Shown piece by piece: positions 1 through 64,000 of a stretch of DNA of 64,000 nt. This stretch comes from Lepidurus packardi (taxonomy: Eukaryota > Arthropoda > Branchiopoda > Notostraca > Triopsidae). The DNA lies in assembly GCA_023053545.1 (NCBI GenBank), contig JAKZAN010000002.1:7374790-7438789 (forward strand), in the 5' to 3' direction. Within the stretch, counting starts at the first letter, position 1. Each line of letters begins with the position of its first letter. The notes beneath the pieces were generated by a model. It was not told where the DNA came from. It made no database searches and saw nothing but the letters and a program-made list of their open reading frames with translations. Position numbers and translations under genes: made by a program.

Positions 1-48
1 AGAGTAAAAAAGAAAATAAGCACAAATTTCATTCAAATTTTCCTGTAT

Positions 49-54
49 TTTATT
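49..54 (-). terminator. Poly(A) signal AATAAA of the DUF745-like gene
   Basis: The minus strand reads AATAAA at 54-49, about 35 nt past the stop codon, which is a suitable spacing for cleavage just outside the window. Confidence 0.6.
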
Positions 55-89
55 TCAAGGAAAAGTTTTGGGGAAAGCAAGGGCTCCCT

Positions 90-1258
90 TTAGTGGTAAG
101 CCATGCGGGCAGTACCAGCCGAGTGTTCGTAGCCAGTATTGTAAGCGGCATCGGAGGCGGTTGCTTGCGCAGATTTGGCAGCAATGGCAGCCTTGTGCGC
201 AGCCTCTTGTGCGCCGGCCAAATCAGCTTCAGCGGACTTTAATTTATAGACCAAAGCTTGGGCGTTTTGTTGGGCTTGAGCTGCCATCTGGGATTGAGAA
301 GCCAACTGTTGTTGGGCAGCTTTCCAGGAAGTGATGGCCTGCTCGGCGTGCGCCTGCGCAGCCTTGGCGGCGTTCCACAAGGTCTGGGCTTGTTGGATGG
401 CCTGCAGTTTGGTGGCTTCAGCGGCCAAAGCTGCCTCTTCCGCCTTAAAAACTCTTCGATCAGAAAATTGTCCAATTAGTTTTTGCTTTAATTTACCTGA
501 CTGGCTTGCGCAGATTCGGCGTATGCAGCAGCTTGGGCAGCACCTACAGCTTGCGAAAGTTGAGCAACTTGATGCTGCTTAGCGGCGACCACAGCTTGAG
601 CCTAATTGAAGTAATTGAAGTAATCAAATTTTCATTTGAAAAAATTTTGACATTGAAATCTCGTTTCGCAGTTAGGTTTACTTAAAAACAGGTTTAAAGG
701 AAGGGGCAGGCACTCAAGAGATAAATAATAAATAAGAGAGGAGGAGCTTACAAGCTGAGCAGCTTTGGCAGCTTCAGCAGCGAGTTGCGATTTGGCGTAT
801 TGGGAAGCTTCGGCTCCAGCAACGTGTTGCGCATTCAGTGCGCTTTTAGCTTTTTGGGAAGCTTTCTGAGCAATCGCAGTAGCGCCACCGTGCCCGTAAC
901 CAGATAGCTCTTCATCCCCACTCACGTATCCGCGCTTGTCCTGCAAGAAGCCCCGCCCAAAAGTTGTTACAGTTTTTCAATGTATTGCTTGTAGGAATAC
1001 TTCTAGTTTACTACGAATATTGACATGAAACTTACGCGATTAGCTTCATCTTCCGATATGGTTTTGGTCTCAGCGCGAGCTGCAGCGACGGCCACTGTGA
1101 TATAATTTTAAATTCATTATTAGTTTTAATTGCGGTAAGTCAGCATTCTAAAACTCTTGAAATAATCAGTTACGAATGAAATCCTTAGGACTTAGAACTG
1201 AAGAGAATTCAGAAAACTTACCCAAAAGGACAAAAGCGAAAATGGCAAAGGACTTCAT
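90..1258 (-). CDS. Secreted Ala-rich DUF745-like protein
   Basis: Five coding exons in transcription order: 1258-1222, 1094-1036, 940-752, 601-497 and 443-90. All introns are GT-AG and the frame closes to give about 247 aa. The N-terminus, MKSFAIFAFVLL followed by VAVAAARA, is a clear signal peptide, with cleavage probably after ARA near residue 20. The mature chain is dominated by Ala, Gln, Lys and Glu in a long heptad-like helix (many AQA, AAKAAQ and QAAQ motifs) and ends in a short Gly/Tyr/His tail. This composition and the KAAEAAL / AAYKAAxAA style of repeat match the arthropod DUF745 family of secreted coiled-coil proteins, whose function is unknown. I infer an extracellular structural or cuticle/tracheal-matrix type role only by analogy. 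The start was chosen because it is the first ATG before the signal peptide and lies about 86 nt downstream of an initiator-like element. The exact family name is the least certain part. Confidence 0.8.
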
Positions 1259-1340
1259 GATTTCAAACTTTAAAAAGTTGTTTAACTAAACTCTTTAATT
1301 ATAAAAGTTAATATTGTTTGGTATTGCAGTTTGAGAAGCT

Positions 1341-1379
1341 GACTGATACTGTTTCTCGGCGGAGCTCGCTCATTTTATA
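1341..1379 (-). promoter_or_regulatory. TATA box plus arthropod initiator of the DUF745-like gene
   Basis: On the minus strand TATAAAA occupies 1379-1373. TCAGTC, the arthropod TCAGT initiator, occupies 1346-1341, so transcription would start near 1344 and give a 5' UTR of about 86 nt. The spacing is a few bases longer than the usual 30. The call rests on motif match and position only. Confidence 0.45.
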
Positions 1380-1380
1380 C

Positions 1381-2500
1381 TCAAATCGCTCGGGAAAGAG
1401 CTTTTGTTTAGGGATTACTCAAGTAGAACCATCTGAGCGAGAAGAATGCGAAAGTTCTTTTCGTTTTTCTTTTATTCTGGGTCGGGATTTCTTATGTATT
1501 ACGGCATTATAATGGGAAAACTACTTTATTTACCGGAATCATTGACGGCAGGAGTTGAAAGTCCTTAGGATGAGCTTTACTGCAATCTTTTGCCTTTTTC
1601 ACACTTCGCTTAACCTTTCTTTCTCGTGGCCCTCTTTTTAAACCCGAAATCCCTGAATCGAATTACAGGGACGTCCTGATGGGATGGTTCATTTTTTAAA
1701 AATAAATCGGTTATTTAAGAGTACAGTACACCTTTTTGTTATTTTTATTTCCTTGGTCATGGATTTAATATGAAACAGAATTTTGGAGCTGGTTCCGAGA
1801 AGTCTGTGAATAGAATGGCCTAATTAGCAACGCGAGGGAACAATAGATGTGTCTTTTCCTATGTTTTTGTTGTTGACCGGTAGTACGAAGATCTGTAGAG
1901 ATGAGAGATTTTGCTTGAGAAAGTTTCCGAGGAAATGATATTGGGGTTTTAACAAGTGATATATAAAGGAGTTCTGATTGTATTGCGATTCTTCTCTTTC
2001 TAGATGGATGGACTTGAGCGACTTGTCGATTTCGGGGTCTTATCTTACAAGAAAATGGATCGGATTATTCGACGAAAACCGTACAGGTAAATAGAAACTC
2101 GGTTCGCTCTCCTGCATAATAAGTGTGTTTTTTTCGCAATTTAGTTTTTCAGCCAATGTGGGGAAATTTGTGAACATATCCAGAGCGGGAACGGAACCGG
2201 GTACTGTATAAAAAGTCGTAGAAGACTTCCCAATTGGCAAAAAAACAGGACTTGTGAGAATTTAGAGAACAAGTAAATATACACGCTCCGATTGCTAAAA
2301 GTTATTTACACAACTATTAGTCTTACTCTAGCTGGGAATCTGCGATTTTCTAGAGAAAGGAGAATCGAAGTTTAGGGAATATGGAATATTTTCCATTCCT
2401 TGAAGAATCCATTTCACATTAAAAGACTGGTGTTAGGATAAAACTAAGTGAAATTTCTTTAAGCATCTTGAGAGCTGAAACTAGGGAAACTTGGCAGTTA
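1381..2500. other. Intergenic, no gene seen
   Basis: AT-rich sequence between the DUF745-like promoter and the Tc1-like remnant. Short open frames exist but none shows splice structure, domain similarity or coding-like composition. Confidence 0.5.
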
Positions 2501-2520
2501 TTACCCTACATGACTCAGAG

Positions 2521-2588
2521 GTATAGTAGAGTACACAGAGGTATAGTAGAGTACACAGAGGTATAGTAGAGTACACAGAGGTATAGTA
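2521..2588. repeat. 20-bp tandem repeat, about 3.4 copies
   Basis: The unit gtatagtagagtacacagag is repeated three times without mismatch, followed by a partial fourth copy. It forms the 3' end of the transposase-derived reading frame, where it is translated as a Tyr/Leu-rich tail with no counterpart in Tc1 transposases. Confidence 0.9.
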
Positions 2589-2592
2589 TAGT

Positions 2593-2699
2593 AACTATTG
2601 ACCCCTATATGGACTTTGCAAGTTGACCAATGATATTGCTTTTCCGTTGTTTCGACCAATTCTGTCATTTTCACAAAGTCCGTATAGCGGTCAATAGTT
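2593..2699. repeat. Imperfect 26-bp inverted repeat at the transposase breakpoint
   Basis: Arms 2593-2618 and 2674-2699 are reverse complements at 24 of 26 positions, with a spacer of 55 bp. The right arm encodes the last recognisable transposase residues (TIDRYTDFV) on the minus strand, and the left arm is its inverted copy. Confidence 0.8.
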
Positions 2700-3159
2700 T
2701 GAGTCCTGTACTCTAACCGAGCTCTAGCTTCTTTGTGTCGCTCTGACAGAATAAATTTCTTAGCGGGTCTTCGAGATCTGATACCTGCTTTCGCCAGAAT
2801 TCTGGATCCTGTTTGCGTTGAAATATCGTGTTCCTGGCCAGAAAGTTGAACAAGTTCTCTCATTGGCAAAGTTGGATATGCTACGGAAGCAGCAATCAAG
2901 TTGATTTTCTCATTTACGCTTAATATTTCTGGACGAGCAGAGCCAACCTACAATATTACATTGAAAATTCTGTTTAACAAACATTTTCATTATTACCTTC
3001 CTCTCCACTTTTCCTTCATTTTCTTTCCGATTAACCCACCTTTGCACTGTTGCTTTGCTTACATTTAACCTCAACGCTATTTGTTTTATCGAAATACCAC
3101 TATTTCTCATTCCAAGAATTTCTCCCTTTTTGTCTGATGTCAGATGAGGAGCCATGTTT

Positions 3160-6100
3160 ATTAGAAACTGACATGCAAGTGTGATATAGACTAGTAATAT
3201 TACCTTTCACAAAAATAACCCCACCTCGGAGAAACTAGGATTCTACTTTCCTTAGTTTTGGTTTGGTTTTAGAGAGGAGCGGGTTCGAACGAGCAAATTT
3301 TAATTAATTCCACGGGTAAGGATTAGCCCACTGTGGTTTCCCTATACTCGTTTATTTTTTGGAAGGTATAGTACGTTTTATGAGTCACCAATGCACAGTA
3401 CCGTGGAGCTTAAACTCCAAAGGATTCCTTCGAAAAGAAGCTTCTTAGCTTGGAACCGCCCTCTTTGAAACTCGCAGTCGGAAGCCTTGCAATTTTCATC
3501 TTCGAGTCTTTTAAAATCCTATTATTCCAAAAATTAACACATTATATATTATAGAAACAAATATATTATTAAAAACAATGTACATTTTATAGAAAAAAGT
3601 ACAAAGGTTAACTAGCCAGAAAACATTTTGAGTTAGATTTTTATGTGAGACTGAAGCAAAAGCAAATCGTAGGAGATATAACTGAATTGCATACGTTTCA
3701 GGATAAAAATCTTTTCCGCAAGATCACACCAGATGGCGTGTAGAGCTCGTTTTCTATTAATTTTCTTAATTTCCGCGCTAAATGAAAGGGACAACGGGAT
3801 TGGTATGTAGGCAAAGAGCTAGAGAAGGTTTAGGGAAGCCCAACCGGTGCTCCGGTGCCGCCAGCCAGGTGCATTGACACCGATGCATAGGTAGAGAAGG
3901 TAGCACAACCAAAAGCAAACCCAAAAGGCAGACAAGCTAACGTAGAGGAAGAGGAAGCCCCCACACTTTTTCCAAGGGGTTGAGGCAAGGAAATTGGCTC
4001 CAGTTGCAGCGCTTTCCCGCAGTGGTAGTGGCCGCTGGGCAGTCTTGCTGGTCTTTGGATACAAAACCTTGTGCTATTTCAGTTCCTCTTTAAAATCCAT
4101 TTCCAATTCCCACAAAAATTTCGCTGTTTGGGCCCCCTTCAGAGAGCAAGCAAACAACAACAACAGAAAAAGCAATCCATTGTGAATTGTTTGTCGGCAG
4201 ACGCAGAAATGCGTCCGAGCGTGATCTTCCCTCAGTTTACGCTACTTTGTTAATTCCTGGCATCTCTGAAAACAAAAGCTTCGAGTTCTAAAGTGCAAGG
4301 TGCAATTTCAGACGTGGGATCGGAATTCTTGGTTTTCAGTTCGTTTCGAATTTCCAGTTTGTGCCGCAAATTAATCTCTTGATTAGACAATCGATTACAC
4401 AAAAAATCAGGTACATTGGCTTCAACTTTTTTCACCCATAAAACGAGAATAGCCCAAGGTTAATCCGTGTGTATTTTGGCCCTGAAAAAAACCGGTTAGC
4501 TTTCGGATATCAGGTGCATCGCTTTTACCTTAGGTTAAATTCTAGGAAAATATCTTTCATTTTCTAAGGTAAAAGTTTGCTTTTCTTTTTTTTTTTTAAG
4601 AAAAGGTCTAGAGAGCTTTATCTATACGCGTTAATGAGCTTGATTGGTGATATAGGGCATTTCCGGTTCGGGCTCCTGGCTCTTGTCACTATAAGACAAT
4701 GGGGTTTCGTTGCGAATCAAAGGTCACAGAATTCTGGATGTTTTCCTCCTTGCGCAACAGAATTCACTATTTTATTTTTGGAGTAAACATTATAGCCTGG
4801 AAATAGTTTAAAGTGCAGACTAAATTCGAAGAATTTCTTCGAAATAATTATTTTGTGGGTGATTGACGCCAGCTTTCCTTTTCTTTTTTTTCCGTTTGGA
4901 GCTGCACAGGCGCATATCCATGTCTTTTGCTCTGCTTTAGTAACCAAGAGGATCCATAGCTAATTCGTAGGGCCAATAGCATAGAATGTAAAAATTCTGG
5001 TTCGGGTTCGCAGGATGATAGAAAAGATGCATATACTTACCAGTTTTGTATATCCTGGAGCATCAGAAAGTTAACAGTTGGTAGTTCCCACTGAAGCCAG
5101 ACCGCGCAGCCAGCCACAGCCGACCTAAACCATCCCCGGAACTCTTTATTTCCCGAGAGTCACAAAAATTCATACACAAACCTGTTGATGCCTCTGCTTT
5201 AAATACATACAGTAAGTTCACTTGGAGTGAACTCCGTAACCAAATTTCCTTTCTTTCTAGGCTGACTGGATTCTTTTTTTACCGAGTATTTACTACCAAT
5301 TAATTTTAAAATTTACCTTAACTTAACCCATTCTTTACATAAACCCACGAAGGTTTACTCATTTCTGTGTAGGTATATCTTGGAAATGACGTGACGCTTG
5401 GGAATTATTGTTTATTTATTTCTAAAGGACGGTTTCCTTTCCAGAATGTGCGTGGGAAAAGGGTTCACTTGCGTAGGGTGGTTTGAAGGACAGTGACAAT
5501 AGAGGTTTTGAAGAGTTCTGCGGATATTAATTTGCTTTGCAAATTCTGACAGTTTCACATAGACAATTTTTTTTAATTCGTGAGACTTATGACATTTAGT
5601 ACGTAGTCTAAAAGTTATTGTTGAGGTTTAGTTTTAAAAGGCAGGAGCCAATAAATTGTCTTAAAACTAGAGCATACAATTAGTTTCTGGTAATGTCTTC
5701 CATCATGCACTAATCAGTAATTAAGCCATTATGCAAAGGAATTTTAGAAACGGAGTCACGTGCCTTTTTCTAAAGTATCAGACGCATTAAAATGCGTGGC
5801 ACCCAAGAGCTTTGTTTACGGCCTAAGCGTGATAAAAAAGCAACCATGGCAACAGGAGTTGTAAGACACGCCATGATACGTCTCTGACGTTCTAATCAAA
5901 GCAATTGCACGCAAGAATACTGGTGATACTGGTGAATACTATATACTACATAGTATAATACGTATACTACTATGTATAGTATAGTACATATACAACAAGA
6001 ATCTATCAAAATCTCAAGGAGCATTTTGATAGCGTAGCGTTCCAAGTAGATTTTTAAGTTATTTCGACACCTGTAGGGGCCACAAAGGATTAGAAAACAA

Positions 6101-6285
6101 GCGTTAATGCGTCGTCGAAAGAAGAGCTATTAACTCGTTTATCAACATAACTGTAAAGAGTCGGCACGGATCATTTGAATTCTTCTAACAGCTGTTCCTC
6201 ATTTACTTTTGTATTTACAGACAAAAATTCCGATACGTCCAACCACCCTTGAAGTGATTGCCTGTGCAATTACATATGAGTCAAC
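3160..6285. other. Intergenic region upstream of myosin VIIa
   Basis: No convincing coding sequence. A TA-rich stretch (tactatgtatagtatagt) lies near 5940-5995. A good splice acceptor (ttttgtatttacag) ending at about 6221 suggests that at least one 5' UTR exon of the myosin gene lies upstream of the coding start. Confidence 0.5.
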
Positions 6286-9200
6286 ATGGTCATCGTTACG
6301 AGGGTAAGTAAAAATTCCACCAAATTCCCTAGTTTTCAGTTCAAGTGGAAATGATGATGCTGGGAGTGAAGGATGCTACCGGAAATAATCTTGAAATAAT
6401 GAATATATGGCGATGAACCACGCCTTTTTTCCCTTTTCTGACCGGACGTCCGGTTTGAATTGCATTACGTGGTATATCATTGTTTGGGTCCCTTCCCCAA
6501 AATTCGCTTGTTTTCTGTTTTCGTTGCCCAGTCCAGAATTTCAATTTATATGTTTTCGGTGACTAGCACAAAAGTGTTCGTTTCTTGTTTGTTTTCCCGA
6601 AAAACCCGCAACCACCAAATAATTTGACCGAGAAAAATAAATGGGTAGTAGGTCTCGTGAACCATCTGGTGTATCGGTATCATCGGTACCAGTCGCCCGA
6701 TCACGGAATCGTTGTCAAACGGTATTTTCTTTTATGGAATTGTTTTTTTTTAACAAGGATCGCTTGACAAGCCACACTGCCAAGTTACTGACGTAGAAAC
6801 TTCCCAAAAGGTTATCAGCCTAGTCTAATACTTTGCTTATCACTTTCTGTCTTTTTTGTCGAGATAATGCCATGTTTGGAATCTGTCGCCTTAGTTGTGG
6901 AATCAGAGAATTTGTAGAACTAACTGAATTTCTATAAGAGAAACGGAAACGACTCTAAAAGTTAACGGAGCAGATAATTAGTTTTGAAGTGTGAGTAAGT
7001 GGTATGAATTAATTATGAGAATTAATAAAGAGTTCTTTATCTATTTCTTTTTTTATTTACGTAACAGCTGGGAGGTTCTTGACCATAGATAAGAAAGTGT
7101 TAGGTATGAGCCAGAGTTTGGGTGATTAGACTCTAGTCTGGGCCATGAATGAAGTGCCGAATGTTAGGTTTTGGGTTGTGGAATTGTAAAATTTCGACGG
7201 TACTTTAGCTAGAAGTCGGAGTTGTGGTCAGAAATGGGAGTCGGGAGCAAACCCAAGCGACCTTTAGTGAAACAGACGTCTTCTACGCATGTCGTTTTAG
7301 TCGTGAGTGGTGTTGCTATTTTGTGTATCTAGAATAGATCATCGTGATTTTCGCCCAAAATTTGAATTTGAATTTATTTAAGTATTCTTTGTGAGCTAGT
7401 TTGGCTCTGAACTTTCGTGTATTCGAAAGGATAAGTTTTGCTATATTTTTGCTTCTAGGGAGATTACATCTGGATTGAACCAGCAACCAAGGGAGAATTT
7501 GATGTGGCGATTGGAGCCCGAGTAGTTTCAGCTGAAGGACGTAAAATCCAAGTCCGAGACGACGATAACAAGGTATAAAAATAAAGAGAAAAAAAGGCCA
7601 TGATAACGTAATCATTTGCCCTGCTAACATTTCAAGCTTTTGAGTCATTTCCATTTTGATGTGGGTGGTGGCTTAAGCTTTCCTTTATTTTTTTTTCATT
7701 TTCCTTTAAGTGGTTCGTAAAAGTTTATTTTTGCATCACGTCTATAGGAAGAATGGCTGACTCCAGAACGACGAATCAAAGCGATGCACCCCACTTCGGT
7801 ACATGGAGTGGAGGACATGATTTCCTTGGGAGATCTGCACGAAGCTGGAATTTTGCGGAATTTGCACATTCGTTACAATGATAGTATAATCTATGTAAGT
7901 TTTATTTTCATATTTATATGTATACTCCTTTGGCTTAAACCTTCCTTTTGCGCAGACGTACACGGGCTCCATTTTAGTGGCGGTGAATCCGTATCAAATT
8001 CTTCCAATTTACACAGGCGACCAGATCAAATTGTACAAGGAAAGGAAAATTGGCGAATTGCCACCCCACATTTTTGCCATTGGCGATAATTGCTACTCCC
8101 AAATGAAGCGTTACGGTCAAGATCAGTGCATTGTCATCAGGTAATGATGGTCGTATCTCTTCGTGACATAAAATCCGTAATTAAAAAGCGAAATAAAGGA
8201 CACGTTGTTTTTTTCATTTGTTACAGTGGCGAATCTGGAGCGGGTAAAACAGAGAGTACGAAACTGATTCTGCAGTATTTAGCGGCCACGAGTGGGAAGC
8301 ATTCTTGGATTGAGCAGCAAATCCTGGAAGCCAATCCAATTTTAGAAGGTGAACATTTGAATTTTTTAATTTGAAAGTATCGTTGAGTTATATTTTTAAG
8401 CTAAAATCAACGAAGCAGTATTAACGAAATTTTACATTTTTGTAGCGTTCGGAAATGCCAAGACCATCAGAAACGATAACTCCTCGCGTTTCGGAAAATA
8501 TATCGATATCGCATTTACGAAGCAAGGGGTCATTGAAGGAGCGAATATCGAGCAATATCTGCTTGAAAAGTCGCGAATTGTGGCGCAAAGTTCTGGCGAA
8601 CGCAATTACCACATCTTTTACTGCATGTTGGCCGGAATGAGTCGGGAAGAACGGGCAAAACTGGAGCTTACTGACGCAACTCAGTACAAATACTTAACTG
8701 GGGTAAGAATTTTTTTTTTTAAAGAAATTTTGTGATTTCTAATTGATTTTGTGTTGGTTCAGGGCGGCAGCACCACGTGCGAAGGACGGGATGATGCAAC
8801 AGAATTTGCAGATATTCGCTCAGCCATGAAGGTCCTTATGTTCAGCGACCCTGATATGTGGCAAGTTTTGCAAATTTTGGCTGCGTTGCTGCATATGGGC
8901 AACATTAACTTCAAAGGAATTGTCATTAATAACATGGATGCTTCCGAAGTCCCCGATCCCACCAACGCTGAACGAGTTTCGAGGCTACTGGGCGTTGACA
9001 AGAAATCCTTAATTGAGGCTTTGACCATGAAAACGATTTTCGCACAAGGGGACAGTGTCGTAAGTTGTCAGTTAGCTAAAAAAAAAAAAAGATTTTGAAG
9101 AGGTTTTTAAACTACTGTCAGTTTTTTAACACATTTTTCTTCCTTATGTTATTTCTTGTTCAACACTATAGACTTCCAAACTTCCCAAAGAGCAAGCAAT

Positions 9201-12200
9201 TGATGTGAGAGATGCCTTTGCGAAAGGAATCTATGGCCGACTATTTGTTTGGATCGTTCAGAAGATTAACGAGGCCATTCATAAACCTTCGCAGTACCAG
9301 CCGTGTCATATCGGAGTTCTTGATATTTTTGGATTCGAGAACTTTCACGTCAATAGGTAACAACTGAGTTGCATTTTCTACGTCTTAATTTTTATCTTAA
9401 TTTTTGTCTTGAAATTTGCATGTATCTTTCGTTAGTTTTGAGCAATTTTGCATCAATTATGCCAACGAAAACCTTCAGCAATTCTTCGTGCGGCATATCT
9501 TCAAATTAGAGCAAGAAGAATATAACCAAGAGGCGATTAATTGGCAACATATCGAATTCGTTGATAATCAAGAAGCGTTAGATTTAATAGCCGTCCGGCC
9601 GATGAATATTATGGCTTTGGTGGATGAAGAATCCAAATTTCCAAAGGTAGAAGGGTTAAATTCATTATTGAACAATATCTGAGTTTCTAATATTTTTAAA
9701 TTAATATTTTGCAGGGCACGGATCAAACTATGCTGGCGAAATTGAATAAATCGCATGGCACTAACCGGAATTACGTTAAACCGCGATCAGATATTCACGC
9801 AGCTTTTGGATTCAACCATTTTGCTGGCATCGTCCTTTACGATGCTCGAGGTAATGATTTTGTTTCCCAAAATTCGCACCTTTCAAGGTAGTCTTATTCT
9901 CGACACTCCTTAGGTTTCCTTGAGAAAAACCGGGACACTTTCAGTGCAGATTTAATGCAGCTCATTCACGTGTCAGCCAACAAATTCCTACGCCACCTCT
10001 TTGCAGAAGATATTGCAATGGGCGCAGAAACACGTAAAAGAGCTCCTACTCTGTCCACGCAATTCAAAAAATCCTTGGATGCCCTCATGAAGACGTTGAG
10101 CTGTTGTCAACCGTTTTTTATTCGTTGCATCAAGCCCAACGAGTTTAAGAAATCCAAAGTAAAACAAAAATTGACACTCTTTAAGTCAAAGACTTGAATT
10201 TCTATTAATTTCGTCTGCAAATTGTAGTTATTTGACCGAGAGTTGTGTTGCCGCCAACTCAGGTATTCTGGAATGATGGAAACGATCCGGATTCGACGAG
10301 CAGGCTACCCTATTCGTCACACTTTCCGAGAATTCGTAGATCGATACCGTTTTTTGATCGCTGGCTGCCCCCCAGCCCATAAAGTACGCTTTTTTTGCTT
10401 TCTCGACATTAAATCTATCATTCGCCTCTGAACCATCAGGTGGATTGTAGACAGGCAGCTGATAAAATCTGCAAGGCAGTGCTAGGCAACGCAGATTACC
10501 AGCTGGGTAGAACCAAAGTCTTCCTGAAGGACGCGCAGGATCTCTTCCTGGAACAGGAAAGAGATCGCGTACTTACCAAGAAGATTCTGATCATCCAGCG
10601 CTGCGTCAGAGGCTGGTACTACCGGCGCAAGTTCTTACGCATGCGCGCTGCCGCTATCACCATTCAAAAGCACTGGCGAGGTCATGCGCAGAAGCGCAGT
10701 TATGCGCGCATGCGTGTCGGGTACATGCGGCTGCAAGCCTTGATCCGATCCCGGATTCTGTCGCACCGTTTTCGCCATTTACGTGGTCATGTGGTTCGTC
10801 TGCAGGTATTTTTCATGCGTATAATACTTTTTGTGGGGCTAAAATTTTCCTCTGATTTTCCTGCTTGCAAATTCTTGGACATAGGCGCGCTGTAGAGGAT
10901 ACCTCATTCGACGTCACTATCATCGCAAGATTTGGGCGGCTACAACGCTCCAAGCTCACGTGCGTGGTATGATTGCGCGTAGGCAATACAAGAAAATGAA
11001 GGTAATCCATTCGTCATTATTATTTTTGCAATTGTAAAGACACGTTATTCTTGTAATATTTTAGTATGACTACCGACATCGCGTGGACGCGCTAAGGTTA
11101 AGGGAACAAGAAGAACGCGAGTTGAAAAAGGCAGGAAATAAGCGTTACAGGGAAATTGCGGAGCAGCATTACAGGGAACGCTTGTTGGAGATGGAACGTG
11201 TGGAAAACGATGTTTTGATGGCGGATCGACTCATGGTAGAGACAAAAAAACGAGCGATTAAGGAAGCTGAGCTCAAAGCGGATGAACCCGTGGATGACAG
11301 CAAATTGGTGGACGCCATGTTCGACTTCTTCCCTGATAACGGCAGCGATGCGCCTGCGCCATCCGCTTTCCGCGTAAGTTTGGGTTCAACTCTTCAACTT
11401 GAGAAAATTTCGTATTTTTTTCATTGGGGTTAATTTCGGCTTTAGGATTTACCGGCGCCTAAGGATGACCAACATGAAATGTTAACAGCGTTACCGACCG
11501 TTAAAGACGAAGACGGCGAAGACTTGTCTGAGTACAAGTTCCAGAAATTCGCCGTGACGTACTTCCAAGGGAACGTCAGCCACCAGTACTCTAGAAAACC
11601 GCTCAAAACTTCGCTATTACCTCTTCAAACTCAAGGCGACCAATTGGTAAATATAATTAGCTAATTAATTATTTAATTAGTATTAATATTTAATTAATGC
11701 TTAATTAATATGTAATTAGCTAATTAGTCTACACTTTGTTTCTAACTAAACATTGACTTTTGGGGTATTATCTTTAAATTTTCAGGCGGCGTTGGCCTTG
11801 TGGATTACAATTTTGAGGTTCATGGGTGATTTGCCCGAACCCAAGTACAATACCGTGGATCGGGACAATACTTCAGTCATGTCGAAAGTATCGGCGACCT
11901 TGGGCCGCAATTTTATCCGCACGAAAGACTTCCAGGAGGCTCAAATTATGGGGATGGAAGCTGTAAGAGATCTTTTATTTTTTTTTTATTTTGGCGTGCC
12001 AAAAAGAAAAATGGCTTATTTATTCGCGTTTACTTCTTTTAGGAAGCGTACAAAGGAGTTTCAACTAAACAACGCTCCATTCGACACAAATTGGTGTCCT
12101 TGACCTTGAAACGGAAGAATAAATTGGGAGATGATGTCCGTCGCAAGCTTCAGGAAGATGAATATACCACAGAAAGCTACGATTCGTGGCTGGAATCCCG

Positions 12201-15200
12201 ACCGACTTCCAATTTGGAGAAACTGCACTTCATTATTGGTCATGGGATCCTCCGAGCCGAACTTAGGTAAGAATTATGCTAAGGTGTAGGAGTAAATACC
12301 GTTGTTTATGAATTTCAGGGACGAAGTTTATAGCCAAATCTGCAAGCAATTGACAAACAATCCCTCCAAATCGTCCCACGCACGTGGTTGGATCCTGTTG
12401 TCACTTTGTGTGGGTTGTTTCGCTCCTTCCGATAAATTCGTCAAATACTTGCGCTCTTTTATCCGCGATGGACCGCCGGGGTACGCTCCTTATTGTGAAG
12501 AACGTTTGAAACGCACGTTCAACAATGGAACGCGTAACCAGCCCCCTAGCTGGCTAGAACTTCAAGTAATTATACTAAAACTTTACTTAACGGCAAATTA
12601 CTTAATTAGTTAAATTATTTACAAATTTTTTAGGCAACCAAGTCCAAGAAACCCTTGATGTTACCCATAACCTTCATGGATGGCAATACAAAGACCCTAC
12701 TAGCAGATTCCGCGACCACTGCTAGAGAACTGTGCAATCAATTATCTGATAAAATTGGTTTAAACGACCAATTTGGGTTTTCCTTGTACATCGCCTTATT
12801 CGATAAGGTGAATTCTGGTGGAAAATTGAAGAACATGAAAGAAAATAACATCCCACATTGTTCAAATAGGTATCTTCCTTGGGCAGCGGGGGGGATCATG
12901 TGATGGACGCCATTTCCCAATGCGAACAGTATGCAAAGGAGCAAGGAGCGCAAGAACGCAATGCTCCATGGCGACTTTTCTTCCGCAAAGAGATTTTCGC
13001 GCCTTGGCACGACCCCATTGAAGATTCCGTAGCAACCAATTTGATTTACCAACAGGTATACTCCGCTTTCTCTTTTTCCCCTTGTTGCTAATATTTTTAT
13101 TTTATTTTTTGAATATTTTGGCACATCCATGGAACTTTCTTTTATTATCTGTTTAGGTGGTAAGAGGGGTCAAGTTTGGAGAATATCGCTGTGATAAGGA
13201 AGACGATTTGGCCATGGTGGCTGCCCAACAGTATTACATTGAATACGGAACAGATTGGAGTGGAGAACGCTTAATGACTCTACTGCCTAATTACATCCCT
13301 GATTACTGCCTCACTGCTAGCGATAAAGCTTTAGACCGCTGGGCGGTGCTAGTGGCTCAAGCGTTCAAAAAAGTAAAAGGATTGGTTTTTCAGTGAATCC
13401 TTTTATTAGTTTCTTTTATAGAGTTATTATGTCAAAGATCACGTGGTCACGAGTCGAGTGAAAGAAGACATTGTTAACTACTCCAAGCTAAAATGGCCCT
13501 TACTGTTCTCTCGCTTCTATGAAGCTTTCCGTTATTCCGGTAAATTAAAGTTTCGTTTACAAAGAAAGTTCTTTCTAATCACTTTGACGGATCTCGGTGA
13601 ATTAGGGCCAAATTTGCCGAAGAATGATGTAATTATTGCAGTGAATTGGACTGGCGTGTATGTCGTGGATGACCAGGAACAAGTTCTACTAGAGCTTTCC
13701 TTCCCAGAAATCACTGCTGTGGCCAGTCAAAAGTAAAGTTCTTAATTTTACGTCGTGACTAGGAGTCAATTTTCATATCTTTCGTCTTATCTGATAGGAC
13801 CAGTAAAGCGTTTACGCAGACTTTCACCCTCTCGACAGTCCGGGGCGAGGAATTCACGTTCCAGAGTCCCAATTCGGAAGATATCCGTGACTTAGTCGTT
13901 TTCTTTCTTGAAGGACTTAAGAAGCGTTCTAGATTTGTAATTGCTTTACAGGACTACAAAGCACCAAGTAAAGTTCGCTTCATTTGATTAGAAATAAGAA
14001 TAGAAAATTGCTAATAAAGCAATCAAATGATTTCTAATAGGTGAAAGCACTTCGTTTTTAACATTTAACAAGGGCGATCTAATCCTGCTGGAAGATGAAA
14101 GTACTGGTGAAACTGTACTTACTTCTGGTTGGTGCGTGGGTCGCTGTGAACGTACTGCGCAGAAAGGCGATTTTCCGGGCGAAGCTGTTTACGTGCTACC
14201 TGCTACCAGCAAACCCTCTACCGATATTTTGGTAAGTTCGTCTTTAAGTTTAGCCCCATTTCCGTTCCATTTTGGTTTTGAAGGTCTGAGCATGTTCAAT
14301 TTTATGTAAGATACTATGGTTCGATAGCACGTTTCAACTAATCCCCAGTATTGCTTAGCTTGTTTCACCCTAGCTATTGTAAGCTGGCCCACGTGTAGGG
14401 GTGGATATGATCGCGCATTGCTTCTGCGCATATAATGGCGTGCTCGATAACTTGATAATCATATACCAATTTGCGTGCATTTTGTCTTGAAAAAACTCGA
14501 AAATAATGTCTAAGAGATTATAGTCTCCATATTCTCGATTTTTTCTTTTTTTACGAGTAGGTGAAATTAATTTACATTTTTCAAACAAATTTGAGAAACA
14601 AATTTGAGAAAATTTGTTTTCTCAAAGGCACAAATTTGAGAAACGGAAACTGTCATGCCCTCTAATGAAGTGTCAAGAAATTCTTTAAGTCTATATTTTT
14701 TAACGGAAGATCTATGTTTTGGCATCCTTTGATCTATTCCTGTAATTGTTCAAACTCTTTACTTTCTGATTCGCTTTGCGGCATCGTCAGAGATTCTTGA
14801 AATGAATCCTAGATGGTTCATGATTTACACTCCATTCAAAACATTGAAAGCGAAAACGCCTTCAAACCAAATAAGAAACGAATTAAGTCGCTTTTCATCG
14901 AAAGTCGCAAGCCGTAGAGCGCTTCGAAAGAACTAGAACCATGGGGTCTAATCTGTCCAAAATTCCATGAAGATTCGCCCCAGGGGGTAGGTAACCAATG
15001 TGAAAAAGGACTTTAACCCCAACTCTTATAGGAATGTCTTTTGTTTTATATTTATTTATATTACTTTTCTTATAACCCATCGTCTCTTACGTTATCCAAC
15101 ACCTGCTCTGTCTTTCGTTCTTTTATACCTGTTCTCACATTTTTAAGAGCTAACCAAAGCTGCTCCGGGGCACAACTTCAGGTTTTTGTGAGGTAAAACG

Positions 15201-18200
15201 GCGCCTGGCGTCGGCAACCAAATTTTAGTCAGTTCAGTCACTCCGCTTCTCCCGGTTCGTTCGGTGAGATATGTGCGATCGTGATTTTCTTTACGATTTT
15301 GTTTATTTAAAAAATTTCCAACTTCTTATTTTCGTCTTTTTCCATAACGGGACATTTTCTTTGAGGCTTTTCTTTGCAGTCATTAAAGCCCCCCAAACGA
15401 AATAAACACCGTTATGATTGTGGCACCCGTGCAGTGAATTTTTTACCATTTCTCCGTGATCGGGTACATTCTTAACGAAAGCAGCTATGATTGACCCAGC
15501 ATTTTATGCTTACTATGGCTACTATGTTCCTTACACTGCGCCTCCGTTTCTGTACGCCTCCAGTCCGGTAATCATTGGCATTACGTTTACAGAAGGTTAT
15601 TCCGAAAAGCGAAAGAAAGAGTTATTTTTTGACAAATTTTACGTAATTGAGGCCAAATCGTGACAGAAAGTTCGGTACCTCTGCTGTACAACTTTTCGGT
15701 ACTTTGTTGACTAAAGAAACATTACTACCGTTTTTAAGAATCATTAAAAGAGTTTAGAAGCAAAAGAAAACAAGGACATTTGGATTGAGTTCATTTATTT
15801 TCGCTAAATAACTGTTCTGTTCGCTTTATACAGGCGCTGTTTACTCTAGACAGTGCGGAGCATGGGAGAAGAGTACACGCTAGTCCCACCAATGGTTCAG
15901 AGCCTCAGGAAAAACCCCACACGCTTGAAGAATACAGCTTTGACCATTTCAGGTATTTTTTCCTTGACGACTTTTTGAACGATATATAGTAAAAAAACTA
16001 ACGATAACATTCTTGAACCCAAAGGCCTCCACCGAAACGAACCCTTCCCAAATCGTTAACGCTGACCTCTGCCCGCCGAGGAAGTCGCGAAGAGTTGTGG
16101 AAACACGCCCGCGATCCGCTTAAACTGCCTTTATTGAAGAAATTGGCCACCAAAGAAGAATTGAGTCAGGAAGCTGTCTATGCCTTCCAAGCCATTCTCA
16201 AGTATATGGGCGATTTACCCTGGCGCCGCACGCGTTCTGCCAATGAGCTCACGGATATCATCTTCGAAGGACCTTTAAAACACGTAGAAACTCCTTTCTT
16301 TAAATTTTTTCAGTTTTTTGTTGCGGCTTTACAATCCTTCTTTTATGTAGGAGCAATTGCGGGATGAAATTTATTGCCAAGTGATGAAACAGTTGACCGA
16401 TAACCGGAACCGGCTAAGCGAAGAAAGAGGCTGGGAACTCATGTGGCTTGCTACTGGTTTATTTGCCTGCTCCCAAAACCTCCTCAAGGTAAGTTAAAAA
16501 CAATGGATTTTTATTGCCTTTATATTCGGGTCAGTCTAAGTGACTGTCGTCGTAGTTACTCTGTGCTTTTGTTTTAAACATTATCTATGGGAACAGGGGA
16601 GATTGTAAAGGCGAATAAGTTGGTTATGCTTGAGCGTTGATAGATGACGAAGTTTTTTGTTTATAATGGGTCAAGTTACATCACACCGGATGCTATTGTT
16701 GTAAACAAGGGTGGAGTCGCTTATTGGCGTATACCTTTTACTTTTTTTTAATGAGTTGGGCGATTATGAGATTTTTATTTTGGCTTCTTTTAGGAAGTAA
16801 CATTGTTTTTGAGGACGCGACGTCATCCCATCGCCATGGATTCCTTGCAGAGGCTGCAGAAAACTTTACGTCACGGACAGCGCAAATACCCTCCGCACCA
16901 AGTAGAAGTAGAAGCCATTCAACATAAAACTACCCAAATCTTCCACAAAGTCTATTTCCCCGACGATACCGACGAAGTAAGAAAATCATTAAATACAAAT
17001 GTTTAGTGAAGAATTTTGATTTTCTATTACTTTGTGTATGTTTTAGGCGTTTGAAGTGGATTCGTCGACTAGAGCAAAAGATTTCTGTCAGAATATTGCA
17101 CAGCGTTTGGCGCTCAAGTCCGAAGAAGGATTCAGCTTATTCGTCAAGATTGCGGACAAGGTCATCTCCGTGCCCGAAGAAGATTTCTTCTTTGATTTCG
17201 TGCGTCATCTAACCGACTGGATCAAGAAAGCGAGGCCTACCAAAGACGGTATAGCCCTCTCGTAAAAGAAGAATAGGAAAATGAAATTTTCTACATATTT
17301 TTGTGGTTGGTTTGGCCTTGACAGGTGTGACGCCGCAGTTTACATACCAGGTGTTCTTTATGAAGAAGCTGTGGACCAACACGGTGCCTGGAAAAGACCG
17401 CAACGCGGATATAATCTTCCATTACCATCAAGAACTGCCCAAACTATTAAGAGGTATTTTTTCTTGGACTGTCTTATCAGAAGCAAAGGTTTAATGAACA
17501 TTTCTGTCGAAATTGCGTAGGCTATCATCGCTGTACCAAAGAAGAAGCTATTAGGTTAGGAGCATTGATTTATCGTGTCCGGTTTGGAGATAATAAGCAA
17601 GAGTTGCAAGCTTTGCCCCAAATGTTGCGTGAATTGATCCCTGCAGATTTAATGAAACTGCAAAACGTTAACGATTGGAAGAAATCCCTGACAGCTGCGC
17701 ATGCCCAAGATACTGGTAAACTCAACTGGAGATATTTAGAGAAACATTAAAGAATGTCTTATTTATTCTTTTCTCTCTTTGTAATGTAGGAATGAGTCCC
17801 GAGGACGCCAAAGTCAATTTCTTGAAGATTACGTACCGCTGGCCAACTTTTGGCTCAGCATTCTTTGAAGTCAAGCAAACGACAGATCCTAATTATCCCG
17901 AATTACTCCTTATTGCCATTAACAAGCATGGCGTCAGCTTAATTCATCCCCAGACTAAGGTTCATTTTCTTTTTATATCTGTCTTAAAAGTTTTTAATCG
18001 TGTGTTTAAATAGGAATTGTTAGTAACGCATCCTTTTACGAGGATCTCCAATTGGTCCTCGGGTAATACGTATTTCCATATGACCATTGGGAACTTGGTG
18101 CGGGGCTCCAAGTTACTCTGCGAAACGTCTTTGGGCTACAAGATGGACGATTTGCTAACCTCGTACATTTCCTTAATGTTGAACAATATGAATAAGCAAA

Positions 18201-18217
18201 AGAGCATTCGTTTGTAA
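6286..18217 (+). CDS. ck: Myosin VIIa (unconventional myosin, crinkled orthologue)
   Basis: Complete 35-exon gene of 2164 codons, the normal length for this family. Exons: 6286-6303, 7459-7572, 7748-7894, 7956-8140, 8227-8348, 8446-8702, 8763-9059, 9172-9356, 9436-9646, 9715-9850, 9914-10158, 10228-10383, 10440-10805, 10885-11001, 11065-11373, 11446-11646, 11786-11962, 12043-12266, 12319-12565, 12634-12807, 12870-13055, 13157-13372, 13422-13539, 13606-13732, 13798-13967, 14041-14231, 15834-15952, 16025-16283, 16351-16488, 16794-16976, 17047-17248, 17325-17453, 17521-17715, 17790-17959, 18014-18217. All phases close. Domains: motor (P-loop GESGAGKT near residue 156, switch [10 protein letters not shown]), IQ motifs in exons 13-14, a short charged helix in exon 15, MyTH4-1 (exons 17-19), FERM-1 (20-25), SH3 (26), MyTH4-2 (27-30), FERM-2 (31-35). 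It is an actin motor acting in bristles, stereocilia-like projections and auditory organs of insects. Exon 1 encodes only MVIVTR, as in vertebrate MYO7A (MVIL...). This is the most secure call in the window. Confidence 0.98.
14232..15486 (+). other. Myosin VIIa intron 26, candidate internal promoter region
   Basis: By far the longest intron downstream of exon 2. It contains clustered direct and inverted copies of caaatttgaga at 14586-14645 and, near its 3' part, TCAGTC-type initiator motifs (15224-15240) ahead of the candidate alternative first exon. No other coding sequence is seen. Confidence 0.4.
15487..15567 (+). CDS. Candidate alternative first coding exon of a tail-only myosin VIIa isoform
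   Basis: Inside the 1.6-kb intron 26 an ATG opens 27 codons ([20 protein letters not shown], then FLYASSP) that end exactly in phase 0 at a GTAATC donor. Exon 27 (15834) begins in phase 0, so the junction is in frame and would give a 559-aa protein with only MyTH4-2 and FERM-2. An in-frame stop lies 10 codons upstream. The available upstream AG acceptors would not preserve the frame from exon 26, so it fits a first exon rather than a cassette. TCAGT initiator motifs occur near 15234. Exons 26 and 27 already join colinearly with other myosin VIIa proteins without it. No transcript evidence is available. Confidence 0.5.
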
Positions 18218-18273
18218 AGAAAGAAAAATCCTTATTCCATTTCTGTTTATTTCACCTATAAAAAGGCCATGCA

Positions 18274-18279
18274 AATAAA
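18274..18279 (+). terminator. Poly(A) signal of myosin VIIa
   Basis: AATAAA lies 57 nt past the stop codon, the first such hexamer downstream. Confidence 0.6.
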
Positions 18280-18742
18280 AAGACCCTCCCACAACAAAAA
18301 GGACCAGTTAGCAAAGTCAGGTGAGTGTTTCATAATTAGAGCGTGTGCTTCTGTTTCTCTCCTTGGAAATTATCCCCAACTTTCTGTTCCCCATTACTGT
18401 TTATTGATACTGTTGGAGATTAATCATACGTGTGCACGATATTGCATATTGTAAACGATTTGGCAGAATAAAGCTGTAAAGAGTCATTTCGAAATCGTTT
18501 TAACGTTTTCCCCAAATATAGGAATGTTCTTTCCGTTCAGACTAATCAGATGAATTCAAACTTAGCGCTGGAGCTTCTTCTTATCCATTTAGTTCACCAG
18601 ATGGCAGCTTTAAGCTTAAGTATTCCTAACCGAGTTTATTTCTCGACTCATAGGAAGCGTATCTGTCAAGGAATTTCTAAGTAAATTCTTTCAAGCCTTA
18701 TAAGAAGAGGCTTCATGTTATGAATAGCTCTTATGCTCAAAA

Positions 18743-19290
18743 ATGGCTTCCGCTGGAAAAATGATTAAGTTCGCCCCTCATTTAAAAGAAATCAGGCTCC
18801 ATTTGTGTCAAAAATCAGACGCCAGCAAAGGAGCAAGGTAAATTATGCCTTCTATCATAATTTCAATATTATTGGCACAGATCATTTAATTGCCACTTCA
18901 CACCTATATTATTCCAATGTTTCATTGCTCGTCGCACAAAAGTGAATTGTACGCTAAATACAACAAGCTCCGCGGACTTGAAACCAGAAAATGAGGTTGC
19001 AATGATCTTGTTAGGGAGTTTGTGGAGAAATTTTACGTCAATCTCAAGAAAAATAACCCCCATACTCCCATCCTGGTGCGAGAATGCAGTGGCATTTTAC
19101 CTAAAGTCTACGCGCGGCACGGTAAGTGCTTAAAATTTCCATATTCCTCGTTATTATTTCGTAGGAGTAATAAACCTAACATTTCCCTTCGCGGTTAGAA
19201 CTTGGCAAAGAAGTTAGCGCTTCGCTGGAGAATTGCAAGGCTGAGCAAGTCCTCCAAACCCTCGAGTCCCTCGCTAGCAAGAAACTGTAA
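18743..19290 (+). CDS. NDUFA2: NADH dehydrogenase (complex I) 1 alpha subcomplex subunit 2
   Basis: Three exons, 18743-18837, 19015-19121 and 19199-19290, encode 97 aa, against 99 in human. The protein shows the family's [10 protein letters not shown] segment near residue 14, then [12 protein letters not shown], the [11 protein letters not shown] strand with the second conserved Cys near residue 56, a YARHELGKE segment and a C-terminal amphipathic helix. It is an accessory subunit of the matrix arm of respiratory complex I with a thioredoxin-like fold; Cys22 and Cys56 correspond to the redox pair known in human NDUFA2. It lies 525 bp downstream of myosin VIIa on the same strand, with no sign of co-transcription. 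Two introns are GT-AG and the frame closes. Confidence 0.95.
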
Positions 19291-19423
19291 AAAGTCTTGA
19301 ATCCAAAACAAGACTCATTGGAGCGTTTTCTTCCGCGAAAGTAGCAACAGATGGGCAGCAGCCGTAAGCCCCCTCATCGTATGTAAATAGTCCAGCTTTC
19401 AAGGGAAAGAATCGTCTGGCAAA

Positions 19424-19429
19424 AATAAA
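19424..19429 (+). terminator. Poly(A) signal of NDUFA2
   Basis: AATAAA 134 nt past the stop codon, embedded in an A-rich stretch. Confidence 0.6.
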
Positions 19430-22400
19430 ATACAAATGGAAAAAAATAAATAAGTGATGCCTTCAAAACGAAATTGAAGTTATTTTACCTTCTTGCATTC
19501 ATAGTTCTGTCCAAACCATTCTTTTCTTGCTATTCACGACGCTTGACAAGTTCCCCCAACTGAACTCGTTCAACAAAAGCGTTCGCAATTGTCATTGACA
19601 TGAAACCAAACGCCTAAATAAGACGAGGAATAAAAAGAAATCTCCCGTTTCCTGGCCATTGAATTCGTTCTGCAAGAGGTCTTTGGCTTTTCACACCCAA
19701 AGGAATCTCCTCTCGGGAAAGGAAACAGGAACCCCGCACAACCAGCATCTTCTTTCAGACCCATTATGCCTCCCCCTTAAAATGCGAAAATTCGGAAAAC
19801 TCGCCTCCTACATACATTACCCCCCAACCCAGCAAAAACGTATGGAAGCTCCTTCTCTTTCTCTTCCTCCTGTAAATATTATCTCTCCTTAGGAACTCCA
19901 ACTGCTTTTCCAACTAGCTTTGACACCTTCCAAGTCTCTCGAAATCTCTTTATTCCAACAACAGTCCAAGCTGCCCAAACGTCCCAACTGTCCTTAGTCC
20001 CAAAACCTCCGGGTGTCGGGATCCTTTTTGACCCCCCACTAACTGAATTTCCTCCCTCGTTACCAACAATAAGATGCCCTTCGTGCCTCCTTAGCCACAC
20101 CTTTTCTTTTCACAAAGTTCCTCGTGTTCGAGATTCCCACAATTTTAGCGTTCCTTCCCCAAACTCTCATTGGAAATAACAATACATAAAAAAGAATCAT
20201 CTACACGTCTTTTAACAAGTCAAAATGAGCATTATTTAACGCAAGTGAAACCAAGGGAATGACAAACCATCTCACGTGACTAAATATAAAAATTAATTCA
20301 GTTACATGCCATAGATGGTCTTTAAAAGCTTTTCAGGTATCTGACTTGCGTGTTTAGGAATTCCCGTACCAGAACTGGTGTTGAATGTCGTTTTAAAACC
20401 GTATCTAGGTACTATGCACAAGTACATTTTCTTTCCATTAGTGCCAGGTTTGTAGGGCACAAACGTCCATAATCTAGGCAGGCAATTAGCATCTCGCTCC
20501 CGGTAAAGTTTGACCTGGAATCATTCCTGTGGTTTTAGGGGGTTGTAGGGAAAACCTTTCCTGTCTTAGTCTGCGTGGCCTTGTCAGAAGATGCTACCTT
20601 GTTATCTGATCGTGAAGCTACCAAGTCAGGGAGCTTTAGGGGTGATGGATCGCTTAGTGGTTTCTCTTATTCCTAAACCCCTGAACCTCGACAGGTAACG
20701 TTTCTTCGCTTCCTTCGCCTCTCTCCCACTCTGACAGGCCCAAGAAGGTGTCATTGATTTATAGCATTGTGGCTCCTCTTCTTCTTTTTTCTTCTTCAAT
20801 GCAATGCTCGCCCCCGAAACTTAACTGTGTTTCTGTTAGCCTGAGAAGGAGAAAGAAAAAAGAGAGACAAGCATCCCAAACTTTGGGTAACAATGTTCTT
20901 CGAAAAAAAATATTGTAAATTGGTAGGGCCCATGCGGATTGAAACGTCAGAGCTGATTCATGTCGGTTTTGAGCCAAAAGACTCCAGGATTCTAGGACGA
21001 ATCCCCCGCTGATTCCCAACCGATTTCCAATCGCTCCCAAACGAGCGTGTTTCTCAATTTCTGGAGCTTTTGTTTCGCGCCCCCGAACGCATTGTGGCGA
21101 TATCGATGACTTTACAACCTTCAGAAAATCCTTAACAGTTTGAATAACCTTAACGACTTTCTAATGATCTTGAGTTATACCGTATTATATACTACAACAA
21201 TGCTCGTCTAAAACAGAAAAGGAAAAACAATAAGTAATTTTTCAGGATTTTAGGCTTTAAAGGGGGGGGGGGGAACCAAAATTGGTTTTGGGAGTTGGAG
21301 CTGATGAATTTATTATGCGCCGGATCGCTAATAAATCGCCATGGGGAGTGTGACAGCTTCCTTATGTCCACTTCTGGCGTTTTAGGCCCCCGCGTTTTTA
21401 TCGTTAGGGGTTGGGGGGTGAATCACGCGACAGTTCCAACAATGGGGAGTCCTTTTGGGACGGTTATGTTAGTTGTAGGCTCAGTAGATGATTTTGGAAC
21501 CGATAAAATGGACGGTAAGGGTTTGCTTTAGGCGGCGTGCAGGTAAATTAATGAGGGGGAGGAGAAGGGGGAGACGGGTAGGGGTCTAATCAATAGAAAA
21601 TATAGGGAAAGGGGGCAGGAGCAGGGTGTTCCCTGTATCTTAGCCCTTAAATAATTCACACCCCCTTTTTATTTTTACGAGAGACTATACTTTAATAATT
21701 TTAGGGGAATATTTCATGGAGGTAAGAGGTAGAAGGAAATTATGCTCCTTTTGATTTGCTAGTGACAGCAGCACGAGTTTCTTTTGCGAAGAAAGTCGAA
21801 GCGTGGGTTGCTTGGCTCCTGTCGATGACTTGCAAATGCGAAATAAGGAAAAGAAAAAATGCAAATGGAAAATATTAAGATTAATTAGCTTCATTAGCTT
21901 CGACTTAAGGCGTTTAATGAAAAACATCCGGCGTCCAAGTTGGGGATTGGGAGAACGGTGGCGTCATTAAGCATGATGCTGTAAGACAGTTAATTAATGT
22001 ACAAGAGAACCTAATGCCAAACAAGATCGGGGCCTCGAAAGTGGGGCTTTACGCCTTCGCCACACGGACGAGTGCCTGAAGAAGCCTTTGCCCGGACAGA
22101 TGAGACTAAGCTACTCGCAGCCACGCTCGCGGAACGGCAGTCGGCGGCTAGCGCTCGTTGAGACCAGTCGCATGTTCGTACCTGAGTAGTCGCGTCGCTA
22201 GCGAGATATCGAAGGAAACGTGGACCTGGGATTACGTTTTGTAAACTAAATTGCATGTAATAATGACCCAGGAAAAGGGTAGTTTCATACTATAAAGTTA
22301 TGTTGAGGACGCTGAGTGTCTTTTTATGTGCATTTTATGATAAGTGGGTCCCCGGAAGTGTCCAAGCTTTGTTTTTTTGGAGGTGTTGACTTTGTCTTCT

Positions 22401-22475
22401 AAAAGGAAAATAAAAAAAAATAAAGGAAGTGACAAGTGTTGGAGATAAAAGTTAAGACTTAAACAGCCCACGAAG
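19430..22475. other. Intergenic region upstream of RYK
   Basis: No gene recognised. It holds an 11-base G run near 21262 and a distinct GC- and CpG-richer block at about 22017-22240 (many cg dinucleotides), unlike its AT-rich surroundings. That block is a plausible promoter or 5' UTR region for RYK, whose start codon is at 22476. Confidence 0.4.
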
Positions 22476-25400
22476 ATGCAATTCCCAAACAGGTTTATTT
22501 ACGCGTTCGCCGTCTGCCTCGTTATGGACCGATTCTGCGTCGAGGGCAAACTTAACCTGTTTCTCAACCAACGCGAAGTACGGCGACTTTTAGGTAATTA
22601 CTATTTCTTCTTACACTTTTGCTTTCCTATGATTATCGTTCATCATTTGAAAATAAGTAGTATCTGAGACGCCCCTCTCTGATCATATCTGCAAGTAGCC
22701 AACATAGTGGTCATTGTTGCATCCAAGTGTTTGAAACGTGGTTTTCTCCTCTTCAGACACTTTTTACCTACGTAAAGGAAAACAAAAGAGTATAGAAAAC
22801 GTGACACGTTCCATATTGTTAACTAGGTACTACATACAGGTTTTCCTAGGTGTACAGTTGCATAAAAGCAAGCATAAAAGTGAAGGGAGACGAGACCCAG
22901 ACGCGAAAAAAACACAGGAAAAGGGGTGAAGGGGAAAGATGCAAATGAATGCCAACAATTAGTTGCCCTCGTTGTTGTCTTTCAAAACTTTGTATGGCCC
23001 AAGCAGACATAAGAGCTATCTTTACCCCCAGCTGCATTCCTCTCGAGCCCAAACGCTGACCTTTATCGTTTGGGAAACAAGAGGGAAAAAAGGCCAAAGC
23101 GTCGAGTTTCGCATTATCAGATTCGCCCATCTTTAGTTCTGACAGCGTTAGTTAGCAACATACGTTTCCCAAGACTGGCTGGCTTATACAAGGAACTACA
23201 GATGCTTTTTACTGCCCCCCTTTTTGCGTAGGCGAACTGGACCTCTCTTCAGTACCAATAATGTCCATCACTTGTCACTTTGGTGCTTTTAGGGTCCATT
23301 TCCCGGGAATTCTCTTTTAAGTCCAGTCCAGGTCCAGCCACTCCTTGGGAATGTCCTCTTGTTTTTTTTTGTGTGATTTTTTGGCTTTATTATTTTACTA
23401 CCGGACTGGTTCTGGGGAGGTTTGAAGACAGTGACAAAACTTTCGAGCATGTTTTACCCCACTCCGAAGTCCCTTTGGTGCCCCCTCCCCCCCATTCCCA
23501 TTAGCCAGGCGACGGTATAGACTTTGGAATTGGTCAAGAGATAAACTCGAAGACTACCTGCTGACGTCTGACAAGGTGTCAGATTTAGAGCACTTGTCAA
23601 TCACCATGTCACAAGAGTCGAGTTGGGTTTTACCTCGAGTTTCGGGGATTGCTTCCTTTTTTCTTTCTTTTTTTTAAGAAGGGGGGAGTTGCTGTGGAAT
23701 TGTCAGTTTTGGGATTTGGGAGAAGCCAGACAGCTGTAAAATTTGATGTTACGAGACATGTGCTCACCTTTGGGGCGAGTCAACAAGAAGCCATGCATGA
23801 TGAGCTTGTCAAAATAAGTTTGAAAACGCGCCAGGATTTATTAGTAATTTTTAATTTATTTTTATTTTGAGAAGGCGAGAGGAAAAAAAGGTTACAAGCG
23901 TTGCGTTTGTTGAGTCCACGCAGTTAGATGTTTATAGCTTATGCGTTAAAAAGAAGAGCCTTGGGTGGTGGGAAAAAAATGGGGTGGGAATTAATTTTCC
24001 CATCTTGTTAAGCGACGCATGCCTCGAAGCGAAGAGTTTTAGTGTAAGAGAGTGAGAAAAATGGTTTATGATCTCGTTTTGTTTGGGGTCTGAATTTTAC
24101 TATATGTTTCCTTATTTATTTTTTCGTTGGGGAGTGTGAGGGAATATTTGTTTATGTTATGTCAAGTCTTATCTCTTGAGCGCGTGACTGAGACTGTTCT
24201 GCAAAGAAATTTCACGAGTTTGAGGATTTTTTGAGGGTTTTAAAGAGTCAAGAAGACAAGGAGCTCGTGGTATATGGAGTTTAAGTTTATCAGCTGGGGT
24301 GGAATAGATAAACCACTTGACTTTTGAGTTTTTGAAGTCTTGTTTGACCTTTTTTCGTTCCCTTTTAGCCTCTTGCATGCTTAATTAAGGCGGATGCGTC
24401 GTGTCAAAGGGCCCCAAGAGGGTTAAAACGGCTAGCATGGGACATATGGGAAGTTTCCAGTTCTTTCAGCGAGGGGGCATATTTTCTAGTGTATCTTCTT
24501 AATATGAAAAATAAAATAAAGATGGTTTAGTTATCACTTTGGATTACGTTGACAAACCACAGATTTCTTCTTTTTGTTCTATTTGGGGGGATGGAGTGGT
24601 TTTAACATTTTAAGGTTTTTTAATGTAATGAGTATGCTAAACTGACGTCATGTCTTGGGTTGCCTCACCTGCAGACACTTTCGAGTGTCATGCATATTTA
24701 ATGAGATGGCACCTGAGATGACCAAAAAAGTCTTTGGGTGAGTCTCATGACATCGCTGTTTGTCTCCTGGGACATATTTTGGGCTCAAGTTCAACTTCTT
24801 TATCGCATGGGGCCATCGGTAGGGACATGAAACAAAGCAGACTCCGCCTCTTTCCAGGTGTGAAGCTGTGTTCGCGTTGGATATAAACTGAACATATGGT
24901 TGCCTTGATTAACTTGCCGGAGTCCCGTTTATTTCCTTTTTCATTATGTTTCGTATTGAAAAAAAAATAAAAGATAAAGACGAAAGGGAGGAGACAAATT
25001 GGCCCAGCAGGTGGGCGATATTTCGGAATTTATTTTAGGACACGCCCCTGGCGTGGAATGGATCACGAAGTCCCTTCTTTTTGGCCCGTGTTGGTTTTCT
25101 ATTTGTTTGGATGTTTGTTTTCAGAACTTGGGAATTTTTAAGTTATTTATGAAACAGTGATGACAAGTTGTTAACGAGTTGCATGTTATGTTTCAGGACC
25201 TCAGAGAGTGGAAAAGGGGGTGTGAGGGTGAAAAACGAAGGAGTATTTAACGAAAGTTAATGAAGTTGGCACTGATTGGCTTAAACTTTTGCATGTGTTA
25301 TGTGTTGGACCCCAGCCATGGTCAGGAAGTCGGGGGTCAAATAGGGAGGAAATGGGTAGCGAAAGTTGCTGACAGGTTTATCACCCTCGTTTCGGGGTTA

Positions 25401-28400
25401 ACTTTTCAGCTTGCTTTTCAGGTCGACCCCTTTTTTTCGTATTTTCCAATAATTATTGTCGCTCATTGACACCACAGTCCAAGGGGTTTTTTCCCACGCG
25501 GATTTTTTTTGTATTATTTTTTAGTGTAGGGTTTTATGAGCTCTTTTCTCACCCTTAACTCTCTGTCTAGTTAGTTGATTCGAGGGATTTTTTTTTAGTT
25601 TCTTTAACAGGAACAGTTTTGTTAAATGGGGGAGCATTGAGTTTAGACCGTAGGGGTTGTGGAGGTTAAATAAAAAAGTAACATGGGGAAATTTGATCGC
25701 TGACGTATTTGCATGGACATGGAAAAGGAGGGGTTTTCTTTTGCTCTGAAAATTTTAGACAGAGGAAAGAATAAAAAAAGCCAACAGCCGCTTTTGTTTC
25801 AAGGCGTCAAACTTCACCCCTTTCTTAAGGATATTTAGTTTCTTTAGTCAAATATGGGGAAATTAAGGGGGATTTTATGCGATGCAGCTGGTGGTATATT
25901 ATTTTTCGTTTTTCTTGCTTTGCTTTGAAAAGAAAATTAAAAGAAATAAGGACAAGTTTACTACTTTTAAATGTTTCATTCGTGTAAGAAGATGGTGAAA
26001 CGTAATGTAATGTATGCACATTTTGACTTTACATTAGCATGAAAAAAGCAGTCATATTTAAGTGTTTCTTTTTAGGTATATTTAGTTAGAAATGTAAGTG
26101 TATTTCAAATTGCCAATGTTTACTGGAAATTTGAAGACGTTGACGGGATAATTGTCTTCCATTGGTTGTTTGCAACTCACCTTCGTGCTTCTTGTCCCAA
26201 AATTCAATACATCGAGGAAAAAATCGTTGATTGCTAATTAAAATAATAATAAAAAAGTTAAAGTATATTAAAGTTGAGTATTCTTGAAAAGCACGCGGTC
26301 TCGACATGTTCGTAACAAAGGAAATAAACAAACAAAGGGGCGGGGTTAAGTTTAAATCTGGGCGCATGAGTAATACTTGTTACAGACTTGCCTGACTTGA
26401 GATCAAAACTAAAAGTCGACTTTCAAAGTCTAAGTCGACTAGCTAAATAAAGCGCATATAAGCCTGAAGTTTATCCATCTCGAACGCTTATAAGCGCAAG
26501 TCTTGGGTAAACTTAAGTCGACTTAGTATAGCACATATGTTTAGTATAATACATATATAAATATAATATACAAAATATACAATAAATAAAATATAATAAA
26601 TATAACAATACAGTACTAAGTGTATAGTGTTCTTGGATGGTATACTCGGTTCCTCGTTCCCTTATTGCCAGGTGTCACCACCAGAGCAATCCGGATTTAA
26701 TGCTACAAGTTATTCGTGTGACGCTGAATTATCCCATGTTGATAAACTGAAAATTAACACAAATATTGTTTTTCTATTAGGTTTATCGGCTGAATTGTAT
26801 TATGTACGCGAGGGAGTCATTAACGAGTATGCGTTGAACTTTGTGGTTCCTGTTCCGGCCCATATTTCGGATCTCTTTTTCACTTGGCAGAGCTTAGCAG
26901 AGACACCGGTAAGAATGTTTACCTTTTTTAATTCTTTCTTATTTGTTCACGTTGTTGTTTTGTTGTTTTCTGTGTGGGTTTTGAAATTCAAGTCTTGAGA
27001 ATCGGTGCCAGAATCACCTCAGCTCATTGGCATGCAAAGGACTGGTGCTATGGATGGATGATGATAAGTTCTAGAACGGTCCCTTGAAGTGGGTCTCGCC
27101 AAGCCAGCCAACGTGTTGAAAAGTGCGAGTATGCTGGTATATGCAAATACAAGGGTCATTTGCATCCGAGACAAAAAGACTCGAAACCAGAAAGGTGGAT
27201 AGGAAAGAGCACAAGCTTATCACATACATAGCACACACACACGTTTGCCCATCTAAGGGGCTCCTTTCGAGTCGCCTTGGACTCTCTTTTTTGGGGAATT
27301 TCGTCTTGGGGATTCTGTGGTAACTCTCCACACTGGCCACTCGCTCCCAAGTGTTGATTTTATACCATTTTAAGAAGCCCACAAAAATGCCACTATCTTG
27401 AAACGGTGACAAAAGGTTAACCACACAATTATTCATTTGTTGATTATGTTTTAGTTATTCGTTGTCAGATACCTCTGCATTTTTTTCAGTACGGGAGGAG
27501 TTTTTCAGTTGTTTTTTTTCAGTACGAGAGGAGTTTTTTTTTCCGAAAAGGAATGTTGTGGCAGAAAAACCGATGGTTTGGCGTTTTCGCCAAACATGTC
27601 AAGTATTGGCTGTTGGATGTCTGGTAGCCTTCTAGGACTTGATGTGGCGCTTTCGATGTCTTTGACTACCTAGAAGAGTATTTAGAAAGTTTCGGGGGGT
27701 GAAAATGGGTCAAAAAGACACATTTAGGGGGGAAGCGGGAAGAAGGAAGCTTTCGCGGTGTATCCTTTTGTTGGGATAAAACGTATTGTTAAGCTCCGAG
27801 CTTCCGTATAGAGCAAAGTTTTTGGATTTGGTGAAAAAGGAAATAATAGCGAAAAGGGAGAACGAGAGATTATTCTTGAGAGCAGTGGCAGCTGTTTACC
27901 GGGGACTGTGTGACTCATCAGGATTCTTTTGAGGTATTATTGTGGTATTTACTCATGCGAGTTTTTTTAAGGATGAGAATACCGCTCTCAAGAGAGGTTG
28001 GATGAGGTTGTAATTGCTTTAATAGATTTTTTTTTTTTTTTTTGCCTACCAAATTTCATTGTATGTTCTTTTCTTTCTTTGAATAGTTGCCCTACGCGCT
28101 CCACGTGAATATTTCTAACCCGGCCCTGATTCCAGCGCCCCAATTGAACGTCTCGTTAGTGGGGAACGTGCCCACGCGTCAAGAAACGTTCCGTTTAGCG
28201 CTGTATTGCTCCGGATTAGCGTCGGCGGAAGTGGATGTGGTTTTCACGGTGAATGCGACCTTATCCCGAGGAGAAACAACTTCCTTGGTCTTTAGGCGCC
28301 GCAAGATTTGCTTGAAAGGTAAAAGCTTAGAAATTATTATATTATTTCTCCTTTTGGGGGTTGGGTGGGATTTTTTAATTTGCCTTTTCGAGGGAGGGTT

Positions 28401-31400
28401 GATGAATAGGAAAACACACCTGTAATTTTGTGGTTTTTCCCTTGCCCATAACATAACCCCGTAAAACCAGGTATAGAGAGCGCGAGACGAGAAAACTTGT
28501 TATGCGCGTGAGTTGTTGTAGTAGAAAGAAGGTCTTTTTGGATTATTTATCAAACTTTTTTTTTATGCGGTGGGCATTTAGGAGCCGGGGGAGCAAGAGA
28601 AAGAAAAAGACAGGGTCGTTACGCTTTTGAAGAGTTGGAAAAGAGTGTTATATAGGCTCATGCCGCGGAAAGGCGAGACACGCCTCTCTGGAAGCCAAAT
28701 ATGAAAAGGAGTTTCGGAGGACCGAAACGAAATGAGTTTGCCTCGTTTGTCACCTTTTGATTGTGCTCGACTTAAGTGCCTGTCACCACACAACAATAGG
28801 CGCTAAGAGAGGCATGCTTGCGTTTTTTTGTTTTTTGTTTTTTTACCTCTTCTCTTTCTCCTTTTTTAAGCAGTAATGGCTGGTGAACATAATTGTTTAG
28901 GACGGGCATTTTAATTTATTTTCCGTGTGTTTGAGCGTGTTTTTCCCTAGACTTAATTTACAGAGAAGCTCAGATATTTCCTTTATTGAATGTAATTGCA
29001 CATGCAAGTTGTTAAGAGAGGAAGGCAACTTTTTTGGTTTCAATTTCTGATGACATTTGCCTTTTGTGTTGTAGATGAAAATCCGCCTCTTAATCATGCG
29101 ATTTTGGTGGAAGAGCCCCAGAGTACTGCCACGGAATCAGCGGAGCACACCGCGCAAGTCTTTTATATCGCAATTGGCTGTGCATGTGCCTTAGTGGCCG
29201 GATTAGTGCTGTTAACCTCGTTTTTGTACGTGCGGAACAAGAAACGGCGCCATGAGTAAGACAAATTGGGAGGGAAAAATGCCAAGTTTGTCGAGGTCTC
29301 ATGGTTTATTTTGTTTGTAGGAGAGTGAGAAGTAGTGGTTCAGCTGATAGCCAACAAACCAGTGCTTTTTTGCAACGAAGTGGACTGGAAACGCCCGATT
29401 TCCCGGGACCCACTGCCTCAGTTAAAAGTCACAGCAGCTCGTGTGCGAGTTTTCGGCGAACCCCCGTCTACGCCGTACCGATTATGCAGCCGCCGGTCCA
29501 AAAGATGCACTATAGCAGCAAAGCTCATCACCATAACGTCCTCTTAAATCAGCACAGCTCCAAAACTTCATCACGCCACGAATTGCCCGTCGCGCCCAGC
29601 TACTCCATCAATACCTTGGACAGCGGCTCCACAACGCACTCCAGCAATGGCCCTTTGAAAGATTTCCAGGAGAGAGTAGCAGAAATGTCCATCGATAGGT
29701 ATGCATGATCCAGTTCTTCTTACAAGGGCAATAGCCACCATATTCACATGTTGGGATGTCGATGGATTCTTGTAGTCAACAAGAATTCTAAGAATGTATG
29801 AATGTAAATGAATGTAAGAATGTAATTCTAAGAATTCTAAGAATGGCGAACTTTTTTCTCAAAATCTATTTGAACAGCCGATTTATTCATATGCAGTTGT
29901 TATTGGCACTCAAACTTCGATTATGACGTCATAGATGTATCTTGGCACGTTTGACTTGTTACTATGGTTACTGTTTATTTCCAATTTTGCATGCTTAAAA
30001 CGGTGAACAATGCTCTCGGTTACTATGGATACCAATAGTTCTGTGACGTCTTTAAGTCAAATGAACGTATTTTTGAAATTTCATCTGGTTATAGCTTAAT
30101 TTCTGCATTACGCATGTAGGAAAGAAACAACGAGAAACTAGATACTATGCTCTGTTTTGTTAAAGTTCTTGTTTTTAGAGGCCACTGGCCTTTTTGCTAC
30201 ACTTTAACTTTGTGAGTTTATCTAATCAAATTGTTCTTTGGCTTAGATCTAGATTGAAAATGAGAGGATCCGTACTAGAAGGTACGTTTGGTCGACTTAT
30301 GTACGGAGTACATATTGAGCCTAATGGCTGCGAACAAGATGTGTACGTCAAGACAGTCACTGGTAAGCCTTTTTAAAATGCTATTTGAACTGAAATAAAT
30401 TTATTTTATTTGTTTTGTTATTTTTAGATCAAGCGTCGCCCATGCAAGTTTCGTTAATGTTGAACGAAGGGATGGCGTTTTACGGTTTAAATCACCGTAA
30501 CCTCCTCTCAGTCCTCGGTGTGTGCATAAGCGACCACCAGAACGCTCCCTTACTAGTCTACCCTCACCACGGATACACGAATTTGAAAAAGTAAAAATCT
30601 TATCTCATATTCCAATTTCCATACATATGAATCTTTGACTTAACGCTGATCCCCGGACCTTTTGGATTTTACAGGTTTCTTTTGAATTGCAAATTCTCGC
30701 CCGAAGCGCCTACCCATTCCTTGACCACGCAAGTGATTGTGGATATGGCCATTCAAGTCATCTTAGCCATCCAATATCTGCACCGCCGAAAGATATTACA
30801 CCGGGATGTCGCCACGCGGAATTGCATGTAAGTAGGGCTAAGAGTAAAGAGTATTACACACTTCTGGGGTTTGGGGTGGGGATGGTGCAAAAAGATGGGA
30901 AGATTATCATGCTCAATTGTGCGCGACAGCTAGGGTTAATGGAAAGAAAAGGGGTGGTGAAAACAGTATGGAACAAGGGGTAAATAGTTGTGTGCCATGA
31001 AAAGGGGGGGTTAAGGGGTGGGATAAGTAATGTATCTAAGTTGGAGAAACCCCTGCTGGCAAGCGCATGTGTTGGATATTTCTCCCCCCCCCCCCCCCCC
31101 CCTCTTCTTTTAGGGGGATATCGGACATTCTTTTGGATAATGTTCGCGAGCAGGGTAGCACCTAGGGCTTTTTGCTTACAGGCCGATGATAAATGATGAA
31201 CGAAAGAAAGAGAGGCTCACTCTTTGAAGGCTAACAAACATCTTCATCAAAATGGACCCAGAAACGGTTACTTTGGGGTGGGGATCGGAGGGGAAGTTTG
31301 CTGGGATGTGCCAAGTCCAGTCTGCATAACTGACAAAACTCTCAGCATCATTAATCTGTCGCAGAAAAGGGGTATTCATTTCTAAGAAACCAGGAATGCC

Positions 31401-32386
31401 ATTTTCCTTCATTTTATCTCGGCTCAACAGAAGGAAGGTACAAGGTATTTGCGATCTAGGGTTACTGGAATAGTCGTTGGGATTTCCAGATAGGATTAAT
31501 GGTTGAGGTTGAAATTCTTTGGTTATTCAAAACACCCGATTCCATTTTAGCGCTTTTGCTGAAAAAGGAGAAACCCTGAAACCTACATTGTTGTCGAAAG
31601 GATTATTAACCTAGTTGGCGAAACTTGTTTGTTTTTAAAAATATTGATGAATCCAGTAATCCGGTATTGGCAGTTGATAGCTTGTTGATGCACCAAGCGA
31701 ATAATTTTAGAACTAATCTAGGATTTTAGTGATGCAATTGAGGGTTTAGGACATTGTTCTCAGTTACATCATGTAAGTGTGCTTCTGATTCCCCAGGGTG
31801 GATGATCATCTGAGGATTAAGCTGTGTGATACTGCGTTATCGAGGGATTTGTTTCCAGGAGATTATCACTGCTTGGGAGATAATGAAAATCGACCGATTA
31901 AGTGGATGGCGGTCGAGAGTATCAGTCGGAAGGAGTTTGGACCCGAGTCTGATGTGGTAAACTTGTTTGTTTTTGCTTCCCTCTCTGCCTCTGTCTCTCT
32001 ATTTGATCAGCTCTTCGCTTTTGAAACCCCCTTTGGCTCTCGAGAGTTTTAATGAGAGTAATGACTTTCGCAGTGGATGTTTGGAGTCTTATTATGGGAG
32101 TTAACTACGTTGGCTCAGCAGCCTTACCTCGAGGTGGATCCTTTTGAAATGGCTGCTTATTTGCGTGATGGATATCGCCTAGCGCAGCCTCTCAATTGCC
32201 CCGACGAACTGTAATTATACTCAGATCTTTGGTTTTTATTATGTTCGGTCATTTTAAAGGAGTCTTCTTCATAGGTTTGCCGTCATGGCTTATTGTTGGG
32301 CCATGAGTCCTGATGACCGACCTGCTATAACGCAATTACATGCCTACCTCCATGATTTCCATGCTCATTTAAATCGATTCGTATGA
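22476..32386 (+). CDS. RYK: RYK/derailed-type Wnt receptor pseudokinase
   Basis: Eleven exons: 22476-22593, 26781-26908, 28087-28318, 29075-29255, 29321-29698, 30247-30362, 30428-30590, 30675-30827, 31797-31956, 32074-32210, 32275-32386; 625 aa (human RYK 607). N-terminal signal peptide (exon 1), then a WIF domain (LNLFLNQREVRRLLG, GLSAELYYVREGVINEYAL, FTWQSLAETP) to about residue 158. It ends in the RRRK tetrabasic site typical of the family. One transmembrane segment lies near residues 188-212, followed by a Ser-rich linker (exon 5) and a tyrosine-kinase-like domain from about residue 350. The glycine loop is degenerate (EGTFGR). The VK lysine and HRDVATRN are present, but DFG is replaced by CDT before ALSRDLFPGDYHCLGDNENRP, a hallmark of RYK. 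The C-terminus is hydrophobic (RFV), compatible with PDZ binding. It acts in Wnt5-dependent axon guidance in flies. Confidence 0.96.
22594..26780 (+). other. RYK intron 1 (4.2 kb)
   Basis: Separates the signal-peptide exon from the rest of the WIF domain. It contains one copy of a dispersed repeat (about 26130-26526) and a TA-rich microsatellite-like stretch at 26525-26615. No coding sequence recognised. Its size suggests regulatory content, but no specific element can be named. Confidence 0.5.
26130..26526 (+). repeat. Dispersed ~400-bp repeat, copy in RYK intron 1
   Basis: Same orientation in the window as the copy at 54265-54668 and roughly three-quarters identical by eye with small indels. 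It ends with taagtcgactta. A non-autonomous mobile element is the simplest explanation; its class is unknown. Confidence 0.8.
26909..28086 (+). other. RYK intron 2
   Basis: 1.2-kb intron. A short direct duplication with the core cagtacgrgaggagttttt occurs near 27488 and 27519. Nothing else recognisable. Confidence 0.5.
28319..29074 (+). other. RYK intron 3
   Basis: Intron of 756 bp with T-rich tracts; no features recognised. Confidence 0.5.
29699..30246 (+). other. RYK intron 5
   Basis: Intron of 548 bp. It contains repeated aatgtaagaatgtaattctaag units near 29793-29845 and a palindromic CRE-like tgacgtca near 29923. Confidence 0.45.
30828..31796 (+). other. RYK intron 8
   Basis: Intron of 969 bp with a run of about 20 C residues at 31084-31103. 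No coding sequence. The homopolymer is a likely place for length errors in the assembly. Confidence 0.5.
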
Positions 32387-35300
32387 AATTGTATAAAAAA
32401 TTCCCGCCATTCCTGTTCCCCGCAAATTTGAATTTGCTATCGAAATCGCGCTTAAGAATCAATACTACGACAAGACTATTTGCCCTTCGGGGCGTAAAGA
32501 AATCGAACAATTTTTGGACTTACGAGGTGTATATATGTAAAAGTGTGGATTTGTACAACTTACGACGATTTAATACTATTTACAATTTGGTCCCTGTATG
32601 AAGTCTGTATTCTATACGCAGGTAATAGTCGAATTTTGCGGCCAACACTTAAATAGCGTTGGAAGAAAAACGGGTAACATTCCAGTCCAGTTTCTCCCCA
32701 TCTTTTCCACCTTTTTAGAATTAGAGACTTGTGTTCTGACTTTCCGCTCTTATATGGGAAGTTTAATAGCTCATTTCAGTGAGCTTCTACTGTTGTGCGT
32801 AGAACGGTTGGAAACTTTGAAAGAGGCTTTTCACAAGGTAAAAAGAAAAATCTTTGTCTGTGACCGTATTGCGTATTCCGACTTCCCGTGCTAGCGTGCC
32901 GAGCAGCTGTTTGCAGCTCTGGCAATCTAGAAATCTTGTATTAGAATCAGGGGATAGGACTACCCCATGCCACGCAAAGGCCAAAAAGCAAAAGACTTTT
33001 TTGCTTTTTTTGTAATACCTTCTGAAGTCACTATTCCCATCGCGGCACTTTGTAGAAGGGTGGAGTCCAAAAGAAGCCTTAGAGAAAACGAGTTAGCAAG
33101 TCGGTATTCACTTTACTCTCAGAAAAAAAGGGAATCGATCTAACCTATTCCAGCATCCACTCCTGAAGACTCGAGCTTCAAAGCCAAAAGCCTCCAGAAA
33201 TTTCCCCGAAAATGAGAATGAGCGAGACAGGAGGATAAAAAAAAGACTTAGAAGATGTATAGTTTGATTTCATGCAAAAAAGTTGAGCCCAATAACTCCA
33301 TCATGTCCCGCTGAGAAGGTCTTCACCTCATACACCATTCATGAGACATGGAACTATCAAGTATATGCAAAAACCTTTCAAATTTTGTAAACTCAAAACT
33401 TGTTTCTCTCTCTCAGTCTTGGTCGCTCTGCATAGTGCTGTATGTATTACCTCCACCGAAAGAAGATTTGCTGGGACACCTTTTTTTTTCTCTCCAGCTG
33501 CTCCTTATTTACTTCCCCGGATGAAAAAAAAGCCTGAGTGACTGATCCAGAAAAGCTTTATGTCATTGCTAGAACCCAAGCCTAAGTCCCATGACCAACA
33601 ACGGTTCACACTAATAGCGTGGTACATGTCATGTTAACGGGAGAATAGTCCCCATTTTACATCATTTACATAAAACTAGGGTCCCCCATATCACCCGGAA
33701 CTAATGCGAAGCTCTTGTTTGATGATCTCTACAAAACGACCGTGTTTTACCTGAACTTAACCGTTACCAATCGATAGAAACCTTCCTCTTTTGTCTTTTG
33801 TCACAGTGTAGAGTGTACCAAGTTTTGGAATGTAACTGTATTTTATTTTTTTCCACTTTTTTCTTTCATGGATGAGTCCAATAGTCGAGTCCTTTAGCAC
33901 AGATGTAAGTACGCAATGGTTCGGAAAACGAATAATACTTGAACCATAAACCAATTTAAATTGAAGTACCATTCGGGTTCCCATGAGAGAGCGAAAGTCG
34001 AGAGTTTCGAACAGGGATGCGGTATCGCACCCGTTTCTTCTTCAATTCCAGTTCTATAAGACGCGTCCCTCCCCCCTTTCATTTTCCGTTCCTCTCTTTT
34101 GATTTTTCATTGTTGGCGAACTTTGGATGCCGGCAAAAGGTTTCGAGTGAACCAAAACGCCTGGGTGACAAATGGGCGTCTCTCGTGGTGCTTTTGCTCT
34201 AGAAGTCTTTTGAGTTTTAACTTAACAATAGCCGGTCGCACCATTCCCAACCCTCTTTTGTTGAAGGGAGATGGGGTGCTCCTTTCTTTTTTTTTTCTTC
34301 TCGGAATTGGTTCCGCCACTGTAAAATGGCACCAGCGAGATTTCACGCCTGTAAAGTGCAAATTTAATGAAACGCTATTGTCAGCCATGGGTATAGGGTT
34401 ACGTCCCCACCAATTTTGGAGTCATGTCATATGCAAATTAACCTGAACAACAAGCCACGCCCATGGATAATTTTTTCGTCACACCTGTCAGTTCCATTTG
34501 GTGAAGTTGAAGTGTATTAGGCAGATAAACGTAGGTTTAACCAGAACTAACTAGAGATGAATCGCAGGCGTAGGTCGAGCCACGCCTACGTTTACAGATA
34601 AAGTTATTTTTAGCTCTTTTTCTTTTGTTTTTTGTTTTCCTGCCTTGGTTAAAATAGTAATAAATGACGATTTGATGTTTGGCTAAAAGTAAAAAAGCCG
34701 CTGAGGTTAATTAATTGCTATTGGAGTCAAGGGGTTAATAGCGTATCAAGCCGCCCACGAAAAATCGTGGAATTGCCCTAAGCGTAAAGCCTTGGATGAT
34801 TTTTTCTATCTTTTTCTTTTAAAAAAAAATCTTGTCACGTTTGCTTTAGCTTGTAAGATGTGGGTATCCTGTATGTAAATGCGTTTTCTTATTTTTGTTT
34901 TTAACTTTTTTTAGCTTCTCGTCTGCTTTGATGTTTGTTTGAACAAGCTGTCTCTTTTCTTCAAAGACCAAGAGCAAGATTAAAGCAAATGTTGCTTTAA
35001 GCCCTAACAGCAATAAAAAAAATCCTGCCAAAGTCTGAATGAATGCACTTTATTCAGGTTAACAGTCATCTTTAATTAAACGTACAAGTTAAGCTAATCG
35101 TCGCATAAAAATAAAAGTTTTACGTTTGATATTAACAATGTGTTTAATATTAAGAATCCTTAGTTCAAATAATGTATTATTGGAGCTACCTTTTTGGATT
35201 TTGAGCATTAATTCACTACTAAAACAAAAACGTATGACAAATTGACAATATAAACAAATATTGGCAGAGCTCTTTGGTTGAATGTGCTAACCACAAAAGT

Positions 35301-37298
35301 TGGCGGAAGTGAAGTGAAGCCACATGGAGCGAAATTGACAACGAAAAGCAAAGACCATACGTTGTTAAGTTCGGGAAGAGCAAATATTAGTTCAGGGGGC
35401 GCTCTTCTTCTGTGCGAAACGTGTGGCTTCAGATGGGGGTGTTGTACGTGTTGTGTGTACTCTCCGCCAACAATACAAGGGGAGATCCCTCGAAACCGAG
35501 AAAAGAGACACACATTATGCCAGCTGGCACTGCTCGTGATTCGCTGTTTTATTCTCATTGCACCCTTTTTTTATTACAAGAGTAATAAAACTTACGGTGA
35601 AGCATGTGGGGTGCCCCCATATGTCCTCTACACACTTCGGCCAACAACAAGAGAGAAGAAGACAATGCAATAAACGAGGGTAAAAGAGGGGTTGGTGGCA
35701 ATTTTAGTCAGGCAAATATACAACACGTGACAAGTTCATTAACTCGCGTTTGTCATCCAATCTCCAGGAACCCTGCGAAAATCAACTCATTTTGTTTTAA
35801 TTATTTCCGTCGTCGGTTTTCTTATACCACCCGAGGCCGGAAAGCTCGTAGCTCCGTTTGTTGAGTATTTTTTACTCTAAATTTATAGCTTGGTTAGATA
35901 TCTGGTTATAGTCTCATTCTATGCAAGGTAAAAAAAATAACAAACAAAAAGAATAATAACTTCAAAAAGCATAACGTATCTTAAATGTAAACTTGGTTTA
36001 GCAATGAACGTAGCTCACGCTGTGAAATACAGAAAAAATTGCTATTTAACAAATAATAATAATAAGTTTAGTGTGGGAGTCTGTATTTAAGACCGGAAGC
36101 TTATTTTGAATTTATTACTCATTATTGGAAGTTTTGAATTTAACTAAAAGCGAATATTAATTTGGTGGTTGGGATTCACTAAATACTCTTGGCTTAAAGA
36201 AGACTGGTGATTTGCCACGTCAGCGTGACTGATTCCGGCTTTCTGACTACTTCGAAGCCATAGACATGCTTAATAAGCTCGTTAGAATTTTTTCTTGTTG
36301 CTTTTTTGTGTGATGGACGTCTGCGAGTGAGATAAAACCTCTATTTTTGTGCTTAATAAAACAAGTTTTCTTGATGCGTCATTTACCATTTGTCAGTCAC
36401 GACTTGTGGATTGCAGATAATTCTGCCTTTATGTCCTCTGTAACACACTAACAAGTTTATTTCCCTTGGGGTGTTTGACTCACGCCTTTACAAATTACTG
36501 TAAACATGATTCTTCTTTCTTGTGTTATTCTTATTTTTTAAATAAGGAAACAAGCCTCAAGTTTTCTTTTTCTTATCTTATTTTTTTTAACACCAAATGT
36601 GGAACGTCTTTCTATTAATCACCTTGTCGACACGTGCAGAAATATGATGCTTGGGCAACTAGGCCGAATCCTATCAAAAATTTCCTTTTCCCAATGGGGG
36701 TGAATCCACAGGGTGTCATACAGAAATTCTCTCGCGCTCTCCCCCCTTATTTCGTATCTCCCTTTAGGGCCTTGGGAATAAAAAAGAAATGTCTTTGAGA
36801 ATGCATATTATGTGGGAGGCTGATATCTCTGTTGGCTAAGGCCAGTGAGGCATGTGACTCACCCGAGTTCGCGCAATCCTATATAGAACCTAAAGCGAGT
36901 ATACACGAGAGCACAGAGCGCGAGAGAATCACGTAATAATGGTCAGTGATTAGATCCCGAAAGCAGCCAGCCAGCTCCGGGGTGAACCAGCTTAGCGAGA
37001 GTAGAAAATGGTCTTAAGGGGAAGTCGGTGGGGTAGAAGGAAAATAATATAGATGTGTCACTCTTGGATGGCTTTTTCATCGTAAGTTTTCCTGCTCTTG
37101 CTTTCTTATTTAACGCTAGCCTACTGAGCTCCCTTCTTTGAAATTGAGAATTTGATCGACTGACTGGTAAACCGATGGAGAAGGTTGTCCGTGTTTAGAG
37201 ATGGTTTGAAAGCAGATAGCTACCCAAATAAAATGTCCGATTTCGATGGCAACTTATAGTCTATATTACCCTAAGAATAATTAATTATTTTTTTTTTA

Positions 37299-37390
37299 TT
37301 AAGGCTCCCGTATACCTTAGCTTTGGTATTGTCGGTTAGCATGGGGAATTTTGGAACAGCTTTTTGAGAAAACCAGTGCAGTGCATGTAA
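37299..37390 (+). mobile_element. Partial copy of the TTAA-flanked MITE
   Basis: Starts with TTAA then ggctcccgtataccttagct and runs on as ggttagcatggggaattttggaacagctttttgagaa. This matches the reverse complement of the right end of the complete element at 38839-39132 over roughly 70 bp. The opposite terminus is not visible, so this copy is truncated or strongly diverged. Confidence 0.7.
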
Positions 37391-37772
37391 TATCATATTT
37401 CGTAATAGCTAATTTACTACTTAGCGCATATTGGTATGAAAATACCATTGGAAACTTTTTTTTACGGAAGTATTATTTTGATGGTTGTGGTAATTTAGCG
37501 TTGATTTCACTCTAGTTTACGCTATAATTATACGTATTTTATACTTGAGTGTAAAAATAGAAAAGCAAATCATTGATTGTATAAATACTGTATTGAAACG
37601 TTTCATGCTCATATTGGAATGTTAGTTTTTCGACTGGTAAGCATCAAACATTCTTCTCGACTGATTAGGGCTTTTAACATTTAGAAGTCCTAGTTTTGCG
37701 CAATCATTCTCTTATTTAAAAAGTAGGATTATTTTCTTGCTTGAACCCAGTGGAAACTAAATAATTTTGTTT

Positions 37773-37778
37773 TTTAAT
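37773..37778 (-). terminator. Possible poly(A) signal ATTAAA of CCDC39
   Basis: ATTAAA on the minus strand about 100 nt past the stop codon; a variant hexamer, so tentative. Confidence 0.35.
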
Positions 37779-37875
37779 AAGATTTCTGCTTTGGGGCTGA
37801 CAAGTGACTGACGTACGCGAATCCACTTTTACAAGGTAATTTGAAGAGATCGAAAAGTCATTCTTTTTTGAGGTC

Positions 37876-40800
37876 TCACATGGATGACTTCTTAGATATA
37901 AGTTTGAGTTTGGCGGGAGCACTGATCCGTCGGGTTGTTTCGACTAGGAGCCTCCGTGGGGAAGCTGAGGACGGCAGAGAATTGGAGTTGGAATGATTGC
38001 TCCGGTGACTTTGATTGGGAGTTGACTTGGGAGTAGGCGGACTGCTGGGATTGAAATGGAAATGAGGCAAATGCAAATGAGTGGCTTTGACGAGCTTGGG
38101 TTTGCCCGTTTGATCTTTCCCTCCAGTGGAAGCGGAAGATGTCAATACAGCCTCGAAATTGGACTTGTCAGTGGCACTACAGGCAGTAATCAGATAAGAT
38201 TGTAAACGAGCTTCCATTTCGGCTGCGGAGCCACGCTCGGGGAATTGAAACGCCAAAGAATCGTGTAAAACTTCACAGGCTTTTCGGTACTGTTCTTTTT
38301 TCAGTTGACATTCGAAATCCAGCTGCGGTTGTAAACACCGACGTACATACAAAAAAGAGAGCGAAAAGATTAAATGAATTAGATTGATGATTCAATTCAA
38401 GTTTCAGACAATATAGACCTCTTCGAGGGTCAAGCCTGGCGAAGACTGAGTGCGAAGGGCGTGGCTTAGTTTGCGAACAAGCTGTTGGGTCTTTTGATAG
38501 CGCATTTTAATTCCGTTCAAATCTTTCTGGATCAAGAATAAATTTTGCTCTTCTTCCTCTAAATTGAGTTTGGATTGCGCTTCTTGGGGGAGAAAATTTC
38601 CCAACTCTTCCTCCACCAACTATAAATTATTTTCTATTAATTATTTCTCTGTTTTGGTAAGAAGACAGAATGGTATTACTTTCATTCCTTTCTCGATGGT
38701 TTGCAAATCTTTGATGCGTTCCCGTAATTCTGAGTCGATTTGCCGCTTCTGAGCCTCCAAAGCTTCTTGGCTCGATTGCTTCTCAGCTTTTATTTCAATA
38801 TTTACGGAAAAACATATACTCAAAATATTAAAATACACTTAAGGCTCCCGTATACCTTAGCTTATTGATGCGAAACAGTCATATATGGCACTGATTTTTG
38901 TTATTGTTTTGCCAAAGCCTTGCGTAAGAAAGTAAAAAAGAAATGGATAGCTAATTTTCGGTAAAGTTTCTACGCTTGTTTTAATTCTGAAAAGTATAAC
39001 TTGTTACCATAGTTTACCACCAAGATTACCGTCAAAGAACTTTTTATTAAATGTACTGATTTTCTCAAAAAGTTGTTCCGAAATTCCCCACGCTAACCGC
39101 CTATACCGAGCTAAGGTACACGGGAGCCTTAAAATGCTAAAATAAATTTAAAATACAACTATATTTTAACAAACTAAGAATAGATTTATCTGTTCATATA
39201 TAAAAAAAATCTTGATGCAAAATCTTGATCTTGATGAAAAAAATCAGGTATCTTACGTGGTGGAACTCCTACGATCGCGTGCTGGCGGAATTGCTGGTTG
39301 GACGACGACACGACCGTCAAGGTATTAGATAACCCTTCATTATCCTTCTCGGTTTTCTCAATTTTTAAATTTAAATCCTCCAAAATCTCTTTCAATGATT
39401 CTTTCTCTTGCACCAGCTGGAAAATGTAAACTAGGGTTAGTAAATCTGCAAAGAGATTTTTTCATATTTTTTCTCGATCATTTTGTTTACCTTTATAATA
39501 AGGTACGCTTCTGTGGGCGGAGCAATCTCCTCCTGAGGGCCAAAGGTATCAGCCAAAACTTGGTATCGAATTCGAATTTTATCTACGATGTTCCATTTCT
39601 GTTTCGCAGTCATGTTCAGATGTTGGACTTGGTCTTTTAGCGAGCGACATTCCGCAGTTAAAACAGCTAAACGCGACTGGATTTCAAGCTTACGCTCCGC
39701 CATTGCCTTTACAATTTTTTTCCAAGATAATAAACAAAAAGAGTGAAACGAACTGTAAATACGTCGACAGTAGAGTCTCAGGGGTAAGAAAGGCGTTACC
39801 GTTTGCAAGTCGATTTTCTGCTTTTCTAAGCCCCAAACTTGACTAGCATGCGTTCTAAGGATTTTTTGCCGGTTTTCGCTTTGTAATCGGATTAGCGTCT
39901 CGGCGAGGCGCAGCTCTTCTAATTGCTGATGCTGGAGTTGCCTCTCTCGCTCCAAAGCATCGCTCTCGAGCCGAAGTTGGACTGCTCGGCTTTCCAAACT
40001 CGATTGCACTTCTTTTTGCTTCCCCATTTGATGTTGGTATCGCGCAACTTGGCTCTTTTAGAAAAAAACGAAATACCAAGAGAGCACACAAAAACGTTAA
40101 AAGAAATTTTAATAAACTAACTTGAGAGGTGAGCAACTCCTGCCGTAAAATGAGCAAAATAGCCCGTTTTTCTCCCAATTCTTGACTCAAGAGACGAATC
40201 CGGTTCGTTTGAACTACTTTTTCCTCTTCTGACCTCGGCTCGCCTCTTAATTTACGAAATTCTAGCTCTAATTTGACCCATTCCATATTCTACGTCAAAA
40301 CAATTAAAAGAATATACAGGAAGCATTTTTTTTTTGTAAATAAATTTTGGATTTTGCGTTCTTTCCAAATCTTTACTTTGGCGTAAATGTGGTCTTCGAT
40401 TTGGTTAAGGAGTTCGTTCAAATTTTTCTCTGACTTTGAGTTGTGTTGGAGACTGGATTGGAGACTTTGGATTTCAGTGTCCAGGTTTTGGAGCGAACTT
40501 CGGAGTTGGGTTAGTTTGCATTCCTGCAGCGATTTCTGTTGTGCCTTGTCAGCTAATTGAGATTGCAGGCACTTAGCGCGATCGGTTTCTTCCTAATTGG
40601 TATTTTTTATGAGATTTTTTTCGGTCTCTCTCGGATCGCTTTTCTCGAAAGATTTTCATGAATTTTTTACCTGAAGACGCTGTAAAACTTGCTGTTTTTG
40701 TTCGGAGGAAGTCATGGAATAATTCTGGACTTGCTCGAGCTGCTTTTCGAGCTTTTGGATGCTGTGCTGGGTTTGAGATAATTGAGTTTGCTTTTGGGAC

Positions 40801-42436
40801 AGAAGTTCCTTTTGGCTCTTCAATTCCAACCGCGTTTGAGCGACTGCTGCTTCGTGTTTTTGTGCAAAAGCTGCTGTGCAATTCACCTGTTTGTTGCAGT
40901 AATACGTAGAAATGATACATGATATGAAATACGTAGAAAAATATATGAAATACATGATATGAAATACGTAGAAAAATATATGAAATACATGATATGAAAT
41001 ACGTAGAAAAATATATGAAATACATGATATGAAATACGTAGAAATGATATGAAATACGTAGAAATTTTTTGGGTTTTTATTCTTTTATATTTTGATAACA
41101 AAAAGAAAGTGGAGCTTTTGTTTTACCTCGGCTTGAAGGCTTTCAAGTGTTAAAAGCCTTTCCGATTGTTTCTGTTGCAATTTGGCCACTTGTCTGGCTC
41201 GTTTCTTTACTGCAGCTGCCAATGCGGCTTGGGTTTTAGTTTCGGTAGAGAGCCAGCTTTCTTGCCAGTCCATTTCATTCGTTTGTTGGCTTAATTCGCT
41301 TTCAAGTTCGTTAACCGTCTACGTTTTTTATTCAAAGTGTGCAATTTATTTAAATGGACTAATATTAGCTATTTCTGTTTGTATTGATTTAGTTCTATTA
41401 TTTCTAGTATTACGTTCGTGATGTTCTCTAATTCGCGATCTCGGGCAGCTACTTGTTTCAAATTAGCTTCCCATTGTTTCAGTTCTTGGTCTCTATCTTC
41501 TCGGAATTGTTCAAAATCTTGCTGCAATCGGTTCAATTCGGTAGCTAAAAGTCGCCGTTCAGCGTGCAACTTATCTAGTTCCTGAACCGCCTTCTGTTCG
41601 TCTTGTCGCATTTTATGGATAGCCAACTCCAATTCCTAGTTATTTAAATTTATTTGATGAGTTATAACAATTACAATAAAAAAAAACGTTTAAAATACAA
41701 TTAAAAGTTTGCGTGCTAGACGTAGGCGATAATTCTCTTTACTTGAATTTTGTGCTCATCTTGCTTGGAATACTCTAAAATCGAGTTATTGTCTTTTGCT
41801 TGGGCCGCAGCCGCCTCTGACCAAGTTTGGCGTACTTCATCGGTTGCCTTTAACCGTTTTTCTAATTTTGCTACTCGCTTCACGTTTTTGTTGATTTTCC
41901 CCTGCAATTTAATTCACAAAAATGTAAGGTTTTCTTTTTTTTATTTGGAAAACGTATTTGCAATTTTATTTCATTGGACTTTTACTTGCGTTTCCTGACT
42001 GCGTTCGTTAACCATCGCCAATTTCTCGTGCAACAATTGCACTTCTCGTGTAACCCAGTCTCTTTGTTGGATTTGCACCTTTTCCTGATGCTCGATTTCT
42101 TGACTTTCGGCGCGGAAATGCCTGACTAATTCCTAGAAGAATTAAGCGCATTTAATTGCATAAATTTTTTTTAAATGTAATTACGTGGGCCTGGAGCAAA
42201 GCTTGTTCGCTACCGCTTTGCTCATTCCGAAAAGCTTGGATATTATTATTGTTTTCTTGACAGCGCTGTTTCCACTCTTTCAAAATGTGCTGTTTGGCTA
42301 AAATCTGAAGAAAAAAAAGTTATATTTTTATTAACCAAATTAATAATTAGAAGATTACTTCTTGCTGGAGCTTTTGATTAGCGGCGTTAGCTAACGGAAT
42401 TAACGAACCCATTTGATAATGCGCGTCTAAATCCAT
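37876..42436 (-). CDS. CCDC39: Coiled-coil domain-containing protein 39 (axonemal 96-nm ruler)
   Basis: Fifteen exons in transcription order: 42436-42359, 42304-42185, 42132-41986, 41901-41743, 41635-41414, 41318-41127, 40886-40671, 40592-40377, 40289-40122, 40054-39800, 39706-39491, 39416-39257, 38786-38680, 38619-38419, 38322-37876. They close to 967 aa (human 941). Almost the whole chain is coiled coil. Family landmarks include SLIPLANAANQKLQQE at the N-terminus, the YSKQDEHKIQ segment, LHAERRLLATELNRLQQD with QELKQWEANLKQ, the IRIRYQVLADTFGPQEE / EAYLIIK block, and LSNTLTVVSSSNQQFR. It ends in a Ser/Pro/Lys-rich tail, as in other CCDC39 proteins. With CCDC40 it sets the 96-nm repeat for inner dynein arms and the nexin-dynein regulatory complex. 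The last intron uses a weak donor (GTCTAT). The start follows a possible 5' UTR splice acceptor. Intron 12 holds a MITE. Confidence 0.9.
38839..39132 (+). mobile_element. Complete TTAA-flanked MITE in CCDC39 intron 12
   Basis: A 294-bp element bounded by TTAA on both sides, with terminal inverted repeats ggctcccgtataccttagct and agctaaggtacacgggagcc (one mismatch in about 20). The interior has no open reading frame of note. TTAA target duplication is the habit of piggyBac-type elements, but the TIR does not look like the canonical piggyBac end, so the superfamily is left open. Confidence 0.85.
40918..41065. repeat. 35-bp tandem repeat in CCDC39 intron 6
   Basis: The unit catgatatgaaatacgtag plus aaaaatatatgaaata recurs from 40918, 40953, 40988 and 41023, the last copies being partial. 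It lies wholly within the intron. Confidence 0.9.
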
Positions 42437-42753
42437 TTTCACCTAAATTTACTTATTTTCAAAAACTCTTTCAAAAACTTTTAAACAGAGCCAAGAAGCT
42501 ACAGAGAGCCACTCGAATAGATTCATTTATCGATCCAACAAGTTTAGGTATCCCCAGGTAACGCGTGCTTATAAAACAGGTAGGTGTATTACACTTTCTT
42601 GCCCCTTCAAATCAATAAATCAATACATAAATTGGTCCCTCCTGTTACAGAGATTTTTAACCTTTTGTAAACTATAGTGTTTTTCTTCATATTTATACTA
42701 TTTTCAGTTTGCTTTGGGTTGACAGGAAACGGCGAGAATAAATCGTGGGGAAA
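42437..42753 (-). other. Short spacer between golgin-45 and CCDC39
   Basis: Only about 318 bp separate two same-strand genes. It must hold the golgin-45 3' UTR and the CCDC39 promoter, and a TTTAG acceptor-like site sits just before the CCDC39 start. No canonical AATAAA is seen on the minus strand. Confidence 0.45.
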
Positions 42754-44331
42754 TTAAACAGTTTTAATCTCTCCGCTACAATGCGCACAGCAAGCAAACG
42801 CTCCTGGTTTGCCTAATCGCTCCGAAAATAAATTAGCTAATGCTGTGACTTTATCCGTAGTTTCTGTGCAGGTCGAGTCCGACATTAAGCAAGATGACAA
42901 GCGCTTATCAGACAATAACTAAAGAAAAGAAAGAAAATTAATTTACTTTTAGGGCTTATATATTTTATGTTGGTTTCTTGTTAAGTTAGTCTTTTGGTAT
43001 TTGTTACCTGATTAGCGAGAGTTTGTGCCTTAGTAAGAGTCGGTAAATGGTCAAAAGTGGAAGTTTTCAGTTCTTCATGAGATACATTGTAGTTTCCCAA
43101 AATCCGAACTTTCAAAGTGGTAGCCAACTGGCTAATCGCTGAGGAAGTAGTCAATATGCTTGTTGAAGACAAAGTTTTTTCCCTGGATTTCGGCGATTGG
43201 ACGCTTAAAGGATCCAACGCTTCCTTGACAGCCAACAATTGACTTAAAAAGGAAGAGAAACTTAGTGCAGCTGGTTCACTTTAATATCTAACGTGTAATT
43301 TGTAATATAATAGTTGTAAGGCCTAAGAGATTAATATTTCACTAAAATTTACTCAAGTACCAGTAAGCTTCCAGATTGCTCTGCCGAGCTTCCTCCATTT
43401 CGTCTAGCAAAACCATGGCTATTTTCGACAAATCATCAGAGCGTCTGCACAAAATCGCCTTCCATCGAGCCAGTTCTTCAATCAGGACACTTAGAAGGTA
43501 AAAGTAATTTTTACTATTTGGAGACGCATATATTTTTTATTATTTTCTTAATTTATGTTTACCTAGAAGCCAGGAATTTGCTACGCCAAACGTCAGCTTC
43601 GATACTCAGCTTCTCTTTTTCTTCAAAATCGCAAGCCATACGTTGGACATATTGTCTAACATCATGGGCAAGTTTGGCTTTGTCTTCAGTTAAGAATTGA
43701 ACTCTGGCTTCCATATCTTCGCCTACAGAAGCCACCAATAATTTCTTCAGCTCTGCGTTGACCTGTTGAATTTAAATCGGCAGAATTTAAAAGAGAGTAA
43801 ATACTTAAGATTCAGAAATACCTGAGTCTGAATTTTGAGCTCATATTGAGCTGAATCTCTCTCTTGGGTCAGCGCCTGGATTTTAGCTTCCGAGCTTTGG
43901 ACCCCCTCAGGATCTGTGGTTGTTAGACTTGTGTTTTGATTCCTGGGAGGATTTAATGTTTCGAGAGAAGTCTTCTTGGGGGTTTTCTTCTTGTTATAAG
44001 GAATAATGGGCTTGACTGCTCCTTTGTAAGGCTCGTAAGGGACGAATTTAAGTTTTTTTTCACCAGTAGCGAACGGGCTTGACAATAAACCTGGCGGTCG
44101 GACCGGGTTTAACCCATTATATAGGGACTTGGGTGCTAATTTGGAGTAGCTGGACGCTTTCTGGTGCTCACTGAGCTGTAATTTTTGTAGACTAGTTGGA
44201 GTTGCGGTTACAGTCCGAGTTACAGCACTTGTGGACGGTAGAGAAGCTACCGAAATCGCAGAAAGATCGTTGGGTGCGAGAGACGACTCCATACCATCAC
44301 CTTCAGTTCGGTTGAGCAGTTTTTCGTCCAT
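42754..44331 (-). CDS. BLZF1: Golgin-45 (basic leucine zipper nuclear factor 1)
   Basis: Five exons, 44331-43822, 43762-43563, 43489-43361, 43242-43008 and 42918-42754, give 412 aa (human about 400). The N-terminal 130 residues are Ser/Thr/Pro-rich and basic (KFVPYEPYKGAVKPI). The coiled coil begins near residue 150. The most diagnostic block is VNAELKKLLVASVGEDME followed by DVWRSKFLASS, nearly identical to vertebrate golgin-45. The C-terminus carries the Cys-rich CCAHCSGE motif and ends in KTV, a PDZ-ligand-like tail. In vertebrates the equivalent tail binds the PDZ domains of GRASP55, with the cysteines helping a zinc-finger-like contact; the protein also binds Rab2 and supports medial-Golgi structure. 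Its stop lies 318 bp upstream of the CCDC39 start on the same strand. The exon 3 donor (GTACTT) is less canonical than the others but is the only one that keeps the frame. Confidence 0.92.
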
Positions 44332-46239
44332 TTATTCTAAGGATCAGCGTAATTAATTAATTTCTTCTTTGAACTAGATAATTGGGAATATGCTATGTTA
44401 CCCTTTTTCTAAAAGCGTCCTTTGCTGATCTTGTTAATGAAGTTTCTTTACTTTAATCAATTTGGGAAACTAGAATACAAGTCGGCATTGCTGTCCAAAT
44501 CAGAGACTAAACAGAGAGCTATGCATGGCGAGTGTCTTGTGTTGCCGTGGTGTCGTCATCGGTCGTGTGGGAGTATGTATCTAATGTTATTGTTTATGTA
44601 TACAGTATTGATGATTTGAATTATGGATGTAATTTTAAATATTCACGTCGTGAATATTTTAAATATGGTTATATTAAACGTATTACATTTTAAAATGTTT
44701 TAAGTATTTTGAGCATGTGGAGCCCCTTGCTCTACACTTCCACCCTAGGCTACGCGACTCACACACACCTCAACAGCACGACTCTCCCGGCAAGGCACAT
44801 ATGGCAGGAGATTCAAACTTCGAAAAACGATTCATGTACCTGTGCATTAGCATAACCATGCATAGCTACTAGAAAGGCTTTTGCTTACGTTGTTCAGTAG
44901 ACTTGTTTCCAAATTAACGCCATCTATTGGAAGAGGTGTCGAATCCGTCATTATCGGGCAACCTCTGGCACTTGCCATAAGGCTGTCTTTTTATGGTTTC
45001 ACTGTTTCCTCTTTCTTGGTAGCTTTAATTCTCGCAAGTGCCATCTTGCTATGTTCCTTTACGTAAATCCCTGTTTGGGAAGTTGGATAAAGGTAGCCAA
45101 GAGCCCAGAATTTCTTTCTACAAATTACCAAAGAACCGAAGTTGCTAAGGCAGTTTCTATTGAAAATAATAATAAATATTGGGCCAAACTTTACACTTTA
45201 CCCGAACGCGAATTGCTTCCCCAGGCGCCGAGATTTGTGTCTCTGTGTCCGTAGCATAGTGGTCTTTGAGGAAAAGTTCACTCCTTTTAAAGTGCCTGGC
45301 CGATGACGTTTGAGAAGAAAAGCATTCTTTTGTTAATTCCTCCATAATCTGAGGTAGTTTTACTATACATTTTGACCACTTTTGATTGCTGTTTAATCCA
45401 TAGTCAAAAACAAACGGAAAGTTACGGACTAATCTACATGGAGCTTACGGGAATTTCCTCAGTTTTTGCCCGATAATGGCTGCCCCGTAGGTTCCTCTAG
45501 GCTTCGCTAGATGTCATTGGTGAATTTGAAAACAAGTCTCACTGTAGTACAGTGATCAGCGAACGAAATCTCGTTGCTCGGTCTAGAAGGAAAACCTGTA
45601 GAAGTGGATGCTTGGGCGACTTGTAAGAAAATCCCATGAATGTTGCGGTTTTTGGCAAAATTATGCCTGAGCTAAGGTTTTTTATTTCTTTAAGCTTTGA
45701 AGCGTTTAATAGCTTGATTATAATTGTAATTTAACGCTTGCGTAACCCTCGTATGCCAATAACCGAAGTATGAAGTCCTTTGATTTTATACCTGTAATCC
45801 TTTTACGGGTTCCGTATTCCTTATGAGGGGTTACACACGCTGCCTAATTATACAATAAATATACGTACTTTTATTACGATATCTCAATTGTAATGACGTC
45901 TTAATATATCTTAATTGTAATGACGAATGCTTCATCGGCGTATAAGCTCCCCGAAAATTTTCGCAGTGGTATCGATCATATTCCTACAATTACTTGAATT
46001 TATGTGTATTCCGAAATTTTTGACAGATGCATCTCCTTTACAAATTTCAACAAATGAAGAGGAATTAAATATTAAATCTTTAAAAAAAAAACGATGAGTG
46101 AAATCAGTGCAAAAGAACGGAGGGTTGGAAAGAATAGCATTTTTTTTACCAGGAGGGGTGTGTTTTTTGTTTTTTTTTTACATGTTTACCCGAGGGGTGG
46201 TTTGTTTTGCTATAGTATATAAAACCAGTACTGGTTTTA
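44332..46239. other. Intergenic between golgin-45 and the PAN-repeat gene
   Basis: No gene recognised. It contains an 11-bp-arm near-perfect palindrome at 44637-44659 and a short direct repeat (aattgtaatgacg) at 45887-45925. Confidence 0.5.
46220..46239. repeat. 20-bp perfect palindrome directly after the PAN-gene stop codon
   Basis: TAAAACCAGTACTGGTTTTA is self-complementary over all 20 bases and abuts the minus-strand stop codon at 46242-46240, so it would form a hairpin-like element in the 3' UTR. Confidence 0.85.
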
Positions 46240-47855
46240 CTAAGTCCAGTACTGTTCCGACCCAACATCAACGCAATCTCTAAACCTTACAGTATGAGAA
46301 CTGCCATCATTAAAGGTGAATACCACTTGCTCAAAGTCTTCAATTCGCCTACCAAGATCAAAGGCAAAATAAGGGTTATCTCCCCTGTGCGACCCGGACT
46401 GTCCACCCAAGTAAGCTCCTGTAACAATCTTCCCCCCGGTGTTGAGGAGTCCAATGTTCCGGTAGTAAGGATTGTTAGTCCCAGTTCCAGGCTTATAGAA
46501 ACACTGGTTGTCACCACCGAGCAGTGGATTTTTGGTGGTCATTTGTACGCTGCATCTGGCCTGTCCAGGGGGTTGATTGTTTGTAGCAAGTGGCCTGAAA
46601 GGAAAATGTATTCATTGACGTTTTTTCATTGTGAAGCAACAATCAGTTAAAACAAAGGTGGGAGGAAAAACAACCCATTCTGTGTACAGAAAGGACTTTT
46701 GTATCATTATAGTAATAGGAGGATAAGGGAGGAGAGGGATTCATGAAATTATATTCTAAACGATTTTTGTATGGTATGTACATACCAAGTCGCCCTTGAA
46801 TAAAGATCCAGGCCTCCTCCATAGTTCGAATTGGTGATGATAATATTCATAGCACCATGTCCACAATCAATTTTTAAAACGTGCCCGCACAGATCGGGTT
46901 TGAACTTCAGGTGCCCAAGCTCCGCAATGTCACCAAGCGCAAATGGGTATGTTACTGCATAGTCCCTTGCTGGCAAAGCACAGGCATCGCCTCCTCCGTT
47001 GACATGCCGGGTGGCCAAAACGTTGTAAAGAATAGGTCCAACACCATTATCACCTGAATATTCCACTACGCCACAAACCATATTGTAATCACCTGTATAG
47101 AAAGCATCGTTCTTGGTTGCCCCTCCATTTTTCATCCAGCATGTTCCGCCATTGTACTTTGTCCAAGTGAAATGCGTGCAATCTCTGGTGGCAGCACATT
47201 TCCCACCACATTCACTTGATGACACTTGAGCATTAGTAAAATCACCACCGTGAAAGTCGCAAGCCGGGGCCCAATTGTTACCATTCCAGTTAATTGGAGT
47301 AGATTCAATTACGCCACAAACCATGCTGTAATCACCTGTATAGAAAGCATCGTTTTTGGTTGCCCATCCATTTTTCATCCAACAGGTTCCGCCATTGTAA
47401 CCTGTCCAAGTGAAATGCGTGCAATCGCTGGTGACAGCACATTTCCCACCACAATCACTTGATGACACCTGAGCATTAGTAAAATCACCACCGTTGAAGT
47501 CGCACGCCAGGGCCCAGTTGTTACCACCCCAGTTAATCCCCGAGGTAGCAGACAGTGCTTCTGTTTTGGCGGCTTTGAAACCTTTTGATGATGGATCAAT
47601 TTCCAATGGACTACTATTTGAGGAAATGTCTGTCTTCATCCAACAGGTTCCGCCATTGTCAGGTACCCAAGAGAAATGTGTACAACTAGAGGTTATATCA
47701 CATGTCTGGCCACAGTCATCTGGTGTCATCTTCCTGTTACCAGAACCGCCGTCATCGGTATCGGATACCATAGACCAACCCTTGCCAAACAAGGCTTCGC
47801 AATTTTCGAGAATTAATCCCACGAGAAGTAGCAAAGTCCCATGCTTGAGAAACAT
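46240..47855 (-). CDS. Secreted PAN/apple-repeat protein with C-terminal beta-barrel-like domain
   Basis: Two exons, 47855-46786 and 46594-46240, give 474 aa. The N-terminus MFLKHGTLLLLVGLILENCEA is a signal peptide. Three PAN/apple-like modules follow, at about residues 22-100, 107-187 and 188-270, each with the motif DCGxxC...CTHFxW...NGGTCWMK; modules 2 and 3 are almost identical and have an 81-residue period. The C-terminal part (from about residue 275) has LCGHVLKIDCGHG, ITNSNYGGGLDLYSRATW and, in exon 2, a Cys-containing Gly/Asn-rich region ending GSEQYWT. I read this as an expansin/RlpA-like double-psi barrel with moderate confidence. PAN modules bind protein or carbohydrate; a secreted lectin-like or wall-binding role is inference. 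The gene could be lineage-restricted or horizontally acquired. The phase-2 intron closes the frame exactly. Confidence 0.82.
47075..47560 (-). repeat. 243-bp tandem coding duplication inside the PAN gene
   Basis: Two adjacent 81-codon units (boundary near 47318) are very similar even at third positions, including long shared stretches such as tcacctgtatagaaagcatc, indicating recent duplication or gene conversion. Confidence 0.8.
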
Positions 47856-48334
47856 TCTCCCAAATTAGGTTCACCTATTAAAAAAGTAAATTTTATAATA
47901 TACGCTTTAAAAAGTAGCCGTATTCGCTAGTGGGTGAGTAAATATCTTCGTTCTTGCAACAGCTCGTTATTTATATGTCAGTAATCTGCTGATACAGTTC
48001 TTTGTAAATGCGAGCCTCGTGTAAGAAAAACGTGCGAAACCGGTGCTAGATCAGCAAGAACTTACGTGAGCATCTAACTTGCTTCGTCAAACGTCATGCG
48101 TAATTAAAAAGAGCAAATCATGCACAAAATTCGGAGAATATAAATTTTCAGCCGTGGTCAAATTGGCGGAAAACCTGTCTTCCTTGGTCTCCATCAGCTC
48201 AAACACAATACGGTCAGGCAAGTACTTTTTGGAGAAAGGTATGAAAAAAATAACAGCTACAATATTTCATTTTCCAGTTCCTTCTTTGTAAACTAGACAA
48301 AATTTGTTGTAACAAACTCCAAAATAAAGGTGTG

Positions 48335-48655
48335 TCATCGTTGAAACTTATAGTTATACAACCTTTTTTCTTGACTTGTCCAGAAACAATTCGCCAACTC
48401 GATTTGGCGAGTATACGCCGCTATTGATATGCCACACAAGCCAATAGTGTGCATCAGGCGAATCACCTTTTCCCGTGACAGACCAGACGAAAGGATACCG
48501 GCCGACAATAAAATATTTCCTACTGCCTGTTTCCTTATGTAAGGTTGTAAATTCCACTCCCTAATATACTTAAAGAGGTTATCATAACTCAACACGTGTA
48601 CCTGGCAATTACCAATCGCGGGCAAGTGTCTCTTTCCCTCAACTGTCCCTTTCAT
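48335..48655 (-). pseudogene. Possible DNA-transposon-derived fragment
   Basis: A 106-codon open frame includes NLFKYIREWNLQPYIRKQAV and GNILLSAGILSSGLSREKVI, then RLMHTIGLCGISIAAYTRQI. The pattern 'GN-LLSA-ILFSG ... K ... -LGL-FIS-TTY-R' is familiar to me from uncharacterised animal transposon proteins. There is no catalytic region, no splice structure and no start context, so it is at best a remnant. Low confidence. Confidence 0.3.
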
Positions 48656-49364
48656 CGAACTTCAGCCTGGCTCTTCATCATCCATTGAACAAATTACTTA
48701 AATTATTTCTTGTTGTTTTCAAGATTGTCTGCCGAATCCCAAGTCAACTTTTGGATGTCAGAGGGTTGTCGAGATCGAGGTAAGAGAACCTCTTTTCTTT
48801 CTCTAAGTCGTTGGTTAAAACATAAAAGTTTAATTTTGAGGAAATTTTCCGTCTCTTTTGTATTTTTCAAAATCATTTTTCATGAAGATTATTGAAATTT
48901 CAAACTACTCATTTTATTTTTGTTGAATTTGAATGCTAAGATGAAGAATTTTCTAGAAGTTTTAAAAGATTCAGAAAGTGTTTTTGGTTGCAAAGAAAAT
49001 ATAAGTTTAAAGGTTTAGTTTTTAACTACTTTGTATAATTTTCGTAGGAGCTTTTTTTCTACTTTACGTTTCCTTGCAGGACCGTGGGTAAAATTGACCG
49101 ACTAAAGTGTGTGGAAGGTGGCGGAAAGGGGAGGACAATTGGATGTTGCGACGTTCATACTATGTGCCAAAGCGAAAAAAAGGAAGAAGTGAAGTCGACT
49201 TGGCCAACGTCTCAAACGTGTTCAGCTTGTGTTGTTGTTTTTTATTTGTCACCAGAAGTCTACAGACGCGAATCTGGACATGTTTTAGCCTTCTCAAAAG
49301 TGAAGTGGCTTTTCATGCGTTTTTTATTTTCATACTCGTTTGGGGTGCTGTACTCTGCGGATGG

Positions 49365-49460
49365 GTTTGTGGGCATCAACAATTATTTGTAAGTTTTGAA
49401 CATTTTGTTAACGTTTGTGGGCCTCAACAATTATTTGTAAGTTTTGAAAATTTTGTTAAC
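49365..49460. repeat. 48-bp direct duplication
   Basis: gtttgtgggcatcaacaatt and the following bases to gttaac are repeated immediately, with a few substitutions (49365-49412 and 49413-49460). Confidence 0.85.
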
Positions 49461-49739
49461 GTATTGCTTTCATGCGTACTGATACTTTTTCTATTTTTTT
49501 CTAATTTTTGGGAACACGCAATCCTGTGCCAACAACTCCTTACGAACCGAACGGTTTCAATTTTAAGGTCTTTTTGGAGCTTCAGAGTAATGGTAGTAAC
49601 ACTTCAAATTTACATTTATAAGTTTTAAATACTCAATATATTTCTCTTCCATGCAAAGCAAATTGAATCCTATTTTGAACTTACCAACACGTCGGTCTGT
49701 TGTCCGAAGGTATCAGTTCGTCTGTCGAATTGCTTATTT

Positions 49740-50515
49740 CTACAGCCAAGTTGTTACCACGATCAAGGTTATAGTTAAGGGATTGTGCCGTTTTAACAAT
49801 GGAAGAGCTTGTGCCAAGTCCGTAACTACACCAATCACTAGATAATATGTTTATCTGCCATGTGTTTATATGGATTTCAGAACTAATGTGTTTAACGTAG
49901 GTGTTTAGTTTAACGTTCATGGCGTTCTGATTTCAGTTCGAATTATTATTTTCTTTATTATTTTTTTAGGAGACACCCTTAATTCTTCGCCTGTTCTGCA
50001 AATGAAGCTGAGAGAACCACATGGTACGTGGCTTGGTACATGGTATGGATAGCAAATGGCATGCCACGTGGGATAGTTATGTATGGGATTGAGGTAAGAT
50101 GGTTTAAAATATGTTTAATAGAATAGATCCGTAGTAATAAAAGAATAAAGTATGTCCTTTTCTCTTTATGTCGGGGTTGATGATGTAATTATTAAAACGG
50201 CTTAAAAATGTTTTAATCTCTGTGTGTTTAGCGAATGAATAGATACTTCTTGAACTCAATATCCTATTGGCTCCTCGGAGAGTTAGACACATGCTATTCT
50301 TCTGTGGAATTGTCCTTGTGTCTAGGACCAAGACTGTACCGCCATCAGGACGAAAATTATTGGGCTGTGGAGTTTTAACGCTAGAAAAACTTGTACCAAA
50401 TCCGTAACTGCGCCGAACCCTTTCATAATATATAATCTAGCATCTATTTTTATATGAATTTCAGACCTAATGTATTTACCGTAGGTGTTCTTTAACGGCT
50501 TTCTGGATTGAGTGT
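49740..50515. repeat. Pair of diverged ~180-bp repeats
   Basis: Copy 1 (about 49740-49925) and copy 2 (about 50335-50515) are in the same orientation and share blocks such as ttttaac..ctagaa/gga..cttgt.cca and tccgtaact.c.cc, then tatggatttcagaactaatg / tatgaatttcagacctaatg and cgtaggtgtt. On the minus strand both can read a YGxGTSxSxVKTxQ-like peptide, so they may be degenerate coding copies. Confidence 0.6.
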
Positions 50516-51411
50516 ACAGCAAGAGAAGAAGACTATTGAACCACCCTAAGTAAGATTTCTTGCTGGTTTCAATTACCACTGAATCTTCTGGCTGTGAATC
50601 TGGTGATTATATGCATTACCTTTCAGTTATTAACCTTCCAACTGCGGCTGGTATGTTTTAAGGCAGAATTGATACAGGGGAACGGTCCCGGTGCTCAGTA
50701 AAGCAGCTTTCGGTTCTATTTTGTGTGCTATTGTAAATTTTTCTAGAACTGGGTAGAATTGTAACGCTTGCTTTCGCAATCTTTTACTTTTCTTGTAAAA
50801 TTTATTCCTCACAAACATTGCTCTAGTGCTCCCAAATCTTTTGGAAACCTTTTTCTGTGACCAGCTCCAAAAATTGGATTCTAAAATGATACAAATGAGT
50901 TGTTTGGCTCTCCCCCACCCGCCCCGGAATGCCTTATTTGCTTATGTGTTGTACTCAAAAGGTTCACCGTAAAATCTAGTTCCAAAAATGTTCCTTTGTT
51001 GTACGTTTTGTAATTTTTTAAATAAAAGCGACAATTTGGAAAAATTCTTGCATGATTTTCAAAATATCCGCTAAAAGGGGTGTGTCCTCTAGAAAAGGGA
51101 CGAATCCTATTGGAGGATTGGGCCAAAAAGTGGGCGTGGCTCTTTTTCAAGCTGGAAAAGCGTTTTCAGGGCTTTTCTCCATAAGGAATAATGCTGTATC
51201 AAGGGGGTCCCCTTCAAAAATCGTGAAGAATGGAGAGCCTCGCCCCTTTTCCCTGTTCCCAACTCTCCTGCTCAGTTTCCTATCCCGATATTCATGCTCG
51301 TGATGCCGAAGCTTCACAATTTCGAATATAAGTATAGGAACCTTGCAGAGAAGGCATGAGGTACAGAGAAAGGGAGCCATTTAATATTTCGTTTTTTTTT
51401 ACGAAATAAAA

Positions 51412-51485
51412 TGCCTCGGCCGGGATTCGAACCGAGGACCTCTCGTTCCCCACGTCTGCATGTTAGCCATTCGGTTACACGCTTA
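51412..51485 (-). repeat. tRNA-like sequence (tRNA-derived SINE head or tRNA pseudogene)
   Basis: The minus strand has a perfect B box, GGTTCGAATCC (51433-51423), and a good A box, TAACCGAATGG (51477-51467), at tRNA spacing. The T arm has one mismatch and the presumed acceptor strands do not pair, so it is not a functional tRNA. An A9 run within a short inverted repeat (tttcgt/acgaaa) follows on its 3' side. Confidence 0.6.
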
Positions 51486-52228
51486 TATTTCATGCCTGTT
51501 GAAACTTCTATATATGAAACGTAGAGAGCAAGCAGGTTACGGTGTATGTGGGTAGCATCCATCATTTTGCGATTGATGAAGGTTACAGGGTTCGCATAAA
51601 ATGTATATAATGTATGGCTGTATGATACAGCCATACCTTATGTTGCCTAGAGGTTTGCATTTTATTATTTTCTTGGTGTATTTAAGAATGTAATAAAACA
51701 TCCTTATTTAATTTTGATTAACGAGTCAAAATCGGTATAAAATAATTACAAGGCCCTATGTTATCTTTAAATTATTTGTATTTAAGCTCACAAATACAAG
51801 ACAATTTTACACGGCAATAAGCATCCAAGGCAATTACCTAGCTGTGTAGATCCACTACGGTTAGATTAAAGAAATACATGTACTAGGTTAACCTACCGCA
51901 CCCTCTTTTGTACTAGTTCGTATTTCTTGAAGAGAGATGGTGAAATTTTGGCCACGGCTCTAGTCGGTGTTTGCGAGAGCTCTAGCGCCCTCCGGCTTCA
52001 TTCCTTGTATTACAAAGCTCCGACGTTGGATGTATACGTGCCAAAGCCGCCAAAGCGACATTTAGAGCTGCGGCTATAGATCGAAGAACCGGAAGGTCAA
52101 AAGAGTGACACAGACAAGGGTATCCAGCACCTCTTTTCTCTTGCACTCTGTGAGTAGTCGTGGTGATTTTGGAGTGAAGTAACCGGTCCTTTTTTCGTGT
52201 ACTTGGAATTCGCAAAAACTATCAAATC

Positions 52229-53200
<972 letters not shown>

Positions 53201-53614
53201 AATCTGTAAAATGTTAAGAAAGCCAAACGGAAAAAGAAACCGTCTCTCCCTTCCCCTCTCATTACCAGTCAAATTTGTCCTATGCTTGTAGCTCATTTAG
53301 CCGCTGTTTCGGTGTGGTTGTGTGTACAAGAATACAGGCATTTAAAATACAAATACTGTATAATAATCTAAAAAGACTGTTCTTTCTTGGGTAAAATCGC
53401 GTGAACTTCGCGGCAAGGCACACACACGACTCAACCCATCCACAGGGTTTCAAGTGGTATCACAGGAAACAAAGGCCTATGCATAGGCTTATACACACCT
53501 ACACGGAAAGTCACGCGGTATTTTTTCTTTGGACTCATTCTAAGCAGTCAAGAATTTCGATACAATAATCAATATTTCGTTGCTTTCTTCGTCAGTTATG
53601 TAAAAATTTAAGAC
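53201..53614. other. Convergent 3' spacer between Tpi and the chloride channel
   Basis: Must contain both 3' UTRs. No canonical AATAAA was seen for either gene in this stretch. Confidence 0.5.
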
Positions 53615-56600
53615 TCAACGCCGCAGGGCAGGAACAGGCGTAGTCTCTGTAGTGACAGTAGACGTGGATGAGCCTTCTTCTGATGATAAATCTTCCGATT
53701 GAGCTTGCGGGGGCGTGACCGTCCCAGTGTTGCTCAAACCAACTTCAATATCTGCCGGTGCTCCTGGCGAATGTTCTCTGTCCATTCGGCTTCCCAGATC
53801 CATGCTTGAACTACTCACTAATCCCATTGCGGAGACTCCTGAATTGACTTCTTCAATAGCTTTACGCAACTAGAAAACCAGAAACAGTTTAGGTTAAAAA
53901 CGTACGTTATAACTTCATTCAAAAGCCGCGTTCGTTTCGTACGTTCTACTTAAACTTAGACTAGCCAAAATTCCTTGACTTATGCTTATAAGCATTCATT
54001 TTAGTCTAAACTTTGAAAGTTTACGGAAGTCGACTTGGAAAGTCTCGATTCCAAAAAGAACGATTATAAGCAACATAATTATAATTATAAGAGGTGCTTG
54101 TTGAAAATAAGCAATATCTGAATTGTTTGTTTTACGAGTATGGATTTCAATAGTATGAAAAATTTTTCCATAGAATGAACAAATTATTGTTTTTCCCGTA
54201 GGCCAGTTAATTTCTACCATCTTGAATCAGGTTTTAGTATTATCCGGACAATTGAAGTCGTGGCTGAGGAAGATGTTGACATGATAATTGTCTCCCATTT
54301 GTTGTTTGCAACTTACGCTCGTGTTTCTTGTCCCAAATTCAATACTTCGATGGAAAAAATCGTCGCTTGCCGATTTAAATAATGTAAAAAACAATTCAAA
54401 ATACTATAAGTAGAGTATTCCTAAAAAGCACGCCGTCTCTCGGCATGCGCGTAATAAACAAAGAAAATAAATTTAAAAAAAGTTGGCGGGGTTAAGTTTA
54501 AGTCTGGACACATAAGTACTCGTGACTTGCCTGATTCAGACCAAAACGAAAAGTCTACTTTCAAAGTCAAAGTCGACTAGCTAAATCAAACGCTGATAAG
54601 CCCGAAGTTTACCAGTGTCGAAAGCTTATAAGTCTTGGGTAAACTTAAGTCAACTTAAAGTCGACTTAAACTTTCGCCAAACGAACGCTGCTAATCTAGC
54701 CAGGGAAAAATCTTACCTCTGACAGAGAAACTACTCCTATGAGACGACCTGTGGCTGTAACGTAGGCCAAATTGATTCCCAACAGACTAAACATCGAATG
54801 AACTTTAAGTAGAGAAGTTCGCTCGACCAACTGGAAGGGAGCGGGGTCCACGTGGCAGTGCAGTAAAGAGACTTCTCGGGACATTTCAGTTTCTTCCCAA
54901 GCTTTTTGCTCGTCAGGTGACATGTCGATCACTCTTTCACGGGGCTAAAGAGATCACATATCAATAAATCACAAGAACTGAATTCCAATTTAATGAAGTT
55001 TAAAATAGGCTTACCAGTTGCACTTTCTTGATGGAAGTGGGGCTGGTAGGAGTAGTTATTATGGTAGGAGTAAAAATTTCTGCAAGGGGCTGCTGGGGGG
55101 TTGTGTTAGCGTCTGCCAAAGTGGCCGCCTTGCGAAAGATAGCTTCGAAAGCTTGCCGTATCCGGCTTTCAGCTCCGGTTACAGTAGAATAAGGCGTCGT
55201 GACAGGTGACGTCATAGGACTCGCAGCCAGTTGCATCGTAAAAGAGTTGGTCTTCTTCAAAATGGACTTGCGAGGAAAAGCCCCTGAACGAAATCCACTA
55301 CTGCTTCCCACTGTCAACTATTTCGGAATTAAGCAAAATATATTAATTTATCAATACATAACTTCCACAAGAATAGATTTACTTGGTTCTCATCAGGCTC
55401 CTGGACGTTCAAGGAAGACTTCAAGAGATCATCAGGGGCGGGAACTACCTCAAAACGAGATGGGCGACGTTGCTCCAAGTTGGGAACCCCTTCTTCAACC
55501 GGCGGAGCAGGCAAAGCCAGCTGCATTCGCTTCAGATGTTCCTGAGCTCTAAAAAGTTAAATGTTAAGAAAAAATGTTTAAAATGCTAAATACGATGTTT
55601 CTTTTCAATCTTACTTCACTAGGGCTTCCACTTGCCATTGAGCCGCAACTTGCAGGCGTCGCTCGCGTCCAATATGTGTTTCGATGAGTCCAATGAGCTC
55701 GTGGCGTGGAATGGAGCCTAAGAGCACCATGGAAGTGGGGGAATCAACTAACGGGAACGCTCTCAATTTGCGTCCTTCTTTGAGAACCCGGCGCAAATCT
55801 GCATACGTCATGGCGTCCCAGACGTACTTGATATTGCGCACCATAAAGTCCTCCACAAAGATAGTGTACGCCCCGGCGCCCGTGGGAACAATGTCGGGCA
55901 AGTACGGCAGTTTCTTAATCATTATGATGGAATCGTACAGCGACGGCTGCAGCAACGTGGAAATGGCGTTGGCGACCAGGACGGCAATCATAACTGGGAC
56001 AATATGGTGGATTTGGCCCGTCATCTCGGAAATCACCACGCAAATGGAGATGGAATGTGTCACACCCGCCGAGAAGGCCGCTGCCCCGACGATGGCGTAA
56101 CCGCCAGGCAATATGGTGGACACAGCGGCGCCGTACCGCAAACCATCAGGAAACCACAGGTGCATGGCTTCTCCTACCATTCGCCCGAAAGCAGCTCCCA
56201 TCTTGAAGATCGGAATGACCGCCCCAGAAGGCACTGGCAAGGTCGTAGCCACGACGGTCAAGAAAAACTAGAGAAAGCGAGTCCAAACGAATGAATTAAG
56301 GCTTTCCTGTCGCAACAGAGAGAGAGCGTAAATTATTTACAGTTACGACGATAAAGATGCCCAGGTTGACGAAAACGGACGTGTTTGCCCGCTCAGTATT
56401 CTTCCAAAAGTTCACGATTGTGGCTTGCTCCACGGTCAAATCGTCACTATACCACGTAAAATTGGAAAAGAGGCTGATGATTTGCTGTTGCGTGGTCAGT
56501 TCAGAGGCCAAAAATTGGCCAAAACCCAACGGGAAATACAGGGAGCTTATGAACAAGGCCACAACTCCCGGATAAATAAACCGACTGTGAAAAACGTAAC

Positions 56601-59172
56601 GATTAGGCATTTCGTAACAACCAAAACTTTGTTTCTTTTGGGATAATTACTTTTTCTGGAGAAAGAAATTGATCTTCTTGTTTTTGCGCATAAAAAGGAC
56701 GTAATGACGGTGGCAGTAGATAAAACTAGCTCCGCAGAGACCTCCAAACGCTCTAAAAGAACAGGTTTATCGATGAAATAAGACAGAGAAATGTCTATGA
56801 ATGGCCCGAACTCACCCAACTAAGGCGTAGATGAAAAGCTCCTGGGGATCATAGGGAAAGTCGACTTGGAAACTGGTGCGGAAAATGGCAGTGATGGTTT
56901 CTTCTTTGCTGAACCAGTAAGCCAAAAGGCGGAACATAAGCGCTCCAAAGACGGCGGAAAAGAACCCGCGCCAGTAATTCCGGATTGCGAAATACACCGA
57001 AGTGACTTCAATCGAGAAAAGCACGCCTCCTATGGGCGCTGCAAAACAACAGGACACTCCCACGGCGCAGGCCGCAGCCAACATTTCGCTATTACGCGAC
57101 TCGTTTTCATAGATTCCGTGAAAGGAAGTGACCAACTGCGACAATAATGTCGCAATGATACTGGCAATGTGCACCAAAGGTCCTTCCTTCCCCAACGGCA
57201 TGCCAGAGCCCAAGGTAGCCGTCAAACCAACGGCCTTTGCGATCAGAGTCCGAAACGTCAAGTATTCTTTAAGCACCACGCCCCGCAAGATGGTTTTCAT
57301 TTCCGGAATTCCCGAACCTGCCAACAGAAAGGTCACTCTTATTAACACAATCTCCCAGTTTAAACGGTTCGCCATTCCCAAGATCATTCGAAACAACCTT
57401 AATAACAATACCTATAGCCTGCGGAGCGATAACGTGGACAAACCCGGCCGAAAAGAGGACCAGAAAGACGGGTAGACTGATCCAAGCCAGGTATTGCAAG
57501 GCCGGGTGAGTGGCCAAGTCCCTGAACATCCATATGCGTGCTGGTAAAACATACCCCAATTACCACAACGATAATCACCCGCTAGTAACGAGTAGTTTTA
57601 CCTTTGTTGGCCATGGAAATGCCGTAGTCCATGGTGAAACTGATCAGGGCCATAAGCACCCCGAGTAGGGCCAAGAAAACCCAATCCTCGCCGATTTTCG
57701 CAAAAGTATGCCTCCAAATGTAGGCCGTAGCCCGAAGCAATCGCGAAGTCCATTTCCCTCGGTAGCGCCTTAATTCCTTGGTCCTCAACTTATCGGCCGC
57801 TCGTCGCTCTTTCTCCACATCGCGTAACCTTTTGGCCTCTTCCTTGGCATACTCTCCCAGATCCCTTGTATAGCGACCATACATCTACAGCGACCACAAA
57901 ATAAGACGACGCAAAATCGTTATTTAATCTTTTTCTCGAGGGCATTTAATATTCGCCCATTAACGAAAAGTTAGAAAAAGAAGGGGAAGGGGAAGCAAGG
58001 TAGTGACGTCAACGCGGTATAGGAAACGGAAATTCCCTATACATATTTTTTTTTGCATGTCTTTGGAAAATTAGTTTCGGTTTCCTTGAGGACGGGCCTG
58101 TTTGTTGTACGTGTTTTGAAAGGAAGGCCACACGGAGAATGGAAGTGAAGACTCCATTCTTGACGTGAGGAGGCTTTCGACACACTACTTTTCAGTTTGC
58201 TGCCCATCCGAGCGGCCCATATTAGCACGGTATCCAATTCCATGGTATAGATGCTGCCTCACGCACTCGTCGCTTTTTCCCGAAAAGAAAGACACGTGAG
58301 GAGTTATCAAGTGAATAGACTTGATTATTCCCATTTATTCAATAAAATCAGACAGGGAAAAAACACGATCTGGAGCAAAAAATAAGAGAAGGTGCTAGGT
58401 GAGCCAGGCTACTTCTTTCAAGCAGTGAAAGAAACTTTGGGGCAATGAATGCTATTGGTTTATTCCACCTCGGGGAACACGTCACGGTACCAACCTGTAC
58501 CACGACCAAGGTAATGCCATCTCGCCATTTCCCGCAGGCCAAATCTCTCAAACTCGGAAAGTAGCAGCATCTCGTACGTAATGTGAGACAAGAAACAATG
58601 GTCTACCGTCTTCTTGCAGTTCGGGGTGTTGTTTATTTATTTACATTGTAAACGAGATTCAGGTCAAGATCACCGAGACTTAAATTTGCGGTCTAACTTC
58701 ATTCCTGAATGCAAATTTCAAGGTAATGAGTCGGGTTTTTACAATCCCCTTCCCTGTCTAACCGACAGTTAAATTAAAAGGAAAACAGGAGTGATTTCCA
58801 TTAATTGGATAGCCCAACCTCGGCGTATTCCTCAATTTTGTTCTATTTTTGCCGTTATTTAATCCGAAGATACGTGGACAAGACTCACGTGGAAATTCCT
58901 GCAGGGCTAAAATATTATCTAATCTCTCCCTATACGTTTTCCAGGACTTCCCCCCCCCCCCCCCCCAGCGAGCAAAAGAAACGCCGTAAACAGAGACAAA
59001 GGTACAAAAGAGATACAAGAAAGGCTCTATTGAGTGAACTGAGCGACAAACGCATTTCTGAAAGGAAAGAAAAGAACCAAAGACTTACCAAAGTATGTTG
59101 GTATCCTAGTTCCACTTCGGGCTGCATTCCCGTCATTGTCATGGCCGAGGAGGCTGAAGAGGCTGTTGCCAT
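53615..59172 (-). CDS. ClC-a: ClC-2-type voltage-gated chloride channel
   Basis: Eleven exons in transcription order: 59172-59089, 57884-57602, 57540-57412, 57317-56816, 56752-56651, 56584-56341, 56267-55615, 55548-55383, 55317-55015, 54944-54717, 53869-53615; 982 aa. Exon 1 ends with GYQHTL and joins [20 protein letters not shown], as in vertebrate CLCN2 (...YEQTLMYGRY...). Membrane core in exons 2-7, with the selectivity motifs GSGIPE and GKEGP (gating Glu), [12 protein letters not shown]-like [17 protein letters not shown], and [22 protein letters not shown]1 lies in exon 7, a Ser/Pro-rich linker in exons 8-9, and CBS2 in exons 10-11 ([27 protein letters not shown]). It is a plasma-membrane, inwardly rectifying chloride channel acting in epithelia and glia. 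All junction phases close. Intron 10 (53870-54716) carries a dispersed repeat. Confidence 0.95.
54265..54668 (+). repeat. Dispersed ~400-bp repeat, copy in the chloride-channel intron 10
   Basis: Shares long blocks with 26130-26526 in RYK intron 1, for example gataattgtctcccattt / gataattgtcttccattg, ttcttgtcccaaa, ggcggggttaagttta, gtcgactagctaaat and tcttgggtaaacttaagtc. It ends in a cluster of gtcgactt motifs. Inverted gtcgactt/gctt-ataagc motifs near 53940-54040 hint that this copy may extend left as a longer element with inverted ends. There is no coding capacity. Confidence 0.8.
57885..59088 (-). other. Chloride-channel intron 1
   Basis: 1.2 kb, with a palindromic CRE-like tgacgtca at 58004-58011 and a C run at 58951-58966. 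An alternative downstream start at the exon 2 methionine (57884) is possible, but exon 1 matches the vertebrate N-terminus. Confidence 0.45.
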
Positions 59173-61058
59173 GGCTTTTTTCCTTCTTAATACGATTTGG
59201 ATCCCACTTGGGCTTCCTTATGTTGTTTAACAATAAAACGCGCTCGAGTGAAGTACTAACGTCCTTGGTGTGGTTGCAAATGGCTAAAACTTGGCACAAA
59301 CCACACTCTCTTCTAGGATGAGAACAATAAGATCTTTACAAAAAAAGGAAAATCCCTGGGGAAAAACAAGAGTCACTTGGATAACAATAATTTTTCATGT
59401 ATTTTCTTTTTTTTTCTTTAAGAAAAACTTCTTACTTCCAGTGAGTCAAAAATTCGTTTGAGTCTTGTGGGTACAATCCTCACTCCAGAATTTCCGATTT
59501 GCCTTCCTAAAAGTGACGTGTTTCTGCGGTTTTTCGTTTTCTTTTCCCGGACAGATGACAACAGCTCTGGATCACTTCATGACCACATGTCGGTATACAA
59601 CAGAGGGAGAATTTGACAAAAAAATCCTGGTTAAGAAGGTAATTCCCACAGAAATGCCTACCCGCACTCACATTTGCTCCGGTTTCGATTCGGTGCCCAG
59701 ACGACAATTATCAAGCTTCGATTTGGGATGTTTGTTCCGTTATTCTTTTCGTTTTCTTTCAGTTTCTCTTCTTCCCGAAATTGCATCCCCATGCATACCT
59801 CACACTCAACGAGGGGCTTTGGAGCAAGACTGGTTCCAGCAACAACAACTTACGGATGTAATCGTTGTCGAGAAGCTTTCTGGCCTCAATTTTCGAAGCG
59901 AGCATTCACCGAGCGTTACATCCTCGCCATCTAGCGCCCGCTATAAACATTAAAAATCCGTGTGCCAACTACATGGCTTGACTTCCTGGCAAAGACACAC
60001 CCACGCCAAACACATAATCTTTCACATGTTTAGGCCTGTTTGATTTTCATCCGGAGTAACTCATGTACGCGTTTATTGACTTTCGGTATAGACGAAAGAA
60101 GATGGGCAACACATCAAATCAACAACCCACCTCGGAAAATTACAAGACACACAGTAAACCTGTCGCCCCGGGGGTGTGGTGTTGAATGGGTTAAAACGAG
60201 CTGAAAAACATCCCACGTAAAGAAAAATCCCAAAAAGCCTCCTTGTTACAGTTGCGGGCAATGTGGGTGAATTGTGGGCAATGTTTCGCAGCTACCAATC
60301 ATTGAATATTACTACCGAGAGAGAAACAGGGAGGAGCCATGGTAAATAAACAAAATAGGGGACAGATTTTTCGCTGGGGTGATAGTAAAAGGTCACGCCC
60401 ACAGCGTACGAGGTACAACAGACACGCACATTAGATTCTACGGAATGGAATCAAAACCCCTATATAGATGTATATAATGATAATAATGATTATAACCCAC
60501 GACACAGCCAAGAGAGAGGTTTAGAAGAAAAGACTTTCTGTTTTGTTTTTTTCAAGAAATCACACGAATAGCCCACTAAAATCAGTCTGGAAAATTCCTT
60601 CCTAAGAAAGTGAATAAATTAAAATAAACAAAAAAACATTGCGTTTTTATCATTAACGTTTCTTTCTTTCTCTCTCTCACCTGGGGTCGTCTTCCTTGGC
60701 TAACATACAACACACGCACACATAATAAACGATTAGGCTTTCTCTACTCTCAAGTTATTATTGGGGCAAAGAAATCGAGAGTTAGATAGACCAATTCCTC
60801 AAATGACTGTTAACGCGAGTGAACGGTGTCATAACTTGCCTCCCAAACCCTCAGAAAACAAACAAGCCGCGTTCATTTGCAACCCATTGATATAAACCCA
60901 CCAATTTACATGCGCCAAATTTAGGTGAACCTAACAAAAAGTTCAACGTAAAAAAGGGAAGGGAAAATCACTTTTGGGCCTTGAATGGCGTCAAAAAATT
61001 GGAAATTAATTAAAAGGTGGAAAAATGAAAAACTAAACTTGTTATCCAAATAACGAAT
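59173..61058. other. Region between the chloride channel and synaptobrevin
   Basis: Contains the chloride-channel promoter and probably a long synaptobrevin 3' UTR; a minus-strand AATAAA lies near 60071-60076. An open frame at 59465-59953 on the plus strand has no supporting features. Confidence 0.4.
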
Positions 61059-63876
61059 TCAAGGAGCAATCTGGGGCGGGGTCGTGGGGGACGGCGAACT
61101 GTCCGAGCCAGACGTAGCCCATACTAAACAAAAAATAAAGAAATTAATAACTAAAAGAACGAATATCAAATAAATTCATAAACAAATAATACTACTAATA
61201 ATAATAATAATTTGAATAAACCCAGAAAGCCGTCCGCAATTCCTAACAATTAATAAGACATTTAATTTCTTTTCCTGGACTAATCTACGGAATGTTTTGC
61301 ATGAGATCAACGCCGTGAAAGCTGAGTTTTAGGTATGAAGCAAATCTTCCCCTATCAACACGATCAATTTCAAGTTTTAATTACGACACACGATTGAAGC
61401 TTAAAAACCGTTCTTTCAATTTCGTTTTCGCGAGATTCCGAAAACAGACCATTCCCACTGTTTTTTCCAGGGCTTTGTTGAAAAAGCAGCGGGAGAAATC
61501 TCTTTTCATTAAATGAAGTTTATTAGAAAAAATAAGAAGAAAATGGGAAAAGCAGAGGCGAAAAGTTTATGAACCTCGTTGTTATTGTTGGGAAGCTGAA
61601 CTTACGCTCAAATGAAGCCAAATTAAGAAATCAGATTCGTAAAATGGCCAAGAATTACAAATCATAAAATAAATGAACGAAACAACCAAAAATGGGAAAA
61701 TTAAGCGTGGTCGACAGGAGGTCACCCCTTGGGAAAGAAATTTAAACACACACGCTAAAGGGGAGGGGCAAAAAAAGCGTGGCACACGTGTCCGCAGCAG
61801 AGCACTCTCCAAAGGAAAAAAAAATAATATAAGAAAATAACAAAAAACACCCCGAATGGCACGCAGATAGTTAGCTGTAGGCCTTTTTGTTTTGGTGTGG
61901 AGTTGAACTTTTTTTTTTTTTTTTTTTTTTACATAAAGTTGACTGTCGTTGCAGAAATCCAGTAGCAGCAGGAAAATGACAAGAGAAGAAACGTTATACA
62001 ACCACGGAAACCATATTAGTACATGAAGTAAATTCAGTTCATGGAATGTAGACGCAACACTACAAATCCAGACAAAAGACGCAAACTAAGGGAACGTGAA
62101 AATAACTGAAGGACAAGAAAACTTGTCCCAACATAAAAATTATGCCTGGTTTCAAACCAAGCTACGTAAAGAAGCAGTGAACTGTAAAAATACATAAAAA
62201 TACACACAAAACTAATGTAAAACTACATCAAAATAAGGCCAATCTTGCAAAGAATTCATTAAAAATGAATCCAAGTTTAATCAAATAAATAGAAACTGTA
62301 AAACGATGATCAGTGTGATTGGACACTTACCGACAATGATGATCAAGATGATAAGCACAATGACGCCCATGATAATCATCATCTTCAAGTTCTTCCACCA
62401 GTATTTCCTCTTCAGCTTGCCGGCTTGCTGCTCAAATTGGGAGGCGCCTTGTTGCAAAGCATCTACGGAAAAACACAGGAGATTAAAACGGAATTCCCAA
62501 GTATAGGAGGCAAAAACTAAGGAACAGTCGTGCAGTTTAAATTGCGAATGAACTCAGAAAAAGTGTTTATGAAAAGCGAAGTCCAGAATCCAAACGAGAA
62601 CAGAAGTGTAAAACCCACATCAAAAGCCAACGGGACGAGACCGCGGACCCAGAGACCCAAGAACAGGGATCAACGCCAAAACCGAAAATAAATTAACCCA
62701 GTCGGATTGAAAAAGTACACGGATATGAAACGAAAGTCCACAAGGACACCAGAGAGAATGTTGATCACCTGCGCGGTCGTCCAGCTCCGATAGCTTTTGA
62801 TCGCGTTCCAACACCTTCTCCACGTTGGTACGCATAATATCCACCACCTGCAGAAAAAGAAGGAAGAAGAAGCCACAAAAAAATGTGTGTTAGCTTTCTA
62901 TGGACAACACACGTGCAAATTGCCATTTAACAATAAGGTTCAATTTAGACAGTTAAGATCCAAGACTGCAGACTGTTCCTCAATCCAGAACTATTGGATT
63001 CTGACATGTTTTGGGGGTTGAATAGAATACCTGCTCGGTCATCCAGCTCTGAGAGTTTTTGATCGCGTTCCAATACCTTTTCCACGTTGATTTTCATGAT
63101 ACCAACCACCTGACATAGGGGGCATTGCAATTTTTATGCAATTTTTAGTTAGGCTTCTTCAATATGCATTTTAGTTCGACTGGTTTCCAATTATTATTAG
63201 CAAATAGGAACCCTTAAAAAAGAAATGCGCTACGAATGGATTAAGTGCTTGTATACCTCGTCGACTTGAGCCTGGGTTTGCTGCAATCTTTTCGAGGCTG
63301 CTACTTGCTGTGGTGTTCTTCCACCTCCGACAACTGGAGCTCCATCTCCGCCTTCAGGGGCACCCAAACCTTGACCGCCAGACGACCTAGCAAATTACAT
63401 TAAAAAATTCGACCATTAGTGAACATTCAGCCCAAAGAAATCCAACGTTACATGTTGAATAACTAATGCACTTGGGATTATTCAGCCCGGACCCTACACT
63501 TGCTTCTAGGAAAAACTGACGGTCGTTTCCTTTACGGTAAACTTTTAGTCAGGGAAAGGTTAAAAGGAGTAAGTGAAAACTAACAAACATAAGATATTGA
63601 TGAGTGTCCCATGCGAGACTGTTCGAGAAAAGATTACCCTGGTTGGAATAAAACGGATAGCTGGCTACTATCTAGGCTAATGACACATCAGTAAAACGCC
63701 CGATAAAAGTGGGGGCGTCAGTCAATACACATACAACAGCCCAGAGCCTTGATCTTGTCTGGCTCATTTAACCTATTTGGGGCTGTTTTTAGACGCAAAA
63801 CTTAACTTAGATTAGTAAGTACTTAATATTTAATGAACTTCGAGCAAAATTACATAAGTTTGAGGTTTACTTACAT
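61059..63876 (-). CDS. nSyb: Synaptobrevin / VAMP2-type v-SNARE
   Basis: Exons in transcription order: 63876-63875 (the AT of the start codon), 63386-63257, then either 63109-63031 or 62847-62769, then 62462-62331 and 61123-61059; 135 aa with either middle exon. The protein has a Gly/Pro-rich N-terminus ([14 protein letters not shown]), the SNARE motif starting [11 protein letters not shown] with the zero-layer Arg in [15 protein letters not shown], and [20 protein letters not shown]. The juxtamembrane YWWKNLKMM follows, then one hydrophobic anchor and a short C-terminal tail ([17 protein letters not shown]). It is the vesicle R-SNARE that pairs with syntaxin and SNAP-25 for exocytosis. The short tail after the anchor resembles insect neuronal synaptobrevins, which also extend past the membrane. 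All phases close only if exactly one of the two 79-nt exons is used. Confidence 0.95.
61124..62330 (-). other. Synaptobrevin intron 4
   Basis: 1.2-kb intron with a 21-base T run near 61910-61930. An open frame at 61582-62001 has no splice or sequence support as an alternative 3' exon, though one cannot be excluded. Confidence 0.5.
62769..62847 (-). CDS. Synaptobrevin alternative exon 3b (SNARE motif)
   Basis: Encodes [18 protein letters not shown] then LSELDDRA, with a pyrimidine-rich CTGCAG acceptor and a GTGATC donor. It differs from 3a at 14 of 79 bases, 9 of them in synonymous changes; the amino-acid changes are Gly/Asp, Lys/Arg and Ile/Thr. 3b matches the consensus animal VAMP sequence (VVDIMR) better. 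Confidence 0.93.
63031..63109 (-). CDS. Synaptobrevin alternative exon 3a (SNARE motif)
   Basis: Encodes [18 protein letters not shown] then LSELDDRA, in phase 0 to phase 1, flanked by an AG acceptor (CAG at 63112-63110) and a GTATTC donor. Length 79 nt. Identical in length and frame to exon 3b. Confidence 0.93.
63387..63874 (-). other. Synaptobrevin intron 1, splitting the start codon
   Basis: Donor AT|GTAAGT at 63876-63871 (near-perfect consensus) and acceptor CTAG|G at 63390-63386. Splicing joins AT with G to create the initiator ATG. Confidence 0.8.
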
Positions 63877-63945
63877 GCTTTTTGGCGATTATATTACGGA
63901 GCAAGGCTCACCGAACGTTTTCCCGATAATCACAAGAGCTGACTA

Positions 63946-63953
63946 TGACGTCA
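63946..63953. promoter_or_regulatory. CRE palindrome at the synaptobrevin promoter
   Basis: tgacgtca lies about 70 bp upstream of the exon 1 donor, next to a TCAG initiator-like motif on the minus strand (near 63944-63939). CREB/ATF sites are common near neuronal promoters, but here this is motif evidence only. Confidence 0.4.
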
Positions 63954-64000
63954 CGCTATGGAGTAAGCTGCGTGGGCAATAGGTGGCGCTTATCACCGAC

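Follow-up and report, generated by a model that had tools for sequence, protein, structure and literature searches.

The closest described counterpart of the arrangement reported here is exon 5a/5b of vertebrate SNAP-25, a tandem, closely spaced and mutually exclusive pair in a protein of the same fusion complex, whose two versions differ at 9 of 39 residues (passages of PMC2581893). These passages date the duplication to early bony fish and state that none is described in Drosophila SNAP-25. As far as they go, the two cases also differ: SNAP-25 is not the vesicle R-SNARE, its alternative region spans the palmitoylated cysteines, and its splicing is demonstrated whereas that of the gene below is predicted. 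Exon pairs of this tandem, mutually exclusive kind are familiar, and SNAP-25 5a/5b is the direct precedent within the same complex.

Drosophila likewise has two brevins per animal, n-Syb and c-Syb, but these are the products of two genes rather than of two exons, and their differences are spread along the whole protein. In flies, n-Syb serves synaptic-vesicle fusion and c-Syb post-Golgi fusion (sections of PMC8377282). An alternatively spliced synaptobrevin gene is also on record, since variant J of Drosophila n-Syb has its C-terminus altered by an extra exon; the passages of PMC6025963 that deal with it do not mention variation in the SNARE motif.

Synaptobrevin belongs to the best conserved of all synaptic proteins, and each gene is commonly regarded as having one fixed SNARE motif. 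In the window (the whole stretch of 64,000 nt analysed here), we found a synaptobrevin gene in which a stretch of this motif is encoded twice, by neighboring exons. It is likely that these are mutually exclusive exons, derived from an old tandem duplication in a single-copy arthropod gene, and that they provide two R-SNAREs, their use in mRNA being predicted from the sequence. The first-pass annotation had considered such an arrangement undescribed in synaptobrevin genes. In agreement with it, no synaptobrevin with duplicated SNARE-motif exons appeared in the open-licence PMC listings and openings of abstracts. Neither synaptobrevin nor VAMP is mentioned in the main text of two papers on tandem duplicated exons (PMC9741552 and PMC9013439), and a genome-wide prediction in the fly (PMC3228551) mentions neither synaptobrevin nor Syb. 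Duplicated SNARE-motif exons in synaptobrevin have apparently not been reported previously.

Structure of the synaptobrevin gene

A complete synaptobrevin gene could be recognized at 63876-61929 on the minus strand from the sequence, its reading frames and its splice signals. Its parts, in order of transcription, are the following:

63875-63876, minus strand: 3' end of exon 1, the AT of a split start codon (AT/GTAAGT), placed by inference rather than from cDNA
63257-63386, minus strand: exon 2, 130 nt, the N-terminus and the first part of the SNARE motif, as far as VAMP2 E41 (from sequence and translation)
63031-63109, minus strand: exon 3a, 79 nt, 26 residues (from sequence, translation and comparison of the exons)
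62769-62847, minus strand: exon 3b, 79 nt, 26 residues, closer than 3a to vertebrate VAMP2 (from sequence and PDB comparison)
62331-62462, minus strand: exon 4, 132 nt, remainder of the SNARE motif, juxtamembrane region and most of the membrane anchor (from sequence and protein search)
61929-61942, minus strand: coding part of exon 5, the end of the anchor, VNFM and the stop, followed by the 3' UTR (from the frame and the acceptor AG)

Exons 1 and 5 were thus placed by frame and splice signals, not by cDNA. Joined to exon 2, the AT of exon 1 translates as MSSGG..., so that the start codon would be interrupted by intron 1, and the donor of exon 1 has 6 of the 7 consensus positions. In a protein search of the genome, exon 2 was matched as residues 2-46. 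The predicted product has 118 residues with either version of exon 3, and the Pfam Synaptobrevin family recognizes both isoforms well above its cut-off of 26.4 bits (117.6 bits with 3b, 115.2 bits with 3a). In the PDB, the 3b isoform matches VAMP2 best. The arginine of the central layer (VAMP2 R56) is encoded by both exon 3a and exon 3b, and the C-terminal membrane anchor aligns with VAMP2 up to residue 117. With this arginine layer, a C-terminal anchor and a short N-terminus without a longin domain (the N-terminus depending on the split start), the predicted protein is a brevin-type R-SNARE. The upstream neighbor on the same strand resembles, by eye only, a 26S proteasome regulatory subunit (PSMD1/RPN2).

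Divergence and constraint of the exon pair

Exons 3a and 3b are both 79 nt long, lie 183 nt apart with AG/GT flanks, are entered in phase 0 and left in phase 1, and encode residues equivalent to VAMP2 42-67. Two tandem 79-nt exons for the same 26 residues had been annotated in the first pass, and their coordinates and phases, together with the end of exon 2 at 63257 and the start of exon 4 at 62462, were confirmed. The pair is adjacent, of like length, homologous, in the same phase and bounded by the same types of splice site, the properties by which candidate mutually exclusive exons are defined in passages of PMC3228551.

The two exons differ at 14 nucleotides across 12 codons (82% identity). 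Nine codons differ synonymously by single changes, and the other 5 nt make up three replacements, Gly/Asp at VAMP2 44 (GGT/GAT), Lys/Arg at 47 (AAA/CGT) and Ile/Thr at 48 (ATC/ACC), each given as 3a/3b. A whole-genome DNA search with exon 3b found exon 3a at E = 4.7e-15. Similarity stops at the exon edges: the 40 nt outside each of them are 25% identical in an ungapped comparison, against 82% inside, and the introns around the duplicated exons are, by this comparison, diverged beyond recognition.

By the Nei-Gojobori method, dS between 3a and 3b is 0.96 and dN 0.078 (omega 0.08). When the same 14 substitutions were placed at random in exon 3b 20,000 times, the mean number of residue changes was 8.5 and a stop codon arose in 40% of the placements; three or fewer residue changes, three being the number observed, occurred in only 0.05% (P = 0.0005). 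The earlier claim that 9 of the 14 differences are synonymous and that both exons are constrained is thus upheld with figures. The dS and dN values, the random placements and the unrelated flanks together point to an old duplication with both exons under protein-level selection, its age and conservation being judged from one genome.

These figures bear directly on the suspicion that 3a is an unused duplicate, dead or on its way to being so, and that the protein is made from 3b alone. Such a suspicion could draw on the weaker acceptor tract of 3a and on its greater distance from VAMP2. However, with dS close to 1, about eight residue changes would be expected in a copy free of constraint, and 40% of the random placements created a stop; 3a has three changes, no stop, the correct length and both splice dinucleotides. 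An inert copy of the exon is very unlikely on the sequence, and we accordingly give little credence to synthesis from 3b alone. Relatives of the protein were also sought by protein scans in viral and prokaryote contig collections, where 24 and 504 pattern stretches, respectively, were retrieved and none was confirmed.

Reading frame and splice sites

By the predicted frame, each intact protein contains one exon 3. A single version keeps the frame, as the first-pass annotation had argued when it called exclusivity built in, and inclusion of both or of neither shifts it and leads to a stop codon inside exon 4, at 101 and 81 nt, respectively, upstream of the exon 4/5 junction. An mRNA with both exons, like one with neither, would be useless because of this stop. 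Frame incompatibility explains why the wrong products are useless; it says nothing about how the splicing machinery chooses. Under the mammalian rule, stops at such a distance are expected to trigger nonsense-mediated decay.

That both frame-breaking products stop so far ahead of the exon 4/5 junction could also be taken to mean that the pair is mainly an on/off switch, in which double inclusion or skipping would yield unproductive mRNA wherever synaptobrevin is not wanted, the protein difference being incidental. We find this improbable, since skipping would require one exon only, and selection at the protein level on both copies would be left unexplained. Alternative use of 3a and 3b as two protein-coding versions is the reading that we prefer.

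The same annotation had described the splice sites as good. The AG and GT dinucleotides are indeed present in both exons, but the donors, CAG/GTATTC in 3a and CAG/GTGATC in 3b, have 4 and 5 of the 7 consensus positions (the donor consensus being that of general knowledge) and neither has G at +5, and the polypyrimidine tract of 3a is weak, with a pyrimidine fraction upstream of the acceptor of 0.60 versus 0.95 for 3b. The splice sites are best described, as far as consensus positions can tell, as adequate and not uniformly good. The simplest expectation would be that 3b is the default and that 3a is favored under regulation.

Complementary arms in the introns

In other clusters of mutually exclusive exons, competing or bidirectional RNA pairing takes place between complementary arms in the introns that flank the alternative exons (described in parts of PMC6071210). 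We found complementary arms of a comparable kind here, although they are statistically notable only around 3b and come from one genome. They are, with their partners:

62971-62986, minus strand: 16-nt arm in the intron between 3a and 3b, complementary (with G-U pairs) to 62514-62529; would loop out 3b
62514-62529, minus strand: partner of the 16-nt arm, in the intron between 3b and exon 4
62994-63004, minus strand: 11-nt arm, the second one, able to pair with 62583-62593; this helix also spans exon 3b and crosses the first
62583-62593, minus strand: partner of the 11-nt arm
63152-63160, minus strand: 9-nt arm upstream of 3a, pairing with 62866-62874 in the polypyrimidine tract of 3b; would loop out 3a; not significant

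For the introns flanking 3b (i3 and i4), the best helix was equaled by 2 of 400 control placements, in which the same geometry was set at random positions of the window, and the sum of the two best helices by 1 of 400. Arms looping out 3a were no better than the controls (91 of 400 for the best i2-i3 helix, and 123 of 400). Shuffling gave a similar picture for contiguous helices (300 shuffles): for i3-i4, P was 0.003 for the best helix and 0 for the sum of the two best, and there was no significant excess for i2-i3 (0.080 and 0.077) or i2-i4 (0.51 and 0.54). Full-length duplex energies gave P = 0.012 for i3-i4 (500 shuffles) and no signal for i2-i3 (0.94, 1,000 shuffles) or i2-i4 (0.35, 500 shuffles). 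With three intron pairs compared, the signal for i3-i4 is modest, and the energy scale behind the arms is a crude one. Because its two helices cross, they would coexist only as a pseudoknot, and the two assembled copies of the gene (see below) are so nearly identical that they are uninformative on compensatory change in the arms.

Pairing around 3b would loop this exon out and bring the donor of 3a near exon 4. A speculative mechanism would combine the two features, with the strong acceptor of 3b setting the default and intron pairing looping out 3b. The arms around 3b could thus act as splicing regulators, which is a lead from the sequence, not a result.

Residue differences between the two isoforms

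Each mRNA would carry either 3a, with Gly-Lys-Ile, or 3b, with Asp-Arg-Thr, at positions equivalent to VAMP2 44, 47 and 48, the proteins being otherwise identical. The layer positions of this stretch, which we take to be VAMP2 42, 46, 49, 53, 56, 60, 63 and 67, are all unchanged between 3a and 3b. The first-pass annotation had noted that the three changes avoid the layers, and this stands; its proposal that they tune the isoforms for binding partners carries less weight, because 31% of random triples among the 26 residues also avoid the eight layer positions, and surface positions alone give no indication of partner tuning. Residues 44 and 47 lie about 150 degrees from the core and residue 48 about 110, and 220 of 2,600 random triples (8.5%) are equally distant from the core face or more so, or 220 of 816 when only non-layer triples are counted. 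The clustering on the outer face is suggestive only, neither residue statistic being significant.

This segment also stands out as a binding site. In VAMPs, the N-terminal half of the SNARE motif is bound by the ANTH domain of CALM, and V43 and M46 of VAMP2 are required for endocytosis and for ANTH binding (passages of PMC3267021). Both residues are kept in 3a and in 3b, the differences between the two exons are bracketed by V43 and M46 or stand beside them, and ANTH-domain genes are present in the assembly. In the PDB, yeast Snc1 reads TVGIMRDN where VAMP2 reads VVDIMRVN. Judging by this example, Gly at position 44 is tolerated in nature. Fly n-Syb has VVDIMRTN, like exon 3b, and fly c-Syb has VVGIMRVN, closer to exon 3a; the nematode SNB-1 carries the 3a-like VVGIM.

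The boldest reading of these likenesses is that a single brevin gene would divide, by exon choice, the synaptic-vesicle and general-secretion roles that flies assign to two genes, the choice being set by alternative intron pairing, as an independent counterpart of SNAP-25a/b; this is an analogy that we put forward tentatively, as possible rather than probable. The three surface changes may matter little, because overexpressed c-Syb can rescue n-Syb in flies (sections of PMC8377282). The same result, the small number of substitutions and the share of random triples that spare the core would all suit isoforms that are both used and equivalent, the duplication being neutral and kept because either exon suffices. 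This seems unlikely to us: two copies that have stayed under constraint for so long are less easily accounted for unless they differ or are regulated in some way, and a mid-helix exchange of Asp for Gly, like that of Thr for Ile, would not be silent by nature. A spliced choice maintained within the motif would be a natural experiment on which outward residues count in vesicle sorting and release, since the other residues do not vary. It would also allow one to ask whether duplicating an exon can stand in for duplicating a gene when neuronal and general exocytosis are separated.

Copy number and other SNARE genes

A whole-genome DNA search found the exons twice, 241 kb apart on the same contig (C2). 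In the parts compared, which lie outside 7249954-7400382 and the left border of the overlap in the first contig, the alignment between the copies consists of four long pieces with 98.7-99.97% identity; one piece, of 4.8 kb, is only 98.7% identical. In the first copy, the match extends to a 100-N gap (C2:7488570-7488669) and ends there (7725352 with 7488569), and the 2 kb just past the gap (from 7488789) are 100% identical to the sequence that starts at 7247953. A 2-kb probe from beyond the second copy (7736999) is single, barring two short partial matches (72% and 83%). The duplicated stretch would be about 240 kb, from about 7247834 to 7488569 and from 7488670 to 7725352, the window included, its extent being partly extrapolated. 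About 4.9 kb of the first copy (C2:7459767-7464674) is absent from the second, an insertion or deletion and perhaps a mobile element.

This pattern probably reflects two overlapping contigs, of two haplotypes, placed end to end and left unmerged, so that gene counts in the region are doubled. A second gene 241 kb away was considered and is unlikely, the match being bounded by the gap and the probe beyond the second copy being single; a true segmental duplication, which the 98.7% piece and the 4.9-kb difference would favor, retains a small likelihood. The assembled copies agree fully in exons 2, 3a, 3b and 4 and in the coding part of exon 5. The 2.5 kb compared contain 2 substitutions, of which one is at 63166 in intron 2 and the other lies farther upstream, outside the exons mapped; 59 more differences in the alignment come from unequal ends of the two stretches. 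On this comparison, the true number of genes is most likely one.

An assembly that seems to hold an unmerged overlap of about 240 kb, with the gene twice, might raise the question of whether the exon pair itself is an artefact, a concern already voiced in the first pass. The pair occurs in both assembled copies and is therefore not a local assembly error. Moreover, 3a and 3b are 18% different and have unrelated flanks, which collapse or overlap errors do not yield, and we regard an artefactual origin of the pair as practically negligible.

A Pfam search of the genome for R-SNAREs gave 18 matches from 20 candidates scored, six of these matches being exons of the present gene, counted in both assembled copies. 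Five further matches lie on large contigs and resemble, by eye, Sec22 (C4), VAMP7 (C3, two exons), Ykt6 (C2:8211239) and tomosyn (C2:8279561); the last two are not brevins on their translations. The remaining seven, on small contigs (C171, C209, C213, C266 and C296), probably stem from a different organism; C171 carries the closest of them, a weakly similar frame with 35% identity to the query (E 8.8e-12 in the protein search). On C213, C266 and C296 the R-SNARE-like frames have in-frame TAA or TAG where glutamate fits, a code that we take to be that of peritrich ciliates, and an associated organism or contamination is the likely source of these three contigs. Judging by these ciliate-like genes, the host may be aquatic. 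Pfam and protein searches of the assembly found no second VAMP1/2/3-like gene.

The Pfam SNARE search, which would miss duplicated exons outside domains, gave 12 matches in all, with no tandem duplication in other SNARE genes among those on large contigs and one close pair on a small contig (C126). The SNAP-25 family has a single match in the genome.

Other features of the window and assembly

Elsewhere in the window, an open frame at 46752-47864 on the minus strand contains three PAN-domain stretches (Pfam PAN_4), a C-terminal part that is expansin-like by eye and tandem 235-nt units about 91% alike. A weak DUF745 match (35.8 bits, cut-off 33.3) lies at 93-578, also on the minus strand. In the assembly, many COX1 matches with in-frame TGA are found on the large contigs C1, C2, C4, C5 and C6; in-frame TGA, read as Trp, is expected of nuclear copies of mitochondrial DNA. 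A flatworm spliced-leader core was looked for and had 0 matches, and a flatworm host was therefore dropped. Chitin_bind_4 domains of cuticle proteins are numerous and clustered at C3:420943-2792385; in the genome search, all 150 of the 266 candidates that were scored proved to be matches (at least 150 in total), as expected of an arthropod host.
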